Assembly (NCBI GenBank): GCA_021831785.1
Contig: JAKBMB010000011.1
Location: 193,491 to 257,490, forward strand
Direction of reading: 5' to 3'
DNA from: Deltaproteobacteria bacterium
Lineage (GTDB): Bacteria; Desulfobacterota; Binatia; Binatales; Binataceae
Length of the DNA: 64,000 bases
The position numbers and the translations under genes were made by a program. The stretch's first letter is position 1, and the number at the start of each line of letters is the position of its first letter. The notes under the pieces are model-generated. The model made no database searches. It saw only the letters and a program-made list of their open reading frames with translations, and was not told where the DNA came from. Shown piece by piece: positions 1 to 64,000 of the stretch.

Positions 1-2
1 CC

Positions 3-560
3 GGCACCGTGATAAGCCGCGATATCGTGGTCGGCGAACAGGTCAGACCTGATCAAACCGTTTTTACGATCGCCGACCTGCGCGTCGTGTGGCTGCTCGC
101 CGACATCCACGAGAAAGACCTTGCGCGCGTGCGAATCGGTGATACGGTGGGAGTTCAAGTCGACGCCTACCCGGGAGAAGAGTTCCGCGGCTCGATTACC
201 TACATCAGTGACATTATTGAGCCGGCGACGCGAACCGCCAGCGCGCGAGTCGAGATAGCAAATCCGGACCGGCACCTGCGGCTGGGGATGTTCGCAAGAG
301 CGCATGTCAAGCTGCGCCCGGCACCAGGCGAGCGCACCGGGATTGTGATTCCAGCGGATGCGGTACAAAGAGTCGGGGAGAAGTTTGTCGTATTCATTGA
401 ACAAGAGCCGGGAACTTATTTTCCGCGCGTCGTTTCTTTGGCGACGGCTTCGGATGACGCAGTTCAAGTACGCTCCGGTTTGGCTGCCGGAGAACGCGTT
501 GTGAGGAAAGGCGCATTTTACTTGAAATCGGTTCTCGTGAGGGAATCGGCTGCTCGCTGA
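3..560 (+). CDS. Efflux RND transporter periplasmic adaptor subunit (CzcB/CusB-like), 5' partial
   Basis: C-terminal ~185 residues of a membrane-fusion protein; the frame is open to the window edge, so the true start lies upstream and the GTG at 9 is not taken as a start. The visible part is the end of the lipoyl/barrel-sandwich region (GEQVRPDQTVFTIADL), the beta-barrel (DIHEKDLARVRIGDTV) and the membrane-proximal domain. In this family the adaptor bridges an inner-membrane RND pump to an outer-membrane channel and can hand metal to the pump. It ends 18 nt before the RND pump gene and is surely co-transcribed with it. An outer-membrane factor gene probably lies outside the window. Confidence 0.9.
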   Translation, partial: GTVISRDIVVGEQVRPDQTVFTIADLRVVWLLADIHEKDLARVRIGDTVGVQVDAYPGEEFRGSITYISDIIEPATRTASARVEIANPDRHLRLGMFARAHVKLRPAPGERTGIVIPADAVQRVGEKFVVFIEQEPGTYFPRVVSLATASDDAVQVRSGLAAGERVVRKGAFYLKSVLVRESAAR

Positions 561-578
561 GATTTACACGCAAAACGG

Positions 579-3500
579 ATGCTTCAGCAGATCTTCGAAC
601 TTTCACTGCGCAACCGCTTTCTTGTCCTGGTTTTCGCCGGCTCGCTGATCGCGCTCGGAATGAAATCGCTCGGCCAGCTGCCGATCGACGCCGTCCCCGA
701 TATCACGCCCAATCTGGTTCAGGTCCTCGCCGTGTCGCCCGGTCTGGGCCCGGTTGATATGGAGAGGTTTATCACGTTCCCCATCGAGACCGCGATGTCT
801 GGCCTTCCTGGAATCGAACGTATCGTCTCCCTGTCGCGCTTCGGCCTGGCTCTGGTCACGATCTACTTCAAGGAAGGGATGGACGTCTATTTTTGCAGGC
901 GTCTGGTGATGGAACGTCTTCCGCAGGCGCGCCAGATGATCCCGGCGGGATTCGGGGGTCCGGCCATGGGCCCGACCGCGACCGGTCTGGGAGAAATTTA
1001 TCAGTTCGAGGTGCGCGGCGTGGGCTACTCGTTGATGGAGCTTCGCTCAATGCTCGATTGGGACATAGCGTACAAGCTCAAGTCGGTTGCGGGGGTGGTA
1101 GAGGTCAACTCCTACGGTGGCGAATCAAAGACGCTAACCTTAGAACTTAGCGCGGCGAAACTAGTGGCTTACGGCCTTGCGATCAGGCAGGTGTTCAACG
1201 CTGTCGAACAGAACAACGCTAACACCGGAGGCGGCTATATCGAGCGCGCCGGAGACCAATACCTAATCAGCGGCGAAGGGCTCATCACCGATGCCAACGC
1301 GCTGGCCAACGTAATCGTGGCCACTCGCGGCGATGGTACGCCGATCCGCATTCGCGACCTAGGTAAGGTCGGATTCGCGCCGATGGTTAGACTGGGCGCG
1401 ACCACACGCGACGGGCGCGGCGAGGTGGTGACGGGACTGGTCATGATGCTGATCGGTGAGAACTCCCGGCGCGTGGCCCAGCAAGTGCACAAGAAAATCG
1501 GAGAGATCCAGAAGACGCTGCCGCCCGGCGTCACCATCGACACCTACTACGATCGTACGGAACTGGTGAACAAGACCATTCACACGGTAGCGAAAAACCT
1601 GACCGAAGGAGCACTCCTCGTCATTGCCGTCTTGCTGCTGACCTTGGGCAATGTGCGCAGCGGGTTGGTTGTGGCAACCGCGATTCCGCTTTCAATGCTG
1701 TTCGCGTTTACGGGCATGGTCCTGACCGGCCTTTCAGGAAACCTGATGAGTCTCGGCGCGATCGACTTCGGCCTGATTGTCGACGGCTCCGTAGTGATGG
1801 TCGAAAATATTATTCGTCATCTTGCGGAGGCTGCCCGCGTTTCAGGCACCGAGAGGCGGTTGGATGACGAAGAAATGCGGGACGTGATTCGCGAGGCCGG
1901 CCGCGAGGTACTGAAGCCTATGTTCTTCGCGGTGAGCATCATCATTATCGTCTACCTGCCGATCCTCTCGCTCCAGGGCGTTGAAGGAAAGATGTTTCGC
2001 CCGATGGCGCTGACCGTGGTGTTCGCCTTGTTTGGCGCGCTGCTGCTTTCGTTCACGTTGATGCCCGTGCTGGCGAGCGTGTTGCTGCGCCGTGGCGCGT
2101 CGGAGCGCGAAACGGTTCTCATCAGGCACGCCCGCCGGCTTTACACTCCCGTGCTTGCGCGCGCCGTGAAGCGGCCGCTGGCAACGGCCGGCGCCGCGGC
2201 CGGCGTGTTCGCGCTCAGTCTGTTCGCCGCGCCATTTCTCGGGACGGAGTTCATCCCTCGACTCGATGAGGGCGCGCTTATCGTAACGGCTTGGCGCGTG
2301 CCTGGAACGTCGCTCGAGGAATCGATCCGCGACAGCACGCTGGTAGAGCGGCTGCTAAGGCGCTTTCCAGAAGTGGTCAGCGTAGTCACGAGGACTGGTA
2401 CGGGCGAGATACCGAACGATCCGATGGGCGTCGAACAAAGCGACTCGTACGTGTTTCTCGCTCCTCGTCACGAGTGGAAAACGGCTAAAACCCCGGACGG
2501 GATGACGCGAGCGTTTGACGCCGTCCTCAAAAGAAATCTGCCCGGCGTCATATTCACCTACTCGCAACCGATTGAAATGCGAATGCATGAGTTAATTTCG
2601 GGGGCGCGCTCGGATGTGGCAACGGTAATCTACGGCAGCGATTTGGGGACGCTCAAACGGCTGGGCGACGAGGTCGTCAGGGTTATCGCCGAAATCCCGG
2701 GCGCCTCCGACATCAAACCCCAACAAGTCGCCGGAACCTGGTACTTGCAAGCGGTCGTCGATCGCGACGCTATCTCCCGATACGGCATCAATGCGGCCGA
2801 TGTGCTCGATACCATTCAAGCACTTGCCGGTAAGACCGTCGGAACATTCTTTGAGGATTCGCGCCGATTCCCCATCCAGGTCCGTTTTCAGCCGGCCGAC
2901 CGCTCAAGCCCCGAAGAGATCGGCGAGCTTCGGGTCTCGGACCATCATAAAGGCTTCATCCCACTTAAGCAGCTTGCAAAAATAAGCGTCAAACAGGGGC
3001 CGGCAGAGATAAGCCGTCAGAATCTCCATCGCAGACTGATCGTGGAGACCAACGTCAGGGGAGAGGACCTCGGAGGATTCGTGGCGGCTGCGCGGCGTGC
3101 GGTCGACGAGAGAATTAAGCTGCCGCCTGGCTACTGGATTGAATGGGGAGGGCAGTTCGAAAACCTCAAACGCGCGGAAGATCGGCTAAAGCTGATGGTT
3201 CCTCTAGCCCTGTTTCTGATCTTTATGCTCCTGTATTCTACGTACGGAGCCGCAAAGCCCGCGCTTTTGATCTATCTGAACGTCCCTCTGGCTGCGACCG
3301 GAGGCATTTTTGCGCTTGCCTTGCGTGGCATGCCGTTCTCGGTCTCGGCCGGCGTGGGCTTCATCGCGCTGTTTGGAGTCGCGGTCCTGAACGGCGTGGT
3401 TCTGATGTCCTACGTTCTCCAGATGCGCCAGCGTGGTGTCGAGCCTCTAAAGGCGGCGCGCGAGGGCGCCGAGATACGGTTCAGACCGGTCTTAACGACG

Positions 3501-3701
3501 GCGCTCGTTGCAGGCCTAGGCTTTCTGCCGATGGCGATTTCGACTTCGGCCGGCGCGGAAGTGCAGCGTCCGCTCGCGACCGTTGTTATCGGCGGCCTGT
3601 TGACCTCGACAGCGCTGACTCTCTTGGTTCTGCCGGCGCTGTATGCCTGGTTGGAATCGCCAAGCGTGTCGAGCTGGTTCGGGCGCCGCCTTCAGCGTTA
3701 G
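579..3701 (+). CDS. Heavy-metal efflux RND transporter permease, CzcA/HME type
   Basis: 1040 residues, the usual HME-RND length, with the expected two repeats of membrane segments and large periplasmic loops (TM1 near residues 10-30, mid-protein TM cluster ~335-525, last cluster ~865-1030). The TM4 region reads DFGLIVDGSVVMVEN, the charged signature of the HME1 (Czc/Cnr: Zn, Co, Ni) group rather than the CusA Cu/Ag type. It exports divalent cations by proton antiport from the periplasm or cytoplasm. Start ATG follows the adaptor stop by 18 nt. The opposite-strand sigma/anti-sigma/sensor genes at 4610-6456 are plausible regulators. The exact metal is not determined by sequence. Confidence 0.93.
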   Translation: MLQQIFELSLRNRFLVLVFAGSLIALGMKSLGQLPIDAVPDITPNLVQVLAVSPGLGPVDMERFITFPIETAMSGLPGIERIVSLSRFGLALVTIYFKEGMDVYFCRRLVMERLPQARQMIPAGFGGPAMGPTATGLGEIYQFEVRGVGYSLMELRSMLDWDIAYKLKSVAGVVEVNSYGGESKTLTLELSAAKLVAYGLAIRQVFNAVEQNNANTGGGYIERAGDQYLISGEGLITDANALANVIVATRGDGTPIRIRDLGKVGFAPMVRLGATTRDGRGEVVTGLVMMLIGENSRRVAQQVHKKIGEIQKTLPPGVTIDTYYDRTELVNKTIHTVAKNLTEGALLVIAVLLLTLGNVRSGLVVATAIPLSMLFAFTGMVLTGLSGNLMSLGAIDFGLIVDGSVVMVENIIRHLAEAARVSGTERRLDDEEMRDVIREAGREVLKPMFFAVSIIIIVYLPILSLQGVEGKMFRPMALTVVFALFGALLLSFTLMPVLASVLLRRGASERETVLIRHARRLYTPVLARAVKRPLATAGAAAGVFALSLFAAPFLGTEFIPRLDEGALIVTAWRVPGTSLEESIRDSTLVERLLRRFPEVVSVVTRTGTGEIPNDPMGVEQSDSYVFLAPRHEWKTAKTPDGMTRAFDAVLKRNLPGVIFTYSQPIEMRMHELISGARSDVATVIYGSDLGTLKRLGDEVVRVIAEIPGASDIKPQQVAGTWYLQAVVDRDAISRYGINAADVLDTIQALAGKTVGTFFEDSRRFPIQVRFQPADRSSPEEIGELRVSDHHKGFIPLKQLAKISVKQGPAEISRQNLHRRLIVETNVRGEDLGGFVAAARRAVDERIKLPPGYWIEWGGQFENLKRAEDRLKLMVPLALFLIFMLLYSTYGAAKPALLIYLNVPLAATGGIFALALRGMPFSVSAGVGFIALFGVAVLNGVVLMSYVLQMRQRGVEPLKAAREGAEIRFRPVLTTALVAGLGFLPMAISTSAGAEVQRPLATVVIGGLLTSTALTLLVLPALYAWLESPSVSSWFGRRLQR

Positions 3702-3724
3702 CCGCAGAGCGGAGAGGCGCAGTT

Positions 3725-4504
3725 CTAGACGAACACGATTCCTCCGTCAACGAGTAGCGCCTGGCCGTTTATCGCAACCGAATCGTCAGCGGCGAGAAAG
3801 CTTATCAGCCCGGCGATGTCCTCCGGCGTCTCCGGCCTTCCCAGCAGCGCCATCCGCGCGTACTTTTTCAACGTCTCGCCCGGCGCCGCGCCGGTCATCT
3901 GGGAGAGCTGGCGGTCCATGTTCTCCCACATCGGTGTGGCCACGATTCCCGGGCAGTAGGCGTTGACGTTGATGCCATACGGGGCGAGCTCCTTGGCGCA
4001 GGCCTGGACCACGGCTCGCACGGCGAACTTCGAGGCGCAATAGTGCGCGAGCATCGCATAGCCCTGATGGCCGGCGATCGAAGAGGCCGCAATGAGTCGA
4101 CCCCTGGTCTGCGTCTCGATCATGTGCTGGGCTGCGGCTTGGAACGAGAAGACCACCCCTTTCACGTTGACCGCAAGTATTCGGTCCCAGTCCGCTTCGG
4201 TAAGCTGCATGAAAGGACGTACCTGGCAGATGCCAGCGTTCGCGACCATCACGTGCAGCCCGCCGCATTCCTTGACCACACGCTCAACACCGGCAAAGAC
4301 GCTCGCGCGCTCGCTTACATCGCATTCGATTGCGACTCCAACCCGCCCCGCCGTCGAGCATTCTTCCGCCACCGCTTTGGCTTTGGGCGCGTTGGTATCG
4401 AGGACAGCGACCCGCGCCCCATCTTGGAAGAAGCGCCGCGCGATCGCCGCGCCGATTCCCTGTGCGCCGCCCGTGACGGCGGTCACCTTGCCTTGAAGCT
4501 TCAT
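3725..4504 (-). CDS. SDR family NAD(P)-dependent oxidoreductase
   Basis: 259 residues, typical classical short-chain dehydrogenase. Cofactor motif TGGAQGIG at residues 11-18, NAG motif (VANAGI) near residue 88, catalytic Ser in ASSIAG and Tyr/Lys in YCASK near residues 154-158. The Asp after beta-2 (VLDTN) suggests preference for NAD(H). A strong GGGGAGG ribosome site precedes the ATG. It resembles glucose-dehydrogenase/3-oxoacyl-ACP reductase-like SDRs; the substrate cannot be named. Convergent with the RND gene (24 nt between stops) and downstream of the metal-sensor gene on the same strand. Confidence 0.88.
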   Translation of the reverse strand: MKLQGKVTAVTGGAQGIGAAIARRFFQDGARVAVLDTNAPKAKAVAEECSTAGRVGVAIECDVSERASVFAGVERVVKECGGLHVMVANAGICQVRPFMQLTEADWDRILAVNVKGVVFSFQAAAQHMIETQTRGRLIAASSIAGHQGYAMLAHYCASKFAVRAVVQACAKELAPYGINVNAYCPGIVATPMWENMDRQLSQMTGAAPGETLKKYARMALLGRPETPEDIAGLISFLAADDSVAINGQALLVDGGIVFV

Positions 4505-4609
4505 GAAGATCCTCCCCTGATTTAATTCCCCGGCGGCAAGCGATAGAGAGCTCGGCGGCGCCGCACGCGGCCGCTGCCGCCGGTAGTGTCGTTCGCGCGT
4601 GGATTGCCG

Positions 4610-5125
4610 TTATTGTTTTGACTGGGATTGCTCCGGCGCGCCGGCAGCGCCGGAGTTCCCGGTCTTGCTCCCGTTTCGCGCTTCTTCGAACAGCGCGCGT
4701 TCTTGCTCGCGCAGACTTTGCCACTTGCTCCACAGCGCGGAGACCTTGGCGAGCTGGTCCGCGGACATTATCTTGCGCGCCTGGAGGGCGAGCTTAATGC
4801 GCTCATCGATTAGCTGTTCCTGCGCCTGCTTAAGCTTGGCCACCTCCTGGGTCACATCGACCGTTTTTGCGGGCGATAGCAGCTTGGTGATTAAGGCCTG
4901 GCGCGCTTCGCGCAGTTGGACATGGAGCAGATCGAGCCGCGAGCGATCGCTCATGAAAATCGCGTGCACCTGCTTTCGCTGCTGCGGTTCCAGAACCGAC
5001 ATCAGAGGCGCCATCCCCATGCGCCCTGAGCCGTGCCCCTCGCCGGGACCGGCGTAGGCAGTAAACGAAGCGAGCGCCAGCGCGGCGCAACTCGCGACGG
5101 CGATGCCCAGATTAAAACGCTTCAT
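4610..5125 (-). CDS. Spy/CpxP/CnrX-like periplasmic heavy-metal sensor protein
   Basis: 171 residues with a Sec signal peptide (positively charged start, hydrophobic to ~residue 22, likely cleavage after AYA near 25), then a His/Gly/Met-rich segment (GPGEGHGSGRMGM) suited to metal binding. The rest is predicted all-helical with two LTxxQ-like stretches (LEPQQRKQV, MSADQLAKV), the hallmark of Spy/CpxP/CnrX folds. AAGGAG precedes the ATG. Same strand as, and downstream of, the ECF sigma/anti-sigma pair, so it may act as the periplasmic sensor that modulates anti-sigma, as CnrX does with CnrY; a Spy-type chaperone role is the alternative. Confidence 0.8.
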   Translation of the reverse strand: MKRFNLGIAVASCAALALASFTAYAGPGEGHGSGRMGMAPLMSVLEPQQRKQVHAIFMSDRSRLDLLHVQLREARQALITKLLSPAKTVDVTQEVAKLKQAQEQLIDERIKLALQARKIMSADQLAKVSALWSKWQSLREQERALFEEARNGSKTGNSGAAGAPEQSQSKQ

Positions 5126-5315
5126 GACACCTGCTCCTTATAGCCCCGTATTTGCACGCGTGACCCTATGCGGACGAGCAGCCTCTGACCTGTCGCTTCA
5201 AGCACCTGCCAAAAAGCCGACCAACTCGCGGCCGTCCGGATAAATTCGCAGCTACTGAGGATTGCAAAATATTGATACGGCGCGGAGTCGTGGGGGTGGC
5301 CTGGTGCTCGCTGCG

Positions 5316-5352
5316 CGGGCTTCCAGCCCGAGATGACAGGCTAAAACCTGTC
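5316..5352. repeat. Tandem small hairpins, probable dispersed repeat
   Basis: Two adjacent perfect inverted repeats, CGGGC-TTCCA-GCCCG (5316-5330) and GACAGG-CTAAAA-CCTGTC (5335-5352), lie in the ~300-nt non-coding stretch (5126-5425) between the sensor and anti-sigma genes. There is no T-tract, so they are not a classical terminator. The form (ornate tandem hairpins between genes) resembles interspersed repeats. Only a partial echo of the second hairpin (CGGTAAAACCTGTCG near 7650) is visible elsewhere in the window. Confidence 0.45.
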
Positions 5353-5425
5353 CCACTGTAGAAGGCCAAGCGGAAAATGTGCCTGCCACTGTATTCCGCA
5401 ATCTTCAATAGGTTCGTTCGCGCCT

Positions 5426-5935
5426 TTATCGGTTCTCGGCCGTCCAGCTTCGCGAACAGGCCGGATTAAACTGCCGGTCTTGGCCCAAACATGTGTCGTC
5501 CTGCTCGAAGTTGTCTTGCAAAAAAGTCACGTAAGAAGCGGAAGCCGGCTGGCCTTCACCCCCAAGCTGCGCGCTGCTGCGTTCAGCCAAGGCCAGCGAT
5601 TCGTTCCCCGGGGAGGAGCTATTTGCGGCACTCGCGGAAACTATTTCGGCATTGGAGGGCAGGAATCGCTGGCCAAGCCAGAACCCCGTAACGAAAACCG
5701 CAAGCGCGGTCGCGAACGCGGGCGCGATCGCGGGCATCCACGACAGCAGTCTTAGTCCAACCGGGGCCGGCGGCGGCGGCGCGCTGAGCGCGGTCTCGAT
5801 CGACTTCATGTGTTGCGTTAAGTTTTTATAGTTGCGGGCGCAGGCCGCGCAGCCCTTGATGTGAAGCTGCGCCTCGGCGGAACCTTCGCCCAATAACAGG
5901 TCGAGCAGCACTTCTTCTTTCAGACATTGGTTCAC
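5426..5935 (-). CDS. Anti-sigma factor with ZAS zinc-finger and one transmembrane helix
   Basis: 169 residues from a GTG start whose GTGA overlaps the stop of the sigma gene, implying translational coupling. The N-terminal cytoplasmic domain has the H-x3-C-x2-C zinc motif (HIKGCAAC, residues ~25-32) of zf-HC2/ZAS anti-sigma domains. One membrane helix follows (~residues 70-92), then a ~75-residue periplasmic tail with two Cys (DDTC, NPAC). It should sequester the neighbouring ECF sigma factor until a periplasmic signal releases it. Longer upstream in-frame starts would lie inside the sigma gene and are rejected. Confidence 0.82.
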   Translation of the reverse strand: MNQCLKEEVLLDLLLGEGSAEAQLHIKGCAACARNYKNLTQHMKSIETALSAPPPPAPVGLRLLSWMPAIAPAFATALAVFVTGFWLGQRFLPSNAEIVSASAANSSSPGNESLALAERSSAQLGGEGQPASASYVTFLQDNFEQDDTCLGQDRQFNPACSRSWTAENR

Positions 5936-6456
5936 GGCTCGGGCACCAATGATTTGCGCAAATTGGCGATCGCGCGCGAGAGGTGGCGTTTGACGCTGCC
6001 CGCGGTCAAGCCCAGCGCGCGGCCGGTGTCCTCGGTTGACCATCCTTCTAAATAGCGCAGGGCAAAGACCTCCTGCTGGCGGCGCGAGAGCTTGCGGAAC
6101 CGCTGCCAGATTCGCCGGTATTGCTCGTGGTTGATCGCTTCGTGCTCCAACGTCGGACGATCATCCGCATAGTCGCTCTCATTGAATTCTTCCGCCGACC
6201 TCGAGCGCCGCTTCCACCACGCAGAGCGCCTGTGGTCGTGGCAAGTATTGACCGCGACTCGCGTAAGCCAGCGCGACCATGACTGCGGCGCTCCGTTTTC
6301 GCCCCAGTAACCAAGCGCCCTGACAAAAACCTCCTGCGCGGCGTCTTCTGCGTCCTCCGGCTGCAACAGCAAGAGCCGGCACAAGCGCAGAACGCGCCCG
6401 TGATGCTCGCGGTACAGTTGGCCGTAATCCGGACGTTCGACCGGCAACTGGTTCAA
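5932..6456 (-). CDS. ECF RNA polymerase sigma factor
   Basis: 174 residues from a TTG start. Region 2 is recognisable at YREHHGRVLRLC...EDAEDAAQEVFVRA and region 4 at LSRRQQEVFALRYLEGWSTEDTGRALGLTAGSVKRHLSRA (a helix-turn-helix). The TTG at 6456 is chosen because it has a GAGAGG ribosome site, gives a normal ECF length, and lies downstream of a TATACT -10-like box (6490-6485); an ATG at 6513 is the alternative. Translationally coupled to the anti-sigma gene. The likely regulon includes itself and perhaps the adjacent metal efflux genes, as in Cnr systems; this is inference. Confidence 0.85.
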   Translation of the reverse strand: MNQLPVERPDYGQLYREHHGRVLRLCRLLLLQPEDAEDAAQEVFVRALGYWGENGAPQSWSRWLTRVAVNTCHDHRRSAWWKRRSRSAEEFNESDYADDRPTLEHEAINHEQYRRIWQRFRKLSRRQQEVFALRYLEGWSTEDTGRALGLTAGSVKRHLSRAIANLRKSLVPEP

Positions 6457-6484
6457 ACCGCACCTCTCGTAACAAATTGACGAT

Positions 6485-6490
6485 AGTATA
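6485..6490 (-). promoter_or_regulatory. Candidate -10 box for the ECF sigma operon
   Basis: On the minus strand TATACT sits 28 nt upstream of the chosen TTG start, in an AT-richer island between the divergent sigma and F420-oxidoreductase genes. No convincing -35 is seen, so it may be read by an alternative sigma factor. It supports the downstream start. Confidence 0.3.
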
Positions 6491-6649
6491 GCCGTTTTGG
6501 ATGACGGGCTCATGCCCGCCATGCCGGCGCCCGCGCGGGCGCCGTTCGGATTTGTTTTGCTAGACTCAAACCAGGACCGAAAGTAGCGGTCTTGCGTGGC
6601 AGATGTTAGCTTAGCCGTAAAGGCCAACCGGGGAGGTGAACTAACAGCG

Positions 6650-7489
6650 ATGAAGTTCGGCGTAGCTATCTTTCCCACCCACTATACCATTCGCCCGGCG
6701 GAGGTTGCCCGCGCCGCCGAGGAACGAGGCTTCGAATCGCTCTTTTTTCCCGAACATACCCATATTCCCGTTGCTCGACGCTCGCCTTATCCGGGCGGCG
6801 GTCAGTTGCCGCGCGAATATGTTCACACCTTCGATCCTTTCGTCGCGCTGACGAGCGCCGCGATGGCGACCAAGAAAATCAAGGTGGCAACCGGCATCTG
6901 CCTGCTGGTCGAGCGCGACCCGATAATCGTCGCCAAGGCGATTGCAAGCCTAGACGTGCTCTCCGAGGGCCGGGTGATCTTCGGCATCGGCGGCGGCTGG
7001 AATGCCGAGGAAATGGAGGACCATGGCACCGCGTACAAGTCGCGCTGGAAGCTGCTGCGCGAGCGCGTCGAGGCGATCAAGGAAATCTGGACCAAAGAGG
7101 AGGCCCAGTATCACGGCGAGTTCGTCAACTTCGACCCCATCTGGTCGTACCCCAAGCCGATGCAGAAGCCGCATCCGCCAATCATACTGGGGAATAACGG
7201 GCCCAACGCGGTCAAGCGCGTGGCGAGATTCTGCGACGGATGGCTGCCGCATGCGGCGCGCATGGGGAATCTGGCGCAGCGTATGGAGGATCTCCGGCGC
7301 GAAGCCGAGGGCATGGGCCGCGACCCGAGGTCGATATCGGTAACCGTGTTCGCCGCGCCGCCGGACCAAGCTAAAGTCGAAGAGTTCACGAAAGCCGGTG
7401 CTGAGCGCACGGTGTTCTATTTGGCGTCGGCGAGCCGCGACGCCGTGCTCTCCACGCTGGATAAATTCGCCAAGCTTCTGCGCGCTTAA
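6650..7489 (+). CDS. LLM class F420-dependent oxidoreductase (TIGR03619-like)
   Basis: 279 residues, TIM-barrel luciferase-like monooxygenase family. Family landmarks: N-terminal FGVAIFPT, FFPEHTHIPV near residue 35, YPGGGQLP, FDPFVALTSAA, VEVD-type segment VERDPIIVAKAIASLD, GIGGGWNAEEM near residue 112, and PPIILGNNGP. Start ATG at 6650 has a strong GGGGAGGTGA site; a longer in-frame start at 6596 lacks one. Members use reduced F420 rather than FMN; the presence of cofC at 35508 agrees. Substrate unknown. Divergent from the ECF sigma operon. Confidence 0.88.
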   Translation: MKFGVAIFPTHYTIRPAEVARAAEERGFESLFFPEHTHIPVARRSPYPGGGQLPREYVHTFDPFVALTSAAMATKKIKVATGICLLVERDPIIVAKAIASLDVLSEGRVIFGIGGGWNAEEMEDHGTAYKSRWKLLRERVEAIKEIWTKEEAQYHGEFVNFDPIWSYPKPMQKPHPPIILGNNGPNAVKRVARFCDGWLPHAARMGNLAQRMEDLRREAEGMGRDPRSISVTVFAAPPDQAKVEEFTKAGAERTVFYLASASRDAVLSTLDKFAKLLRA

Positions 7490-8216
7490 GGCGCCGGCAT
7501 CCGCCGCGAGCGTCGGACCACGGTCTCAACGAGCGTTCGCAGATGCGCCGGCTTTGCGCTCAGATGCGCGCGCGGCGCCATGGCCCGGGTTGTGAGCGCT
7601 TCACGCCCCAACGCCGGTTAGGCGCTGAGACCCTGTCGTGGCGGCCACGGTAAAACCTGTCGTAAGAAAAGCGTGTGGCCATCCTTACGTCGCAACGCCG
7701 TGGCAAGAGCACGTAACGCCGGCGCGTTGTGGCGCGCGCAGGCGTGGTGATAACCGGGCGGCGCGCTCTTAAGGCAAAGCGGCGTTGCTCGCCGCGACGC
7801 TTCGAGGTCATTTTGCAAGCCTGGTCTCTGGAGTGCAGAGTTCGGTGAACAATTCTGGCGCCCGCGCCCGCCTGCGGGAGGGGCCTGAGTGGCGGCTTAA
7901 CGCCTCTCCCCGTCGGGAGAGGCCGCGCCGCGCGAAAGCGCGGCGCGGGTGAGGGACCACTGAGAAACAACAATTGCTGCGCGCCCCGTCCGGGGTCCGC
8001 ACCCGGCTCAGCACCCTCACCCCAACCCTCTCCCACTTCGCGGGCGAGGGAGCAGAAAAAGCGCTGCGCTGCGCGGCCGTCGTCTCTCGATGGGGAGAGG
8101 AACGGACATAGCTCGGCCGATGCCGCGCTCAACGGACCATGCTGAGAGATGGCCACCAGGCGCCCGAACTATTCAAGGCACGTATAACTCGTCAGGCGAG
8201 GAGGTAGTTAAAGCCG
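7490..8216. other. Non-coding stretch of 727 bases with repeats
   Basis: No convincing gene. Open frames here (for example 7560-8156 minus) have no family resemblance and translate the dispersed repeat at 7903-8110. The rest is GC-rich spacer upstream of the dehydrogenase at 8217. Confidence 0.6.
7903..8110. repeat. Inverted pair of short interspersed repeats (CCTCTCCC...GGGTGAGGG type)
   Basis: One unit runs from CCTCTCCC (7903) to GGGTGAGGG (7947-7955) with an internal palindrome CGCGCCGCGCGAAAGCGCGG. A second unit begins with CCCTCACC at 8014 and continues through CCCTCTCCC (8026-8034) to GGGGAGAGG (8092-8100), in inverted orientation. In translation it gives the LAREVGEGWGEG string often seen in spurious ORFs across many high-GC genomes. 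Probably a REP/MITE-like dispersed element rather than coding DNA. Confidence 0.6.
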
Positions 8217-9125
8217 ATGTTCGGTTTTATCGGATTGGGGCAAATGGGCTTTCCGATCGCGCTTAATTTGCTTGAGTCAGGTCATCGCCCGCTGCACGTC
8301 TATAATCGGACCGCTGCGAAAGCCGCGAAGCTCGTCGAAAAGGGCGCAACGCTGGCCGCGAGTCCGGCCGAGGTGGCGGTGCCCGGCGCAATCGTTTTCA
8401 CGATGCTGTCCGACGACCGCGCGGTGGAAGACGTGGTGTTGGGCAGCGCGGGGTTTGTTCGGCGTCTTGGTCCGTGCGGCGTGCATGTGTCGATGAGCAC
8501 TATCGCGCCGGCAACCGCGCGGCGGCTGGCGCAGCTCCACCAGGAGCACGCCTGCGCGTATCTCGGCGCGCCGGTTTTCGGCCGCCCGGACGCGGCCGCG
8601 GCGCGCAAGCTGTGGATTTGCCTGTCGGGAGCGGAGCCGGCCAAGGCGCGGGTCGAGCCGATTCTGCGCCGTCTGGGCCAGGCTGTGTTCGACTTCGGCG
8701 AAGACCCGGGCGCCGCGCATGTCGCCAAGCTCGCCGGCAATTTCATGATCGGCGCGGCGATGGAGGCCGTCGCCGAGGCTGTGGTGATGTTGGAAAAGAA
8801 CGGCGTCGATCGCGTCAAGGTGATCGAGATGCTGGGCGACACGCTGTTCAGTTGCCCGGTGTATCGCAACTACGGCAAGGCCATCGCCGAGCGCCGCAGC
8901 GCGCCGGTGGGTTTTAAGCTCGCCCTGGGGCGCAAGGACCTCGACTTGGTGGTTCAAACCGCGGCTGCGTGCCAGACGCCGATGCCGCTGGCTAACTTGG
9001 TGCGCGATCGGCTTATCGCGGGCATGGCCAAGGGCCGTGGGGAAATGGACTGGTCGGCGCTCGCGCTGGGTGCCGCGGAAGATGCCGGCCTTGACCCAAT
9101 CCCCGGCGGCCGAGGCGCCAGCTAA
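8217..9125 (+). CDS. NAD(P)-dependent beta-hydroxyacid dehydrogenase (3-hydroxyisobutyrate dehydrogenase family)
   Basis: 302 residues. N-terminal Rossmann motif GFIGLGQMG (residues 2-10), NRT after beta-2 (NADP-favouring), the conserved APVFGRPDAA loop, and the catalytic Lys segment AKLAGNFMIGA near residue 178. Strong GGCGAGGAGG site before the ATG. Family members oxidise beta-hydroxyacids (3-hydroxyisobutyrate, tartronate semialdehyde) or reduce succinic semialdehyde-like compounds. Monocistronic as seen. Confidence 0.88.
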   Translation: MFGFIGLGQMGFPIALNLLESGHRPLHVYNRTAAKAAKLVEKGATLAASPAEVAVPGAIVFTMLSDDRAVEDVVLGSAGFVRRLGPCGVHVSMSTIAPATARRLAQLHQEHACAYLGAPVFGRPDAAAARKLWICLSGAEPAKARVEPILRRLGQAVFDFGEDPGAAHVAKLAGNFMIGAAMEAVAEAVVMLEKNGVDRVKVIEMLGDTLFSCPVYRNYGKAIAERRSAPVGFKLALGRKDLDLVVQTAAACQTPMPLANLVRDRLIAGMAKGRGEMDWSALALGAAEDAGLDPIPGGRGAS

Positions 9126-9321
9126 GCCGGCGCCGATCCGCTGCGACGGCTCTTGTCGCCACCAGAGGTTGCCACCGACGCCGGCGCGCCATAAGCTTTG
9201 CTCTAGACGATTGGCATCAGCGATGCTCCTCGGCCCAAGCGCGAGTTGACTCAAGCTAGATTAATCTCACACGCTAAGTGCCGGCTAGCGCGCAAGACCC
9301 TTATCGCGAACAGTTAAAGCA

Positions 9322-9774
9322 ATGCTTAAACCAGGCGACACAGCCCCGGAATTTTGTCTCAAAACCGATCAGGGCAACACGTTGACCCTGTCCGAAACGC
9401 GGGGAAAGAAGGTTTTGTTGTGGTTCTATCCCAAGGCCGACACGCCTGGCTGAGCGTTGGAAGCGCGCGGGTTCCGCGAGCAGATTAACTATTTTCAAGA
9501 GTTGGGCGTGACGGTGCTCGGAATAAGCTTTGACTCCGTCGAGGAAAATGCCGCTTTCAGCAAAAAGTACCAGCTTGCGTTTCCGCTGCTCTGCGACATC
9601 GACCGATCGGTAGGGATGAGTTATCAGGCATGTGACGAGCCAAAAGCCCGCTACGCCAGGCGTATCAGTTACTTAATCGACGAACATGGCAGAATCGAGC
9701 GGGCCTATGCCCAGGTCGATCCGCGCGACCATCCGGCGCGGGTGCTGGCGGAGCTGATCGGCGAGAAAGCTTAA
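9322..9774 (+). CDS. Peroxiredoxin (BCP/AhpC-TSA family), probable selenoprotein with in-frame TGA
   Basis: One continuous frame of 150 codons if TGA at 9451-9453 (codon 44) is read as selenocysteine. Upstream: [19 protein letters not shown] and the [12 protein letters not shown] segment; downstream: [40 protein letters not shown], all in order as in BCP peroxiredoxins. In E. coli Bcp the peroxidatic Cys45 sits exactly after TPG (TPGC), so TGA replaces the catalytic Cys codon. A hairpin fitting bacterial SECIS rules follows (9463-9481). No resolving Cys at +5, so it may act as a 1-Cys-type enzyme; Cys residues near positions 92 and 107 are possible partners. Expected job: reduction of hydrogen and organic peroxides. 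Loss-of-function mutation is the alternative but coding on both sides is intact. The upstream ribosome site is weak. Confidence 0.8.
9463..9481 (+). promoter_or_regulatory. Candidate bacterial SECIS hairpin
   Basis: Directly after the in-frame TGA: stem CGCGG (9466-9470), loop GUU (9471-9473), stem CCGCG (9474-9478), extended by G63-C81 and C64-G80 across one G.A mismatch. The loop starts 18 nt after UGA and its first base is G. Published bSECIS models require a short apical loop with G among its first two bases about 16-37 nt from UGA; all are met. It should bind SelB with Sec-tRNA. Confidence 0.7.
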
Positions 9775-9866
9775 GTGCGGCTAACGTCTGCGTCCTGCGT
9801 GGCCGCGATGAGCCGGATGTCCGCAGGTTGCGACGCGCAGCATCAAAACAAGAGCGGGGAGGCTGA

Positions 9867-10664
9867 ATGGGGGCCGTAGCGCTGACGATTGCCGGTTCCG
9901 ATTCGAGCGGCGGCGCGGGAATCCAAGCCGACCTCAAGACCTTCTGCGCGTTCGGCGTTTATGGCGCCAGCGTAATCACCGCCCTTACCGCGCAAAACAC
10001 GCGGGGCGTCAGCGCTATCGTCGAGCTTGCCCCTGATTTCGTCAGCGCTCAATATGACGCCGTGGTCGACGACCTGGAGATCGGTGCGGCGAAAACCGGG
10101 ATGCTTGCGGGAACCGCGATAATCGAGGCGGTAGCCGACCGCTTGCGCCGGCGCCCGCTGCCGTGCGTGATTGTCGATCCCGTGATGGTGGCGACGAGCG
10201 GGGATGTTTTGTTGCAGCCGTCGGCCGTCGATTGCATTCGTTCGCGCATGCTTTCGCTTGCTTCGCTGATGACGCCGAATATGCGTGAGGCTGAGGTCCT
10301 AACGGGCAGCCCGGTGCGCGACCCGGCGCAGATGGGCGAGGCGGCGCGGGCGCTCGTCGCGATGGGCGCTCGCGCGGTGTTGGTCAAGGGCGGTCATCTG
10401 GAGGGCGACGAGGCGTTAGATATTTTTTACGACGGGCATCAGATGCGGGAGTTTCGCGCGCCCCGGACCCGCGGCATCCCGGTTCACGGCGCCGGATGCA
10501 CGCTTTCCGCGGCGATCGCCGCTCGCGTTGCCCGTGGCGACGGACTGGTCGAGGCTATCGCCGCGGCCAAGCGTTTCGTCACTCGAGCGATTGACGCAGC
10601 GCCCGCGATCGGACACGGCGCAAGGCCGCTGAACCATCTGGTGCGCGGCGAGCGGGCAGGTTGA
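9867..10664 (+). CDS. thiD: Bifunctional hydroxymethylpyrimidine kinase/phosphomethylpyrimidine kinase
   Basis: 265 residues. Ribokinase fold: substrate-binding start [65 protein letters not shown] and anion-hole motif [13 protein letters not shown]. Phosphorylates HMP and HMP-P for thiamine pyrophosphate synthesis. GGGGAGG precedes the ATG. It is 7 nt upstream of tenA; together they form a pyrimidine salvage pair. No TPP riboswitch is recognisable upstream. Confidence 0.95.
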
Positions 10665-10671
10665 ACCGGCG

Positions 10672-11364
10672 ATGAGCAGCGGGCCGGGGAACAGCGGACC
10701 TTTGTCCGCGCAGTTGCGAGCCCAGGCCGAGCCGATCTGGCGGCGGGAACTGGAGCATCCGTTCGTTCTTGGCCTTGGCGACGGCACCTTGCCGGTCGAG
10801 TCATTCGTCTACTACCTCAAGCAGGATTATGTCTTCCTGATTGAATACTGCCGCGTCTTCGCGCTCGCCTGCGCGAAGGCCGCCGACCCCGGCACGATGC
10901 GGGATTTCGCCAAGCTCTTGAGCGATACCCTTGGCGTCGAGATGGCGCTTCATCGCAGCTATTGCTCGCGTTTTGGGCTATTGCCGCAAGAGCTGGAAAG
11001 AACCGCTGCGGCGCCGATTACCCTGGGCTACACCAATCACTTGCTGGCTGTCGCGTACGGCGGCGGGCTGGCTGAAATCATCGCCGCCATACTGCCCTGC
11101 CAGTGGGGTTACGCGGAGGTTGGCTCGGCGCTGGCGCGCAAGGCAAACCGCGGCACCGACCCGCGCTATCGCGAATGGATCGAGACCTACGCCTCGCCTG
11201 ACTTCGCGGCCGGGGTAGAGACGCTGCGCGGCCTGCTCGACCAAATGACGCAGGGCTGGCCGAAAACCGCGACCGAACCTTTGCAGCGCCACTTTCTCAC
11301 CAGCAGCCGTTTTGAGTATCTGTTCTGGGACATGGCCTACGCTCGGGCGGGCTGGCCGTTGTAA
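10672..11364 (+). CDS. tenA: Thiaminase II / aminopyrimidine aminohydrolase
   Basis: 230 residues, all-helical TenA family. Conserved HPFVLGLGDGTLPVESFVYYLKQDYVFL near the N-terminus, YCRVFALACAKA, YTNHLLAVA and the catalytic Cys segment ILPCQWGYAEVG near residue 142. Hydrolyses degraded thiamine (aminopyrimidines) to HMP, the substrate of ThiD directly upstream. Operon with thiD (7-nt gap). Confidence 0.93.
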   Translation: MSSGPGNSGPLSAQLRAQAEPIWRRELEHPFVLGLGDGTLPVESFVYYLKQDYVFLIEYCRVFALACAKAADPGTMRDFAKLLSDTLGVEMALHRSYCSRFGLLPQELERTAAAPITLGYTNHLLAVAYGGGLAEIIAAILPCQWGYAEVGSALARKANRGTDPRYREWIETYASPDFAAGVETLRGLLDQMTQGWPKTATEPLQRHFLTSSRFEYLFWDMAYARAGWPL

Positions 11365-11554
11365 GAGCCGCCTCGCAACGGCGCAGACAATAATTAGGCG
11401 ATAGCGCCGGGGCGGTCGAGCGAGGCGGTCCTGAGAATCTGACGCGGAAACGCCGAGGCTGCTTCGCGCAAGACGCCGCTTACGATATGTTGGGGATGTG
11501 ATGGCATCGGAGTAATTTTGTCGTCGAGAGCTTTAATAAGGAGCGTAGCGAACG

Positions 11555-12094
11555 ATGGAGCGCATTGAGCTTAGCCGAGGGTGCGAGGCGGTTCAGATTC
11601 CGGCCGGACACGTTGTCACGCTTCCCAAAGGGCTGGAAGTGTTCATCACTCAAGCCTTGGGCGGGTCGTTCACGGTCGAGGCGCCGACCTACGGCGGTCT
11701 CTTCAGGATCGCTGGTAAGGACGCCGACGCAGTTGGCAAGGAGCCCCCGGCTGCGCAGGAGGCGCCGAGCGCGCAGGGCAAAGACCTCGAACAACTCGTC
11801 TGGGAGACGCTGAAAACCTGTTACGATCCCGAAATCCCGGTCAATATCGTCGACCTCGGCTTGGTCTACGATATGCAGATCGCCCCGCAGCAGGACGGAA
11901 ACAACTGGATTGAAATGAAAATGACCCTCACGGCGCAGGGTTGCGGCATGGGCTTCTCGTTAGCCGCCGAAGCGCGGCAGAAGCTCCTTGACCTGCCGGG
12001 CGTGAGCAATGCCAACGTGGAACTGGTCTGGGATCCACCGTGGAATCCGCAGATGATCTCCCCCGAGGGCAAGCAGCGTCTAGGATTAGAGTAG
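11555..12094 (+). CDS. sufT: Fe-S cluster assembly protein SufT (DUF59/MIP18 family)
   Basis: 179 residues: a ~70-residue N-terminal domain typical of SufT (CEAVQIPAGHVVTLPKG) joined by an Ala/Glu-rich linker to a DUF59 domain (LVWETLKTCYDPEIPVNIVDLGLVYD..., residues ~80-178) with the conserved Cys in TAQGCGMG and the DPPWNPQMIS end. SufT helps mature Fe-S proteins, especially when demand is high. No suf genes adjoin it. AATAAGGAG upstream serves as ribosome site. Confidence 0.88.
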   Translation: MERIELSRGCEAVQIPAGHVVTLPKGLEVFITQALGGSFTVEAPTYGGLFRIAGKDADAVGKEPPAAQEAPSAQGKDLEQLVWETLKTCYDPEIPVNIVDLGLVYDMQIAPQQDGNNWIEMKMTLTAQGCGMGFSLAAEARQKLLDLPGVSNANVELVWDPPWNPQMISPEGKQRLGLE

Positions 12095-12282
12095 GGCTTG
12101 CTTCAACCGCGCGGGGTGGGCGCGCAGATGCGGCGCCACGCCGCCTGGTTATGCTCGTGAGCTACTTGCCGTCGACCGGCGAGCCGCGGCTTTTCGCGCG
12201 CGCGCCCCGCTATAGAGCGCTCTCCGCAACCGCGGCACGTCAAGCTGCCGGCTTCGAATAGCTGCACGGCGTCGGGTGCGGC

Positions 12283-12801
12283 TTAGCCTGCCATGGCCTT
12301 AAAGACGCGCTTGAATTCCCCCAGCGCCTGGCGGTCAAACAAGATTATCTGGACCTGCTCGAGTTCGGGATGAGCGCGCAGGTGGTCTTGTATCTCAGCC
12401 AGCATCACCTCGGCGCATCGCGCGAGCGGAAAGCCGGCGATGCCGGTGCCGATCGCCGGAAAGGTAATTGACCTGAGACCTCGCTCGGAGGCGAGCCTGA
12501 GCGCGTTTTTCGTCGAGTTGCGCAAGTCGTTTTCCTCAGTGCGCCCGCCAAGCCGCATGCTCGCCGCGTGGATGACGAAGCGCGCCTTGAGGCGTCCGCC
12601 GCCGGTGATTGCCGCTTCGCCGACCTTTATCGGCCCTATCCGGTCGCATTCCTGCTGGATTTGCGGGCCGCCCTTGGCGCGAATCGCTCCCGCTACTCCG
12701 CCACCGAGAAGCAGGTCGTTGTTCGCCGCGTTGACGATCGCGTCGGTTTGCGCCTCGGTGATATCCCCTTGCTTGAGCGTGACGCGCGAACGCCATTCCA
12801 T
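12283..12801 (-). CDS. Macro domain-containing protein (O-acetyl-ADP-ribose deacetylase type)
   Basis: 172 residues, essentially one macro domain: GDITEAQTDAIVNAANNDLLLGGG..., the NAAN and GGGVAGAIRAKGG ligand loops, and FPAIGTGIAGFPL. Binds and probably hydrolyses ADP-ribose derivatives. The ATG at 12801 is chosen for its GAAGGAGG site; the frame stays open upstream but that part has no similarity and crosses the divergent transporter gene. Divergent from the ABC receptor at 12868. Confidence 0.88.
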   Translation of the reverse strand: MEWRSRVTLKQGDITEAQTDAIVNAANNDLLLGGGVAGAIRAKGGPQIQQECDRIGPIKVGEAAITGGGRLKARFVIHAASMRLGGRTEENDLRNSTKNALRLASERGLRSITFPAIGTGIAGFPLARCAEVMLAEIQDHLRAHPELEQVQIILFDRQALGEFKRVFKAMAG

Positions 12802-12867
12802 CGTAGCTTGAGCCTCCTTCGAGCAGGCTTGCATCGGGCGACTTCTGTTATTATCGCATGGGACTGA

Positions 12868-14478
12868 ATGAAGCCAAGGTCTCGCGCTCGAGGGTGGCGC
12901 TCGCCGATTTGCCGCGGATGGCGCCTTGCTTTTACGGCGCTGCTGCTGCTGGCGGCGGGCTGCGTCATATTGACCGGGTGCGGGCGTGCGCGCGAGAGCG
13001 ACCGGTCGGGCGACTGGTTGCGGGTCGAGATCGAAACCTCGCCCTCCACGCTCGATCCTCGATACGCGACCGACGTGATCTCTTCGCGAATTGGCGAGCT
13101 TATCTATGATTCCCTGGTTAAGGCCGACTCGCGCGGCGGCTTTGCCGGAGACCTCGCGCAGAGTATCGAGCGGCCGACCCCGACCCTGTGGGTTTTTCAC
13201 CTCGCGCGCCGCTGCCGGTTCAGTAACGGCAAACTGTTGACCGCGCGCGATGTCAAGTACACGTACGATTCCGCGATGAACCCGGCGTCAGCTTCGCTTA
13301 AGCGCGGCAGCCTTGCGGCCTTGGCCCGCGTCGACGCGCCGGACGCTTTCACCGTCAGCTTCACGACCAACGGGCCTTTTGCCGCCGCGCTCGAGCTGGC
13401 CACGCTCGGCGTCGTGCCGGCGGGAACGCCGGCGAACGGACCGCGCGGTCTGCCGCCGCCGGGGTCCGGGCCGTTCAAGCTTGCCCGCTTCGAGCGCGAC
13501 GAAGAAGTGGTGCTCGAACGTAACTCTTGGTGGGCGGGCCAGGCGTCGGCGATGCGAGGGATCGTGTTCAAAGTGATGCCCGATGCGATCGTGCGCGCGC
13601 TTGAATTGATGAAAGGCCTCGGCGATTTCGCCGAGAACAATGTGCCTGCGCAAATGCTAGGCGATCTGCAAGGCCGCCGCGCACTGCGCGTGGTGCGCTA
13701 TGCCGGCGTGGGATACCAGTATCTCATCTTCAACTTTCGCGACCCTCGCCTTCGCGACATTCGCGTGAGAAGAGCGATTGCGATGGCGATCGACCGGCAA
13801 GCGATCGTAAATTCCCTTTTGGCGCGCACCGCGCGGGTGGCCAGCGGAATGCTGGCGCCGGAGAACTGGGCCTACGAGCCCGAGGTAGCAACCTACTCGT
13901 ATGACCCTGCCGCCGCGGCGCGCCTGCTCGACGAAGCCGGACTCAGGGCGCCCGCCGGCGAGGGCCCGGGGACGCGGTTCACCTTGGTTTATAAGACCAC
14001 CGGCGATGAGGAGCGCAGAAGCCTGGCGCAGGTCTTCCAGGCGATGCTCGCCAAGGTCGGCATTCGACTTGACGTGCGCACCAACGAGTGGGCGACGTTC
14101 TACAGCGATATTCAGCACGGAGACTTCGATGTCGCCTCCCTGGCGTGGGTCGGAATCAACGATCCCCATCACTATTACACGGTGTTCGACTCCAAGATGC
14201 TGCCGCCGCACGGCTCGAATCGCGGCTATTACTCCAACGCAAAGATGGATGAGTTGCTCGAACGGGCCGAGGTCGAAATGGACCGCGACGCGCGCCGGCG
14301 CATCTACGGCGCGGTCCAGAAATTGGCCGCCGCGGATCTGCCTTACGTCTCGCTGTGGTGGCAGGACAACGTGACGATAATGAACCGCCGCGTGCGCGGC
14401 TTCGCCCCCTATCCGAACGGCAGTTGGCGTTCATTCGCCATGATCAGCCTCGACGGTACGGGTGAGGTGGATAGGTAA
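12868..14478 (+). CDS. Peptide/nickel-type ABC transporter substrate-binding lipoprotein
   Basis: 536 residues, SBP family 5. Lipoprotein signal with lipobox LTGC around residues 34-38 after a charged N-terminus. Family landmarks: VEIETSPSTLDPRYATD, YDSLVKADSRGGFAGDLA, FSNGKLLTARDVKYTYDSAM, GSGPFKLARFERDEEVVLERN, RRAIAMAIDRQAIV. Binds di/oligopeptides or another small ligand for the permeases that start immediately after its stop (adjacent bases). The two ATPase genes usually completing such operons are absent here. Confidence 0.92.
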   Translation: MKPRSRARGWRSPICRGWRLAFTALLLLAAGCVILTGCGRARESDRSGDWLRVEIETSPSTLDPRYATDVISSRIGELIYDSLVKADSRGGFAGDLAQSIERPTPTLWVFHLARRCRFSNGKLLTARDVKYTYDSAMNPASASLKRGSLAALARVDAPDAFTVSFTTNGPFAAALELATLGVVPAGTPANGPRGLPPPGSGPFKLARFERDEEVVLERNSWWAGQASAMRGIVFKVMPDAIVRALELMKGLGDFAENNVPAQMLGDLQGRRALRVVRYAGVGYQYLIFNFRDPRLRDIRVRRAIAMAIDRQAIVNSLLARTARVASGMLAPENWAYEPEVATYSYDPAAAARLLDEAGLRAPAGEGPGTRFTLVYKTTGDEERRSLAQVFQAMLAKVGIRLDVRTNEWATFYSDIQHGDFDVASLAWVGINDPHHYYTVFDSKMLPPHGSNRGYYSNAKMDELLERAEVEMDRDARRRIYGAVQKLAAADLPYVSLWWQDNVTIMNRRVRGFAPYPNGSWRSFAMISLDGTGEVDR

Positions 14479-15399
14479 ATGCGCGGTTATATCGCGCGCC
14501 GCATTTTGGTGCTCGTTCCGGTCGCGCTCGGCGTGGCGACGTTGACCTTCGCGATGATTCATCTGACGCCGGGAGACCCGGTGGTCGCGATGCTGGGAGA
14601 AAACGCCGCACCGGCCGATGTCGAGGGCCTGCGCCATACCCTGGGTCTCGACCAGCCGTTGCTGCGCCAGTATTTTATTTTTCTGAGCCACCTGCTCCGC
14701 GGCGACCTGGGCCAATCAATAGTCACCGGCGCGCCGGTCGCGAACCTTGTACTGGAGCGATTCCCGGCCACCTTGGAGCTTGCCGCGGCGGCGCTGTCGG
14801 TGGCGATTTTGGTCGCCTTCGCGCTGGGCTTTCTCGCCAGCGTGCGTCCGGGCAGCGGACTTGACTTAGGCGCGATGGGGTTCGCCGTTCTGGGCGTCTC
14901 GGTTCCCCATCTTTGTTTGGGGCCGCTACTGATGATCGCGTTCTCGCTGCGGCTCGGATGGCTGCCGCTTAGTGGGCGCGGGGGTCTTGCGCATCTGGTG
15001 CTGCCCGCCGTCACGCTGGGCACGGCGATGGCGGCAATTGTCGCGCGAATCCTGCGCCAGAGCCTAATCGAAGCTCAGGCGCAGGACTACATGCGCACCG
15101 CGCGAAGCAAGGGACTTGGCCAACGCGCGGCGCTGGTCCGCCATGCCGTACGCAACGCGGCCACCCCGGTAATCACCGTGCTTGGCCTCGAAGTCGGGGC
15201 TTTGCTCACCGGCTCGATCGTGATCGAACAGATCTTCTCCTGGCCCGGACTGGGACGGCTGATGCTGCAAGCGATAGGCTCGCGCGACTACCCCCTGGTC
15301 GAAGGTTGCGTGCTCGCATTCTCGCTCTCCTACGTGTTGGTGAACCTGCTCACCGATTTGCTTTACGCGGTGGTGGACCCTCGGGTGAGGCTGGGATGA
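14479..15399 (+). CDS. ABC transporter permease, DppB/OppB type
   Basis: 306 residues, six predicted membrane helices, DppB signature start (MRGYIARRILVLVPVALGVATLTF), LTPGDPVVAMLG, and the EAA loop ARSKGLGQRAALVRHAVRNAATPV. Starts on the base after the receptor stop and overlaps the next permease by ATGA. Forms the inner-membrane channel with the DppC-like subunit. Confidence 0.93.
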   Translation: MRGYIARRILVLVPVALGVATLTFAMIHLTPGDPVVAMLGENAAPADVEGLRHTLGLDQPLLRQYFIFLSHLLRGDLGQSIVTGAPVANLVLERFPATLELAAAALSVAILVAFALGFLASVRPGSGLDLGAMGFAVLGVSVPHLCLGPLLMIAFSLRLGWLPLSGRGGLAHLVLPAVTLGTAMAAIVARILRQSLIEAQAQDYMRTARSKGLGQRAALVRHAVRNAATPVITVLGLEVGALLTGSIVIEQIFSWPGLGRLMLQAIGSRDYPLVEGCVLAFSLSYVLVNLLTDLLYAVVDPRVRLG

Positions 15400-16208
15400 A
15401 ACCCAGGTGGCGCAACCCGTCGCTGATAGCGGGCGGGGCGATCGTGTGCGCGCTCGCGGCGGCGGCGGCGCTTGGGCCGTCGATGGTCGCCGCCGACCCG
15501 CTGGCGATAAACCTGAACCTGGTGCTCGCGCCCGCGGGATGGGCGCATCCGCTGGGATGCGACGCGTTGGGCAGAGACGTGCTGGCGCGCCTGCTCTGGG
15601 GCGCGCGAATCTCGCTCTCCGTATCGGTGGCCGTGGTCGCCGTGTCGGTCACTCTCGGCAGCATAATCGGCGGAACGGCGGCGCTGGCCGGGGGCGCGGC
15701 GGATGAGCTGATGATGCGCCTGATTGACGTGCTGCTGGCCTTTCCGGGCATCCTTTTCGCCCTGGCGCTGGCGGCTATTCTCGGTCCGGGCCTGCTCGAT
15801 TTGACGATCGCGTTGTGCGCTATCGGCTGGACGGGCTACGCGCGATTGGTGCGCGGCGAGATTCTGTCGCTGCGCGAACGCGATTACGTGGTCGCGGCCC
15901 GCGCGCTGGGCAGCCGCACCGAGCGTTTGCTCTGGCGCCATCTGCTGCCCGCGCTGGCTGGACCGTTGATTGTTCGCACGAGTTTCGGCGTCGCCGCGAT
16001 AATCGTTGCCGAAGCGGCGCTTTCGTTCCTGGGTCTCGGCGCCAGGTTGCCGACGCCGACGTGGGGCAACATGCTCGACGAGGGGCGTGCCTTCCTGCTG
16101 ATCGCACCCAACCTCACGGCCGCGCCAGGCGCGGCGATCGGGCTCGCCGTGTTGGGATTTAACCTGCTCGGCGACGGACTGAACCGGGCGCTGGATCAAC
16201 GCAGGTAG
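15396..16208 (+). CDS. ABC transporter permease, DppC/OppC type
   Basis: 270 residues; ATG inside an ATGA overlap with the preceding permease. Conserved DppC features: HPLGCDALGRDVLARLLWGARISL, LIDVLLAFPGILFALALAA, EAA loop AARALGSRTERLLWRHLLPALAGP and EAALSFLGLGARLPTPTWGNML. The 3' end overlaps the convergent mtnA gene by 13 nt. ATPases must be supplied from elsewhere. Confidence 0.93.
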   Translation: MKPRWRNPSLIAGGAIVCALAAAAALGPSMVAADPLAINLNLVLAPAGWAHPLGCDALGRDVLARLLWGARISLSVSVAVVAVSVTLGSIIGGTAALAGGAADELMMRLIDVLLAFPGILFALALAAILGPGLLDLTIALCAIGWTGYARLVRGEILSLRERDYVVAARALGSRTERLLWRHLLPALAGPLIVRTSFGVAAIIVAEAALSFLGLGARLPTPTWGNMLDEGRAFLLIAPNLTAAPGAAIGLAVLGFNLLGDGLNRALDQRR

Positions 16209-17320
16209 CTGCCCGCTGAAGCGTTAGCGGCGGGCGCAGAGAATGTCGCTCCGGTTGCTGCGCCCTGCGCCGCGGCTGCTGGCCCTTCGAGCACGCGCTT
16301 GAGCGCGACAAGTCCGCGGTCCAATGGAGGGCGGATTACGCCCCGCTCGGTAATTATCGCTGTGACCAAGTCCGCGGGGGTGATGTCAAAGGCGAAATTG
16401 AACGCCTTGACCCCGGCGGGCGCAACTCGCCGCCCGCCGACCATGACCAGCTCTTCGGCGGCCCGCTCCTCGATGGGGATACCGTCGCCGTTGGGACAGG
16501 TGAAATCAATCGAGGAAAGCGGCGCGGCCACATAGAACGGTATCCCGTGGCGTTGAGCCAGCACCGCCAGCGGATAGGTGCCGATCTTGTTCGCGACATC
16601 CCCATTTGCGGCCACCCGGTCGGCGCCTACGATCACGCAATCAGCACCGTGGCGCGAAAGCAACAACCCCGCCATGTTGTCGGCGATGACCGTTACCGGT
16701 ATGCGGTCCTTGCGCAGCTCCCAGGCCGTAAGCCGCGACCCCTGGAAAAACGGCCTGGTTTCATCTGCAACCACGCGCACTTTCTTGCCCGCTTCGCGCG
16801 CCGCGCGGACTATGCCCAGCGCTGTGCCATAGCCCGCCGTCGCCAAAGCTCCGGCATTGCAGTGCGTGAGCACCACCGACGGGTCGCTCAAAAGCTGCAT
16901 GCCAAACCGGCCCAGCGCGCGGTTGGCCGCCACGTCCTCGCGCTGAATGGCCAGCGCTTCGTCGCGCAGACGCTCGAACAGCGCACGCGCCGGCAAATCC
17001 AAGCTCGCCCTGAGCACGCGCTCCATGCGCGCCAGCGCCCAGCTAAGGTTCACCGCGGTGGGCCTAGTGGATTTAAGCTTGTGCGCTACGACGGCGAAGC
17101 GGCGCTCGGCTCGCGCGCTGTGCGTCCCTTTGAGCCCCAGCGCTACCCCCATCGCTGCCGCTACCCCGATTGCCGGCGCTCCGCGAATGATCATCTCGGA
17201 GATCGCCCGCGCCACGCCCTGGTAGTCGTGAAAGACCCTGAACACCTCGCGCCCGGGCAACAGACGCTGGTCGATCATGCGGACGCTATCATTTCGCCAT
17301 TCAATAGTTGTTACTGCCAT
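16196..17320 (-). CDS. mtnA: S-methyl-5-thioribose-1-phosphate isomerase
   Basis: 374 residues, eIF2B-like fold. Key motifs: RGAPAIGVAAAMG, NLSWALARM, catalytic Cys in THCNAGALATAGYGTALG (~residue 170), catalytic Asp in VGADRVAANGDVANKIGTY, and ERAAEELV near the end. Converts methylthioribose-1-P to methylthioribulose-1-P in methionine salvage. The last ~25 residues are Ala-rich and variable. No other salvage genes adjoin. Confidence 0.93.
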   Translation of the reverse strand: MAVTTIEWRNDSVRMIDQRLLPGREVFRVFHDYQGVARAISEMIIRGAPAIGVAAAMGVALGLKGTHSARAERRFAVVAHKLKSTRPTAVNLSWALARMERVLRASLDLPARALFERLRDEALAIQREDVAANRALGRFGMQLLSDPSVVLTHCNAGALATAGYGTALGIVRAAREAGKKVRVVADETRPFFQGSRLTAWELRKDRIPVTVIADNMAGLLLSRHGADCVIVGADRVAANGDVANKIGTYPLAVLAQRHGIPFYVAAPLSSIDFTCPNGDGIPIEERAAEELVMVGGRRVAPAGVKAFNFAFDITPADLVTAIITERGVIRPPLDRGLVALKRVLEGPAAAAQGAATGATFSAPAANASAGSYLR

Positions 17321-17551
17321 CTTGTGCGACTGGTCTCTAAAGAAGACCGGCAGTGACTAGAAGCGCGGAGTTTCGGTGTGCGCACCAATGGCAAGCCGCA
17401 CCTTTTTAGCGACTCCGCTTGTTGAATCGAAGCAACTATCGGACTGTAACGACCCAGCCGGATTTCTGAGCTTTCAAATACCCGCGCCGTCGCGATAGGG
17501 TTCGGTGGCTGGCGCCCTTTCAAAGACGCTAAGCCAACTCTCTGGTCAGTT

Positions 17552-17929
17552 TCAGTCGACTCGTTCGTAAACCCCGCGCGCTTTGCGTTTGACTGCCCCC
17601 GCCTCGATCCACCGTGTTATTGCTGCAAAAATCTCCGACGGACGCTTGTTGTGCAGCCCTCGCACCGCGCGTATGTTCGACGCCTTGAACTGCTTGGGCA
17701 GGTGCGCCAAGATGCCGCGCCAGTCAGTACGGCCGCTGTTAGCGCTGATGTGACGTGAAACCCCAGCCTGGCCAGCCAGCATTCCTAATCGCTGTGCTTC
17801 TCCACGTAAACGCTCGAGGTCGTTTTCTTTTGCCCGTATCTGCTTGCGCACCTGATTCAGCAACGCGCGCGCCTGTTGCTGCATTTGCCGAATCGCTGAA
17901 GATAACTCCGGACCCGCTCGACGTGGCAT
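17552..17929 (-). CDS. Hypothetical protein, coiled-coil plus winged-helix-like C-terminus
   Basis: 125 residues, family not recognised. The N-terminal ~50 residues are Gln/Arg/Glu-rich and predicted coiled coil (AIRQMQQQARALLNQVRKQIRAK...). The C-terminal half (DWRGILAHLPKQFKASNIRAVRGLHNKRPSEIFAAITRWIEAGAVKRKARGVYERV) looks like a compact helical DNA-binding domain ending in a basic wing. Perfect AAGGAG site 8 nt before the ATG. Its promoter region carries a perfect 12-bp palindrome, so a self-regulating DNA-binding protein is plausible but unproven. Confidence 0.6.
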   Translation of the reverse strand: MPRRAGPELSSAIRQMQQQARALLNQVRKQIRAKENDLERLRGEAQRLGMLAGQAGVSRHISANSGRTDWRGILAHLPKQFKASNIRAVRGLHNKRPSEIFAAITRWIEAGAVKRKARGVYERVD

Positions 17930-17961
17930 CTGGTAAACTCCTTAAGAAAAGAAAATCATCG

Positions 17962-17995
17962 GACTTGCAAGTCGGATAAAATATACCCACGTTTA
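17962..17995 (-). promoter_or_regulatory. Promoter and palindromic operator candidate for the gene at 17552-17929
   Basis: Reading minus strand, an AT-rich box TATATTTTAT (about 17991-17978) is followed at once by GACTTGCAAGTC (17973-17962), a perfect palindrome nearly extended on both sides by TCCG/TCGG-type flanks, then the AAGGAG and ATG at 17929. A repressor bound there would block transcription start. Confidence 0.4.
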
Positions 17996-18282
17996 TATGC
18001 TGGCACAAGCCCATTTCACTTTTTAAACGTTAGCCAGCATGTGACGATTCGCGGACAGCCGGGCAAACCAAATGAGGCGACAAAAACAAGCACTCAAATG
18101 TAAGTCACTGGTCGCGGCTGAATTGTTTCTCTATTGCAGCGCGCGGAGATCGAGTTGGCATCGATAATTTACTCACTGCTACGGTGAAGGCGGCGGCGAA
18201 TTTGGTTTATTTGCGCCCGAGGCGCGAGCTTTTAGCTCCTCGCAAGCAAGGTCGCCTATCGGCTTAGCCGTAGGTCCTTTTC

Positions 18283-18321
18283 ACAAAAACAATCCGGCGT
18301 GCCGAGGCTCGCCGGATTGTT
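18283..18321 (-). terminator. Intrinsic terminator reading leftwards
   Basis: Perfect 12-bp inverted repeat AACAATCCGGCG (18288-18299) / CGCCGGATTGTT (18310-18321) with a 10-nt loop. On the minus strand the stem is followed by TTTTTGTG, an intrinsic terminator form; on the plus strand it is followed by TGAGTTCC, so only leftward transcription ends here. No protein gene on the minus strand lies upstream of it for more than 2 kb. Confidence 0.65.
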
Positions 18322-18540
18322 GAGTTCCCGGTTCGCGCGACTTACGGCTGCGCCGGATGGCCGAACAAGCCCGTCGACCGGCCCGCCTGGGGAAGGCTCC
18401 TCGGGCCAGGCAATCGGTCGGCCTGTTTATCGCTTCAACGCAAGTTCAGGCGACCTGTCCTAACGACGGGCTGTGAGCACGCGCTCCGAGGTTTGCGTTT
18501 CGCGGGCCTAAAGGGCGCTCCTTGCGGACAATTGAGCCAG
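18322..18540 (-). ncRNA. Candidate structured non-coding RNA
   Basis: The minus-strand sequence before the terminator holds nested complementary segments: AGCCCGTCG near 18472-18464 pairs perfectly (9 bp) with CGACGGGCT near 18377-18369, enclosing GACCG...GCCTGG/CCAGGC...CGGTC. No open frame with a ribosome site fits. The features suggest a ~220-260-nt stable RNA ended by the terminator at 18283. It does not show the diagnostic cores of RNase P, tmRNA or SRP RNA; a divergent 6S-type RNA is possible. The 5' end and promoter are unknown. Confidence 0.4.
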
Positions 18541-18681
18541 CCGAAGCGCGAAAACTTGACGACCGCGCCCGCGCGATGGCGAGCACGGTGTGCTATGAGG
18601 AGCTTCGACAGCCATTACGCCGGTTCCCGCAACGCTTGAACGGCCTGTTCTCAGGCTTGCGCTGCGCGCGAAAGGTAGGGT

Positions 18682-18720
18682 TTGCATTTGGCGTCGGCTT
18701 ATATGCTAAAATTTTAATAG
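18682..18720 (+). promoter_or_regulatory. AT-rich promoter-like segment for the RRM gene
   Basis: TTGCAT at 18682-18687 and an AT-rich block with TATGCT (18702) and TAAAAT (18707) stand out in GC-rich surroundings. Transcription from here would give a leader of about 130 nt before the RRM start, as in cold-shock mRNAs. Spacing is not ideal for either box. Confidence 0.3.
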
Positions 18721-18846
18721 GTATATGCGCTCGACGAATCGCTCGCTATGATTGGCGCCGAACCCAAGGAGCCGGCGGAGCGTTTGTGCGCGCGCGATGG
18801 CTGGAGCGCGCTGCCGGGGCAGTGTTTTAGATCGAAGGAGCAATGC

Positions 18847-19152
18847 ATGTCTTGTAGATTGTATGTTGGGAACCTTGCCTGGGGTGTTACCGATCAGGAT
18901 CTAAAGGACCTTTTTTCAGAGGCAGGCAAGGTTAAGAGTTCGCAAGTGATCGTGGACCGCGAAACTAAAAGGTCCCGAGGGTTTGGCTTCGTGGAAATGG
19001 AGACCGATGAGGCTGCCGACGCGGCGATTAAAAAGTTCAACGGCAAAGACCTCAAAGGGCGAGCAATTCGCGTCAACGAAGCCCAAAACCGGGGCCCGGG
19101 AGAAACGTCCGGAGCGCCTCGGCGAGGAACCGGGATGCGCGATCGCGGCTGA
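18847..19152 (+). CDS. RNA-binding protein with single RRM domain
   Basis: 101 residues. RNP2 motif LYVGNLAW at residues 5-12 and RNP1 motif RGFGFVEM at residues ~44-51, followed by a Gly/Arg/Pro-rich tail. Small single-RRM proteins of this type in bacteria are often cold- or stress-induced and act on RNA structure. AAGGAG precedes the ATG; a longer frame from 18748 has no ribosome site. Preceded by a long untranslated leader. Confidence 0.9.
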   Translation: MSCRLYVGNLAWGVTDQDLKDLFSEAGKVKSSQVIVDRETKRSRGFGFVEMETDEAADAAIKKFNGKDLKGRAIRVNEAQNRGPGETSGAPRRGTGMRDRG

Positions 19153-19682
19153 CTTCCAGCCAGGCCGCGAGATAACCCTTGGCTTGCGACCCCGGCTGCG
19201 CTCTACAAGGGGCGGGTAACAAGCCGGCCGCCTACGCCTTCAGCTTATCCCCGATGTGATTTTGACGCCGGAACTACCGATGAATCCGCCGCCGGATGCC
19301 AGGCGCGCCAGGCAGGGGAGCGTGGCGACAGCTTAACGCTTCACCGGTGGGGCGGAGCTTGGTAAGCGAAATTTGCACAGGGACGGAGCGAAACGGCTCA
19401 TATGCCGGCGACCGGGGTAGTTCTGCGTCGGCCAGACCGTCCAAGGCGGGCGGTCGCCGGGCGAGAGCTCAGGTGCTTGCGCGGCCGCTTTCGCAAGACG
19501 CTAAAGGATGCTGCCCCGTTCACGCCGTACCTGCGGCCGAAAGCGCCATGGTCTTGGGGCGGGTGACATCATTTGCTATGGCCGGTTAGAGCTTGCGGTT
19601 CCCGCGTCAAGGCTTTGTCCGCCGTCGGAGCTGCGGATCGAATGCTTTTTCCCGCGGCCGGTTTCGCAAAGTCCCCAGCATC
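19153..19682. other. Non-coding stretch of about 530 bases
   Basis: Open frames here are short, lack ribosome sites and resemble nothing. No repeats or RNA genes are recognised until the promoter-hairpin at 19683. Confidence 0.5.
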
Positions 19683-19717
19683 TATACTAAAAGTGCGGGC
19701 GAGTTAATTTCGCCCGC
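19683..19717 (+). promoter_or_regulatory. Candidate promoter with 5'-terminal stem-loop before RNase gene
   Basis: TATACT at 19683-19688 followed 6 nt later by a perfect stem GCGGGCGA (19695-19702) / TCGCCCGC (19710-19717) with a 7-nt AT-rich loop. Transcripts starting near 19695 would carry a hairpin at their extreme 5' end, which could protect or regulate the RNase mRNA. Confidence 0.35.
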
Positions 19718-19767
19718 GGGACCCGATAGAAGGTGCGGATTGCGCAGGAGAGACCGTTCTTGATTCC

Positions 19768-21771
19768 GTGCGCGCAGCGCTGAAACCCAAAGCAACGAAC
19801 ATGAGCATTACTTCCAACCAACGGTTGGTAGGAACGCTGGTCGAGTACCTCGATCAGAGTAAGCTGCGGCCTGCGCTGGCTGTTCGCGAACAGGGCGCTA
19901 TGGTCATCGTGCTGGAGCAGAGCGGGCGCGAAAAACAGGTCAAGCGCGATCTCGTCTTTATCTCGCATTCTGACCGCAAGGCTGAACTGCAAACGTTTGC
20001 CGCGGCTTTGGCCGCCCTCAGCGCAGCGCGTGCTGAGCTTGCCGCCGAGCTCGACCTTAACCTTCTTTGGGAGGTAACACGCGAACAGGGCCGCGGCTTT
20101 AGCGCCGGCGAACTGGCCGAGCTATACTTCGGTCGGCGTTCGACGGTAGCCGAGGCCGTCGTGCTGGAGGCGTTGCTGAATGACCAGGTCTACTTTAAGC
20201 GCCGCCATTTTGAGTTTCTGCCCCAGGACGCTGCGCGGGTCGAGAGAACGCTATTACAGCAGGAACGCAACCGTCTGCGCGGCGAAACCAGCCAGCGTTT
20301 GCAATCCGCCATGCGTCAGCTTCTGGCCGGCGAGGACCTCGCCGATCAAGGCACTCACGACCTGTTGATCAGCCACCTGCGCCGCTTTCTTGAGAACCCG
20401 TCGACGCGGAGCCGTGAACTGAGCGCCATGTTGACGCAGGCGTTGCCGGACGTGGAGCCGGTCGAGGCCGCCTTCGAGCTGCTGGAGCGGCTCAATGCGA
20501 AGCCCGAAGCGCCGCGCTTCGTCGCCGTCGGGGGGCTGGTGCAAGAGTTTACCCCGGCGGTGCTCGCCGAAGCGGCGCGGGCCAAGGCGCCGGCGCGCCC
20601 GGGCGTCGGGGACGCCCTGGTGGTTGCGATCGACGACGAGGAGACGCGAGAGGTCGATGACGCCTTAACCTGCGAGCGGCTGGCGGACGGATCGTTTCGG
20701 GTGCGAGTGTTTATCGCGCTGGTGGCCGATCTGGTGGAAAAGACCAGCGCGCTTGACCGTGACGCCGCCCAACGCGGCGCCACCGTCTACCTACCCGAAG
20801 CAACGGTGCGTATGTTGCCCGACGAAATTTCGTGCGATCGGGCAAGCCTGCTCGCCGGCCAGCCGAGAGCGACGCTGGTGACCGACGCGCGCCTGGACGA
20901 GACGGGCGAATTGCTCGAGGCCTCGCTCTATCCCACTCAAGCTGTCGTTAGCAGGCGTCTGACCTACGACGACGTAGATCGCCTTCTTGACCAGAACGAC
21001 GAGGACCGCAGCCCTGACGGTGAGGTCGCCACGATGCTGCGTTGGCTCAACGCGCTTGCCTTACAGCTTCGAGAACGGCGCCGGCGAGCGGGCGCCGTTC
21101 TGGTGCAGCGCCGCGAGCTTAAGGTCAAGGTGCGAGATGGGGCCATCGAGATGCGCGCGGTAGACGCCGGCGCGCCTGCACGCCAGATGGTTGCGGAATT
21201 CATGTTGTTGAGCAATTTCGTGGCGGCTCGCTTTGCCGCCGGCCGCCATCTGGCAATTATCTATCGCGTGCAGCCCAGCTTCGGCCCCGAGATGGCCGCT
21301 CCGCGTCCGCGTTTGTCGCTCTATCCCGACTTCCACGCGGGAATTGGTTTTAGTGTGTACGCCCAGCTCAGTTCGCCGATTCGCCGTTACGCCGACCTGG
21401 CGCTACAGCGTCAGGTGGTTGCGGCCCTCGCCTTCGAAGGGGGCGCCGCTTATCGCAGCGACGAGTTGATGGGCGTGCTCGCAAACGCCGAAAGCGCCGA
21501 GCTGAACGCCAAGGAACTGGAGCGGCGCGCCAAACGTTACTGGGCCTTGCGTTACCTGGAGCGCAGCCGGGTCGAGCGTCCGCTGCTGGCGCGCGCACTG
21601 CGCGCCGGAGCCAGCGCCGAGCTGCTCGATTTTCCGCTTCGCGGCGCCCTGCGCGGAGCACCGGCGCCGCTCGGCGAGGTTCCCGTCCGCGTGATTATCG
21701 CAAAGATCGATCCCCTGCGCGGACAACTGGTATTTGACTATCTCGGCCCGGCTAACCCTTCAGACCGCTAG
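19768..21771 (+). CDS. Ribonuclease, RNase II/R family (RNB domain)
   Basis: 667 residues from GTG; ATG at 19801 is an equally possible start. N-terminal ~250 residues are a divergent OB/helical region; the RNB catalytic domain spans ~280-570, with the metal site in VAIDDEETREVDDALTCE and the R-x-Y ending SSPIRRYADLALQRQV. Degrades RNA 3' to 5' hydrolytically. The position equivalent to E. coli RNase II Asp207 is Glu here. A canonical C-terminal S1 domain is short or degenerate. Monocistronic with a structured leader. Confidence 0.87.
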   Translation: MRAALKPKATNMSITSNQRLVGTLVEYLDQSKLRPALAVREQGAMVIVLEQSGREKQVKRDLVFISHSDRKAELQTFAAALAALSAARAELAAELDLNLLWEVTREQGRGFSAGELAELYFGRRSTVAEAVVLEALLNDQVYFKRRHFEFLPQDAARVERTLLQQERNRLRGETSQRLQSAMRQLLAGEDLADQGTHDLLISHLRRFLENPSTRSRELSAMLTQALPDVEPVEAAFELLERLNAKPEAPRFVAVGGLVQEFTPAVLAEAARAKAPARPGVGDALVVAIDDEETREVDDALTCERLADGSFRVRVFIALVADLVEKTSALDRDAAQRGATVYLPEATVRMLPDEISCDRASLLAGQPRATLVTDARLDETGELLEASLYPTQAVVSRRLTYDDVDRLLDQNDEDRSPDGEVATMLRWLNALALQLRERRRRAGAVLVQRRELKVKVRDGAIEMRAVDAGAPARQMVAEFMLLSNFVAARFAAGRHLAIIYRVQPSFGPEMAAPRPRLSLYPDFHAGIGFSVYAQLSSPIRRYADLALQRQVVAALAFEGGAAYRSDELMGVLANAESAELNAKELERRAKRYWALRYLERSRVERPLLARALRAGASAELLDFPLRGALRGAPAPLGEVPVRVIIAKIDPLRGQLVFDYLGPANPSDR

Positions 21772-21840
21772 TGCCGCCCCGTACCGTCGCCCGACGACGG
21801 CCCCTCGGGCTCATCGCGCAGCGCCGCTCTGCGCCGCGGC

Positions 21841-22026
21841 TTAAGCCGCGGTGTCTTGTTCAAGGCGCCAGCGATCGATTGACTCGACATTGAAGCGCCA
21901 GTCGCTCCCCACCTTGAACGCCGGCAACCGGCCTCGCTTGAGCTGTCGATAGATCGTCGAAGGATGAACCTTCAGATAGACGGAGAGCTCCTTGACCGTC
22001 AACACCTTGCTCGCATCTGAATCCAT
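21841..22026 (-). CDS. Small helix-turn-helix (excisionase/MerR-like) DNA-binding protein
   Basis: 61 residues: VLTVKELSVYLKVHPSTIYRQLKRGRLPAFKVGSDWRFNVESIDRW is the HTH_17/excisionase domain nearly complete. ATG has a GGGAGG site 11 nt upstream. Such proteins occur as phage Xis factors and as free-standing regulators; no integrase, att site or phage gene is nearby, so a chromosomal regulator is more likely. Confidence 0.85.
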   Translation of the reverse strand: MDSDASKVLTVKELSVYLKVHPSTIYRQLKRGRLPAFKVGSDWRFNVESIDRWRLEQDTAA

Positions 22027-22504
22027 AACTGTTTATACCTCCCTCGATGACTTACGCTCTGCTGATGCAGCGCGTTCATGGATTTTCTGTGAAAACAAAT
22101 AGCGTGCCAGGCTCAGCCACATGGATTTCGCTGGATCTTGCTTAAAATTGGCTCTGCTAGCGGTTGGTTCTTGGCGTCGAACTTTTGACACACTGACACA
22201 TTATCGTCGCTCTGCCGGACTTTCCGTGGCCTAAATTTGCAACATTCTCCAATGCTCTGCTCGATGTCGTAGGAGGGGGCTTCCTTAGGCAAGGCTTGTC
22301 ATATGCCGCCCATCGAGGCCGGCCACGCCGTCCGGCTGCCTTTCGGCGGTACCGCTGATTCCAAGCGCGAGGCCAGGATTTACGCGCCGCAAGGCGGGGC
22401 TTATCGACGGTTTTGGAGGTATCGAAGGTAATCCCGAGGGTAACGCTTTAATCGCCGGCTGTTTCTATGCATAATCGTGCGCCAAGGCTTTCAGTGAGGT
22501 TTAG
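22027..22504. other. Non-coding stretch of 478 bases
   Basis: Divergent intergenic region between the HTH gene and rnhB, locally AT-rich. It should hold both promoters, but no single pair of boxes is convincing. No ORF with similarity or RNA gene is recognised. Confidence 0.5.
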
Positions 22505-23179
22505 GTGCAGCCGATGAATCGACGGACTATCTCGGCGCAAGCCTCGCCGAAGACGTTGCCGGATTTAATTCACGAGCAGCGCTTATGGCGCGAGCGCATC
22601 GTCGCCGTGGCCGGGGTAGACGAAGCCGGCGTGGGACCGCTGGCCGGGCCGGTAGTGGCGGGGGCAGTGATCCTGCGGCAAGGGGCGGCGCCCTTGGAGG
22701 TGCGCGACTCAAAGCAGTTGAGCGCCGTGCGCCGCGAGCAACTTTACGCGCTGATTATCGAGCGCGCGCTTGCCACCGGGGTAGGGCTCGCGCCGGTCGA
22801 AGAGATTGACCGGTTGAACATATACCAAGCGACGCTGTTGGCCATGCGCCGCGCGATTGAAGCTTTGGCCGTGCGCCCTCACCACCTGCTGGTTGACGGT
22901 CGCGGCCCGTCGCCGGTGGTGGAGATTAAATGCACGCGCCTGGTTGGCGGTGACCGAGCGAGCGTTTCGGTGGCGGCGGCGTCAATCCTGGCCAAAGTGA
23001 CGCGCGACAGGATAATGGGTGAGTACGAAGTGAGCTACCCGGGCTATGGTTTTGCCCGTCACAAGGGCTACGCCACGGCAGAGCACCTCGCCGCCCTCAG
23101 GCGGCTGGGCGCCTCGCCGCTTCATCGAATGTCGTTTGCGCCCGTGGCCGCGCTAGGTGGACTGTTTGCTAGGCTTTGA
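22505..23179 (+). CDS. rnhB: Ribonuclease HII
   Basis: 224 residues from a GTG with a GAGG site; ATG at 22514 is the alternative. Catalytic acid segment VAGVDEAGVGPLAGPVVAGAV (Asp/Glu ~residues 39-40), VDSKQL-like RDSKQLSAVRRE, LLVDG with third Asp, and SVAAASILAKVTRDRIM. Removes ribonucleotides from DNA-RNA hybrids. The usual GRG ribose-sensing motif is GVG here, an uncommon replacement. Confidence 0.92.
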   Translation: MQPMNRRTISAQASPKTLPDLIHEQRLWRERIVAVAGVDEAGVGPLAGPVVAGAVILRQGAAPLEVRDSKQLSAVRREQLYALIIERALATGVGLAPVEEIDRLNIYQATLLAMRRAIEALAVRPHHLLVDGRGPSPVVEIKCTRLVGGDRASVSVAAASILAKVTRDRIMGEYEVSYPGYGFARHKGYATAEHLAALRRLGASPLHRMSFAPVAALGGLFARL

Positions 23180-23653
23180 CCGCGACCGACAAGATGGCCG
23201 GCCCAAGCCTGTTGCGCCGGCCGCAAAGTCCGCGAGGGCGATCGGAGATGGAGGCCGGCGTGGCGCCCACACTTTGACCGCGCGCGGCGATGCGCCAGTA
23301 TAGGATTCGGCAACGTAATATTATTAATCCGGGCCAACTGAACAGAGCGCAAAGCGCCTGGATTTTTGCGCACTCGGTTGCGGCCTGGCTCGCCGGGACC
23401 GCCGTCGGATCGAGTATCGGGCCTGGTAATGGCGCGCGTCGTCGCGCGTGCAATGCCGGCCCGCCGCGCCGTCCGTGAGTCTCTCGGCGCTAGGAGCTTT
23501 GTTCCGATCTACGATTAAGGGTTGTCACGCGCCGCGGCCGCGATCAAGGACCAACGAAAAGCGCGCAAATTGAGTTACCCTTAGCCTGGGTTTAAGATGG
23601 CACTTGAGCCGGCGCAGTGGCTGTTCGTTGCGACCGGCGGAGGTAAGTTACCA
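23180..23653. other. Non-coding stretch of 474 bases before the pdh genes
   Basis: No gene recognised; short open frames lack ribosome sites. It presumably carries the promoter of the pyruvate dehydrogenase series, but no clear boxes are visible. Confidence 0.5.
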
Positions 23654-24655
23654 ATGGCTCTTGAACGCGAAAAACATTTGGCCGAGCGCAGTCTGCTGAC
23701 GCTCTCCGAGAGCAATTTGCTGGACTTGTACCGGTTGATGAGTCTGATTCGGCGCTTCGAAGACCGGGTCGCCGAGATGTACACCCGGGGCAAGATCACC
23801 GGCTTTTGTCATCTTTACGCAGGTGAAGAGGCGGTGGCAGTGGGAGCGATTCACGCGCTCTATGACAAAGACTATGTAATTTCCACCTACCGCGAACACG
23901 GCCATTGTCTGGCCAAGGGCGTGGCGCCCCAAAAGGTGATGGCCGAGCTTTTCGGCAAAGCCACCGGGGTCTCGCATGGCCGCGGCGGATCGATGCATTT
24001 GTTTGACACGGAAGCGCGCTTCATGGGCGGATACGCCATCGTCGGCGGCGGTTTGCCGTTGGCTGCCGGGCTGGGGCTCTCGATACATTACAAAGAAGAG
24101 CCCGAGGTCGTCTGTTGCTTTTTCGGCGACGGCGCGCTGCCTCAGGGCGCTTTTCATGAGACCCTCAATCTATGCTCGCTGTGGAAGTTGCCGGTGATCT
24201 TCATCTGCGAGAACAATTTCTATGGTATGGGCACCTTGACCCAAAGAGCGATCTGCCAGCAGGAGCTTTATCGCTTCGCCGAACCGTATAATATCCCCGG
24301 CGTGCGCGTCGACGGCATGGAGGTGCTCGAAGTTTACGGCGCGGTGCTCGAGGCTGCCGCCCGCGCGCGCGAGGGTGTCGGTCCTTCGCTGATCGAGGCG
24401 GTGACTTACCGTTTTCGCGGCCATTCGATGTCGGACCCGGCCGAGTACCGCTCCAAGCGCGAGGAGCGGATATGGCAGGAGCGCGACCCGATAAAGCGAT
24501 TTCGGCGCCGGTTGAATGAACGCAGAGTGAGCGGTGAGGTCTTGGACCGCGTCGACCGGGAGGTCGATGCGGTGGTCGAGGATGCGGTGCGGTTCGCTGA
24601 CGAAAGCGCCGAGCCGCCGATTAGCGAAGTTGCCAAGAATGTATACGTCGAGTGA
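23654..24655 (+). CDS. pdhA: Pyruvate dehydrogenase E1 component, alpha subunit
   Basis: 333 residues. ThDP-binding motif GDGALPQGAFHETLNLCSLWKLPVIFICENN (GDG...NN, residues ~161-191), GHCLAKGVAP, GRGGSMHLFD, and the phospho-loop region YRFRGHSMSDPAEYRSKEE-type near residue 255. Decarboxylates pyruvate with PdhB in a heterotetramer. The ATG at 23654 has a GGAGGT site 8 nt upstream; an upstream ATG at 23597 does not. First of six consecutive genes for the complex and its lipoylation. Confidence 0.92.
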   Translation: MALEREKHLAERSLLTLSESNLLDLYRLMSLIRRFEDRVAEMYTRGKITGFCHLYAGEEAVAVGAIHALYDKDYVISTYREHGHCLAKGVAPQKVMAELFGKATGVSHGRGGSMHLFDTEARFMGGYAIVGGGLPLAAGLGLSIHYKEEPEVVCCFFGDGALPQGAFHETLNLCSLWKLPVIFICENNFYGMGTLTQRAICQQELYRFAEPYNIPGVRVDGMEVLEVYGAVLEAAARAREGVGPSLIEAVTYRFRGHSMSDPAEYRSKREERIWQERDPIKRFRRRLNERRVSGEVLDRVDREVDAVVEDAVRFADESAEPPISEVAKNVYVE

Positions 24656-24669
24656 CCGGAGCAGGTGAA

Positions 24670-25641
24670 ATGGCACAAATCTCGTACCGCGAGGCGCTTA
24701 ACCAGGCCATCAAAGAGGAAATGGACCGCGACGAGCGGGTCTTTATCATGGGCGAGGAGGTGGGCTATTTCGGCGGCGCCTTCAAAGTCACCGACGGCTT
24801 GCTCGCGATTTTCGGCGAGAAGCGCGTACGCGATACGCCCATATCCGAGCTGACCCTAGTCGGCGCCGGTGTGGGAGCGGCGATGGGTGGCCTGAGGCCG
24901 GTGGTCGAGCTGATGACGGTGAACTTCGGCCTGCTGGCGATGGACCAGATTGTTAACCATGCAGCGAAGATTCACTATATGTTCGGCGGCCAAGCCAAGG
25001 TGCCGCTGGTCATCCGCGCGCCCCAAGGCGGCGGCCACCAGCTTGGCGCCCAACACAGTCAGAGCCTCGAGGAGTACTTTGTTCACTGCCCGGGCTTGCG
25101 CGTCGTCATCCCGGCCACGCCCGCCGACGCCAAGGGATTGTTTAAAACCGCGGTGCGCGACGATAATCCGGTCATTTTCCTTGAGCACGAATCGCTCTAC
25201 GGGATGAAGGGCGAGGTGGCCGACGGGGAGCATTTGGTTCCGTTCGGCCAAGCGAACGTTCTACGCGCCGGCTCGGACGCCACGATTGTGAGTTACTCCA
25301 AGTGCGTTAACGACGCGCTCAAGGCAGCCGAGGCACTGGAGGAGAGGGGCGTCGACGCTGAAGTCATCGATCTTCGCACGCTCAATCCGCTCGATATCGA
25401 CACGATTGTCGAGTCGGTCAAAAAGACCGGGGCCGCGATCGTGGTTTACGAAGGATGGCGTACCGGAGGCGCGGGGGCCGAGATTGCGGCACAAATTTAT
25501 GAAGCTGCGTTCGACAGCCTTGATGCGCCGGTACAGCGGGTGGCCAGCATGGACGTTCCGATGCCCTACAATCGTCATCTCGAGGCGGCGGCTTTGCCCA
25601 GTGTCGAAGACATCATTCGCGCCGTCGAGCACGTGGTATAG
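24670..25641 (+). CDS. pdhB: Pyruvate dehydrogenase E1 component, beta subunit
   Basis: 323 residues. Transketolase pyrimidine-binding domain (SYREALNQAIKEEMDRD..., FIMGEEVGYFGGAFKVTDGL, DTPISELTLVGAGVGAAMGGLRPVVELM) and C-terminal domain (ATIVSYSKCVNDALKAAE, DVPMPYNRHLE). Start ATG 14 nt after the pdhA stop with GGAGCAGGTGA. Partner of PdhA. Confidence 0.93.
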   Translation: MAQISYREALNQAIKEEMDRDERVFIMGEEVGYFGGAFKVTDGLLAIFGEKRVRDTPISELTLVGAGVGAAMGGLRPVVELMTVNFGLLAMDQIVNHAAKIHYMFGGQAKVPLVIRAPQGGGHQLGAQHSQSLEEYFVHCPGLRVVIPATPADAKGLFKTAVRDDNPVIFLEHESLYGMKGEVADGEHLVPFGQANVLRAGSDATIVSYSKCVNDALKAAEALEERGVDAEVIDLRTLNPLDIDTIVESVKKTGAAIVVYEGWRTGGAGAEIAAQIYEAAFDSLDAPVQRVASMDVPMPYNRHLEAAALPSVEDIIRAVEHVV

Positions 25642-25839
25642 AGCGCGCCGCGCATGGCGTAGCGGCTTTCAGCGGCGCCGGCGGCTTTGCGGCAAAACTC
25701 GGCATGGCCAAGGGGCAGGCCCATCCGGGCACCGAACAGTGACGCGCGCAGCGCTCGCGCTAGCGGCGCGAAACCTTTGCTCTCGCACTGCGCGCGGCGC
25801 GTGGGCGGTTTTTTGAAGTCAATCGAGAGGGACCGAAAT

Positions 25840-27378
25840 ATGGCTGGCGAGATCACGATGCCTAAGCTCTCCGACACGATGGAAGAGGGGAAGATTCTTC
25901 ATTGGCTCAAGCGTCCCGGGGATGCGGTGCGGCGCGGCGACGCACTGGCCGAGGTCGAGACTGACAAGGCCGACATGGTCCTCGAATCGTTTGAAGATGG
26001 CGTGCTCACGGAGATAAAGCTCAAAGAAGGGGAGAGCGCCCCGGTCGGAACGGTCATCGCGTTGATGGCACCTGCCGGGTCAGGCGCTGAGCAAGCGGCT
26101 CGCGTACAGGCACAAGCTGAGTCCGGCGGCGGCGGCCCTGGGGAGGCTGCCGACCAACATGGGAAAGCCGAAAGACCCTCCGCGACCGGGCCCGTAAGCG
26201 CGGTAAGGGCAGCGGCAGCGCATAGCATCGCCGGCCGGGAACTTGGCGAAAAACTCGAGCCACAAGCCGCGGACGGCAAGACGCCGGCCGAGTTTAGCAT
26301 CGCGGCCCAAGCGCAGCCGGAGCACGAGACCGAGCCCGCGGCCGGGACGAGCCGAGAGCAGCAACGGGAAACCGACACGATTCGCGTTCATGCGGTGCTG
26401 GGCGGCCGGCCTTCGGCGATGCCCAGCGTGATAATCGCGCCGCCCCCCGAAACCGAGGACGCGGCGCGGACTTATCCAGACGCGAGTGAGGCGGGCGCCG
26501 AAGCTAAGCCGGCGCATCGTTATAAGGCCTCGCCGCTGGCGCGTCGGGCCGCCGAAGAGGCGGGGGTTGACCTGGCCCATGTGCGCGGCAGCGGACCGGA
26601 CGGGCGCATTACCAAACGCGACGTGGACAAGTTCTTGCGCGAGCAGCAATTGTTCCGCCGGCGCCGCTTAGTGTCCCCGCGCGAAGGCACGCTGGGCAGC
26701 CGCGAGGAAATGTCCAAGATGCGCCAGACGATCGCACAACGGATGGCTTCCTCTAAGCGGGAAATACCGCATTTTTATGTCACCGCCGAGATCGACATGG
26801 AAGAGGCTGTGCGGCTCAAGGAGTCGCTCGAAGCGGCTGAACTTTTCGACGAGGACATTACTTACAACGATATCGTTGTCAAGGCCTGCGCGTTGGCGTT
26901 GCTGCGCTATCCGCGCCTGAACGCGAGCTACGAAAACGGAGGGCTTAACATCTATCCCGACGTTAACATCGGCATCGCAGTGGCCATTGAGGACGGCCTG
27001 GTGGTGCCGGTGCTGCGCGAATGCCAGCGGCTTTCACTGCCGGAGATTGCGCGCGCGGCCCATCGGCTGGTTGCCAAAGCGTCGCAAGGCGGCTTCACCA
27101 GCGTTGAGCTTTCCGGCGGCACGTTCACCATCTCGAACATGGGCATGCTCGGCGTCGAGCATTTCGCCGCCGTCATCAACCCGCCTCAGGCGGCCATTCT
27201 AGCGGTCAGCGCGATCAAGGACCGACCGGTCGTGCGCAAGGGCCAGATTGTCATCGGTAAAACCATGATGGTTACCATCTCGTGCGACCATCGCATCGTG
27301 GACGGCGTGGTCGCCGGCCGCTTTTTGCAGGAGCTTAAGCGCTTTCTCGAAAACCCGGCGAGCCTGCTTTTGCAGTAG
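25840..27378 (+). CDS. pdhC: Pyruvate dehydrogenase E2, dihydrolipoamide acetyltransferase
   Basis: 512 residues. One lipoyl domain (1-80) with the lipoylated Lys in VETDKADM (~residue 43); a long Ala/Pro/Glu-rich flexible linker (~90-225); E1/E3-binding domain (YKASPLARRAAEEAGVDLAHVRGSGPDGRITKRDV, ~227-265); catalytic acyltransferase domain to the end with active-site HRIVDG. The ATG at 25840 has a GAGAGGGA site; the frame is open further upstream but without similarity. A 198-nt gap separates it from pdhB, longer than elsewhere in the set. Confidence 0.93.
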   Translation: MAGEITMPKLSDTMEEGKILHWLKRPGDAVRRGDALAEVETDKADMVLESFEDGVLTEIKLKEGESAPVGTVIALMAPAGSGAEQAARVQAQAESGGGGPGEAADQHGKAERPSATGPVSAVRAAAAHSIAGRELGEKLEPQAADGKTPAEFSIAAQAQPEHETEPAAGTSREQQRETDTIRVHAVLGGRPSAMPSVIIAPPPETEDAARTYPDASEAGAEAKPAHRYKASPLARRAAEEAGVDLAHVRGSGPDGRITKRDVDKFLREQQLFRRRRLVSPREGTLGSREEMSKMRQTIAQRMASSKREIPHFYVTAEIDMEEAVRLKESLEAAELFDEDITYNDIVVKACALALLRYPRLNASYENGGLNIYPDVNIGIAVAIEDGLVVPVLRECQRLSLPEIARAAHRLVAKASQGGFTSVELSGGTFTISNMGMLGVEHFAAVINPPQAAILAVSAIKDRPVVRKGQIVIGKTMMVTISCDHRIVDGVVAGRFLQELKRFLENPASLLLQ

Positions 27379-27653
27379 GCCAGGCGGCACGGAAAACACC
27401 CCGGCCAGGAAAAGCGAAGCGCTTGACAATAGGCCAGCGCGCGGGATACGCGGCTGCGCGGACCCGGCGATGGGGTAACCGGGCAAATTGACGAGTTGCG
27501 CCGAGGAAGCGGCGGGCCGGCGGCGCGAGACTGCCGAAATCTCTGGCGCGCAGCGCTTTGATCGATTGGGATAAGGCAGTTCACGCCCTGCATTTGGCCG
27601 GCCGAGTCGAGTGAAAATAGAGCCGGTCGAGTATTGACGAGGAGGACCAGCCA

Positions 27654-29063
27654 TTGCCTGCTGCCCGATATGACCTGATTGTTATCGGTTCCGGCCCCGG
27701 CGGCTACGTCGCGGCCATACGTGCCAGCCAACTCAAAATGAGGGTTGCGGTGGTCGAGCGCGATCGCCCAGGCGGCGTGTGTCTCAACTGGGGCTGCATT
27801 CCTTCGAAAGCGCTGCTCAATTCGGCCGACACGCTCGAGACGATTCGCGCGGCCGCAAAGGAGCACGGCATACAAGTCGGCGAAATTCGCGCCGATTTCT
27901 CGCACGTGATCGCGCGCAGCCGCGAGGTGGCGGAGAAATTATCGCGCGGGGTGCGCTATCTGCTGAAGAAGAATCAGGTGGACTTAATCGAAGCAAGCGC
28001 TCAACTAACCGGCCCCAACACGGTGGCACTGAGCCGCGCCGATGGCAAGACGCCTCCCGTTGAGTCAATCGAGGCCGGGCGCATTCTGATTGCAACCGGC
28101 TCATCCGAAAAGCTATTCCCCGGTATGAAGATCGGCGACAGCCTTTTGACCAGCCACGAGGCCTTGCTCCTGGATCACCTGCCCCGGAGTATCGTGATTA
28201 TCGGGGCAGGCGCGGTCGGCCTCGAGTTCGGCTTCTTCTACCAGGCTTTCGGCGCGCAAGTGACCGTAGTTGAGATGGTCAATCAGTTGTTGCCCGGCTT
28301 CGACGCGGAAGTGGCCGAGGAGCTGCGCCGCGCGTACGCCCGGCGCGGTGTGCGAATGCTTTTGGGCCACGCTTACCGCTCGATCGCGCGCAACGGGAGC
28401 GCCTGGAGCGTCACGGTCGAGGGCGAGGGCGAGCGCAAGACGCTTCAGACCGAGGCCGTGCTGGTCGCCGTCGGCCGCGCGCCGTTGAGCGGCGGGCTCG
28501 GACTGGAAAAGGCGGGCGTCGAGCTCGCGGAGGGCGGCTTTATCAAGATTGACGAAACCTTCCACACCAGTTGCCCGAGCGTTTTCGCGATCGGCGACGT
28601 CGCGCGCCCGCCGCTGCTCGCCCACAAGGCGTCGGCCGAGGGCGTGGCCGCGGTCGAGATTATGGCGGGCGTGCGGAAGATCGGAGTTGACCTCGCCGCG
28701 GTGCCCGCCTGCGTCTACTGCGAGCCGGAAGTGGCCACGGTCGGGCTGACCGAGGCCCAGGCGCGCCGGAGCGCAATCGAGGTCATGCTAGGCAAGTTCC
28801 CCTTCCGCGCCAATGGCAAGTCGGTCGCCATCAATCAGACCGAAGGCTTCGTCAAGTTGGTAGCCAGCCGGCCTTACCGGGAAATTATCGGATGTCAGAT
28901 CATCGGCCGCGGCGCAACCGAGCTTATCTCCGAAGTCACTCTGGGCAAGACGCTGGAGGCCACAGCTCTGGAGCTCGGCAAGACCGTTCATCCGCATCCC
29001 ACGCTCTCCGAGGCGATCATGGAAGCGGCGCTCGCTGTCGATGGTGAGGAAATAAACTTCTAA
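27654..29063 (+). CDS. lpdA: Dihydrolipoyl dehydrogenase (E3)
   Basis: 469 residues from TTG with a GAGGAGGACC site. FAD motif VIGSGPGGYVAA, redox disulfide GGVCLNWGCIPSK, NAD motif IIGAGAVGLEFG (~residue 180), FAD motif FAIGDVA, and C-terminal catalytic HPHPTLSEAIMEAA. Reoxidises lipoyl groups of E2. A 275-nt gap after pdhC holds no gene. Confidence 0.94.
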   Translation: MPAARYDLIVIGSGPGGYVAAIRASQLKMRVAVVERDRPGGVCLNWGCIPSKALLNSADTLETIRAAAKEHGIQVGEIRADFSHVIARSREVAEKLSRGVRYLLKKNQVDLIEASAQLTGPNTVALSRADGKTPPVESIEAGRILIATGSSEKLFPGMKIGDSLLTSHEALLLDHLPRSIVIIGAGAVGLEFGFFYQAFGAQVTVVEMVNQLLPGFDAEVAEELRRAYARRGVRMLLGHAYRSIARNGSAWSVTVEGEGERKTLQTEAVLVAVGRAPLSGGLGLEKAGVELAEGGFIKIDETFHTSCPSVFAIGDVARPPLLAHKASAEGVAAVEIMAGVRKIGVDLAAVPACVYCEPEVATVGLTEAQARRSAIEVMLGKFPFRANGKSVAINQTEGFVKLVASRPYREIIGCQIIGRGATELISEVTLGKTLEATALELGKTVHPHPTLSEAIMEAALAVDGEEINF

Positions 29064-29187
29064 AGATTGGAGGTCGAGGTTCGGCGAACGAATAACCGCG
29101 GCCGGGTGAGCCGCCGATTTTTTCGCCGACGAGGTTCAAAGGATTCCACAGTGGCGAGATCAAGCGGCGCGGGCCGCTTAAACGCAT

Positions 29188-29946
29188 ATGACGTTGAGGG
29201 CGGGCTTTCTCGGCTTGATTGATTACCCTGTTGCGCTTGCGCTGCAGGAGCGCCTGCTCGAAATGAGGCGTCGCGGGCTTGTAGGCGACACCCTGCTTCT
29301 GCTCGAGCATCCCCATGTCTTCACTCTGGGACGAGGCGCGCCGGAGGTCGACATCCTCAAAGCCCAGCCTAACGTTCCGGTATATCGCATTTCGCGCGGG
29401 GGCCAAGCCACTTATCACGGTCCGGGGCAGCTAGTTGGCTATCCGATCATCAAGTTGGACGGCGAAGCGCAAGACGTACACGCCTACCTGCGCGCTTTGG
29501 AGGAGGCGATAATCGGCGCGCTGAAAGACCATGGCGTCGGCGCGCAGCGGCGCGCGGGACTGACCGGGGTATGGGTTGGCGCGCGCAAGATTGCCTCGAT
29601 CGGCGTGGGGATACGCCGTTGGGTCACGATGCATGGGTTTGCCGTGAACGTCAGCGCCGATTTGCGCTACTTTTCGGCCATCGTGCCGTGCGGGATATCC
29701 GGATGCGTGATGACTTCTTTGGCGGCCGAGGGCGGCTGGGCAGCGACCGTGGCCTGGTTTGCTCAAAGCGCAAGCGTGCATTTTGCGCGGGTCTTCGGCT
29801 ATCGCGCGGTTGAGCCTGTGGAAGAAGCGGTATTTGAGGTTTTGCGCGAGCGCTCATTGGGCAACGACGCGCAACCGGCCGCGCTGCCTCGGCTCTCTTC
29901 GGTTGAGCCGGGGGTAACAACGATGGGCGGCGCGAGGCGGCGATGA
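29188..29946 (+). CDS. lipB: Octanoyltransferase (lipoate biosynthesis)
   Basis: 252 residues. LipB landmarks: LLLEHPHVFTLGRGA, RGGQATYHGPGQLVGYPIIKL, ARKIASIGVG with the catalytic Lys, and the catalytic Cys in IVPCGISG (~residue 171). Transfers octanoyl from ACP to lipoyl domains, including PdhC. The ATG has no clear ribosome site. The C-terminal ~35 residues are extra. Overlaps lipA by ATGA. Confidence 0.92.
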   Translation: MTLRAGFLGLIDYPVALALQERLLEMRRRGLVGDTLLLLEHPHVFTLGRGAPEVDILKAQPNVPVYRISRGGQATYHGPGQLVGYPIIKLDGEAQDVHAYLRALEEAIIGALKDHGVGAQRRAGLTGVWVGARKIASIGVGIRRWVTMHGFAVNVSADLRYFSAIVPCGISGCVMTSLAAEGGWAATVAWFAQSASVHFARVFGYRAVEPVEEAVFEVLRERSLGNDAQPAALPRLSSVEPGVTTMGGARRR

Positions 29947-30806
29947 TAACGCGTAGACATCCGGAGTGGATCAAAGTTCGAGCGCCGGGCTCGCCCGAGT
30001 ACGCGCGCACCAAGGAGTTGCTGCGGGAGCTGAATCTTCACACCGTGTGCGAGGAAGCGCGATGTCCGAATATCGGCGAATGCTTCTCCCATCGCACGGC
30101 CACGATAATGCTGATGGGCGACGTATGTACCCGCAAGTGCCCGTACTGCGCGGTTGCGCACGGCAAGGTCAGGCCGCTTGACCCGGCCGAACCGCGGCGC
30201 GTTGGCGCCGCGGTAAAAAGGCTCGGACTGTCCCACGTGGTCGTGACCTCGGTTGACCGTGACGACCTCGAAGACGGCGGTGCGGCGCATTTCGCCGCCA
30301 CCGCGCGCGCGATAAAAGAGCTGATGCCCGCGACGCGGGTGGAAGTCCTGACGCCCGATTTCAAGGGCGCGCAGGCAAGCATCGAGACCGTGATTGAGTC
30401 GCCGGTCGACGTGTTCAACCACAACACCGAGACCGTTCCTCGGCTTTACCGGACCGCGCGGCCGGGCGGCAAGTACGCGCGCGCGCTTAGCGTTCTCGAG
30501 CATGCCAAGCGCGCGGCGCGCGATTTGGGCCGTGAAGTCCTGACCAAGAGCGGACTGATGCTGGGTTTGGGCGAGGCGATTGGCGAACTAATGCCGGTGC
30601 TTCAGGACCTGCGGGCGGTAGAGTGCGACATCCTCACCCTGGGTCAATACTTGCGCCCGTCGCCCGATCATTTGCCGGTCGCGCGCTACGTGGCGCCCCA
30701 AGAGTTCGCCGAGCTTCGATTGGAGGCGCTGGCGATGGGCTTTCGCTACGTCGAGTCGGGGCCTCTCGTCAGAAGTTCGTACCATGCTTGGCAGCATGTG
30801 GGTTAG
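29943..30806 (+). CDS. lipA: Lipoyl synthase (radical SAM)
   Basis: 287 residues. Auxiliary cluster motif CEEARCPNIGEC, radical SAM motif CTRKCPYC, and the C-terminal RSSYHA Ser ligand all present. Inserts two sulfurs into octanoyl groups made by LipB. ATGA overlap with lipB means coupled translation, completing the pdh-lpd-lip series. Confidence 0.95.
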   Translation: MITRRHPEWIKVRAPGSPEYARTKELLRELNLHTVCEEARCPNIGECFSHRTATIMLMGDVCTRKCPYCAVAHGKVRPLDPAEPRRVGAAVKRLGLSHVVVTSVDRDDLEDGGAAHFAATARAIKELMPATRVEVLTPDFKGAQASIETVIESPVDVFNHNTETVPRLYRTARPGGKYARALSVLEHAKRAARDLGREVLTKSGLMLGLGEAIGELMPVLQDLRAVECDILTLGQYLRPSPDHLPVARYVAPQEFAELRLEALAMGFRYVESGPLVRSSYHAWQHVG

Positions 30807-30834
30807 GGTCGGTCTGCACGTCCGCTTTTTGGTC

Positions 30835-31800
30835 CTACGGAGATTGCTGCGGATGCTCGGGCGGTTGAGGCCGCTCCGGGTGCAGAGCTTCGCGCAGCAG
30901 GCGCTCGCGATGTTGCAGATAGGCGTCCTGCACGGCCCCGTACAGGTCCACCGAATAGCGGTCGGCGTCCTCAAATAGGTCCAGATTGAGGGATTCATAG
31001 TTGACTGATCGCGTAGCGATCACACCCGTGTATATGTAGACCACCTGCACGATGGTCACGACGTAATCGACCGGGTTCATGAAACCGTCGACCACGTACC
31101 CAACCCCGTCCCTGAGGTCAAAAGGGCCAAAGATTGGGACCATCAGGTAGGGCCCCATAGCGACGCCGTAATAGCCCAAAGTCAAGCCGAAGTCCTGTGG
31201 ATGCTCCTTGAGTCCGAACCAGGCGTCCGCTGGGTCGAAGAAGCCCGCGATTCCGACGGTAGTGTTGATCAAGAAGCGCCCAACTTCCTCGCCCGCGTAA
31301 GCGAACTTGAGCTGGAAGAGGTTGTTGGCAAAACGCGGAATGACGTTGACGTTATCGAAAAAGCGGCCAAGCGCTTTTCGCACCGGCACCGGCGCGACGT
31401 GACTCCATCCGGTGGCGACCGGCCGGGTGACCCAGCGGTCCAATTCCATGTTGAAGGTAAAAAACTTCTCGTTGAGAGGAGCCAGAGGATCGGAATATGC
31501 CATGCTTGTTTCTTGCTGGCTTGCCTCGACGGGCGCCAAGGAGAGGCCGGGCGGTGTCTGGGCCGCCAGGCGCGACGGCGCCAGAAACAGCGCGAGCCAA
31601 AAGACTAGCGACAGCACGGCCGTAAAGCTTAGCGCAAGACACGGCCGACGCCGCGAAAACGCCTCGCCGGGCTCTCCACGCGCGGCACAAGCGAGCGCCG
31701 ACGGTTTATCCTGCTGCTCGAGCAGCAGTGTATTTCGCGCCCGTTGGAAGATGATGACCTCGCCGCTTGGCAACTTATTTGCCGGCCTGTACTGAATCAA
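30835..31800 (-). CDS. mlaA: MlaA family outer-membrane phospholipid lipoprotein (VacJ)
   Basis: 321 residues from TTG, overlapping the end of mlaC by 26 nt. The MlaA domain (~98-300) is clear: DPLAPLNEKFFTFNMELDRWVTRPVA, VIPRFANNLFQLKFAYAGEEVGRFLINTTVGIAGFFDPA, EDFGLTLG-type QDFGLTLGYYGV and GPYLMVPIFGPFDLRDGVGYVVD. A hydrophobic segment at ~58-78 would be the export signal, giving an unusually long N-terminus; a later start is possible. No obvious lipobox Cys is seen after it. Removes mislocalised phospholipid from the outer leaflet. Confidence 0.88.
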   Translation of the reverse strand: MIQYRPANKLPSGEVIIFQRARNTLLLEQQDKPSALACAARGEPGEAFSRRRPCLALSFTAVLSLVFWLALFLAPSRLAAQTPPGLSLAPVEASQQETSMAYSDPLAPLNEKFFTFNMELDRWVTRPVATGWSHVAPVPVRKALGRFFDNVNVIPRFANNLFQLKFAYAGEEVGRFLINTTVGIAGFFDPADAWFGLKEHPQDFGLTLGYYGVAMGPYLMVPIFGPFDLRDGVGYVVDGFMNPVDYVVTIVQVVYIYTGVIATRSVNYESLNLDLFEDADRYSVDLYGAVQDAYLQHRERLLREALHPERPQPPEHPQQSP

Positions 31801-32497
31801 GCTGTTGAATCTTGCTCTTGATCATTTCTACGAGCTTGGGATAGCCGTCGCGGTTAATCACGCGGTTGAATTGCGTTCGGTAGTTGGAGATAAGACTGAT
31901 TCCATCGACCAGCACGTCGTACACCTTCCAGTCGCCGTCTTGAAGCTCCAGCCGGTAATTGATGCTTATCGGATCGTGGCCCGTCTGGATGACCTTAGTG
32001 TTGACTTGAGCGTACTCGGGGCCGTCATTGAAAGCCCTTATGTACTCGACTGTCTCTCCCGAATAACTCGCCGCCTTGCCGATGTAGGTATCTTCCATCA
32101 GCCGGGTAAATAGCGTCACGAACTGGTCCTGGTCGGCCGCCGAAAGCGAGCGCCAGTGGACGCCCAAGGCCGACCGCGCCATCGCGCGAAAATCTAGATG
32201 ACTTTCGACGACGGTGCGCAGGCGTTGGCGCAATATCTGGGGCGAGTTTCTATATGACGGGTTGCGGAGAACCTCCAGGACCTGACTGATCGTCGTCTTG
32301 ACTTCGGCCATCGGGTCGGGCGCGACTGCCAGCGCTCGCGATTCGGCTAGGCTGACCAAGGCGAACAGCGCCAGACCAGCCGCCAGCACGTACCCATCCA
32401 ATCGCGCGCCCGCGAACGCCCGACACCAAGGTGAGCGACTTGCGGCCGCGCGTAGCGCGGACCCACCTTGGAGCAAATTCACTGCGAAATAATCCAT
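31775..32497 (-). CDS. mlaC: MlaC/Ttg2D family periplasmic phospholipid-binding protein
   Basis: 240 residues. Signal/hydrophobic segment at ~33-52, then the Tol_Tol_Ttg2 domain: DFRAMARSALGVHWRSLSAADQDQFVTLFTRLMEDTYIGK, DWKVYDVLVDGISLISNYRTQFNRVI. Shuttles phospholipids between MlaA and the inner-membrane MlaFED complex. 248 nt downstream of mlaD on the same strand. Confidence 0.9.
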   Translation of the reverse strand: MDYFAVNLLQGGSALRAAASRSPWCRAFAGARLDGYVLAAGLALFALVSLAESRALAVAPDPMAEVKTTISQVLEVLRNPSYRNSPQILRQRLRTVVESHLDFRAMARSALGVHWRSLSAADQDQFVTLFTRLMEDTYIGKAASYSGETVEYIRAFNDGPEYAQVNTKVIQTGHDPISINYRLELQDGDWKVYDVLVDGISLISNYRTQFNRVINRDGYPKLVEMIKSKIQQLDSVQAGK

Positions 32498-32745
32498 AGT
32501 TGGCTCTTCTCCGAATCACGCCGGAACCGAGGCCGCGAATTGAGCTGGCCAAGAAACCGTCAGGAACCAGCTCCGGCCTTCTATTCCTGCGATAATCCGG
32601 TTTGAGGCGGCGGCGATGACACGTTGCAAATCGGAATTAGCGCCGACCTTCGCGACCGCCGTGCAGCCGCGATGTTCGGCAGTTTTATGCGAAAATCCGT
32701 CTCGCGGCAAGGTCATTAGACAGCATTTACCCTTGTGATATCCGT

Positions 32746-33213
32746 TTACTCCTTGCCTTTGCCGGCGTTGGAGCCGGCGTTGTTGATCAGCTGGCCGATA
32801 GCGTCTTCCAAGACGAAGGAAGACTCTGTTTGTCTCAGCGTGTCCCCATTGGCCAGCAACTTATCGCTCGGCCCCAAGGCGATCGCAATATACTTGTCGC
32901 CGATGATACCACGGCTTCTAACCGAGGCCACAGCACCCTTGTCCACCTTGACGCTGTCCCTGAGCCACATTGTGAGCCGGGCCCGTCCGTTGACCAGCGC
33001 TAGGTTGGTTACCCGGCCGACATCGACGCCGGCGATTTCGACCGCATCTCCGGACTTAATTCCGCTGATATTGTCAAAGTTGGCGTAAATCTGATAACCG
33101 CCTGGAGAGAATATCTGCACGTTGCCCAAACGCACGGACAGATAGAACAGGGCGACGATGCCCATCAAAACGAAGGCTCCGACGACTAGTTGCGTTGCGC
33201 GACTGGCGTACAT
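32746..33213 (-). CDS. mlaD: MlaD family inner-membrane MCE protein
   Basis: 155 residues: one N-terminal membrane helix (~8-26) and one MCE domain (ANFDNISGIKSGDAVEIAGVDVGRVTNLAL, IIGDKYIAIALGPSDKLLANGDTL). Forms the periplasmic hexameric ring over MlaFE. Starts 6 nt after the mlaF stop. Confidence 0.93.
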   Translation of the reverse strand: MYASRATQLVVGAFVLMGIVALFYLSVRLGNVQIFSPGGYQIYANFDNISGIKSGDAVEIAGVDVGRVTNLALVNGRARLTMWLRDSVKVDKGAVASVRSRGIIGDKYIAIALGPSDKLLANGDTLRQTESSFVLEDAIGQLINNAGSNAGKGKE

Positions 33214-33219
33214 ACATGT

Positions 33220-34026
33220 TCACCGGGCGAGCGCGCTCGAGCGCGCCTCGGCTTCTTCCTCGTCGATTTCCTCGCCCGCCAGAAAGCTCCTGAACATATG
33301 GTCGGGAGAGGACGTAATCTCCTGAACCGTGCCATAGAGTCTCATGCGACCCTTGTGCAAGAAAGCGACCCGGTCGGATATCTCGAACACTTGCGGCACA
33401 TCGTGGCTGACCAGAACCGCGCTCAAGCCGAGCCGCTGCTGGGTGCCGCGTATCAAATGATGAATCGCTCCAACGCGAGTCGGGTCGAGCCCGGTGGTCG
33501 GCTCATCCAGCAACAAAATTTTTGGGTCGTGAATCAGCGCTCGCGCCAGCGCCGCGCGCTTTTGCATCCCACCGCTGATTTGCGACGGGAATTTATTGCC
33601 CGCGCCCTCAAGGCCGACAGCGGCGAGCTTTTCCGCGACTCGCTGGGCTATCTCCTGGCGGCTTAGACGAGTCTTTTCCACCAGCGGAAAGGCCACGTTC
33701 TCGGCCACGGTTATAGAGTCGAACAGCGCGCCGGCCTGAAACAGCATTCCGAATTTGCCGCGCACATGGTTCAGCTCGCTCCATCCCGCGTCGGTCACGT
33801 CCTCGCCGTCTATCACAATCCTCCCCGAATCCGGCCGCAGGAGAAAATTGAGATGCTTGAGCAAGACCGTCTTGCCGCATCCGCTGGGTCCGACGATCGT
33901 GGTTATTTTTCCACGCGGACAGGCGAAACTAACTCGATCCAACACGGTCTGCGGGCCGAAGCGGCGGGTTAAGTCGCGGACATCGATGGCGATCGTCGAG
34001 CCGCCGTCCTGAGGTGCCGTCATCAT
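33220..34026 (-). CDS. mlaF: ABC transporter ATP-binding protein MlaF
   Basis: 268 residues from ATG at 34026 (an adjacent ATG at 34023 is equivalent). Walker A GPSGCGKT, Q-loop MLFQAGALFDS, signature SGGMQKRAALARAL, Walker B ILLLDEPTTGLDP, H-loop SHD. Mla-type variants include QAGALFDSITVAENVAFPL. The frame extends to 34128 without a ribosome site. Drives phospholipid movement with MlaE/D. Confidence 0.93.
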   Translation of the reverse strand: MMTAPQDGGSTIAIDVRDLTRRFGPQTVLDRVSFACPRGKITTIVGPSGCGKTVLLKHLNFLLRPDSGRIVIDGEDVTDAGWSELNHVRGKFGMLFQAGALFDSITVAENVAFPLVEKTRLSRQEIAQRVAEKLAAVGLEGAGNKFPSQISGGMQKRAALARALIHDPKILLLDEPTTGLDPTRVGAIHHLIRGTQQRLGLSAVLVSHDVPQVFEISDRVAFLHKGRMRLYGTVQEITSSPDHMFRSFLAGEEIDEEEAEARSSALAR

Positions 34027-34188
34027 TATATTTAGAAGTCTACGACCAGCGAATATCTCACGCTTAACCGGCCTGGCGCTCCTGGCGTCGCGCGCTGGCC
34101 GCGGCGTACGCTCGCGCTCCGCGTCCATGTTCGGAATTTCTTCGCCGTGATGCGAATAATGTCGCCCACTGTCGCCAACCTACTATTC

Positions 34189-34467
34189 TCAGCGGTCACT
34201 GGCGGGCCGGAGAATATCGGTCATTAGAATTGTCGAGTCTACCGCCTGACCGCAAATAGTTGGACCAGCAGCGGTTGCAACTGCGCCCTGACCGCGGCTT
34301 CGGATATCGACGAGCAAGGTCTTCGTCACCGCCGCCGGCGAACATTGCTTGGCCCACGCTGTCGACACATCATCAAGTCTTTCGCCGACGAACACGCTCT
34401 TCGACACGCTCTTCGGCACTACACTCCGAGGCGTGCCGTCGCGCCGCCCCATTAATGACCGCCTCAT
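34189..34467 (-). CDS. Small hypothetical ORF coupled to mlaE
   Basis: 92 residues; its ATG overlaps the mlaE stop as ATGA, a translational coupling arrangement, and it fills much of the 437-nt gap before mlaF. The product is Arg/Ser/Val-rich with two Cys, no signal or membrane helix, and no family resemblance. There is no ribosome site of its own. It may be real or a chance frame. Confidence 0.25.
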   Translation of the reverse strand: MRRSLMGRRDGTPRSVVPKSVSKSVFVGERLDDVSTAWAKQCSPAAVTKTLLVDIRSRGQGAVATAAGPTICGQAVDSTILMTDILRPASDR

Positions 34468-35273
34468 AGGAGAACTGACGTAAGAAAGTAGTCCCACAAA
34501 AGGACCAGCACGCTGGACAGCACCACGGCCTCGGTCGTCGCCTGGCTTATTCCGGTCGCCATCCGCCGCGCGTGATAGCCCTTGTAGCAGCAGACCCAAG
34601 TCACGGCGAGGCCGAATATTAGCGCCTTGTAGAAGCCGCTGGCAACGTCGTGGGGAGTGAGGTTGTCGGTAATCCCGTGAAAGTAGCTGCCCGCAGGCGC
34701 GCCCATCAGGCCCACCCCAATCGCGTAGCCGCCGAAAATCCCGATTACGTCGAAAATCGCGGTTAGCAGGGGAAAGCTGATAAACCCCGCCACAATACGC
34801 GGCGACACGAGGTATTGTACCGGATCGATCGCCATCACGCTCAGCGCGTCTACCTGTTCGGTCACCTGCATCGACCCGAGTTCGGCGGCCATCGCGGAGC
34901 CGGCCCGAGCGGTGATCATCAGCGCCGACAGCACCGGTCCGAGTTCGCGCACCAAGACCAAAGCGACCACGGTTCCCAGGGCGGCTTCCGACCCGAATCG
35001 ATGCAGAGTGTTGTAGCCCTGCAAGCCGAGCACCATACCGGTGGCCCAGCCGATCAGCGCAATCAGAAAAATCGAATCGGCGCCGATCAGCCGGAGCTGC
35101 CGCACGATAAGCCGCGGCTTGTAAGGCGGAGTCAGCGCGGAGAGCAGCGCGTTGACAAAGAAGATCGCGAACCGTCCCAATGCCGCCAGGTCTCCGATTG
35201 CCTGCTCGCCAAGCCATCGGATGGGCTTTGTTATCCGGTACATGACAAATTGAAGACGAGGCGAGCCGTGCAT
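34464..35273 (-). CDS. mlaE: MlaE family ABC transporter permease
   Basis: 269 residues, five to six membrane helices. Family landmarks: FLIALIGWATGMVLGLQGYNTLHRFG, VRELGPVLSALMITARAGSAMAAELGSMQVTEQVDALSVMAIDPVQYLVSPR, and GYHARRMATGISQATTEAVVLSS. First gene of the mla run (E-F-D-C-A order). An internal ATG at 35243 is a possible alternative start. Confidence 0.93.
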   Translation of the reverse strand: MHGSPRLQFVMYRITKPIRWLGEQAIGDLAALGRFAIFFVNALLSALTPPYKPRLIVRQLRLIGADSIFLIALIGWATGMVLGLQGYNTLHRFGSEAALGTVVALVLVRELGPVLSALMITARAGSAMAAELGSMQVTEQVDALSVMAIDPVQYLVSPRIVAGFISFPLLTAIFDVIGIFGGYAIGVGLMGAPAGSYFHGITDNLTPHDVASGFYKALIFGLAVTWVCCYKGYHARRMATGISQATTEAVVLSSVLVLLWDYFLTSVLL

Positions 35274-35507
35274 GCTCTAGGAATATTCGCGTTTGAATCC
35301 GGCTTTATTCGGGTCGCACTGATTAAGTCAGCTTGCGCGCAATGGTGCAAGTCATCCCGCCGCCGCCGGCAATCTTCGACCGCTGCCGACCCCGGGCGTT
35401 GCGGCAATACATGAACCGAACCACCTCTCGCCTCGCTTAAAGGCTGCGGGCTTATACCCGATCGAGAGCTGGCTACATTTGCAAATTAGCCCGCGGCGCA
35501 TTCAAGC

Positions 35508-36158
35508 TCAACCGCGGGCAAGCCCGAGCCTTGCTAACTCGCGGAAAGTGTGAGTTTCGCTGGCGACCTGCGCGAAAGCGACGATATCTTCAGGATAATC
35601 CAGGTCAAGCGCCGGGCGGATCAACTGGAGGATTTGCTCGCGGATTCCAGCCATGCGGCATTCATCACGATGACGTGCCAGGCTGTTAGGACCGAAGCGA
35701 GTTCTGATAACGGTGGGGGGCTGACGCAGGATGACATTAGTCCCGACGCGTTCGTGCGAAGGGACCAGCACTACGCCGGGGCGACCATCGCGGGGCGCGG
35801 CCTCGAACAGGGCGTCTATATCCTCTGCGCGGGTGAGCGGAATATCCGACAGGACAGTGCATACCGCGAGCGCACCGGCCGCTGCGAGATGAGCGGTGGC
35901 GAACTTGACCGCCGCATTGAGTCCGCGCGGAAAGCGTTCGTCCAGGACTATCGCGCCCGCATCCTCGGCTAAGCCCAGCAAAGCTCGGTCAGAAGTCACT
36001 ACTGCCACACGTTCGGCGCGCCGCGCCGCTTTGGCCGCGCCCAGAACATCCAGAAACATCGCGCGCGCCAAGCGTTGGCGCTGTTCCGAGGAAAAACCTG
36101 AGCTGAGCCGCCTCTTGGCGAGGGTGGCTTCTTTGGCCGGGATAAGTACGACGCGCAC
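35508..36158 (-). CDS. cofC: 2-phospho-L-lactate guanylyltransferase-type (F420 biosynthesis)
   Basis: 216 residues from a GTG beginning RVVLIPAKEATLAKRRLSS, the conserved N-terminus of CofC/FbiD; the frame stays open to a GTG at 36230. Other landmarks: VVTSDRALLGLAEDAGAIVLDE, VLSDIPLTRAEDIDAL, PSHERVGTNVILRQPP, LDLDYPEDI. Activates phospholactate or phosphoenolpyruvate with GTP for F420 assembly, consistent with the F420-type oxidoreductase at 6650. Apparently monocistronic. Confidence 0.87.
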   Translation of the reverse strand: MRVVLIPAKEATLAKRRLSSGFSSEQRQRLARAMFLDVLGAAKAARRAERVAVVTSDRALLGLAEDAGAIVLDERFPRGLNAAVKFATAHLAAAGALAVCTVLSDIPLTRAEDIDALFEAAPRDGRPGVVLVPSHERVGTNVILRQPPTVIRTRFGPNSLARHRDECRMAGIREQILQLIRPALDLDYPEDIVAFAQVASETHTFRELARLGLARG

Positions 36159-36759
36159 CAAATCTCTTATAGCCCAGCCGGCTGCCCCGGCCAACGGCGT
36201 CCGGCCTTTCCCTTGCGCGCGGTGCAACACTTAGGACCATCGCCGCTTTTCGTTCGGGGATCATCCTCACCTCGAAACCCAAACCGCTACTCGCCGGCGA
36301 GGATTGCCTTTTCAGCATCAGAGCCGACGATAAGTTTAGGTTCGGCAGCCGCGATCTGAGGTTCCGGGGTCGCATTGCAAGTATAGCCGGGACGCGAAGC
36401 CGACTGCGCGCAATCGGGCGCTCAACGCCCTCGGCCGCTGCGAGAGAGACAGCGCCCCGACCGCTGCGCGCACACCAGCGAAGACCACTGCCGCCACGAG
36501 AACGAATACGGAGCAGCGCCGCGGATCACCGCTCTGCGTCCACTGACGCCTTTACCTATGACGACGCCGCGTTTCTGAGATATATTCCGTCACCCCGGCT
36601 GTGCCGCGCGCGAATACCCCGCGACAGCTTGACTGCACATCTAGTCACGTCCAAAGTTTGAAATAAGCTGGTGGCGGGAAAATGTGGCAGCCGTCGAGTT
36701 GAGAGTTGGCAACGAGAAGTAGCTAAGCCTATGACGCACAAGCGCGTTAGCAACCGGGA
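36159..36759. other. Non-coding stretch of about 600 bases
   Basis: Divergent intergenic region between cofC and the TPR lipoprotein gene. A TTGACT at 36629 could be a -35 box for the rightward gene, but no matching -10 is clear. No ORF or RNA gene is recognised. Confidence 0.45.
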
Positions 36760-37674
36760 ATGAGGATGAGGCAAAGACGTATAGAAGGTGGAGCCGGACG
36801 GTTCGCAAGGACTGCCGGGGCGCTGGTAGCGGCGCTAGCCATGGGGCTGGGGAGCGGATGTCAGCACAATTCCGTCGATAACTACCTGGAAGCCGGGCGC
36901 ACGGCGATGCAACACGACCATCCGAACCAGGCGGAGCAGAACTTCGAGGCCGCGGAGAAGTTGGCCCCAACCGACGCCCGAACCCATCTCGCGTTAGGGG
37001 ATTTGTACCTGCTCAAACACAATACCGACGGGGCCGGTCAGGAGTTCCAGCGCGCTATCGAGCTCGAGCCCAAAAACATCCCTGCGCGGCTTAAGCTCGG
37101 GCGTCTGCTCGCCCAGATGTCGCGGCTTGGGCTCGCCGAGGAGCAGTACCTGGCCGTCCTGGCCTTCGACCCGGCCAACGTGGACGCCCATCTCGGGCTG
37201 GCCGAAATCTTGCGACGCCAAGGCGCCGACGCGGCGGCGGAGCGGGAGCTGCGCGCTGCGCTCGGCCTAGCGCCTAAGGACGCGCAGGCGCACTACGCGC
37301 TGGCGACGCTGCTTAGCAGGCAGAATGGACGCCAGCAGGAGGCGCAGGCCGAGTTTGCCGCCGTGCGCGCGCTGGACCCGAATCTGCTGCCGCCGACGGC
37401 GGTGGTGAACGAAAGGCCCTCGCCTACCTCAGCGAGTACGCCGGCGCCCACGGAAAACGCGAACGCGGCGGAGAAGGTGAAGGCGGTCAGGCAGCGGCGG
37501 TTTCTGCTGTCCCACGACTCGCCGGTATATAATGACCTCAACACGAGCAGCCAGGTAGTCGCTCACGTTCATCGGGGCAAATATGTGATGGTCACCGGGG
37601 TCGGCAACAAATGGCTTAAGATCAGGCTGCGCAGCGGCATTGTCGGTTTCATTCCGACCTCCGCGGTCGAATAA
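36760..37674 (+). CDS. TPR-repeat lipoprotein with C-terminal SH3-like domain
   Basis: 304 residues. Signal sequence with lipobox GSGC near residue 34, four to five tetratricopeptide repeats (~40-205: NYLEAGRTAMQHDHPNQAEQNFEAAEKLAP, ALGDLYLLKHNTDGAGQEFQRAIELEP, and so on), a Pro/Thr-rich linker (~210-240) and a bacterial SH3-type module (~245-303: SPVYNDLNTSSQVVAHVHRGKYVMVTGVGNKWLKIRLRSGIVGFIPTSAV). Likely an outer-membrane-anchored scaffold facing the periplasm or cell wall. Role otherwise unknown. Confidence 0.82.
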   Translation: MRMRQRRIEGGAGRFARTAGALVAALAMGLGSGCQHNSVDNYLEAGRTAMQHDHPNQAEQNFEAAEKLAPTDARTHLALGDLYLLKHNTDGAGQEFQRAIELEPKNIPARLKLGRLLAQMSRLGLAEEQYLAVLAFDPANVDAHLGLAEILRRQGADAAAERELRAALGLAPKDAQAHYALATLLSRQNGRQQEAQAEFAAVRALDPNLLPPTAVVNERPSPTSASTPAPTENANAAEKVKAVRQRRFLLSHDSPVYNDLNTSSQVVAHVHRGKYVMVTGVGNKWLKIRLRSGIVGFIPTSAVE

Positions 37675-37847
37675 TTCCAATCTGGCGAGGACTCAAGCGT
37701 CTCAAACTGCCCGGCGAGGTTAAGATCTACCCCGGATGCGCGCATGCGTTCTTCAACGATACGCGCCCGGACGTTTACAACGAGCAGGCCGCCAGGGACG
37801 CCTGGTCGCGCGCGCTCGAGTTTTTTGCCCGGACGCTGCGCGCCTGA
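37674..37847 (+). pseudogene. Dienelactone hydrolase C-terminal remnant
   Basis: Directly after the TPR gene the +3-type frame reads about 57 residues with the typical dienelactone hydrolase ending: VKIYPGCAHAFFNDTRPDV (catalytic His in GCAHAF) and YNEQAARDAWSRALEFF, then a TGA. The N-terminal two thirds with the Asp and Cys/Ser nucleophile are missing because the TPR gene occupies that place. A relic left by deletion or recombination. Confidence 0.7.
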
Positions 37848-38034
37848 CCGGCCGCGCGGCTCGCCCAAGCGATAGATAATTCGGACGGCGCGCCGACTTT
37901 CCCCGGCTGAACCCGCGCGCAGCTTGGCGAGCGCGGCGAAAGGCGCGCGGTTTAAACGCGGTCGTTGCTTTAAGTTATTGCGTCAAGACCAGAGCCAAGC
38001 TTATTTTCGCGCATCGGGCTTCCAGGTCCTCTAA

Positions 38035-38061
38035 TTGACACGCCGGTTTGCGTGCTATAGG
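38035..38061 (+). promoter_or_regulatory. Promoter candidate for rplU-rpmA-obgE
   Basis: TTGACA (38035-38040), 15-nt spacer, TATAGG (38056-38061), 16 nt before the rplU ATG. Perfect -35 but short spacer; the leader would be only about 10 nt, and no ribosome site is seen before rplU. Confidence 0.45.
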
Positions 38062-38077
38062 TTCCAGTCAATCGGCC

Positions 38078-38395
38078 ATGTTTGCAATCGTTAGGACAGG
38101 CGGCAAACAGTATCGCGTCGCGGTTGGCGCCCAGCTCACCGTGGAGCGCATCGCCGCGGACGTAGGCGCTGAGGTCGCGTTGGATGAGGTTTTGGCTATC
38201 GACGCCGAAGGCCAGAACCGGATCGGCAAGCCGACAGTTGCCGGCGCCCAGGTGCGGGCCAAGGTGATGGCTCAGCCGCGCGGCGCAAAAGTGATCGTCT
38301 TCAAGAAAAAGCGGCGCAAGAATTACCGCCGCAAACGGGGCCATCGGCAGGAACTCACGGTGTTGAAAATTACGGAGATTCGCTGTGGCGCATAA
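38078..38395 (+). CDS. rplU: 50S ribosomal protein L21
   Basis: 105 residues, full bL21: [25 protein letters not shown] at the start and [27 protein letters not shown] at the end, the conserved 23S-binding signature. The ATG at 38078 matches the universal N-terminus. Overlaps rpmA by 11 nt, the conserved rplU-rpmA-obgE order. Confidence 0.97.
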
Positions 38396-38669
38396 AAAGG
38401 GACAGGGCTCGACCCGCAACGGCCGCGACAGCGCCGGCCAGCGTCGCGGAGTCAAGCGCTACGGCGGTCAGGCGGTCAAAGCCGGCAATATATTGGTTCG
38501 CCAACTGGGCACCAAAATTCGCCCCGGGCAGAATGTTGGGATGGGCCGGGACTTCACTTTGTACGCTCTGATTGCCGGTGTGGTAAAGTATCGGACTAAG
38601 GCGCGCGGCCGCAAAGAGGCATACGTGGAAGCTGGGCCGACGCAAACATTTGGCGCCACGCTCGGCTAG
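38385..38669 (+). CDS. rpmA: 50S ribosomal protein L27
   Basis: 94 residues from GTG inside the end of rplU. Typical bL27: [29 protein letters not shown]..., [28 protein letters not shown]. The N-terminal tail reaching the peptidyl-transferase centre is intact. Coupled translation with rplU is likely. Confidence 0.97.
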
Positions 38670-38850
38670 CGCTCATCTAGAGCGCCTTCCGGCTTTTTCA
38701 ACTACCCTCCCGCGAGAGACCGTAACAGCATGTGGCGGGCGCCATGCGCGAGCTTTAACCCGCCGTTCGTGAGCGTTCGTAGTACGGCGACGGCTTGGCC
38801 GTGCAGTGACAGCCGCGAACCTGCGTTATTGTTATAATTTACCCATCATC

Positions 38851-39867
38851 ATGCGTTTCGTGGACGAGGCTGAGGTTTTCGTGCGCGCCGGCCGGGGTGG
38901 AGACGGGGCGATCGCCTTTTTGCGGGAGAAGTACCGGCCCTTGGGCGGGCCTGCGGGTGGCGACGGCGGGCGCGGCGGCGACGTTGTATTCGAGGCCGAC
39001 GAGAGCTGCGTCACGCTGCTTGATTTGACGCATCGGCGCCACCTGGCCGCCAAGGACGGCGAGCACGGCCGGGGCAAGGATCAAAATGGGCGGGCAGGAG
39101 CGGATTTAGTGGTTAAGGCACCGGTCGGCACGGTGATGCTTGACCTTGAAAGCGGCGCCGTGATCGCTGACCTAGCTGCCCGCGGCCAACAGGTGATCGC
39201 CGCGCGCGGCGGGCGCGGCGGCTTGGGCAACCGTCATTTCACTTCTTCTACTTTGCGCGCGCCGCGCATCGCGACCCCTGGATGCGCGGGCCAGCAGCGC
39301 CGGCTACGCCTGGAACTCAGGCTTATCGCCGAAGTTGGCCTCGCCGGTTTACCCAATGCCGGCAAGTCAACTCTGCTTGGCGCGCTGACCGGCGCGCAGC
39401 CGAAAGTGGCGTCCTATCCGTTCACGACCGTGGTACCGAACCTCGGCCGCGTATTGTCCGCCGACGACCAAAGCTTTACTATCGCCGACGTTCCCGGCCT
39501 AATCCGCGGGGCCCATCTGGGACACGGCCTCGGCATCAGGTTTTTGCGCCACCTTCGACGTACCCGGGTGCTGGTGCTCGTGGTCGATCTGAGCAGCGAC
39601 GTCGAGCACGATTTGGCGGTTTTAAGAGGCGAGATTGAAGCATTTGACCCGGAACTGCTCCGGCGCCCCTTACTGGTCGCTCTCAACAAGATGGATTTAC
39701 TTTCCCGGCAGGCTGTTGCGGTGAAAGTCGAGCAGGTAACGCTTAAGGCCAAGACCGAGGCGTACGTCATCTCGGCACGCGACGGGCAGGGCCTCCAAGC
39801 GCTGCTGGCGGCGATTTCGCGGGAGCTGCGCCGAACGTCGAGCGGCGATGTCGCAGCTAGCGCATAA
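38851..39867 (+). CDS. obgE: GTPase ObgE/CgtA
   Basis: 338 residues. Glycine-rich Obg fold (1-158: FVDEAEVFVRAGRGGDGAIAFLREK), then the G domain with G1 GLPNAGKST, G2/switch YPFTTVVPNLG, G3 DVPGLI, G4 NKMD, G5 SA. The variable C-terminal OCT domain is absent, as in many Obg proteins. Acts in late 50S assembly and stress control. 20-nt overlap with proB. Confidence 0.95.
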   Translation: MRFVDEAEVFVRAGRGGDGAIAFLREKYRPLGGPAGGDGGRGGDVVFEADESCVTLLDLTHRRHLAAKDGEHGRGKDQNGRAGADLVVKAPVGTVMLDLESGAVIADLAARGQQVIAARGGRGGLGNRHFTSSTLRAPRIATPGCAGQQRRLRLELRLIAEVGLAGLPNAGKSTLLGALTGAQPKVASYPFTTVVPNLGRVLSADDQSFTIADVPGLIRGAHLGHGLGIRFLRHLRRTRVLVLVVDLSSDVEHDLAVLRGEIEAFDPELLRRPLLVALNKMDLLSRQAVAVKVEQVTLKAKTEAYVISARDGQGLQALLAAISRELRRTSSGDVAASA

Positions 39868-40990
39868 GCCGCAGATTTTCCGCCATCTGCGCCGTTTCGT
39901 GCTTAAGGTGGGCAGCGGCGTGCTCGCCGGCCAGGATGGTCTGCGGCGCGAAGTGATCGCGCGGATCGCCGCCGAGGCGAGCAAGCAAGCGCGCGCCGGT
40001 CGCCAGGCCATCGTGGTGACCTCCGGCGCGGTAGCGGCGGGCCGGCTTTGTTTGCGCGCCGTACCGGGCGCCTCTATAGCCGCGCGTCAAGCGGCGGCCG
40101 CTGTAGGCCAGATAGAGTTGATGCGAATCTACGCCGAGGAGTTCGCGCGTTTCGGGCTTACGGTGGCCCAGCTCCTGCTGACCCATGGAGACTTGGCCGA
40201 GACGCGCCGGCGCGAGAACGCGCGCCATACCCTCAACACGCTGCTCAAGCATGGCGCGGTGCCCATCATCAACGAGAACGACACCATCGCGGTAGACGAA
40301 ATCCGCTTCGGCGACAACGACCATCTTTCCGCTCTAGTCGCGGTGCTGGCCCAGGCCGGCCTGCTGGTGATGCTTAGCGACGTCCCGGGCGTGCTCACCG
40401 GCGACCCGCGCCGGCGGCGTGACGCGCGGCGCATTCCTCTAATCGCTGACGGACAAGGCGAGATCAGGGGCGTGGTCGCTGACGGCGCCGGACCGATAGG
40501 CACCGGCGGAATGGCCTCCAAGCTCAAGGCGGCGCGCGAGGCCATGCGCGCCGGCGCCGCGGTGATAATCACCTCCGGGGTCGAGCCCGACGGCCTTGCC
40601 GCCGCGCTCGACCCGAATCGAGAGAGCGGCACCCTAATTTTACCAGCCGCCGCGCGGCTCAAAGGGCGCAAGCACTGGATTGCTTACGCGCTCAAGCCGG
40701 CGGGCTGGCTGCGCCTTGACCGCGGCGCGGCCGAAGCGGTGCGCGTTAACGGCAAAAGTCTGCTGCCGTCGGGCATCAAGGAGGTGCGCGGCGACTTCGC
40801 AAGCGGCGATTGCGTGGCTCTGGCGGACGAAGAGGGGCTCGAATTCGGCCGCGGCTTGGTCAACTATCCCGCTACACACGTGCTCATGCTCAAGGGCAGA
40901 CGCTCGAATGAGATTCTGCGCCTGCTCGGATATAAGGTCTCCGACGAGATCGTCCATCGCGATAACATGGCCTTGCTGAAGGGCTTGTGA
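39848..40990 (+). CDS. proB: Glutamate 5-kinase
   Basis: 380 residues. Amino-acid kinase domain (FVLKVGSGVLAG, VTSGAVAAGR, LTHGDLAETRRRENARHTLNTLL, PIINENDTIAVDEIRFGDNDHLSALVA, GIGTGGMASKLKAA-type GPIGTGGMASK) plus C-terminal PUA domain (~285-375). First step of proline synthesis. Start lies within the end of obgE. Confidence 0.95.
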   Translation: MSQLAHKPQIFRHLRRFVLKVGSGVLAGQDGLRREVIARIAAEASKQARAGRQAIVVTSGAVAAGRLCLRAVPGASIAARQAAAAVGQIELMRIYAEEFARFGLTVAQLLLTHGDLAETRRRENARHTLNTLLKHGAVPIINENDTIAVDEIRFGDNDHLSALVAVLAQAGLLVMLSDVPGVLTGDPRRRRDARRIPLIADGQGEIRGVVADGAGPIGTGGMASKLKAAREAMRAGAAVIITSGVEPDGLAAALDPNRESGTLILPAAARLKGRKHWIAYALKPAGWLRLDRGAAEAVRVNGKSLLPSGIKEVRGDFASGDCVALADEEGLEFGRGLVNYPATHVLMLKGRRSNEILRLLGYKVSDEIVHRDNMALLKGL

Positions 40991-41009
40991 TAGCGCTAAG
41001 GACATCCTG

Positions 41010-42263
41010 ATGGCGCTCAAGAGCGAGCTGGAGACCATGCTGCACGGAGCGCGGCAAGCAGCGCGTGTGCTTGCCCGCTCAAGAGGTAAGGAAAAAAATG
41101 CGGCCCTGCGCCTGTTGGCCGGGGCTTTAAGGGACGCGCGCGACGAAATCCTAGCCGCCAATCAAGGCGACTACGCGCGGGCTCTGGCCCGAGGCCGAAG
41201 CGCAGCCTTTCTCGACCGGCTCAAGCTTGACCGGGCGCGGGTCGAGGCGATGGCGCTAAGCGTCGAGCAGGTTGCGTCGCTGCCCGACCCGGTGGGCGAG
41301 ATAATCGCCGGATGGCGCCGGCCCAACGGGCTTGAGATTACGCAGATTCGCATCCCGATCGGCGTTATCGCAGTAATCTACGAATCGCGGCCCAACGTTA
41401 CGATTGATGCCGCGTGCCTGGGCATCAAGGCCGGCAACGCGGTCGTGCTGCGGGGCGGAAGCGACGCGCTGGAGACGAATCGGGTGCTGGCTCGGCTGAC
41501 CGCTCGGTCGCTGGCTGCGGGCGGCTTGCCGGCCACGGCGGCGGCGTTCGTCGACAACGCCGACCGCGCCGCCATCCAGGTCTTGAAGCAGCGCGCCGAC
41601 ATGATTGACCTAATTATTCCGCGCGGCGGAGCCGAATTGAAGCGGGCGCTCGAGGGCGCGACGGTCCCCATCTTGCCCCATTTCGACGGCGTCTGCCACG
41701 TTTACGTCGACCGCGCCGCCGATCTCGAGATGGCGCAGGAAGTCTGTGTCAACGCCAAGTGCAGCCGTCCCGCGGTGTGCAACGCGATAGAGAACTTGCT
41801 GGTGCACAACGCCGTGGCAGCGGACTTCCTCGGCCCGCTCGGCGAACAATTGAGCGCGCGCGGCGTCGAGATTCGCGGCTGCGAGCGCGCCCGCCGGATA
41901 ATTCCCCAGGCAATCGCCGCGACCGAGCAAGATTGGAACGCCGAATATCTCGACCTGATCCTCGCAATCAAGGTGGTTGACAGCCTGGATGAGGCGATCG
42001 CTTTCATCGCGCGCCACGGCTCGGGGTTGGCCGACGCCATCATCACCGGCGACCTCGCGGCGGCTGGGCGCTTTGCCGAGGAGGTGGACTCGGCGGCGGT
42101 TTACATCAACGCCTCGACGCGATTTACCGACGGCTTTGAGTTCGGTTTCGGCGCCGAAACCGGCATCTCGACCAACCGCTTGCATGCCCGCGGGCCGATG
42201 GGTTTGCGCGAGTTGACCACGTACAAGTATGTCGTCCGCGGCGAGGGCCAAGTCCGCATCTGA
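41010..42263 (+). CDS. proA: Glutamate-5-semialdehyde dehydrogenase (gamma-glutamyl phosphate reductase)
   Basis: 417 residues. Conserved IPIGVIAVIYESRPNVTIDAACLGIKAGNAVVLRGGSDA, IIPRGGAELKRALEGA, catalytic Cys in VCVNAKCSRPAVCNA (~residue 249-255), and RFTDGFEFGFGAETGISTNRLHARGPMGL. NADPH-dependent second step of proline synthesis. 19 nt after proB. Confidence 0.96.
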   Translation: MALKSELETMLHGARQAARVLARSRGKEKNAALRLLAGALRDARDEILAANQGDYARALARGRSAAFLDRLKLDRARVEAMALSVEQVASLPDPVGEIIAGWRRPNGLEITQIRIPIGVIAVIYESRPNVTIDAACLGIKAGNAVVLRGGSDALETNRVLARLTARSLAAGGLPATAAAFVDNADRAAIQVLKQRADMIDLIIPRGGAELKRALEGATVPILPHFDGVCHVYVDRAADLEMAQEVCVNAKCSRPAVCNAIENLLVHNAVAADFLGPLGEQLSARGVEIRGCERARRIIPQAIAATEQDWNAEYLDLILAIKVVDSLDEAIAFIARHGSGLADAIITGDLAAAGRFAEEVDSAAVYINASTRFTDGFEFGFGAETGISTNRLHARGPMGLRELTTYKYVVRGEGQVRI

Positions 42264-42297
42264 CGCTTTGGAGCCGCCGCGGCGACCGGCAAAACCC

Positions 42298-42936
42298 ATG
42301 AGAATAGGCCTCTACGGCGGAACGTTCAATCCGATTCATATGGGTCATCTGCGCGCGGCCGAAGAGGTGCGCGAGGCGATGCGGTTCGATCTTGTGTATT
42401 TCATCCCGGCCGGCACGCCGCCACACAAGCTTGATGGCGAGCTTGCTCCTGCCGACAATCGCCTAGAGATGGTGCGGCTGGCGACGAAAAACAATCTGCA
42501 CTTCATGATCTCTGATTTCGAGGTAAGGCGCGCCGAACGTAGCTATACGATTGACACGGTGCGGTTTTTTCTTTCGAGCTTTCGCCAGCGTACGGAATGG
42601 TTTCTCATGATGGGCATCGACGCGTTCTGCGAGCTGGAGAGCTGGAGAGCAGCCGACGAGCTTACGACCCTATGCAATTTCGTCGTCCACACCCGCGATT
42701 ACGGCGCGGAGTCGGAGCTGCCGCAAAACGCCCTTGCGAACGTTAGGCGCTTTGGCTACAGGAAGGTCGATGATCATTACGCGAACACGAGCGGACGCGA
42801 ATTGTATTTTGTCAAGACGACCTATATTCCGGTCTCGGCCACGGCGATTCGCCGCGCTGCTCGGCAGGGCAAATCGATTCGCTACCTGGTGCCGTTGGAG
42901 GTCGCCGATTATATTGCGCGCCACCGCTTATACTGA
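42298..42936 (+). CDS. nadD: Nicotinate-nucleotide adenylyltransferase
   Basis: 212 residues from ATG at 42298. Nucleotidyltransferase motif GGTFNPIHMGHL at residues 7-18, FIPAGTPPHK, and C-terminal ISATAIRR-type motif (VSATAIRRAARQGKSIRYLVPLEVADYI). Makes deamido-NAD. Followed by rsfS, the common nadD-rsfS pairing. Confidence 0.94.
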   Translation: MRIGLYGGTFNPIHMGHLRAAEEVREAMRFDLVYFIPAGTPPHKLDGELAPADNRLEMVRLATKNNLHFMISDFEVRRAERSYTIDTVRFFLSSFRQRTEWFLMMGIDAFCELESWRAADELTTLCNFVVHTRDYGAESELPQNALANVRRFGYRKVDDHYANTSGRELYFVKTTYIPVSATAIRRAARQGKSIRYLVPLEVADYIARHRLY

Positions 42937-42962
42937 ACGGAGATGATCGCACAGGGCGCGCC

Positions 42963-43349
42963 GTGAATGCTCTTGACAAAACGCTGATTATCGTCGAAGC
43001 GGCGCTGGAGAAAAAGTCGTACGATCTGGTCGTCCTGCAGATCGAGCATCTGGCCTCGATCGCCGACTATTTCGTCATCATGAGCGGCCGCTCAACCGTT
43101 CAGGTCGCAGCGATTGCTCAAGGGATCGAAGAACGACTTCAGCGCGACAGCGTGAGGCCGCTTTCAATCGAGGGGCTGGCGCCTGCGCGGTGGGTGGTTC
43201 TCGACTACAATGACGTGGTGCTGCATATTTTCCACGAGCCGGTGCGCGAACTCTACCGCTTGGAGAGCATCTGGAGCGACGCGGCCAACGTGACGCTGCC
43301 CGAGCCGCTGCGCTCGCAAGCCGAACGATTGAGCCTGCGTGGCGGATGA
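42963..43349 (+). CDS. rsfS: Ribosomal silencing factor RsfS
   Basis: 128 residues from GTG. Oligomerisation/L14-binding domain: KKSYDLVVLQIEHLASIADYFVIMSGRSTVQVAAIAQGIEE, GLAPARWVVLDYNDVVLHIFHEPVRELYRLESIW. Blocks subunit joining in starvation by binding L14. 26 nt after nadD. Confidence 0.94.
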   Translation: MNALDKTLIIVEAALEKKSYDLVVLQIEHLASIADYFVIMSGRSTVQVAAIAQGIEERLQRDSVRPLSIEGLAPARWVVLDYNDVVLHIFHEPVRELYRLESIWSDAANVTLPEPLRSQAERLSLRGG

Positions 43350-43481
43350 CGCTGCCGGTTGCCGAATCGGCGTTGCGCTCCGATTCCGATCCTGGAGCCG
43401 GCGACTCCTCGTCGCTCCCCGGGTGTCAAGCGCAACCTCAGCGCAAGGCAGGGGTTGCTCGTCGCTCAGAGTTGTCGAAGG

Positions 43482-44675
43482 CTACCAGGGGCGCAGCACA
43501 TAGACGGCGGCTCTGGCGCCCAGGATTTGCACCGGCAGGCTGCGAGCGCGCTGAAATTTCATCTCACGAATCAATTGCGCCATCAGTCGAGTCTCGCCGC
43601 TGAGGATCACGATCAGGCCCTCGCGCTTGGTCACCCGTCTGAATTCGGCGAGCAATCGCGGATAGAGCCGTTGGTTTTGCTCGCGGCCGCCGAGCTTTTT
43701 GCCCCATGGCAAATTGGTGACTATCTTATCGATGCATCGGTCGCGAAGCGCAAGCGCAGTCGCGTCCCATCGCGCCAATTGCCAAGGTTTGTGGCGCGGG
43801 CCGAGGTTAGCTTGCGCCGCGCAAATGGCGTCAAGGGAGTTGTCGGCGCCGAGCAGCAGCCTATGCCGCGCCAGGTGGGCACGCTCGACTAATATCGTGG
43901 CGGTGCCGCAGAGCGGGTCCATGACGATATCTTGGGGGCGCGGCTCGGAGAGCCAGGCCAGCGCGGCGCCGACCGCGGGGCGCAGCGCCGCCGGCCGGTG
44001 ACTCAACTGATACTCGCGATGGCGCAAGTGCCGGTCGCTTAGGCGCAGCGCAAGGAACAGTTCGCGATCGATTAGCGTTGCCCAGAATTCAATTGCCCCC
44101 TCTTGGTCGTCGGCCAGACGCCATCGGTGGTCGGTGCGCTCGAGCACGCCCCGTTCGACCGCGCGCTGAAGATCGCTTCGCCGAAAGGGCTGCTGTCCGG
44201 CAATGCGCACCACCACGCGAAAGCTGTGCCCGCGCTTGCCCTTGGGCGAGGGTGTCATCCGCGCGCGCGTACTCAGTGCCGGGTCAATCAAGGGCGTTGC
44301 GCGCGCTGCGCCGCGCGCTTGCTCCAAAATTAGATGTGAGTACAGCGCGCGCCGGTAACCGACCAAAGCGAAAAGGTCTTCGACCGCGCGCAGACGGTTC
44401 AAGGATTCAGGCTCGCCGGCCGCGAACAGGATGATCCCGTTGCGCCCGGGAATTATGCGCCGGCCGAGCGCGCGAAACCCTCCCGCAACGGCGGCTAGCT
44501 CGCTTTGCGCGACCCCTTCGAAACCAGGCTGCGTGTGCGCGACAAAGACATTCGGACCCGCGCGTATCGCGTTGCGCTGGTCTCCGCCGGCGCCGTGCGG
44601 GGTAGACTCAACGCGCAACCGCTTAGTCGGACGATAAATCGAGTCGCTCCTCGCGCTCAAAGGCCCTTCACTCAT
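43482..44675 (-). CDS. THUMP-domain class I SAM methyltransferase (TrmN/RlmL-like)
   Basis: 397 residues. N-terminal ferredoxin-like/THUMP region (~40-195: NVFVAHTQPGFEGVAQSELAAVAG; SFRVVVRIAGQQPFRRSDLQRAVERGV) and a methyltransferase domain with SAM motif MDPLCGTATILVERA (~250-264) and catalytic NLPWG (~327-331). NLPxG rather than NPPYG favours the tRNA guanine-N2 (TrmN/Trm14-like) group over adenine methylases. Convergent with rsfS. Confidence 0.87.
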   Translation of the reverse strand: MSEGPLSARSDSIYRPTKRLRVESTPHGAGGDQRNAIRAGPNVFVAHTQPGFEGVAQSELAAVAGGFRALGRRIIPGRNGIILFAAGEPESLNRLRAVEDLFALVGYRRALYSHLILEQARGAARATPLIDPALSTRARMTPSPKGKRGHSFRVVVRIAGQQPFRRSDLQRAVERGVLERTDHRWRLADDQEGAIEFWATLIDRELFLALRLSDRHLRHREYQLSHRPAALRPAVGAALAWLSEPRPQDIVMDPLCGTATILVERAHLARHRLLLGADNSLDAICAAQANLGPRHKPWQLARWDATALALRDRCIDKIVTNLPWGKKLGGREQNQRLYPRLLAEFRRVTKREGLIVILSGETRLMAQLIREMKFQRARSLPVQILGARAAVYVLRPW

Positions 44676-44756
44676 CGCCTCCCGTCACGGCGCGCGTCGC
44701 GGCTACGCTCTTTACGCGGCGGCCGAGGTTGAGCCCCTAAAGCCGGCGAAACAGGC

Positions 44757-45320
44757 TCACTTGGCACGGGCCAGATACTCGCGCGTCTCGGTGTTGATCG
44801 TGATCGCTTCGCCTTCAGTGATGAAGTGCGGGACCTGCACCACTAAGCCGGTCTCGGTAGTGGCCGGCTTAAGTGAATTAGTCGCGGAAGCTGACTTGAG
44901 GCCAGGGTCGGTTCTTACGACCTTGAGATTGACGGTCTTGGGCAGCGTTACGCTTATCGGGTTGTTTTCATGAAACTCGACTTCTACCTTAAGGTTCGGC
45001 GCAAGAAACGGCGCCGCATCCCCCACCAGTTCACCTGGGATGGTAACCTGGTCGTAGGTCTTGGTGTTCATGAAGTGGAAGCTGTCACCCTCCTGGTAGA
45101 GGAATTCCATCTCGGCTTGGTCCAAGATTATGCGCTCGACGCGGTCTTCAGAGCGGAAGCGGGTTTCCGTCTGGGAGCCGGTGCGCAGATTGCGCAATTT
45201 GGTCTGGACCATGCCGCGCCAGTTGCCGGGCGTTATGTGAAGCACGGTCATTACGCGCCAGAGCTCGTGATTGTTTTCGATCACGATGCCTGGACGAAGT
45301 TGCGTCGCTTGAATCAGCAT
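44757..45320 (-). CDS. efp: Elongation factor P
   Basis: 187 residues, three beta-barrel domains: KOW-like N-domain, EF-P central domain (TYDQVTIPGELVGDAAPFLAPNLKVEVEFHENNPISVTLPKTVNLKV) and C-domain (PATTETGLVVQVPHFITEGEAITINTETREYLAR). Relieves ribosome stalling at polyproline. The loop that normally presents the modified Lys (PGKG) or Arg reads PGNWRG, with Asn33 at the usual site and Arg35 two residues on. Confidence 0.95.
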   Translation of the reverse strand: MLIQATQLRPGIVIENNHELWRVMTVLHITPGNWRGMVQTKLRNLRTGSQTETRFRSEDRVERIILDQAEMEFLYQEGDSFHFMNTKTYDQVTIPGELVGDAAPFLAPNLKVEVEFHENNPISVTLPKTVNLKVVRTDPGLKSASATNSLKPATTETGLVVQVPHFITEGEAITINTETREYLARAK

Positions 45321-45781
45321 CTTTAATTACTCGGCGTCGATTATCCTCTGTCTAAATTGGCGCCGGCGGTTGAGCGGCGCGCCGGGGAGTCGACATTGCG
45401 TAAGCAGTCTGCTCGGGTTGGAAGCCTCCGCGCGCGAACTAACGACGGTTTGCGACTCCTGCCGTTTATTATTTTATCGCAATAGCAGGTTGGCGGCGAG
45501 CCTAGACCGTGGCAGGGAGCAGCCGCCCGGCGATGTCATGAGGACGATTGTCGCTCGAATGTTGCGGCGAGGACTGTGAAAAAGGCGCATCCGGCGCTGC
45601 CTTTAGTGCTTAAGCCGGACGCGTCAGGCGATGCATCCCTTTTCCACGCGCCGTTTTGGCGGCGGTCAGCGGCAGTCAGAAGTGACAATGCGGCCCGAAC
45701 AGAAGGATTTCGTGTTAGTTGCGGTCCTGCCCTGCGCACCGGCTCGCCTGAGGCCACGCAAATCCGCAGTCGCGGCCAAAC
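45321..45781. other. Non-coding stretch of about 460 bases upstream of efp
   Basis: Open frames are short and unlike any protein. A GATAAT box on the minus strand (about 45345) could be the efp -10. Nothing else is recognised. Confidence 0.45.
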
Positions 45782-45925
45782 CTAATTGGCGCGTTGCTGC
45801 TTGTAGCGGTCGGTTACGGTCTTGATCTGGCGAGATAGCTTGAGAAAGACCTCGCCTTCGTCGTAAATAAATAGCGCGATGGCGCCGGCCGCGCCGATCA
45901 ACAAGCCCAAAATAAATGCACCCAT
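45782..45925 (-). CDS. Small single-pass membrane protein, 47 residues
   Basis: Starts MGAFILGLLIGAAGAIALFI, one glycine/alanine-rich transmembrane helix (residues ~3-20), then an acidic/basic cytoplasmic tail (YDEGEVFLKLSRQIKTVTDRYKQQRAN) predicted helical. CGGAGG lies 9 nt before the ATG, and the TAG stop is clean. The helix with GxxxG-like spacing resembles YtxH-type small membrane proteins. Function unknown; possibly a dimerising membrane anchor. Confidence 0.7.
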   Translation of the reverse strand: MGAFILGLLIGAAGAIALFIYDEGEVFLKLSRQIKTVTDRYKQQRAN

Positions 45926-46110
45926 AGGTGTCGCCTCCGACTACTATCAGTCTCATATAGCACAGCACAGCGAGGTTCCCAAAGTTCCCGCCAATATCAC
46001 CCGGTTACTTTCACCAGGGTTGCGGTCGATTGGTTGAGGGAGTCGATCCGCAAAGGCTAGAATAAATAAAATCGCGTTACGGGAGGTTTCTCCAGGATTC
46101 CCAAACAAGC

Positions 46111-47133
46111 ATGACATTCGACACAGCGAATAGCGAAGCTTCGAACGCGCCGGCGCATGGATTACCCGTGGCGAGCCAGTATGCAGCCGCAACCGACGGC
46201 GCCGCGTTTCGCTTAATGCCCGAGCGCACGGTGGTTAGGGTGTCGGGCGAAGACCGGGTCGGCTTCATGCACGGCATGTGCAGCCAGGATATCAAGGCGC
46301 TAAAGCCCGGCACGGTTAGCTACGGACTGCTGCTCACCGAGCGCGCCCATGTAGTGGCGGATTTCTATGTTTGCGCGCGCGAGCAAGAGCTTTTGCTGGA
46401 GTTCGACCGAGAGCTTTGGCCGCCGGCGAGGGAGCAGCTTGAAAAGCTTATCGTTGCCGACGATGTCGAGCTGCTTGCGGACGAAAGCTTGAGCGTCCTG
46501 GAAATTCAGGGCAACGCCGCGGCGCGCGCGATTGAGCGTGCCCCTTCACCGGCCGTCGCGATGCCGGAACGGTCTCACTTCGTGACCGCGGACGACTTGA
46601 TTCTCGCGTCCTTTGACCGGCGCGGATGCCGCGGCTTTACGCTTCTCGGCGAGCACGCCGCGGTGCGCGGCTTCATGGCGCGCCTTGGCCGCGCCGATGC
46701 TGATCCACGCGCGCTCGAGGTCGGCGCGGACGCGCTTGAAATTGTGCGCGTAGAAAACGGCATACCTCGCGTCGGCGTCGACACCGACGCAAAGACGATC
46801 GCTTTGGAAGCACGGCTTGAGGCGGGGATTTCGTTTGCCAAGGGATGTTACCTTGGACAGGAGACGGTCGAAAGGGTAAGCGCGCACGGACAGCTAAGAA
46901 AGCGGCTGTTCGGCTTGCGGGTTCGTAGTGAAAGGGAGGTCGAGCGTCGGGCTGCGGTCTTGTTGGCCGGCAAGGAGGTGGGGCGCGTCAGCAGCGCGGC
47001 GCTGTCAGCGCGGCTAGGATCGCTCGCACTCGCGATTCTTCATCATAGCGCCTGGGCAGCCAACACCGAGGTTACGATCGAAGACTCAAAGGGAATGCTG
47101 GCGGCTGTGGTCAGCGACTTGCCGTTCAGCTAG
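46111..47133 (+). CDS. ygfZ: YgfZ/GcvT-like folate-binding protein (Fe-S maturation)
   Basis: 340 residues, aminomethyltransferase-like fold. The defining motif KGCYLGQETVERV is present at ~residues 246-258, with FMHGMCSQDIKALKPGTVSYGLLLTERAHVVADFYV near the N-terminus. YgfZ supports repair/assembly of Fe-S enzymes, notably radical SAM ones such as LipA. GGGAGG lies unusually far (about 25 nt) upstream of the ATG. Confidence 0.9.
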   Translation: MTFDTANSEASNAPAHGLPVASQYAAATDGAAFRLMPERTVVRVSGEDRVGFMHGMCSQDIKALKPGTVSYGLLLTERAHVVADFYVCAREQELLLEFDRELWPPAREQLEKLIVADDVELLADESLSVLEIQGNAAARAIERAPSPAVAMPERSHFVTADDLILASFDRRGCRGFTLLGEHAAVRGFMARLGRADADPRALEVGADALEIVRVENGIPRVGVDTDAKTIALEARLEAGISFAKGCYLGQETVERVSAHGQLRKRLFGLRVRSEREVERRAAVLLAGKEVGRVSSAALSARLGSLALAILHHSAWAANTEVTIEDSKGMLAAVVSDLPFS

Positions 47134-47304
47134 GAAGCACCTCGACGGTTGCAAGCCTCCGGCTCGGCCGATTCCGCCGGGGGACCTTGGCGTTGAGGCT
47201 CGCGAGATTCGCGAAGAGGCAGGCGCATCGCATGGGCGGGAAATCGTGCAAACGTCGGAGAGATTGGGCTAACTTTCATCCCCGGGGACAGGAGGGCTTT
47301 TTAC

Positions 47305-47448
47305 ATGGCTAACGTGCTCGGAAAACGCTACCAGTGCGAGACTTGCGGCACTGAGGTCCTTTGCAACAAAGCCGGCGAGGGCTCGTTCATGTGCTGCGAG
47401 ACCCAGATGAAGGTCAAAGAGGTCAAGCCGCTGCCCTCGTCAGACTGA
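47305..47448 (+). CDS. Desulforedoxin-like Fe(Cys)4 mini-protein (47 residues)
   Basis: Too short for most callers. C-x2-C (YQCETCG, Cys10 and Cys13) and a C-terminal CC (MCCE, Cys31-32) make the desulforedoxin/desulfoferrodoxin N-domain site, one rubredoxin-like iron per subunit. A fifth Cys (VLCN) lies between. GGAGGG precedes the ATG by 8 nt. Known family members are small redox proteins; in desulfoferrodoxin the domain serves superoxide reductase. A paralogue is at 52724. Confidence 0.85.
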   Translation: MANVLGKRYQCETCGTEVLCNKAGEGSFMCCETQMKVKEVKPLPSSD

Positions 47449-47679
47449 GCATCTTGAGTAATCGGACCGGCCGGCCCCCGGTGGACCGTCCTTCGCGGTG
47501 CGCGAGGTCGTTGCGCCCGTTACTCGGCCTGCGAGCGTTGCTGCGGCGGGTCAAGAGAACCTAAAGACGGCGATGAGGACGTCCACTTTTCTCGCTCAGC
47601 CAGCCCTTTCGTTCGCTCGTCCCGGCCGGCGTACAATCCCTGAACGGTTGAGACCGCCCAGCGGTCTTGCGTCAAGCCG

Positions 47680-49284
47680 ATGACGGAACGCTCAGCCTCG
47701 TTGCTGCTCTACGGTGGGGTTATTCAAGGGCGTGCGGACTGTGATTCAATTGCGATCTGCGGCGGACAAATCTCGGCACTGGGCAGATTCGAGGACTTAA
47801 GACGGCTCGCCGGGCAAGAAACGCGGTTGACCGATCTGCGAGGGGCGGTGGTCGCGCCCGGCTTTTCCGATTGCCACCTTCACTTTCTTGAAGCCGCTTC
47901 GGCCAGTGCCGGTCTCGACCTAAGCCGCGAAACAAGCCTCGCTCGAATCCTTGAGCGGTTGCGCGTCCACGCCTCCAGCACGCCGCCCGGCGCGTGGGTC
48001 AAAGCTTTTGGCTGCGATGAGGCGCAGACCGTCGAAGGGCGCGGTCCGAGCTGCGCCGAGCTTGATCGAGTAGCGCCAAACAATCCCCTGCGCTTGCGCC
48101 ATCAGACGCTGCATGCATCGTGGCTAAATTCGCGCGCAATCGAGACCCTTGGCTTGGAGGCTTGCGCGCGCGCGCTGCCCGCTGCGGCGCAGGTCTTAGG
48201 GAGCGCTGACGAGACCCTCAGCGGGTTGGTCGTGGGGCTGGAGAAGCGGCTTTCGCGGCGAATCCCGCGAATGTCGCGCGACGAGCTCGAAGCGCGCGCC
48301 CGCGCCTTCGGCGGCACGCTGGCCAAGGCCGGCATCACGTCGTTTACCGACGCCGGCGCCGACAACGGGCCTGAGGAAGTGGAACTATTCGCCGGTCTGG
48401 TTCGCGCCGGCGTGATCCGACAAAGAGTCGGCCTGATGATTGGCGCTGAGCATCTCGACCATGTGCAAAGCGCTCAGCAGACGGCGGACAAGGCGGCGAT
48501 GCGTCTTTGCGCAGTTAAATTTATGCCGGCGGCTGCGATGCAGCATGACGGGTTCCGGTCCGCTCGCGAGCGCGAGCTGAGCGAATGGGTAAAGCGGGTC
48601 GAACGCGCGCTGAAGTTGGGGCTTGCCTGCGCCTTTCACGCCACGGAAGTTGAGGAGTTGGAGACCGCGTTGAGCGTTATCGAACGCGCCCAAGCCCGTC
48701 TCAAAGCGAAGGGCCTTTTCTCCGATGAACCGACGGCTCCGGTCAGGTTCCGGATCGAGCACGGCAGTCTTATTCCGCCGAATTACCTCGAACGTCTGGC
48801 CGCATGCCGCGCCTGGGTGGTCAGCAATCCCGGGTTCCTGTACTATCGCGGCCGCAAGTACGCGGGCGAGCCGGGGTTGTCTCCCCACCTGTTTGCGCTG
48901 CGCAGCCTTATCGATGCGGGAGTGCCGGTGGCGGGCGGAACCGATGCGCCAGTGACACCTGCGAAGCCCTTGACGGCGGTATACGCGGCGGTTGCGCGCC
49001 GCAGCATGGGCGGCGACGAGCTTTGCGCGCAGCAAGCGCTGAGCATAGGCGAAGCCCTCTCGCTGTTCACCAGCCGCGCGGCGCAATTGGACGGCCGCGA
49101 AGGCGGCGTGCTTGCGGTAGGAAGGCCGGCTGACTTGGTCGTGCTCTCCGCGAACCCGCTTGATGTCCCGCCGGGGAAGTTTGAGAATCTCTACGTAAAA
49201 ATGACGATCGTAGGGGGGAGCATCGTCCACGAGGAACGCGGCCAAGCCGACCCCATCGCTTTAGAAAAGGCCCCCTTAAAGTGA
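47680..49284 (+). CDS. Amidohydrolase family protein (YtcJ-like)
   Basis: 534 residues, urease-superfamily metallo-hydrolase. Metal ligands: HxH in GFSDCHLHF (~69-71), Lys/His in FHATEVEELE (~311), His in RIEHGSL (~363) and Asp in GGTDAPVTP (~425). C-terminal composite domain ends GRPADLVVLSANPLDVPP. Acts on an amide or cyclic bond; substrate unknown. 16 nt upstream of the first crotonase gene. Confidence 0.88.
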   Translation: MTERSASLLLYGGVIQGRADCDSIAICGGQISALGRFEDLRRLAGQETRLTDLRGAVVAPGFSDCHLHFLEAASASAGLDLSRETSLARILERLRVHASSTPPGAWVKAFGCDEAQTVEGRGPSCAELDRVAPNNPLRLRHQTLHASWLNSRAIETLGLEACARALPAAAQVLGSADETLSGLVVGLEKRLSRRIPRMSRDELEARARAFGGTLAKAGITSFTDAGADNGPEEVELFAGLVRAGVIRQRVGLMIGAEHLDHVQSAQQTADKAAMRLCAVKFMPAAAMQHDGFRSARERELSEWVKRVERALKLGLACAFHATEVEELETALSVIERAQARLKAKGLFSDEPTAPVRFRIEHGSLIPPNYLERLAACRAWVVSNPGFLYYRGRKYAGEPGLSPHLFALRSLIDAGVPVAGGTDAPVTPAKPLTAVYAAVARRSMGGDELCAQQALSIGEALSLFTSRAAQLDGREGGVLAVGRPADLVVLSANPLDVPPGKFENLYVKMTIVGGSIVHEERGQADPIALEKAPLK

Positions 49285-49299
49285 GATAATTGTGCAACT

Positions 49300-50109
49300 A
49301 TGGACGACCTGGCGCATCGCGGCTTTGCCACGGTGCGGTATGAGAAACGCGGCGCCGTAGCCTGGGTAACGCTCAACCGCCCCGAGCGTCTCAACGCCTA
49401 CAACATGGCGATGCGGGACGACCTGTTCGAGATTCTGCTCGCCTTGCACGCGGACGAAGAAGTCGGCGCCGCAGTGTTGAGCGGCGCCGGGCGCGCTTTT
49501 TCCACCGGCGGCGACGTGAGCGAATTCGGCTCGGCGCCGTCGCCGATAGTAGCCCGCTGGGCGCGCTTCCGGCGCGATGTTTGGGGACTCTTGCGCGCGC
49601 TTCCGATGCCCACCCTGGCCGCCGTCCACGGGCTTGCGGTGGGCGGTGGGCTCGAGATGGCCTTGCTGTGCGACCTCGCCATCGCCGCCACCGACACGCG
49701 CATATGCCTGCCCGAGACTGCGCTCGGCATGATCCCGGGCGTAGGCGGAACGCAGACCGTCGCGCGACGCGCGCGTCAGAGCGCCGGCCTGGACCTGTGC
49801 ATCAGTGGACGCTGGATTGACGCCCCGGAAGCCCAGCGTATAGGTTTAGTGGCCGAAGTGGTGCCTGCGGCAAGGTTGATGGCGCGAGCGGCGCGACTGG
49901 CCGGCCGATTGGCGCAAAAGCCTCGCCTCGCGCTGGCCGCGGCGAAGGCCGCGGTATGGGAGGGGCTTGACCTGCCGTTAAGCCAGGGGCTGGAACTGGA
50001 GCACAGGCTCGCCGCCCGCTTGCGGCTCGGCCGGTCTCCGGAACCGGCCCCAAGCGGCGCCTCGAGGCCGAAGACTAGGGGGCACGGCAGACCTCGGGTC
50101 ACTCAATAA
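49300..50109 (+). CDS. Enoyl-CoA hydratase/isomerase family protein
   Basis: 269 residues, crotonase fold. Oxyanion-hole segments FSTGGDVSEFG (~70) and AVGGGLEMALLCD (~114), then LPETALGMIPGVGGTQTVARR. The first catalytic Glu (rat ECH Glu144 position) is kept in LPE; the second (Glu164) is Asp in GLDLCIS. Probably a hydratase or isomerase on an acyl-CoA made by the ligase downstream. Forms a run with the amidohydrolase. Confidence 0.87.
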   Translation: MDDLAHRGFATVRYEKRGAVAWVTLNRPERLNAYNMAMRDDLFEILLALHADEEVGAAVLSGAGRAFSTGGDVSEFGSAPSPIVARWARFRRDVWGLLRALPMPTLAAVHGLAVGGGLEMALLCDLAIAATDTRICLPETALGMIPGVGGTQTVARRARQSAGLDLCISGRWIDAPEAQRIGLVAEVVPAARLMARAARLAGRLAQKPRLALAAAKAAVWEGLDLPLSQGLELEHRLAARLRLGRSPEPAPSGASRPKTRGHGRPRVTQ

Positions 50110-50172
50110 TCTGGGGGGCGCGGCGGCCCGGCGGGCGAAATTGAGCACTCAAGTAAGGAGGGCAGGGATTCC

Positions 50173-51729
50173 GTGAACACGGTGAATTTCGTCAACATCC
50201 CGGCATCGGTTTTTCCCGACCAGGAGATCGTGGTCTTTGGAGACCAACGCCTCACCTACGCTCAATTGCACGACCGCGTATGTCGCACAAGCGCGGTGTT
50301 CAAAAACCTTGGGCTCGCTCAGCGTGATGTGGTGGCAGTGATGGACACCAACTCCGAGGTTTATATTGCCGCTTACTACGCGGCCGCTAAATGCGGGCTG
50401 ACGTTCCTACCGCTTAACTACCGCGCCAAGGACCCGGAGCTTGAGTATATGATTAACACCGCGGCGGTTAAGGTGCTCCTAGTCGGCGAGCGCTATCACG
50501 AGCAAATCCGACGGATTCGCCCGAGGCTCGCCACGATTACGGCGCTGCTCTCCACCGGCGCGCCGGCTGCCGATTTTCCGGCCTTGCGGAAACTCACAGA
50601 GCGCGTGGCGCCGGACGAAACGGATGCTGAAGTCGAGGATGACGATGTCTCGGTCCTGATGTACACCAGCGGCACGACCGCGCTGCCCAAGGGCGTGATG
50701 TTGAGCTTCCATGATTTCACCGCTTACGTTACCGCCAACGTCGAGATGGCTGACGGCAGCGACCGCGGCGCGGCGCTGGTCTGCGTGCCGTTCTACCATA
50801 TCGCCGGTATGGTCGCGATGATGACCAATGTCTGGAGCGGCCGCAGGCTGGTATTGATGCCGCAGTTTGACGCGCGCGACTGGCTCGGCCTGGTCGAGCG
50901 GGAGCGCATCACCCATGCCTTCGTCGTGCCGACGATGATGAAGCAGTTGCTCGACGAACCGAGCTTTTCCAAAACCGACTTTTCCACGCTCACCAACCTG
51001 GCCTACGGCGGCGCGGCGATGCCCCTGCCGGTCATCAGACGCGCCATCAAGGCGTTCCCCAAGCGTGTCGGTTTCGTCAACGCTTACGGACAGACCGAAA
51101 CGACCTCGTCGCTCACCGTGCTCGGTCCCGAGGACCATCGTCTGGAAGGCAGCCCGGCCGAGATCGAGCTCAAACTGAAGCGGCTGACCTCCATCGGACG
51201 GCCGCTGCCGGACGTCGAGGTGAAGATTATCGGCGAAGCCCGGGAGGCCCTGCCGGAGGGGCAAGTGGGAGAAATCTGCATTCGAACGCCCCGGGTAATG
51301 AAAGGTTACGCCGGGCGCAGCGACGACGCATTATTGTCCGACGGCTTTCGCGCCACCGGAGACCTCGGCTGGACCGACCATGATAACTATGTTTACTTCG
51401 CTGGACGCAAGGACGACATGATCATCCGCGGCGGCGAAAACATAGCTCCGGCGGAAATTGAAACCGTGCTGGTAAGCCATCCGGCGATTGAAGAGGCCGC
51501 GGTTATCGGCGTGCCGTCGGAGGAATGGGGCCAGACGGTCAAGGCCGTTGTCGCGCTCCAACCCGGCAAGCAGGCCAGCGCTAAGGAGCTCGAGGCGTTT
51601 TGCCGCGCGCGTCTGGCCAGCTTTAAATGCCCCGAGAGTTACGAGATAGTCGAGTCGTTGCCGAAAAATCCGCTGGGAAAAATCTTGCGCAATGAATTGC
51701 GTGCGCGCTTAACCAGCGCCCAAGGATGA
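50173..51729 (+). CDS. Long-chain/aryl acyl-CoA ligase (AMP-binding, ANL family)
   Basis: 518 residues from GTG with an AAGGAGGGC site. A3 motif YTSGTTALPKGVML (~162), A5 NAYGQTETTSSLTV, A7 TGDLGWTD, A8 GRKDDMIIRGGENIAPAEIE, A10 catalytic Lys in NPLGKILRNEL. Activates a carboxylic acid to its CoA thioester with ATP. Lies between two crotonase genes, which points to a beta-oxidation-like or aromatic/alicyclic acid pathway; chain specificity is unknown. Confidence 0.9.
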   Translation: MNTVNFVNIPASVFPDQEIVVFGDQRLTYAQLHDRVCRTSAVFKNLGLAQRDVVAVMDTNSEVYIAAYYAAAKCGLTFLPLNYRAKDPELEYMINTAAVKVLLVGERYHEQIRRIRPRLATITALLSTGAPAADFPALRKLTERVAPDETDAEVEDDDVSVLMYTSGTTALPKGVMLSFHDFTAYVTANVEMADGSDRGAALVCVPFYHIAGMVAMMTNVWSGRRLVLMPQFDARDWLGLVERERITHAFVVPTMMKQLLDEPSFSKTDFSTLTNLAYGGAAMPLPVIRRAIKAFPKRVGFVNAYGQTETTSSLTVLGPEDHRLEGSPAEIELKLKRLTSIGRPLPDVEVKIIGEAREALPEGQVGEICIRTPRVMKGYAGRSDDALLSDGFRATGDLGWTDHDNYVYFAGRKDDMIIRGGENIAPAEIETVLVSHPAIEEAAVIGVPSEEWGQTVKAVVALQPGKQASAKELEAFCRARLASFKCPESYEIVESLPKNPLGKILRNELRARLTSAQG

Positions 51730-51906
51730 GTCACCCCTGGCGATGGATATGCAGCCGCGCCGCGCCGAAGGCGGCGAAAAGGCGCCGACTGCCGCCGTCG
51801 CGGGCGAGCGAGGCGGAGCGACGCGCAGGAGAGACCAGCGCCGCGGCTCACGATCGACGCTCAATTGAGGGCCCTGCCGCAGGCGCCCGGCGCTAAGTGC
51901 CCCGCG

Positions 51907-52674
51907 ATGAACGTTTGCAGCGCAATGCCTCGGTCCCGGCGCGAACCCAAGCTCGAGCTCAAGCGCCGCGCCGGGTGTGTGATCGCCACGATGCGATGGT
52001 CGGCGCGCGGTGCCAGGCTTAACCCTACGATGGCCTCGGAATTGATGGAGCTGGCGCAAGAATTGGAAGATGACGACTCAACTCGACTGTTCGCACTGAG
52101 CGGCTCTGGCGCGGAGTTTTGCGCGGGTTTCGAGCCGGACGTCGACCCGCGGCTGGTCGAGACGCTGGCGGCGGTTTCGAAGCCGACGCTAGCGGTTATC
52201 AATGGCGCCGCGATCGATGAAGGTCTCGAGCTGGCCTTGGCGCTGGACATTCGCGTTGCCTCGCCGGCCGCCCGCTTTGCGCTGACCCAGGTCGGCCGCG
52301 GCTTGATTCCGAGCTTTGGCGGGACTCAGCGTCTGCCGCGGATTGTCGGCCAGACGGCCGCCTTGAAGATGATCCTGACCGGTGAGGCGATCGGCGCCCG
52401 TGAGGCTGCGCGCTTGGGCCTAGTTGCGCGCCTGGCGCCGCGGTCCGGGGCCTTGGCAGCAGTGGCCGGCGAAGCTATCGATGCGCTCTTGGCGCGCGGG
52501 CCAATCGCCGTCAAGCTGGCCAAGGAGGCGGTGCTCAAGGGCGCCGATATGACCCTGGCGCAGGGAATTCGCCTTGAGGAAGATCTCTATGCGCTGCTGC
52601 AAACCACAGCCGACCGCGCCGAAGGCGTGCGCGCGTTTCTGGAAAAGCGCAAACCCCTTTTCAAGGGCGAATAA
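51907..52674 (+). CDS. Crotonase-fold protein with substituted catalytic glutamates
   Basis: 255 residues from ATG at 51907; TTG at 51865 extends it by 14. Oxyanion segment FCAGFEPDVD and INGAAIDEGLELALALDIRVA are present, then LTQVGRGLIPSFGGTQRLPRIVG. By alignment to rat enoyl-CoA hydratase, Glu144 is Gln (LTQV) and Glu164 is Lys (ALKMILTG), so ordinary hydratase chemistry is unlikely. It could be an isomerase-type, thioesterase/decarboxylase-type or inactive partner. Confidence 0.85.
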   Translation: MNVCSAMPRSRREPKLELKRRAGCVIATMRWSARGARLNPTMASELMELAQELEDDDSTRLFALSGSGAEFCAGFEPDVDPRLVETLAAVSKPTLAVINGAAIDEGLELALALDIRVASPAARFALTQVGRGLIPSFGGTQRLPRIVGQTAALKMILTGEAIGAREAARLGLVARLAPRSGALAAVAGEAIDALLARGPIAVKLAKEAVLKGADMTLAQGIRLEEDLYALLQTTADRAEGVRAFLEKRKPLFKGE

Positions 52675-52723
52675 TCACGGCCGGACTAGAGGACAGTGTA
52701 AGGAGGTTCAAGCGATCCGTCTC

Positions 52724-52843
52724 ATGGCTAACCAGCTTGGCAAAGTTTACGTCTGCACCAAGTGCGGCGCGCAGCTAATCGTGACCAAGGCGGGCAACGG
52801 CACGCTTAAGTGCTGCGAGGTAGTTATGGAGCAGAAGCGCTAG
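52724..52843 (+). CDS. Desulforedoxin-like Fe(Cys)4 mini-protein (39 residues)
   Basis: MANQLGKVYVCTKCGAQL at the start, then KCCEVVMEQKR: C-x2-C (Cys11, Cys14) and CC (29-30), the same iron site as the protein at 47305 with 36-39-residue desulforedoxin length. AGGAGG lies 17 nt before the ATG, unusually far; an in-frame ATC is at normal spacing but ATG is preferred by comparison with the paralogue. Follows the crotonase by 49 nt. Confidence 0.85.
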   Translation: MANQLGKVYVCTKCGAQLIVTKAGNGTLKCCEVVMEQKR

Positions 52844-52871
52844 CGCACGCTTTCTTGCCGGGGCAGCGCGC

Positions 52872-53723
52872 TCACACCGTGTTGAAGCCGTCCTTGCCGA
52901 GCAGTACGCGATACGCGCCCAGGCGCGCCTTCATCGCGGCGATCAGCGGTCTCTCGGCACCTGCGCTAAGGGCGCCTCCGTGGCCTAGCTTGCGGCGGTA
53001 GATGTCTTCCATCCCGAGCTTTCGCGAACGCTGCCCGCCGGTGCCGTCGCCGGCGTAGGTGTCCACGATGACGCGGTCGGCGGCGTCGGCGGCAAGCATT
53101 GCGAAACGTTCGGGATTGTTCGGCATCATCGGCGCGATCGCCAGTTGGACGAATAGGCCCGCCTCGCGCAGGCGGCGCGCCGTGAGCAGTCGGCGGGCGA
53201 CCGACGGCGAGGTCGGCGTCAGCGCCCGGCGCACGCCCTCATCGTCGGTTTCGAGCGTGAGCGACACAATCAGACGCTCACCCAGAGCGCGCAGCATATC
53301 GATATCGCGCTCGACCAGCGGACTTCGCGTCTGCAGCACAAGCCGGCGCGGCGGGCGGCGCGTGAATTGCTCGAGCGCGCCGCCCGCGAGCTTAAGCACG
53401 CGCTCGTACCCCTGGTACGGGTCGGTCGCGCTCGACATGAAAACGGTCGCGTGCCGAAGCCTGTCGGCGGCTTCCAGCGCCTTAAGCTCGGCCCCCAGAA
53501 GCTCAGGTAAATTAACCTTCGCGATTACCCATGTTCCCCACGGTCCCGCAAGAGCTTGCGCAACGGGCAGCGCCCGTACGTAGCAGAACGGGCATCCGCC
53601 GCCGTCGCCGAAGGCGCACCCCACGTAGGGGTTCAGCGAATAAGCGAAATTGCTGAGAAAGCCCCCGGTCGGAGTGAGCGCCCGCGTTGCGCGGCGCTCA
53701 AGATATAACCGCGGCGACTTCAT
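52872..53723 (-). CDS. Radical SAM protein, SPL/PA0069-like, with expanded Cys motif
   Basis: 283 residues, related to the spore-photoproduct-lyase-like (SplB, PA0069, Rv2578c) group. The NPYxGC start of the group is present (NPYVGCAFG), but the cluster motif is C-x7-C-x2-C with a Gly/Asp insertion (GDGGG) instead of C-x3-C-x2-C. Other landmarks: VFMSSATDPYQGYE, LVLQTRSPLVERDIDML, VSLTLETDDE, APMMPNNPE. Role unknown; a DNA photoproduct or other repair role is only suggested by distant kinship. Confidence 0.8.
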   Translation of the reverse strand: MKSPRLYLERRATRALTPTGGFLSNFAYSLNPYVGCAFGDGGGCPFCYVRALPVAQALAGPWGTWVIAKVNLPELLGAELKALEAADRLRHATVFMSSATDPYQGYERVLKLAGGALEQFTRRPPRRLVLQTRSPLVERDIDMLRALGERLIVSLTLETDDEGVRRALTPTSPSVARRLLTARRLREAGLFVQLAIAPMMPNNPERFAMLAADAADRVIVDTYAGDGTGGQRSRKLGMEDIYRRKLGHGGALSAGAERPLIAAMKARLGAYRVLLGKDGFNTV

Positions 53724-54206
53724 CTGTGCAGCTCACGCCTTGTCCGCCGATAGAACGTTCGGCGCCGGCAATTATAGCGCTTACCGTGCGGGTCTCACTA
53801 TGGCGCGGGTCGCGCACAGCTACGCCATCTCCGCGGCCGCTACCAGACGACTTCTGGTGCTCATCTCGAAATCGGTCTGCCGAACCGCCCCAAACTCGCT
53901 GTATAGCCTCGCAAGAAGCGCTTGATCGGCATACCCGTTCGGCGCTAAAACTTCGCAGCAGGGGAGTAGCGGCCCGGCTTTTGCGCGGGCTCGTGGATGA
54001 AGACCTCGCGGGACGCGAGGGCACCGTACCTGGTGGAGAGGTAAGACTGTGGAGAGCGTCGCCCGGCGCATCGTGCTGCGCCTGCGCCGGGCCTTCAAGG
54101 TTCCTGTTTCGCACACCGCCTAGGGCGAGCGCAAGAGTTTCGCGGACCCGGAGCTGACGGTTTCAGCTCGGCAGGCCGCCGGAGGAAGAATTCGGGGGGA
54201 AACCTT
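53724..54206. other. Non-coding stretch of 483 bases before coxM
   Basis: Divergent region between the radical SAM gene and the CO dehydrogenase cluster. No convincing gene; overlapping open frames on both strands lack ribosome sites. The cox promoter should lie near its right end but is not recognisable. Confidence 0.5.
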
Positions 54207-55079
54207 ATGATTCCGGCAAGCTTCGAGTATCACCGCGCGCGCACGATAGACGAGGCGCTGGAGCTGCTCGCAAAATACGGCGAGGATGCCAAGATACTGG
54301 CCGGCGGGCAAAGTCTGCTGCCGATGATGAAGCTGCGATTGGCCTCACCCGGGCATCTGGTCGATATCAGCGAGGTCGCGCAGCTAAAGGAGCTTCGCGA
54401 GGCGGACGGACTGATCCGCATCGGCGCCGCGGCGACCGAGACGGCGCTGCTGCACTCCGCGTTGCTGCGCGGCAAATGTCCGTTGATTGGTGAAGCGGCG
54501 GCGCAGATCGGCGACCCGCAAATTCGCAACCGCGGCACGCTCGGTGGCAATCTGGCGCATGGCGACCCGGGCAACGACCATCCGTCCGTGATGATCGCGC
54601 TTGGGGCAAGCGTCATCGCGCGGGGACCTGCCGGCGAGCGCAGGCTGCCGATGGACGGGTTTTACCGGGGTTTGTACGACACCCAGCTCGAGCCGCTCGA
54701 GCTATTGACCGAAATCCAAGTGCCAACACCGCCGGCGCGCAGCGGTGCTGCCTACCTTAAGCTCAAGCGCAAAATCGGTGACTTCGCTACGGCCGCCAGC
54801 GCGGTACAACTAAGCCTGGGCGAAGGAGACACCTGCGCGCGAATCGGTATCGCGCTTACCAATGTGGCACCGATGCCGCTGCGGCTCAGCGGCGCCGAAG
54901 CGTTGCTCGCCGGCAAGCGAATCACCGCCGAGCTTATCGAGCAGGCCGCGCAGATCGCGACCGGCGCTTGCGACGCCGCCGACGACTTTCACGGGCCGTC
55001 CGAATATCGAGCTCAGATGGCCGGCGAGATGACACGGCGCGCGTTGGCCGGCGCGCTGGAGCGTGCCAGGAGAGATTAG
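54207..55079 (+). CDS. coxM: Carbon monoxide dehydrogenase FAD subunit (CoxM)
   Basis: 290 residues, FAD_binding_5 plus C-terminal CO-DH flavoprotein domain. FAD motifs [23 protein letters not shown] (~32-54) and [22 protein letters not shown] (~101-122, matching the TxGG and GGxxAHAxP elements). First gene of coxM-coxS-coxL; passes electrons from the Fe-S subunit to quinone. GGGGG site before the ATG; stop is 2 nt before coxS. Confidence 0.92.
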
Positions 55080-55081
55080 CC

Positions 55082-55573
55082 ATGGGGGACAAAAACGTGC
55101 TCCGATTCACCCTGAATGGGCGACAGGTTGAGGTTTTGGCCGAACCACGCGAGCTCCTGGTTCACGTCTTGCGCGAGCAACTGGGGCAGACCGGCACGCA
55201 CATCGGATGCGAGACCAGCCATTGCGGCGCCTGCACGGTGGACCTCAACGGCGAGTCGGTCAAGTCGTGCACCGTGCTTGGGGTCCAGGCCGAAGGCGCC
55301 GAGATCATCACGGTCGAAGGTCTGGCCAAAGACGGCAAGCTCCATCCGGTTCAAGAGGGATTTATGCAGGAGCACGCCCTGCAGTGCGGATTCTGCACCC
55401 CGGGAATTATGGTGCGCGCTTTTCGTTTTCTCAACGAAAATCCCGATCCGTCCGACGAGGAGATCCGCCTGGGCGTGTCGGGCAATCTCTGCCGCTGCAC
55501 GGGCTACCAGAACATCGTCAAAGCAGTTCGCTACGCGGCGAACAAGCTCAAGGCCGCGCGCGCGCAGGCCTAG
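55082..55573 (+). CDS. coxS: Carbon monoxide dehydrogenase small [2Fe-2S] subunit (CoxS)
   Basis: 163 residues from ATG at 55082. Ferredoxin-type cluster [21 protein letters not shown] (proximal motif C-x4-C-x2-C...C) and the second cluster in QCGFCTPG...CRCTGYQ. Carries electrons from the molybdenum subunit to CoxM. Follows coxM by 2 nt; an N-terminal extension in the same frame overlaps coxM and is rejected. Confidence 0.94.
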
Positions 55574-55716
55574 GAACCGCTGCCGCGCAGGGCGTGTTCG
55601 AGGAGGCGCAGGGAATTTTCGTCGTCGGTGTCTTCAGAACCGCCGTGAATAAGCGCGGACCACAACCGCTCGCGCCCCAAAAGTGCGATGCTGAGGCAAG
55701 TGAGAGGCTAAGGGCA

Positions 55717-58128
55717 ATGGACGCTGCGAGTGCCGCAGAAACGCTGAACAAGGACCATCTGATGGGGATCGGCAACGCGCGCAAGCGCAAGGAAGACCCA
55801 AGGTTCATCCAGGGCAAAGGCCGCTACATAGACGACATCAAGCTGCCCGACATGCTGTTCGCCAAGATGGTGCGCAGTCCTCATGGCCACGCTCGCATTA
55901 AGTCGATCAACACGCAAAAGGCGCTGGGGCTGCCCGGCGTGCATGCGGTGCTGACGGCCAACGATCTCAAGCCGCTTAAGCTGCACTGGATGCCGACCCT
56001 GGCGGGCGACGTGCAGGCCGTGCTGGCCGATGAAAAAGTATGCTTCATGGGCCAGGAAGTGGCGATGGTAGTGGCTGACGATCGTTATATAGCGGCCGAC
56101 GCCGCCGATTTGGTGGAAGTGGAATACGAGGAGCTGCCGGTCATCGTTGATCCGCACAAAGCGCTGCTGCCCGACGCTCCGGTGATTCGCGAGGATCTGG
56201 CGGGCAAGAGCGAAGGGGCGCACGGCAAACGCACGCACCATAACCACATTTTCACCTGGGAGGTTGGCGACCGGGAGGCTGCCGACCGCGTTTTTGGCCA
56301 GGCCGCGGTGACGGTCAAGGAGACCATGACCTACCAGCGCGTGCATCCCTCGCCCCTGGAGACTTGCGGATGCGTCGCTTCGTTCGACAAGGTGAAGGGC
56401 GAGCTCACCGTCTACCTGACCTCGCAGGCGCCGCACGTCGTGAGGACCGTGGTGGCGATGCTTTCCGGGATCCCCGAGAGCAGCGTGCACGTAATTTCGC
56501 CCGACATCGGCGGAGGATTCGGCAACAAGGTCGGAGTCTATCCGGGCTACGTAGTCGCGATCGTGGCTTCGATCGTCCTTGGGCGTCCCGTGAAATGGGT
56601 TGAGGAGCGGATCGAGAATTTGTCGACGACCGCCTTTGCGCGCGACTATCACATGACCGGCGAGTTGGCCGCCGACCGCAACGGCCGAATCAAGGCTTTG
56701 CGTGTCCACGTGCTGGCCGATCACGGAGCGTTCGACGCTTGCGCCGATCCCAGCAAATGGCCAGCCGGCTTCTTTAGTATCTGCACCGGTTCGTATGACA
56801 TTCCGGCCGCTTACGCGCGGGTGGACGGGATATACACTAACAAAGCGCCGGGAGGCGTGGCCTATCGATGCTCGTTCAGGGTTACCGAGGCGTCCTACGT
56901 GATCGAGCGGATGGTGGACGTTCTGGCGCAAAAGCTTGACCTCGACAAGGCCGAGGTGCGCTTGCGCAACTTTATCCGGCCGGAACAATTTCCCTATCGC
57001 TCGTCGCTCGGTTGGGAGTACGACAGCGGCAACTATCCCGCGGCGCTGCAAAAGGTGCTCACCGCGGTGGATTACTCGGGTCTGCGCCGGGAACAGGCCG
57101 AGAAGCGGGCGCGCGGCGAGCTTATGGGGATCGGCCTGTCAACTTTCACTGAAGTGGTCGGCGCGGGGCCCAGAAAGACCTGTGATATTCTGGGCATTGC
57201 CATGTTCGACAGTTGCGAGATTCGAATCCATCCTACTGGCGCGGCGATCGCGCGCTTCGGCACCAAGTCCCAGGGCCAAGCGCACGAGACCACCTATGCC
57301 CAGATTTTAGCCACGGAAATCGGCATCCCATCCGACGTGATCCAAATCGAAGAAGGGGACACTGACACCGCGCCCTACGGCTTGGGCACTTACGGTTCGC
57401 GCTCGACGCCGACCGGCGGGGCGGCCGCGGCGCTGGCCGGCCGCAAGATTCGAGAAAAGGCGCGCAAGATCGCCGCCCATCTGCTCGAAGTCAGCGCAGA
57501 GGACTTGGAATGGCAGGGCGATCGCTTCCAGGTCAAAGGCGTGCCCGACCAAGCCAAGACTATGAAGGAGATCGCCTGGGCGGCGTACAATAACCTGCCC
57601 GAGGGAATGGAGCCGGGGTTGGAGGCAGTGGAGTATTACGATCCACCCAATTTGACCTTCCCATTCGGCGCTTACTTGTGCGTCGTAGATATCGACCGTC
57701 ACACGGGAGAACCCAAAGTCAGGCGCTTTTACGCGTTGGATGACTGCGGCACGCGCATCAACCCGATGGTCATCGAGGGCCAGATTCACGGCGGACTGGC
57801 CGAGGCGTTCGCGGTGGCGATGGGGCAGGAGTTGGTTTATGACGACAGCGGCACGCTGCAGGGCGCCAGCTTCATGGACTACTTCGTGCCGACCGCCGTG
57901 GAGACGCCGTACTGGGAGACCGACTATACCGTGACGCCCTCGCCGCATCATCCGATCGGAGCCAAAGGGGTGGCGGAATCGCCCCACGTCGGCGGCGTGT
58001 CGGCTTTCTCCAACGCGGTGATCGATGCTTTTGCTCATCTGGGGGTGACGCATCTGAGCATGCCCTACACGCCTTGGCGGCTGTGGCAGAAAATTCACGA
58101 CCTAGGTCTGGATAAAAGGAGCGGGTGA
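55717..58128 (+). CDS. coxL: Form I aerobic carbon monoxide dehydrogenase large subunit (CoxL)
   Basis: 803 residues, close to the 809 of Oligotropha CoxL. The active-site loop reads AYRCSFR with Cys385, the form I signature that ligates the Cu of the Mo-Cu site; form II enzymes have AYRGAGR. Other cofactor segments: GGFGNKVGVYPG, GAGPRKTCDILG, GSRSTPTGG, and the catalytic Glu754 in IGAKGVAESPHVGG. Start ATG at 55717 is set by family length; the frame is open upstream over coxS. Oxidises CO to CO2. Gap of 143 nt after coxS. Confidence 0.95.
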   Translation: MDAASAAETLNKDHLMGIGNARKRKEDPRFIQGKGRYIDDIKLPDMLFAKMVRSPHGHARIKSINTQKALGLPGVHAVLTANDLKPLKLHWMPTLAGDVQAVLADEKVCFMGQEVAMVVADDRYIAADAADLVEVEYEELPVIVDPHKALLPDAPVIREDLAGKSEGAHGKRTHHNHIFTWEVGDREAADRVFGQAAVTVKETMTYQRVHPSPLETCGCVASFDKVKGELTVYLTSQAPHVVRTVVAMLSGIPESSVHVISPDIGGGFGNKVGVYPGYVVAIVASIVLGRPVKWVEERIENLSTTAFARDYHMTGELAADRNGRIKALRVHVLADHGAFDACADPSKWPAGFFSICTGSYDIPAAYARVDGIYTNKAPGGVAYRCSFRVTEASYVIERMVDVLAQKLDLDKAEVRLRNFIRPEQFPYRSSLGWEYDSGNYPAALQKVLTAVDYSGLRREQAEKRARGELMGIGLSTFTEVVGAGPRKTCDILGIAMFDSCEIRIHPTGAAIARFGTKSQGQAHETTYAQILATEIGIPSDVIQIEEGDTDTAPYGLGTYGSRSTPTGGAAAALAGRKIREKARKIAAHLLEVSAEDLEWQGDRFQVKGVPDQAKTMKEIAWAAYNNLPEGMEPGLEAVEYYDPPNLTFPFGAYLCVVDIDRHTGEPKVRRFYALDDCGTRINPMVIEGQIHGGLAEAFAVAMGQELVYDDSGTLQGASFMDYFVPTAVETPYWETDYTVTPSPHHPIGAKGVAESPHVGGVSAFSNAVIDAFAHLGVTHLSMPYTPWRLWQKIHDLGLDKRSG

Positions 58129-58186
58129 AGATTCACGCGTCGATGCCGACGCGCGCGCGCCGGCATATTCGCCCACGGCAGCGCCT

Positions 58187-58780
58187 GTGCAGGTAAAGCT
58201 GGAAAAAACCATCGAGATTGGCGCCCCCGCCGCGGCCGCCTGGAAGGTTATCCAGGACGTTGACAACGTTGCGGCCTGCATGCCGGGGGCCGAGATCACC
58301 GCGCGCATAGACGGCACGCATTACCAGGGCCGGGTCAAGGTCAAAGTCGGGCCGGTAGTGGCCAACTTCAAGGGGCAGCTCGAAATTCTGTCGATGGATG
58401 CCGAGAAGATGGCGCTCAAAGTGCGAGGCAAGGGCTCGGAGGAGAAGGGCGCCTCGGCGGCTTCGCTCGAGCTGAGCGCCTGGGTCAAGCCGCTAAGCCC
58501 AGACCGCTGCGAGGTCGGCGGCGTTCAGGAGTTGACGCTGACCGGCAAGCTGGCGAGCTTCGGCGCCCGCATGATGACGCAAATGGCCGAACAGATCGCT
58601 GACCGCTTCGCCGCCAATTTGAGCAACCATGTGCTGGCGGCTGCCGGCGGCGCCCATGCCGCCGCGGCCGCGGCCGAGATGCGGCAGCAACCGCGCGAGT
58701 TCAACGTGTTGGCGGCATTGGCGCGCAGCTTGTGGAACTTGATCAAGTCACTGTTTGGGGCGCGTTCGAAGCAAGTCTAA
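58187..58780 (+). CDS. coxG: CoxG, SRPBCC-fold CO dehydrogenase accessory protein
   Basis: 197 residues from GTG. CoxG/SRPBCC domain (1-150: KLEKTIEIGAPAAAAWKVIQDVDNVAACMPGAEI, GRVKVKVGPVVANFKGQLEI), Ala-rich spacer, and an amphipathic C-terminal helix (FNVLAALARSLWNLIKSLFGAR) suited to membrane contact. In other bacteria CoxG links the enzyme to the membrane and quinone pool. 58 nt after coxL and 3 nt before coxD. Confidence 0.88.
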   Translation: MQVKLEKTIEIGAPAAAAWKVIQDVDNVAACMPGAEITARIDGTHYQGRVKVKVGPVVANFKGQLEILSMDAEKMALKVRGKGSEEKGASAASLELSAWVKPLSPDRCEVGGVQELTLTGKLASFGARMMTQMAEQIADRFAANLSNHVLAAAGGAHAAAAAAEMRQQPREFNVLAALARSLWNLIKSLFGARSKQV

Positions 58781-58783
58781 GGT

Positions 58784-59695
58784 TTGGGCAAAACCGTGCG
58801 GGAGTTAGCCGAGCTCGAAGCGCGCCTCGAGCGGACCGGTTACATTACCGAACAGGGTCTGGTCTTGGCGCTGGCGCTGGCCGGCGAGCTGTCGCGCCCG
58901 CTGTTGGTCGAGGGCGAAGCGGGGGCGGGAAAGACCGCCATCGCCAAGGCCTTCGCTGACGCTTACCAACGCCCGCTTATCCGCCTCCAATGCTACGAAG
59001 GGCTCGATGTCAACAGCGCAGTATACGAATGGGACTATCAGCGTCAGTTAATCGCGATCAAGCTCCATGAGGGCCGGCGCGGCGACCAAGAGCTGGAGCA
59101 TCAAATCTTCAGCGAAGAGTACTTGCTCAAGCGCCCGCTGCTCCAGGCGATCAGCATGGCCGAACCCCCGGTGCTGCTTATCGACGAAATCGACCGCGCC
59201 GGCGACGAGTTCGAGGCCTACCTCCTCGAGGTTCTCTCCGATTATCAGATTAGCATCCCGGAGTTGGGCACTATCCGGGCGCGCTCCGCGCCGTTCGTGC
59301 TGCTGACCTCCAACGCCACGCGCGAACTGAGCGACGCCCTGCGCCGGCGCTGTTTGTATTATTATCTGCCCTTCCCCAGCTTCGAGAAAGAGCTGCGCAT
59401 CGTCAACGCCCGCTTGCCGGGAATCAGTCGCAGGCTCGCCGGCGAGCTGGTGAGCTTTGTGCAGGCCTTGCGCGGCTTTGAGCTGCGGAAAAAGCCGGGC
59501 GTGGCGGAGACCCTGGACTGGGCGGCCGCGCTGGTCGGACTTCGGATTACGGGCCTGGACCAGGAGCGGGAAAGGCTCGCGCAAAGCCTGATCTGCTTGC
59601 TCAAGACCCGCGAGGACCAGCTCGCGGTGAACCCCGAGATGGTCGGGCGCCTGCTCGCTCAGTCGCTGCTCGGCGCCGATGGGACGCGCGATTGA
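58784..59695 (+). CDS. coxD: CoxD, MoxR-family AAA+ ATPase
   Basis: 303 residues from TTG (GTG at 58796 alternative). Walker A GEAGAGKT (~43-50), Walker B VLLIDEIDRA (~125), sensor-1 TSNATRELSDALRRRC with Arg finger. Works with the VWA protein CoxE to insert S and Cu and mature the [CuSMoO2] site in known systems. 3 nt after coxG. Confidence 0.92.
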   Translation: MGKTVRELAELEARLERTGYITEQGLVLALALAGELSRPLLVEGEAGAGKTAIAKAFADAYQRPLIRLQCYEGLDVNSAVYEWDYQRQLIAIKLHEGRRGDQELEHQIFSEEYLLKRPLLQAISMAEPPVLLIDEIDRAGDEFEAYLLEVLSDYQISIPELGTIRARSAPFVLLTSNATRELSDALRRRCLYYYLPFPSFEKELRIVNARLPGISRRLAGELVSFVQALRGFELRKKPGVAETLDWAAALVGLRITGLDQERERLAQSLICLLKTREDQLAVNPEMVGRLLAQSLLGADGTRD

Positions 59696-59774
59696 GAATC
59701 GGCGCGCCGGTCGCGTCGGCGCTTTGCGCGGACCGGCATTGCGAATCGAGATTTTGACCTAAGGCCAGCGCGCG

Positions 59775-60929
59775 ATGAAAGACGGACGGGAAGTGGCTGC
59801 CAACGGCTTTGAGATAACCGCTCGGTTTATTGAGTTCGCTCGTTTCGCCCGCGCTAATGGCTTGCGAATGGGAATTGCCGAAGACCTTGACGCCGCCCGG
59901 GTCGCCGTGAGCCGCGGGGTCGCCAGCCGCGAAGCCTTGTACTGGGCTCTGCGGAGCCTCTTTTGTCGCACGCGCGAGGATTGGGAGCGCTTTCCGGCCC
60001 TCTTCGACGCGTTCTGGAAATGTAAGGAGCCTCACACGACCACCGTGATCGTCGAGGGCAGCAGCGCGCGCGGTGGCGGGACGCACGAGCGCCCGGCAGG
60101 TGCTGTAAGCTGGGACGAGGACCGATCGTTGGCGGGAGCGCACGGGCGGGACGGCCGGCGCTCGGGTGCTTCGAGCCGGCGAGGCCTAGCGCGCCAGGAC
60201 TTTCGCGAGCTCGTCAAGGTAGACCAGATGCGGCCGCTTACGGCGCTGGTGGAGCGGCTGGCAACACGGATGCGCAAGCGCATCATGCGCCGGCTCAAGG
60301 CGGCGCCCAAGGGCCGGCTTAACTTCCGCGCCACAATTCGCAACAGCCTGCCGTACGGCGGCCTGCCGCTTAAGCTCGCCTTGCGCCGGCGCGTCAAGCG
60401 TCCGCCAAAGCTGCTGCTGCTGCTGGACGTTAGCGGTTCGATGAGCCTCTACAGCATGCTTTTCCTGCGCTTTGCGCGGGTAATCGCGCGCGTCTTCAGC
60501 GAGGTCGAGGTGTTCGTGTTCCACACCCAGCTCGTACGTACCACAGAGGCGCTGCGCGAGCGCAACGCCGAGCGCATGAAGGAGCGCATCGAGTTGATTT
60601 CTTTGGGATGGGCGGGCGGCACGCGCATCGGACATTCGCTGCGCCAGCTCAACGACCGCTTCGGCCGGCACGTTGTGGCTCGCCGGCCAATCGTTGTAAT
60701 TATAAGTGACGGGCTTGACACGGGTCCGGCCGCGGACCTGGCCCTGGAGTTAAATCGTTTGAAGCGCAGAGCCGGGCGTCTGGTTTGGCTCAACCCGCTT
60801 TTCGGGCGCCCAGGATATGAGCCGACAGCAGCCGGGATGGCCGCCGCGCTTCCGTATCTCGACGCGTTTCTGCCGGCTCACGATCTTGCCAGCCTAGAGG
60901 CGCTGGAGCCTTATCTTGCCGGCTTATGA
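59775..60929 (+). CDS. coxE: CoxE, VWA-domain CO dehydrogenase maturation protein
   Basis: 384 residues. N-terminal CoxE region, basic middle, and VWA domain with MIDAS motif DVSGSMS (~218-224), Thr in GGTRIGHSL and Asp in VIISDGLDTG. Partner of CoxD in Mo-Cu site assembly. 79 nt after coxD. Confidence 0.92.
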   Translation: MKDGREVAANGFEITARFIEFARFARANGLRMGIAEDLDAARVAVSRGVASREALYWALRSLFCRTREDWERFPALFDAFWKCKEPHTTTVIVEGSSARGGGTHERPAGAVSWDEDRSLAGAHGRDGRRSGASSRRGLARQDFRELVKVDQMRPLTALVERLATRMRKRIMRRLKAAPKGRLNFRATIRNSLPYGGLPLKLALRRRVKRPPKLLLLLDVSGSMSLYSMLFLRFARVIARVFSEVEVFVFHTQLVRTTEALRERNAERMKERIELISLGWAGGTRIGHSLRQLNDRFGRHVVARRPIVVIISDGLDTGPAADLALELNRLKRRAGRLVWLNPLFGRPGYEPTAAGMAAALPYLDAFLPAHDLASLEALEPYLAGL

Positions 60930-61016
60930 CGGCGTGGCGCTTCGCGAGTTCGTGTTTGGACGTTGCTCAGGCCTGGTATTGCGGCGTGACACAAAGGGCG
61001 TGCTCGACCATCGCAA

Positions 61017-62024
61017 ATGACGACCAACGATTCGGTACTGCAACTGGCGGCTGAGCTGCGCGAGAAAGACGCGCCGTTCGCATTGGTTACGGTGGTGCGC
61101 TGCGAGTCGCCGACGTCCGCCAAGCCCGGCGACAAGGCTGTGGTCGATTCCGAGGGCGCGATCCACGGCTGGATCGGGGGCGGATGCGCGCAGCCGGTGG
61201 TGACCAAGGCCGCCCTTCGCGCGCTGGCTGAGGAGCGTCCATGCCTCGTCCGCATCAGTCCGCATCGCGAGGCCGACGGGGCGCAGGGTATCGTGCACGT
61301 GGTCATGGCGTGCCACAGCGGAGGAACTCTGGACATTTTCATCGATCCGATCAAACCCCAGCCCGAATTGCTCATCATTGGGGTCACGCCGGTGGCGCAA
61401 GCGCTGTGTGCTTTAGCCAGCCGAGTGGGCTTCGCGGTGAGCGCGGCCGGCGAGGGCGCCGCGCCCGATATGTTCGTTGACGCCAAACGCGTGATTGACG
61501 GTCCGGCGCTTTCCCAGGCCAAGCCCAAGCCGCGATTTGTGGCTGTTGCCACCCAAGGCGAAAAAGATGAAGAAGGGCTCGAGGCGGCGCTCGCGACTGG
61601 GGCACCCTATATCGCGTTTGTTGCCAGCGAGCGCAAGGCCGCCAAAATGAAGCAATACCTGCGCGAGCGCGGTCATGCGGCCGAGCGCGTCGAGGCCATC
61701 GTTTCACCGGCAGGAATCCCCATCAATGCCGCAACCCCCGAGGAAATCGCGCTATCGCTGCTTGCCGCTCTGGTCCGGGAGCGCCGCGCCTCGTATCGTC
61801 GGCCCGATGAACTGTCAACTCCCCAGCCGGCGGATGCCGATGACTTGGAAGCGCCGGCCCAGCCGACCGCGGTCGACCCCATCTGTGGGATGGCTGTCGA
61901 CCCGGCCGGTGCGCAGTACGCGGCTGCTCGCGAGGGTCGGACATGGTACTTTTGCTCGGCCCACTGCCTGCACGCCTTCGAACAGGCGGCTGACTCCGTT
62001 TCTACCGCTCGAAGGGCCAAATGA
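61017..62024 (+). CDS. coxF: CoxF/XdhC family protein with C-terminal YHS domain
   Basis: 335 residues. N-terminal XdhC-CoxI domain (LAAELREKDAPFALVTVVRCESPTSAKPGDKAVVD, GWIGGGCAQPVV), XdhC Rossmann-type domain (~118-255; PELLIIGVTPVAQALCALASRVGF), then a YHS domain (~287-325: DPICGMAVDPAGAQYAA, YFCSAHC) with two Cys pairs typical of metal binding. XdhC-type proteins deliver or sulfurate Mo cofactor; YHS domains bind Cu or other soft metals. The fusion is suggestive for a Mo-Cu enzyme. ATGA overlap with the next gene. Confidence 0.87.
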   Translation: MTTNDSVLQLAAELREKDAPFALVTVVRCESPTSAKPGDKAVVDSEGAIHGWIGGGCAQPVVTKAALRALAEERPCLVRISPHREADGAQGIVHVVMACHSGGTLDIFIDPIKPQPELLIIGVTPVAQALCALASRVGFAVSAAGEGAAPDMFVDAKRVIDGPALSQAKPKPRFVAVATQGEKDEEGLEAALATGAPYIAFVASERKAAKMKQYLRERGHAAERVEAIVSPAGIPINAATPEEIALSLLAALVRERRASYRRPDELSTPQPADADDLEAPAQPTAVDPICGMAVDPAGAQYAAAREGRTWYFCSAHCLHAFEQAADSVSTARRAK

Positions 62025-62644
62025 GCGAAATTTCCGCAATCGTGCTGGCGGCCGGACAGTCGCGCCGGATGGGCAGCGCCAACAAGCTAACTATGCCGAT
62101 GGGCGGAGTTCCGCTGCTTCGTCGCGTGCTTGAAAGCCTGAGCGCCGTGGAGTTGCGGGAAATCGTCGTGGTGCTCGGACATCAGGCGCAAGAGGTCCTT
62201 GCGCTGCTGCGCGGCTTGAACGTTCGAACGGTCCTGAACGAGCGCTTTAGCGAGGGCCAGATGAGTTCGGTATGGGCCGGAATGACCGCGCTTAGCCGGC
62301 CCTGTGCGGGCGTGATAGTATCCCTGGGCGACCAGCCGCTACTGACCGCGGACGATTTACGCGCTCTGATCTCGGCCTTCGACCGAATCGGGGATCGCTC
62401 GATTCTTGTGCCCACGTATCGCGGGCGGCGCGGCAACCCAATCATCCTCGCCTACCGGCATCGACAAGCGATTCTGATGGGCGATCGCAACCTTGGCTGC
62501 AAGCGGCTTATCGAACGTAACCCCGATTTGGTCGCGCCGGTTGAGATGGACAACGACCATTTCGTGGTTGATATCGACACTATGGAGAGCTACCGAGCCG
62601 CGGTCGAGCGGGTCGAGGCGAACGCAGCGACCGGGAGCGACTGA
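62021..62644 (+). CDS. MocA/MobA-like molybdenum cofactor nucleotidyltransferase
   Basis: 207 residues. Motif LAAGQSRRMGSANKL (~8-22), LGDQPLLTADDLRAL, and PTYRGRRGNPIILAYRH. MocA proteins add CMP to molybdopterin (MCD form), the cofactor used by CO dehydrogenase and relatives. Translation coupled to the XdhC-YHS gene by ATGA. Confidence 0.9.
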   Translation: MSEISAIVLAAGQSRRMGSANKLTMPMGGVPLLRRVLESLSAVELREIVVVLGHQAQEVLALLRGLNVRTVLNERFSEGQMSSVWAGMTALSRPCAGVIVSLGDQPLLTADDLRALISAFDRIGDRSILVPTYRGRRGNPIILAYRHRQAILMGDRNLGCKRLIERNPDLVAPVEMDNDHFVVDIDTMESYRAAVERVEANAATGSD

Positions 62645-63109
62645 AGAAGACACCGGTTCCCGCGTCCTGCCTCTTAGCTCTGAAGCGAAAGTAACTTCAT
62701 TGATGAAGACTCGGAAGTCCTCGCCCTATGCTTGTGTCACAGCCGAAAGGCAGAGCATCGGCTTTGAGGTTTTTGGTGCGTTGGACGTTGTCCGGTCCGC
62801 GGGTCTCGGTGGCGCGGGCGGCCCTGCTCGCGCGAAGCACGGGCGGGCACCGCGGCTCGCCCCACTAGGATTTATTTTTGCTTCAGGGTTAAGTAGCGCT
62901 GGCGCAATTGGGCAGCGGTTCCTGTCAGAGGTCATTTTGTTGCGACGTTTGTTGTTGAATTGTCCCGCCGCCGCGGGCCGGGATCTAACCATACATTGTC
63001 CGCCAGGCCACGCGCGGCTGCACGGCCCAAGGTCACGCCCTGACGCGTATGCGGAGTTGGTCACGGAACCCGACGCGGCTCGCAATGTCGCATTGTTGGA
63101 ACTAAACCC
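62645..63109. other. Non-coding stretch of 465 bases
   Basis: Locally AT-rich (for example GGATTTATTTTTGC) compared with the genes around it. Open frames overlap the neighbours and lack ribosome sites. It may hold a separate promoter for the second XdhC gene. Nothing else is recognised. Confidence 0.45.
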
Positions 63110-63907
63110 ATGGCGCAGGACATAGTTGATGTGGTGAAGGCGCTGCGTTCTCGCGGGCGACCCTTCGCGCTCGCAACAGTGGTCGAGACCCGAGGCTCCG
63201 CATCGGCCAAAAGCGGCGCCAAAGCGGTGATCGACGCCGACGGCAAAGTGGTCGCAGGATGGGTCGGCGGCGGCTGCGCCGAATCGACCGCCGCTCATGA
63301 GGCGCTGCGCTGTATCGCGGCCGGCAGCCCGGCGATCATCGATATAGAGCTCGACGACGAGGTCTTGGGCGCCGGGATGCCGTGCGGAGGCAGCATGCGA
63401 CTCTACATTGAACCGATCTTGCCGAAGCCCAGGCTATGGATACTGGGCCACGGGAGAATAGCCGAATGCGTCTGCCTATTCGCCGACGCGGTCGGGTTCG
63501 AGGTGGTCGTGGACGACCCCGCGGCCGAGGCCGAGAAATATCCTGGCGCGAGCCGTTTGATCGCCGAGGACCTGGAGTACGAAGAATTTCGCCCGGACGC
63601 GCAGGACTTCGTCGTTATCGCCACCCAGCATCGCGGCGACCACGAATCGCTCGCTCGCGCCCTGAGCGGCGCGGCGCGCTACGTGGCGCTGATCGCCAGC
63701 CGCAAGCGCGCCGATCTGGTGCTGGACTATTTGCGCCGGCAGGGCGCGGCGGCGCGGGATCTGGAGCGAGTGCACGCCCCTGCCGGCCTCGACTTGGGCG
63801 CGCGCACCCCGGAGGAGATCGCCTTGTGCGTCGTCAGCGAGATTGTCCAGGTTCGCCGCGGCGGGAGCGGGTTACCGATGGGCGGGCGCGGGCGCTTAAG
63901 CGCATAG
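63110..63907 (+). CDS. XdhC/CoxI family molybdenum cofactor maturation protein
   Basis: 265 residues. N-terminal XdhC-CoxI domain (VEALRSRGRPFALATVVETRGSASAKSGAKAVIDADGKVVAGWVGGGCAES) and C-terminal NAD-like domain with GHGRIAECV (~108-116), plus PAGLDLGARTPEEIALCVVSEIV near the end. A canonical XdhC without YHS domain, complementing the fusion at 61017. Delivers sulfurated Mo cofactor to the CO dehydrogenase or another hydroxylase. Confidence 0.9.
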   Translation: MAQDIVDVVKALRSRGRPFALATVVETRGSASAKSGAKAVIDADGKVVAGWVGGGCAESTAAHEALRCIAAGSPAIIDIELDDEVLGAGMPCGGSMRLYIEPILPKPRLWILGHGRIAECVCLFADAVGFEVVVDDPAAEAEKYPGASRLIAEDLEYEEFRPDAQDFVVIATQHRGDHESLARALSGAARYVALIASRKRADLVLDYLRRQGAAARDLERVHAPAGLDLGARTPEEIALCVVSEIVQVRRGGSGLPMGGRGRLSA

Positions 63908-63947
63908 CCGCCGAAACGTCTGCGCGGGAGCGCGAAAGAGCCAAGTT

Positions 63948-64000
63948 ATGCGCCGGCAAGTCCAGGAGGATTTCCCCTTTTTACGGGAGGCGGCCGGACC
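63948..64000 (+). CDS. Start of a further gene, 3' partial
   Basis: Seventeen codons from ATG run to the window edge (RRQVQEDFPFLREAAGP). The V-x-x-DFPFLREA pattern is like the N-terminus of SufS-type cysteine desulfurase/selenocysteine lyase family aminotransferases, but this is too short to claim. Ribosome site weak. Confidence 0.3.
   Translation, partial: MRRQVQEDFPFLREAAG

Follow-up and report, generated by a model that had tools for sequence, protein, structure and literature searches.

A YHS domain, a candidate copper-binding module, fused to the CoxF maturation factor of form I CO dehydrogenases

Aerobic CO dehydrogenase has, to our knowledge, the only Mo-Cu active site described, and what we know of the route taken by its copper all comes from a single alphaproteobacterium, by way of insertion mutants and guesses based on motifs. 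In Oligotropha (Afipia) carboxidovorans, the CO dehydrogenase of a coxF::km mutant contains 0.043 Cu, 1.85 Mo and 1.40 sulfane S mol/mol, against 1.47 Cu, 1.73 Mo and 1.53 S in the wild type; a coxE mutant behaves like the coxF mutant and a coxG mutant does not (PMC4240915). Sulfuration of the enzyme was assigned to CoxD, and CoxF was proposed by the same authors to supply copper via the motif M107CPSHGTM (PMC4240915). Since coxF mutants keep their full Mo, CoxF works at the copper step and not in delivery of the Mo cofactor; in fact, the mutants place its action after Mo insertion and largely after sulfuration. In Oligotropha, neither CoxF nor CoxE appears in the cell without the other, and part of the coxF phenotype could therefore stem from the loss of CoxE. 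A first-pass annotation of the locus described below had called its CoxF a Mo-cofactor delivery protein, which these Mo contents contradict, and had held the copper donor to be unclear, although CoxF had by then been put forward as that donor. It had also imagined a coupling of Mo sulfuration with copper insertion: the loss of copper from the coxF mutant speaks for the copper half of this idea, and the retained sulfur and the assignment to CoxD speak against the sulfuration half.

Here we describe a CoxF that ends in a YHS domain. The sole biochemical precedent that we found for copper and a YHS is an adenylyl cyclase of M. phlei, which copper activates only when its YHS is present (PMC4626032). 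Other YHS/TRASH domains hold Cd, as in ribosomal L24e, or no visible metal, as in toluene-4-hydroxylase. CoxF, XdhC and YHS are each known already, and the fusion, which varies a maturation factor already described, must be present as an architecture in domain databases. A search of the open literature (subscription journals lay outside its scope) found no paper describing an XdhC-YHS fusion, and the only texts in it naming both "YHS domain" and "CO dehydrogenase" were reviews on selenoproteins.

The window, a stretch of 64,000 nucleotides, contains a complete form I CO-dehydrogenase operon in the order coxM-S-L-G-D-E-F-mocA-xdhC2 (Table 1). Its CoxL is of form I, scoring 1448 bits with TIGR02416 (cut-off 991) and displaying the AYxCSFR copper-ligand motif. 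The fusion gene is coxF by position, because it lies in a complete cox operon with a form I CoxL, and the trees agree, placing its product in the CoxF clade beside gammaproteobacterial CoxF. The product is thus the CoxF of a form I CO dehydrogenase; with TIGR02964, the model for the XdhC of xanthine dehydrogenase, it scores 37.5 bits (cut-off 161.6). The gene that follows probably encodes a molybdopterin cytidylyltransferase, its best NCBIfam model being matur_MocA_YgfJ at a score under the cut-off of that model.

Table 1. Genes of the cox operon and parts of the CoxF protein (positions in the window)
Feature	Position	Strand	Evidence
coxM (FAD subunit)	54207..55079	+	Pfam FAD_binding_5, CO_deh_flav_C
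coxS (2Fe-2S subunit)	55082..55573	+	Pfam Fer2, Fer2_2
coxL, form I, copper ligand in AYRCSFR, start codon approximate	55711..58128	+	TIGR02416, motif
coxG	58187..58780	+	Pfam COXG
coxD (AAA+ ATPase)	58784..59695	+	Pfam AAA_5
coxE (VWA_CoxE)	59775..60929	+	Pfam VWA_CoxE E 7.6e-58
coxF (XdhC_CoxI-XdhC_C-YHS protein, 335 aa)	61017..62024	+	ORF, Pfam, CoxF clade in trees
XdhC_CoxI domain of CoxF, aa 15-80, holds C57 in GWIGGGC	61059..61256	+	PF02625 E 6.4e-18
CoxF signature MACHSGG, aa 97-103 (C99-x-S101-x-G103)	61305..61325	+	alignment
XdhC_C Rossmann domain of CoxF, aa 118-251	61368..61769	+	PF13478 E 5.8e-24
Linker of CoxF, aa 252-285, low confidence	61770..61871	+	pLDDT 55-60 mid-linker; homologue alignment
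YHS domain of CoxF, aa 286-324, predicted ligands D287, C290, C313, C317	61872..61988	+	PF04945
MocA/MobA-like NTP transferase, overlaps coxF stop	62021..62644	+	Pfam NTP_transf_3
Second XdhC (CoxI position), without YHS, non-CoxF clade in tree	63110..63907	+	Pfam XdhC domains only

The operon looks horizontally acquired: XdhC-YHS was found in none of 38 near relatives of the host and in none of 395 members of its phylum, and the CoxF groups with Gammaproteobacteria. Because the relatives of the host gave no such fusion, the survey was shifted to other phyla. The GC content of the operon (54207-63907) is 0.638, close to the 0.626 of the remaining window. Elsewhere in the window, positions 579-3701 encode an RND efflux pump of full length (ACR_tran, 1040 aa).

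The coxF frame starts with ATG and runs without interruption to a TGA that overlaps the ATG of the next gene (62021). The first-pass annotation had read it as XdhC/CoxF fused to a C-terminal YHS, and this is borne out: the Pfam domains stand in one frame, the motifs that it quoted (DPICGMAV...YFCSAHC) are exact, and the YHS scores 43.3 bits (E=3.7e-11) against a curated cut-off of 30.3, with all four predicted metal ligands of the pattern (D/C, C, C, C) in place. The AlphaFold2 model (43 homologues, mean pLDDT 90) is confident in the XdhC body and in the C-terminal domain (10-residue YHS blocks at 78-95); the linker between them is weakly predicted and, as the alignment shows, differs in length between homologues. 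A fold search with the full CoxF model returned XdhC folds only, without the small YHS surfacing, and phmmer with the YHS alone gave weak L24e matches. A chance match is ruled out by the rarity of the YHS pattern, which all six frames of the window contain just once and none of 200 codon-shuffled windows contains at all, and a frameshift or assembly joint by the many unrelated genomes that share the architecture.

How does this protein compare with described ones? The CoxF of O. carboxidovorans OM5 (pHCG3; L017 among our numbered loci) has the same position after coxD-coxE, the same XdhC domains and CxSxG loop, belongs to the same clade and is about 40% identical over aa 1-265, but it stops after the XdhC domain, with neither YHS nor Cys-Cys tail. 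CoxF of Comamonadaceae, Limnohabitans and Hydrogenophaga (L036, L038 and others) is the same gene in the same type of cluster and forms an adjoining clade, yet it ends in one to three SCCGG motifs instead of a YHS. The XdhC of xanthine dehydrogenase (R. capsulatus type, TIGR02964) shares the XdhC_CoxI and Rossmann architecture, and the solved XdhC folds 2we7/2we8 and 3on5 are the best PDB matches to the window protein; these proteins have no YHS, and CGG where CoxF has CxSxG. The M. phlei cyclase (PMC4626032) resembles CoxF in its C-terminal YHS, short linker and D-C-C-C ligand set but differs in its partner domain, a nucleotide cyclase, and in its role, copper-dependent signalling. Finally, copper P-type ATPases with a YHS show the same ligand pattern on a membrane pump, where the domain is N-terminal and not C-terminal as in CoxF; the only other YHS of the genome is in such a protein, a YHS-HMBD-E1-E2 ATPase of the copper type.

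To see which Mo hydroxylases the fusion accompanies, genome contigs were scanned with an alignment of five fusions, a similarity-based survey that gave 80 loci, most of the surveyed loci being metagenome assemblies. They come from Pseudomonadota, Bacteroidota, Chloroflexota, Actinomycetota, Acidobacteriota, Gemmatimonadota, Verrucomicrobiota, Armatimonadota, SAR324, Dormibacterota, Nitrososphaerota and Thermoplasmata, and two further loci were added, one on a haloarchaeal and one on a Deinococcus plasmid. After deduplication, 110 distinct XdhC-YHS ORFs were available from many phyla of bacteria and archaea. An intact form I coxL adjoins 94 of them; ten adjoin form-I-like coxL fragments, at contig edges or broken, that are 50-63% identical to the window CoxL (the one in L051 matches a form II reference equally well, so that it carries no weight either way); and six have no CoxL-family gene in the locus. 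For L029, the best of these orphans, the genome has a form I CoxL on another contig. The first-pass annotation had allowed that fusions might prove equally common beside non-copper Mo hydroxylases: among the 110 loci, the number beside a non-form-I enzyme is zero. Every complete, in-frame CoxL motif beside a fusion or CoxF keeps the Cys of (Y/F)xCSF; one AYRGAGR enzyme, in L023, is a second gene further along the locus.

A less biased survey covered 149 Actinomycetota, 151 Chloroflexota and 299 Pseudomonadota genomes. Among the Actinomycetota we counted about 27 fusions, and all those with a readable neighbour adjoin form I coxL. In the Chloroflexota the hits of a CoxL search fell into two well-separated groups, form I at 990-1156 bits and the rest at 677-737 bits, and XdhC-YHS stands at 23/23 form I loci vs 0/20 other (form II) loci. 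In the Pseudomonadota, the 11 readable form I loci besides the search centre carry CoxF without YHS. One thaumarchaeote has two fusions, each beside a form I coxL. The fusion is thus confined to form I cox clusters, in which it is very widespread. As a rule for annotation, XdhC-YHS, or CxSxG in an XdhC, flags a cox cluster of form I, also where coxL itself is on a different contig. A general habit of XdhC proteins to carry a YHS is ruled out, since none of the 52 non-CoxF XdhC proteins on the tree has one and none was found at about 50 other XdhC places in 40 fusion-bearing genomes.

Some loci depart from the usual layout. An acidimicrobial one (L094:8005-10873) has an intact XdhC-YHS beside fragmented coxM and coxL frames, from assembly error or decay, and two archaeal triple fusions (L023:3940-5625 and L085:2143-3996) join a MocA-like cytidylyltransferase, XdhC and YHS in one frame.

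Conservation singles out the cysteines. An alignment of 43 fusions has just 14 invariant columns, five of which are C57 and C99 in the XdhC part and C290, C313 and C317 in the YHS. The YHS Cys triad is complete in 110/111 fusions; the exception is Deinococcus sp. AJ005 (L016:8998-10056), whose YHS-like tail has lost the first two ligands (SPVDGE...FTCANC) and falls just under the Pfam cut-off, with an intact form I coxL adjoining. C57 is present in 149/149 rows of the CoxF clade. So is C99, and S101 of the same C99-x-S101-x-G103 loop is found in 145/149, making the loop a common feature of all the CO oxidisers' CoxF that we surveyed. Compared with the CGG/CNG of other XdhC proteins, 52/52 of which show a gap at both inserted positions, it has two extra residues, and it occupies the very site of the putative Cu motif published for Oligotropha (PMC4240915).

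With other XdhC proteins as the outgroup, the CoxF clade, which includes the O. carboxidovorans protein, is set apart with support of 99 (FastTree) and 93 (IQ-TREE quick). Of its 149 rows, 111 have a YHS and 21 a Cys-Cys tail; 16 show neither, and the remaining one (L040) is scrambled. A smaller mixture-model tree shows three changes of the YHS label, and the best reading is that the domain was gained once, at the CoxF base, and lost twice; supports below 95 on some forks make the count of two losses the best reading rather than a certain one. One loss would fall in Alphaproteobacteria, including the model Oligotropha (L229-L239 are labelled alphaproteobacterial from their grouping in the tree with Afipia, Bradyrhizobium and Marivivens), and the other in a group of Burkholderiales and Litoricola. 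In this second group all 21 readable burkholderial CoxF proteins have one to three copies of SCCGG, SCCGH or a like motif at the C-terminus (L036, L038, L043, L052, L065 and others). A Natronorubrum fusion (L015) carries CCGGG in its linker in addition to the YHS. Since the fusion has a single origin, its form I neighbours reflect inheritance and retention and do not count as independent events. In fact, the form I linkage could reflect the inheritance of any CoxF trait. The weight for copper therefore lies with the retained Cys triad, the coxF phenotype and the Cys-Cys tails that replace the YHS.

To explain these results we propose, with a probability of about 0.6, that CoxF is the factor of the copper step, seen here in its ancestral two-part form, and that the YHS is a Cu-binding module, useful but dispensable. 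The XdhC body would dock on folded CoxL already loaded with Mo and S, and the CoxF-specific C99-x-S-x-G loop would contact the Mo-SH site. We infer that the C-terminal YHS on its flexible tether would bind one Cu(I) via D287/C290/C313/C317, raising the local copper supply, and that it would pass this copper on, either to the CxSxG loop or straight to Mo-SH/Cys388 of CoxL, a hand-over that the flexible linker would permit. Copper is inserted in Oligotropha with a CoxF that has no YHS, which shows that some lineages do not strictly need the domain. The degenerate YHS of Deinococcus sp. AJ005, next to an intact form I coxL, also weighs against the proposal.

A YHS that binds copper need not deliver it. 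It might be a sensor or gate, with Cu switching CoxF, or a CoxE/CoxD complex, on or off and its own copper not passed on. Such a switch is what the M. phlei cyclase, the one biochemically studied YHS fusion, makes of its domain, and a position on a flexible linker and a readiness to be lost would both suit it. We nevertheless find it unlikely: CoxF itself is required for Cu insertion, which makes delivery the simpler role, and the Cys-Cys tails that take the place of the YHS resemble metal-binding tags, not regulatory domains. We would rank slightly lower, and also as unlikely, a structural role in which the YHS, with Zn or no metal, holds CoxF to CoxE, CoxD or CoxL and the link to copper is a by-product of descent from one ancestral fusion. 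The single origin, the dispensability of the domain in Alphaproteobacteria and the ability of YHS/TRASH folds to bind other metals or none would all be compatible with docking. However, it leaves unexplained why three YHS cysteines, in bacteria and archaea alike, are among the few invariant columns of the whole protein, and why the domain is limited to the maturation of the only enzyme in the family that contains copper. That the YHS is a neutral passenger with no selected role in CODH maturation is very improbable: at least two losses and the degenerate Deinococcus copy would agree with it, but a neutral tail would have decayed, and the triad is instead full almost throughout, in many phyla and both prokaryotic domains.

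The copper-step reading that we favour has a bolder extension, which we hold more tentatively and at somewhat less than even odds. CoxF may have been a two-site copper inserter (CxSxG loop and YHS) from the start, with a thiolate copper module travelling along in most lineages as a YHS, a CCGG tail or else a small peptide of its own ending in -FPCC. If so, the main module would be the one lost from the lineage of the model bacterium, and this may explain why it went unnoticed. A conserved candidate copper site, missing from the model organism, is present in the CoxF of most CO oxidisers, which makes the YHS a directly testable candidate for the copper source of CO dehydrogenase.

Some clusters whose CoxF has no YHS show other cysteine-rich ends. 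In Marivivens-like clusters, a small ORF (about 30-42 aa) that ends in FPCC lies 3' of coxF and just before coxG (L019:9776-9898; L236:10760-10858; at the coxF stop in L237, 10431-10529, and in L238); in L239:11109-11270 it stands behind a MocA-like gene. Several of these ORFs have a good ribosome-binding site, and a comparable one in L229 ends in TPVCC. The -FPCC product could be a separate thiol peptide replacing the lost YHS. In Afipia and Bradyrhizobium, where CoxF has neither YHS nor CCGG, CoxG closes with HWCCI(G/N)GHAHAQN, possibly a metal-binding tail, behind a hydrophobic stretch (L017:10380-10457, L018:10400-10469).
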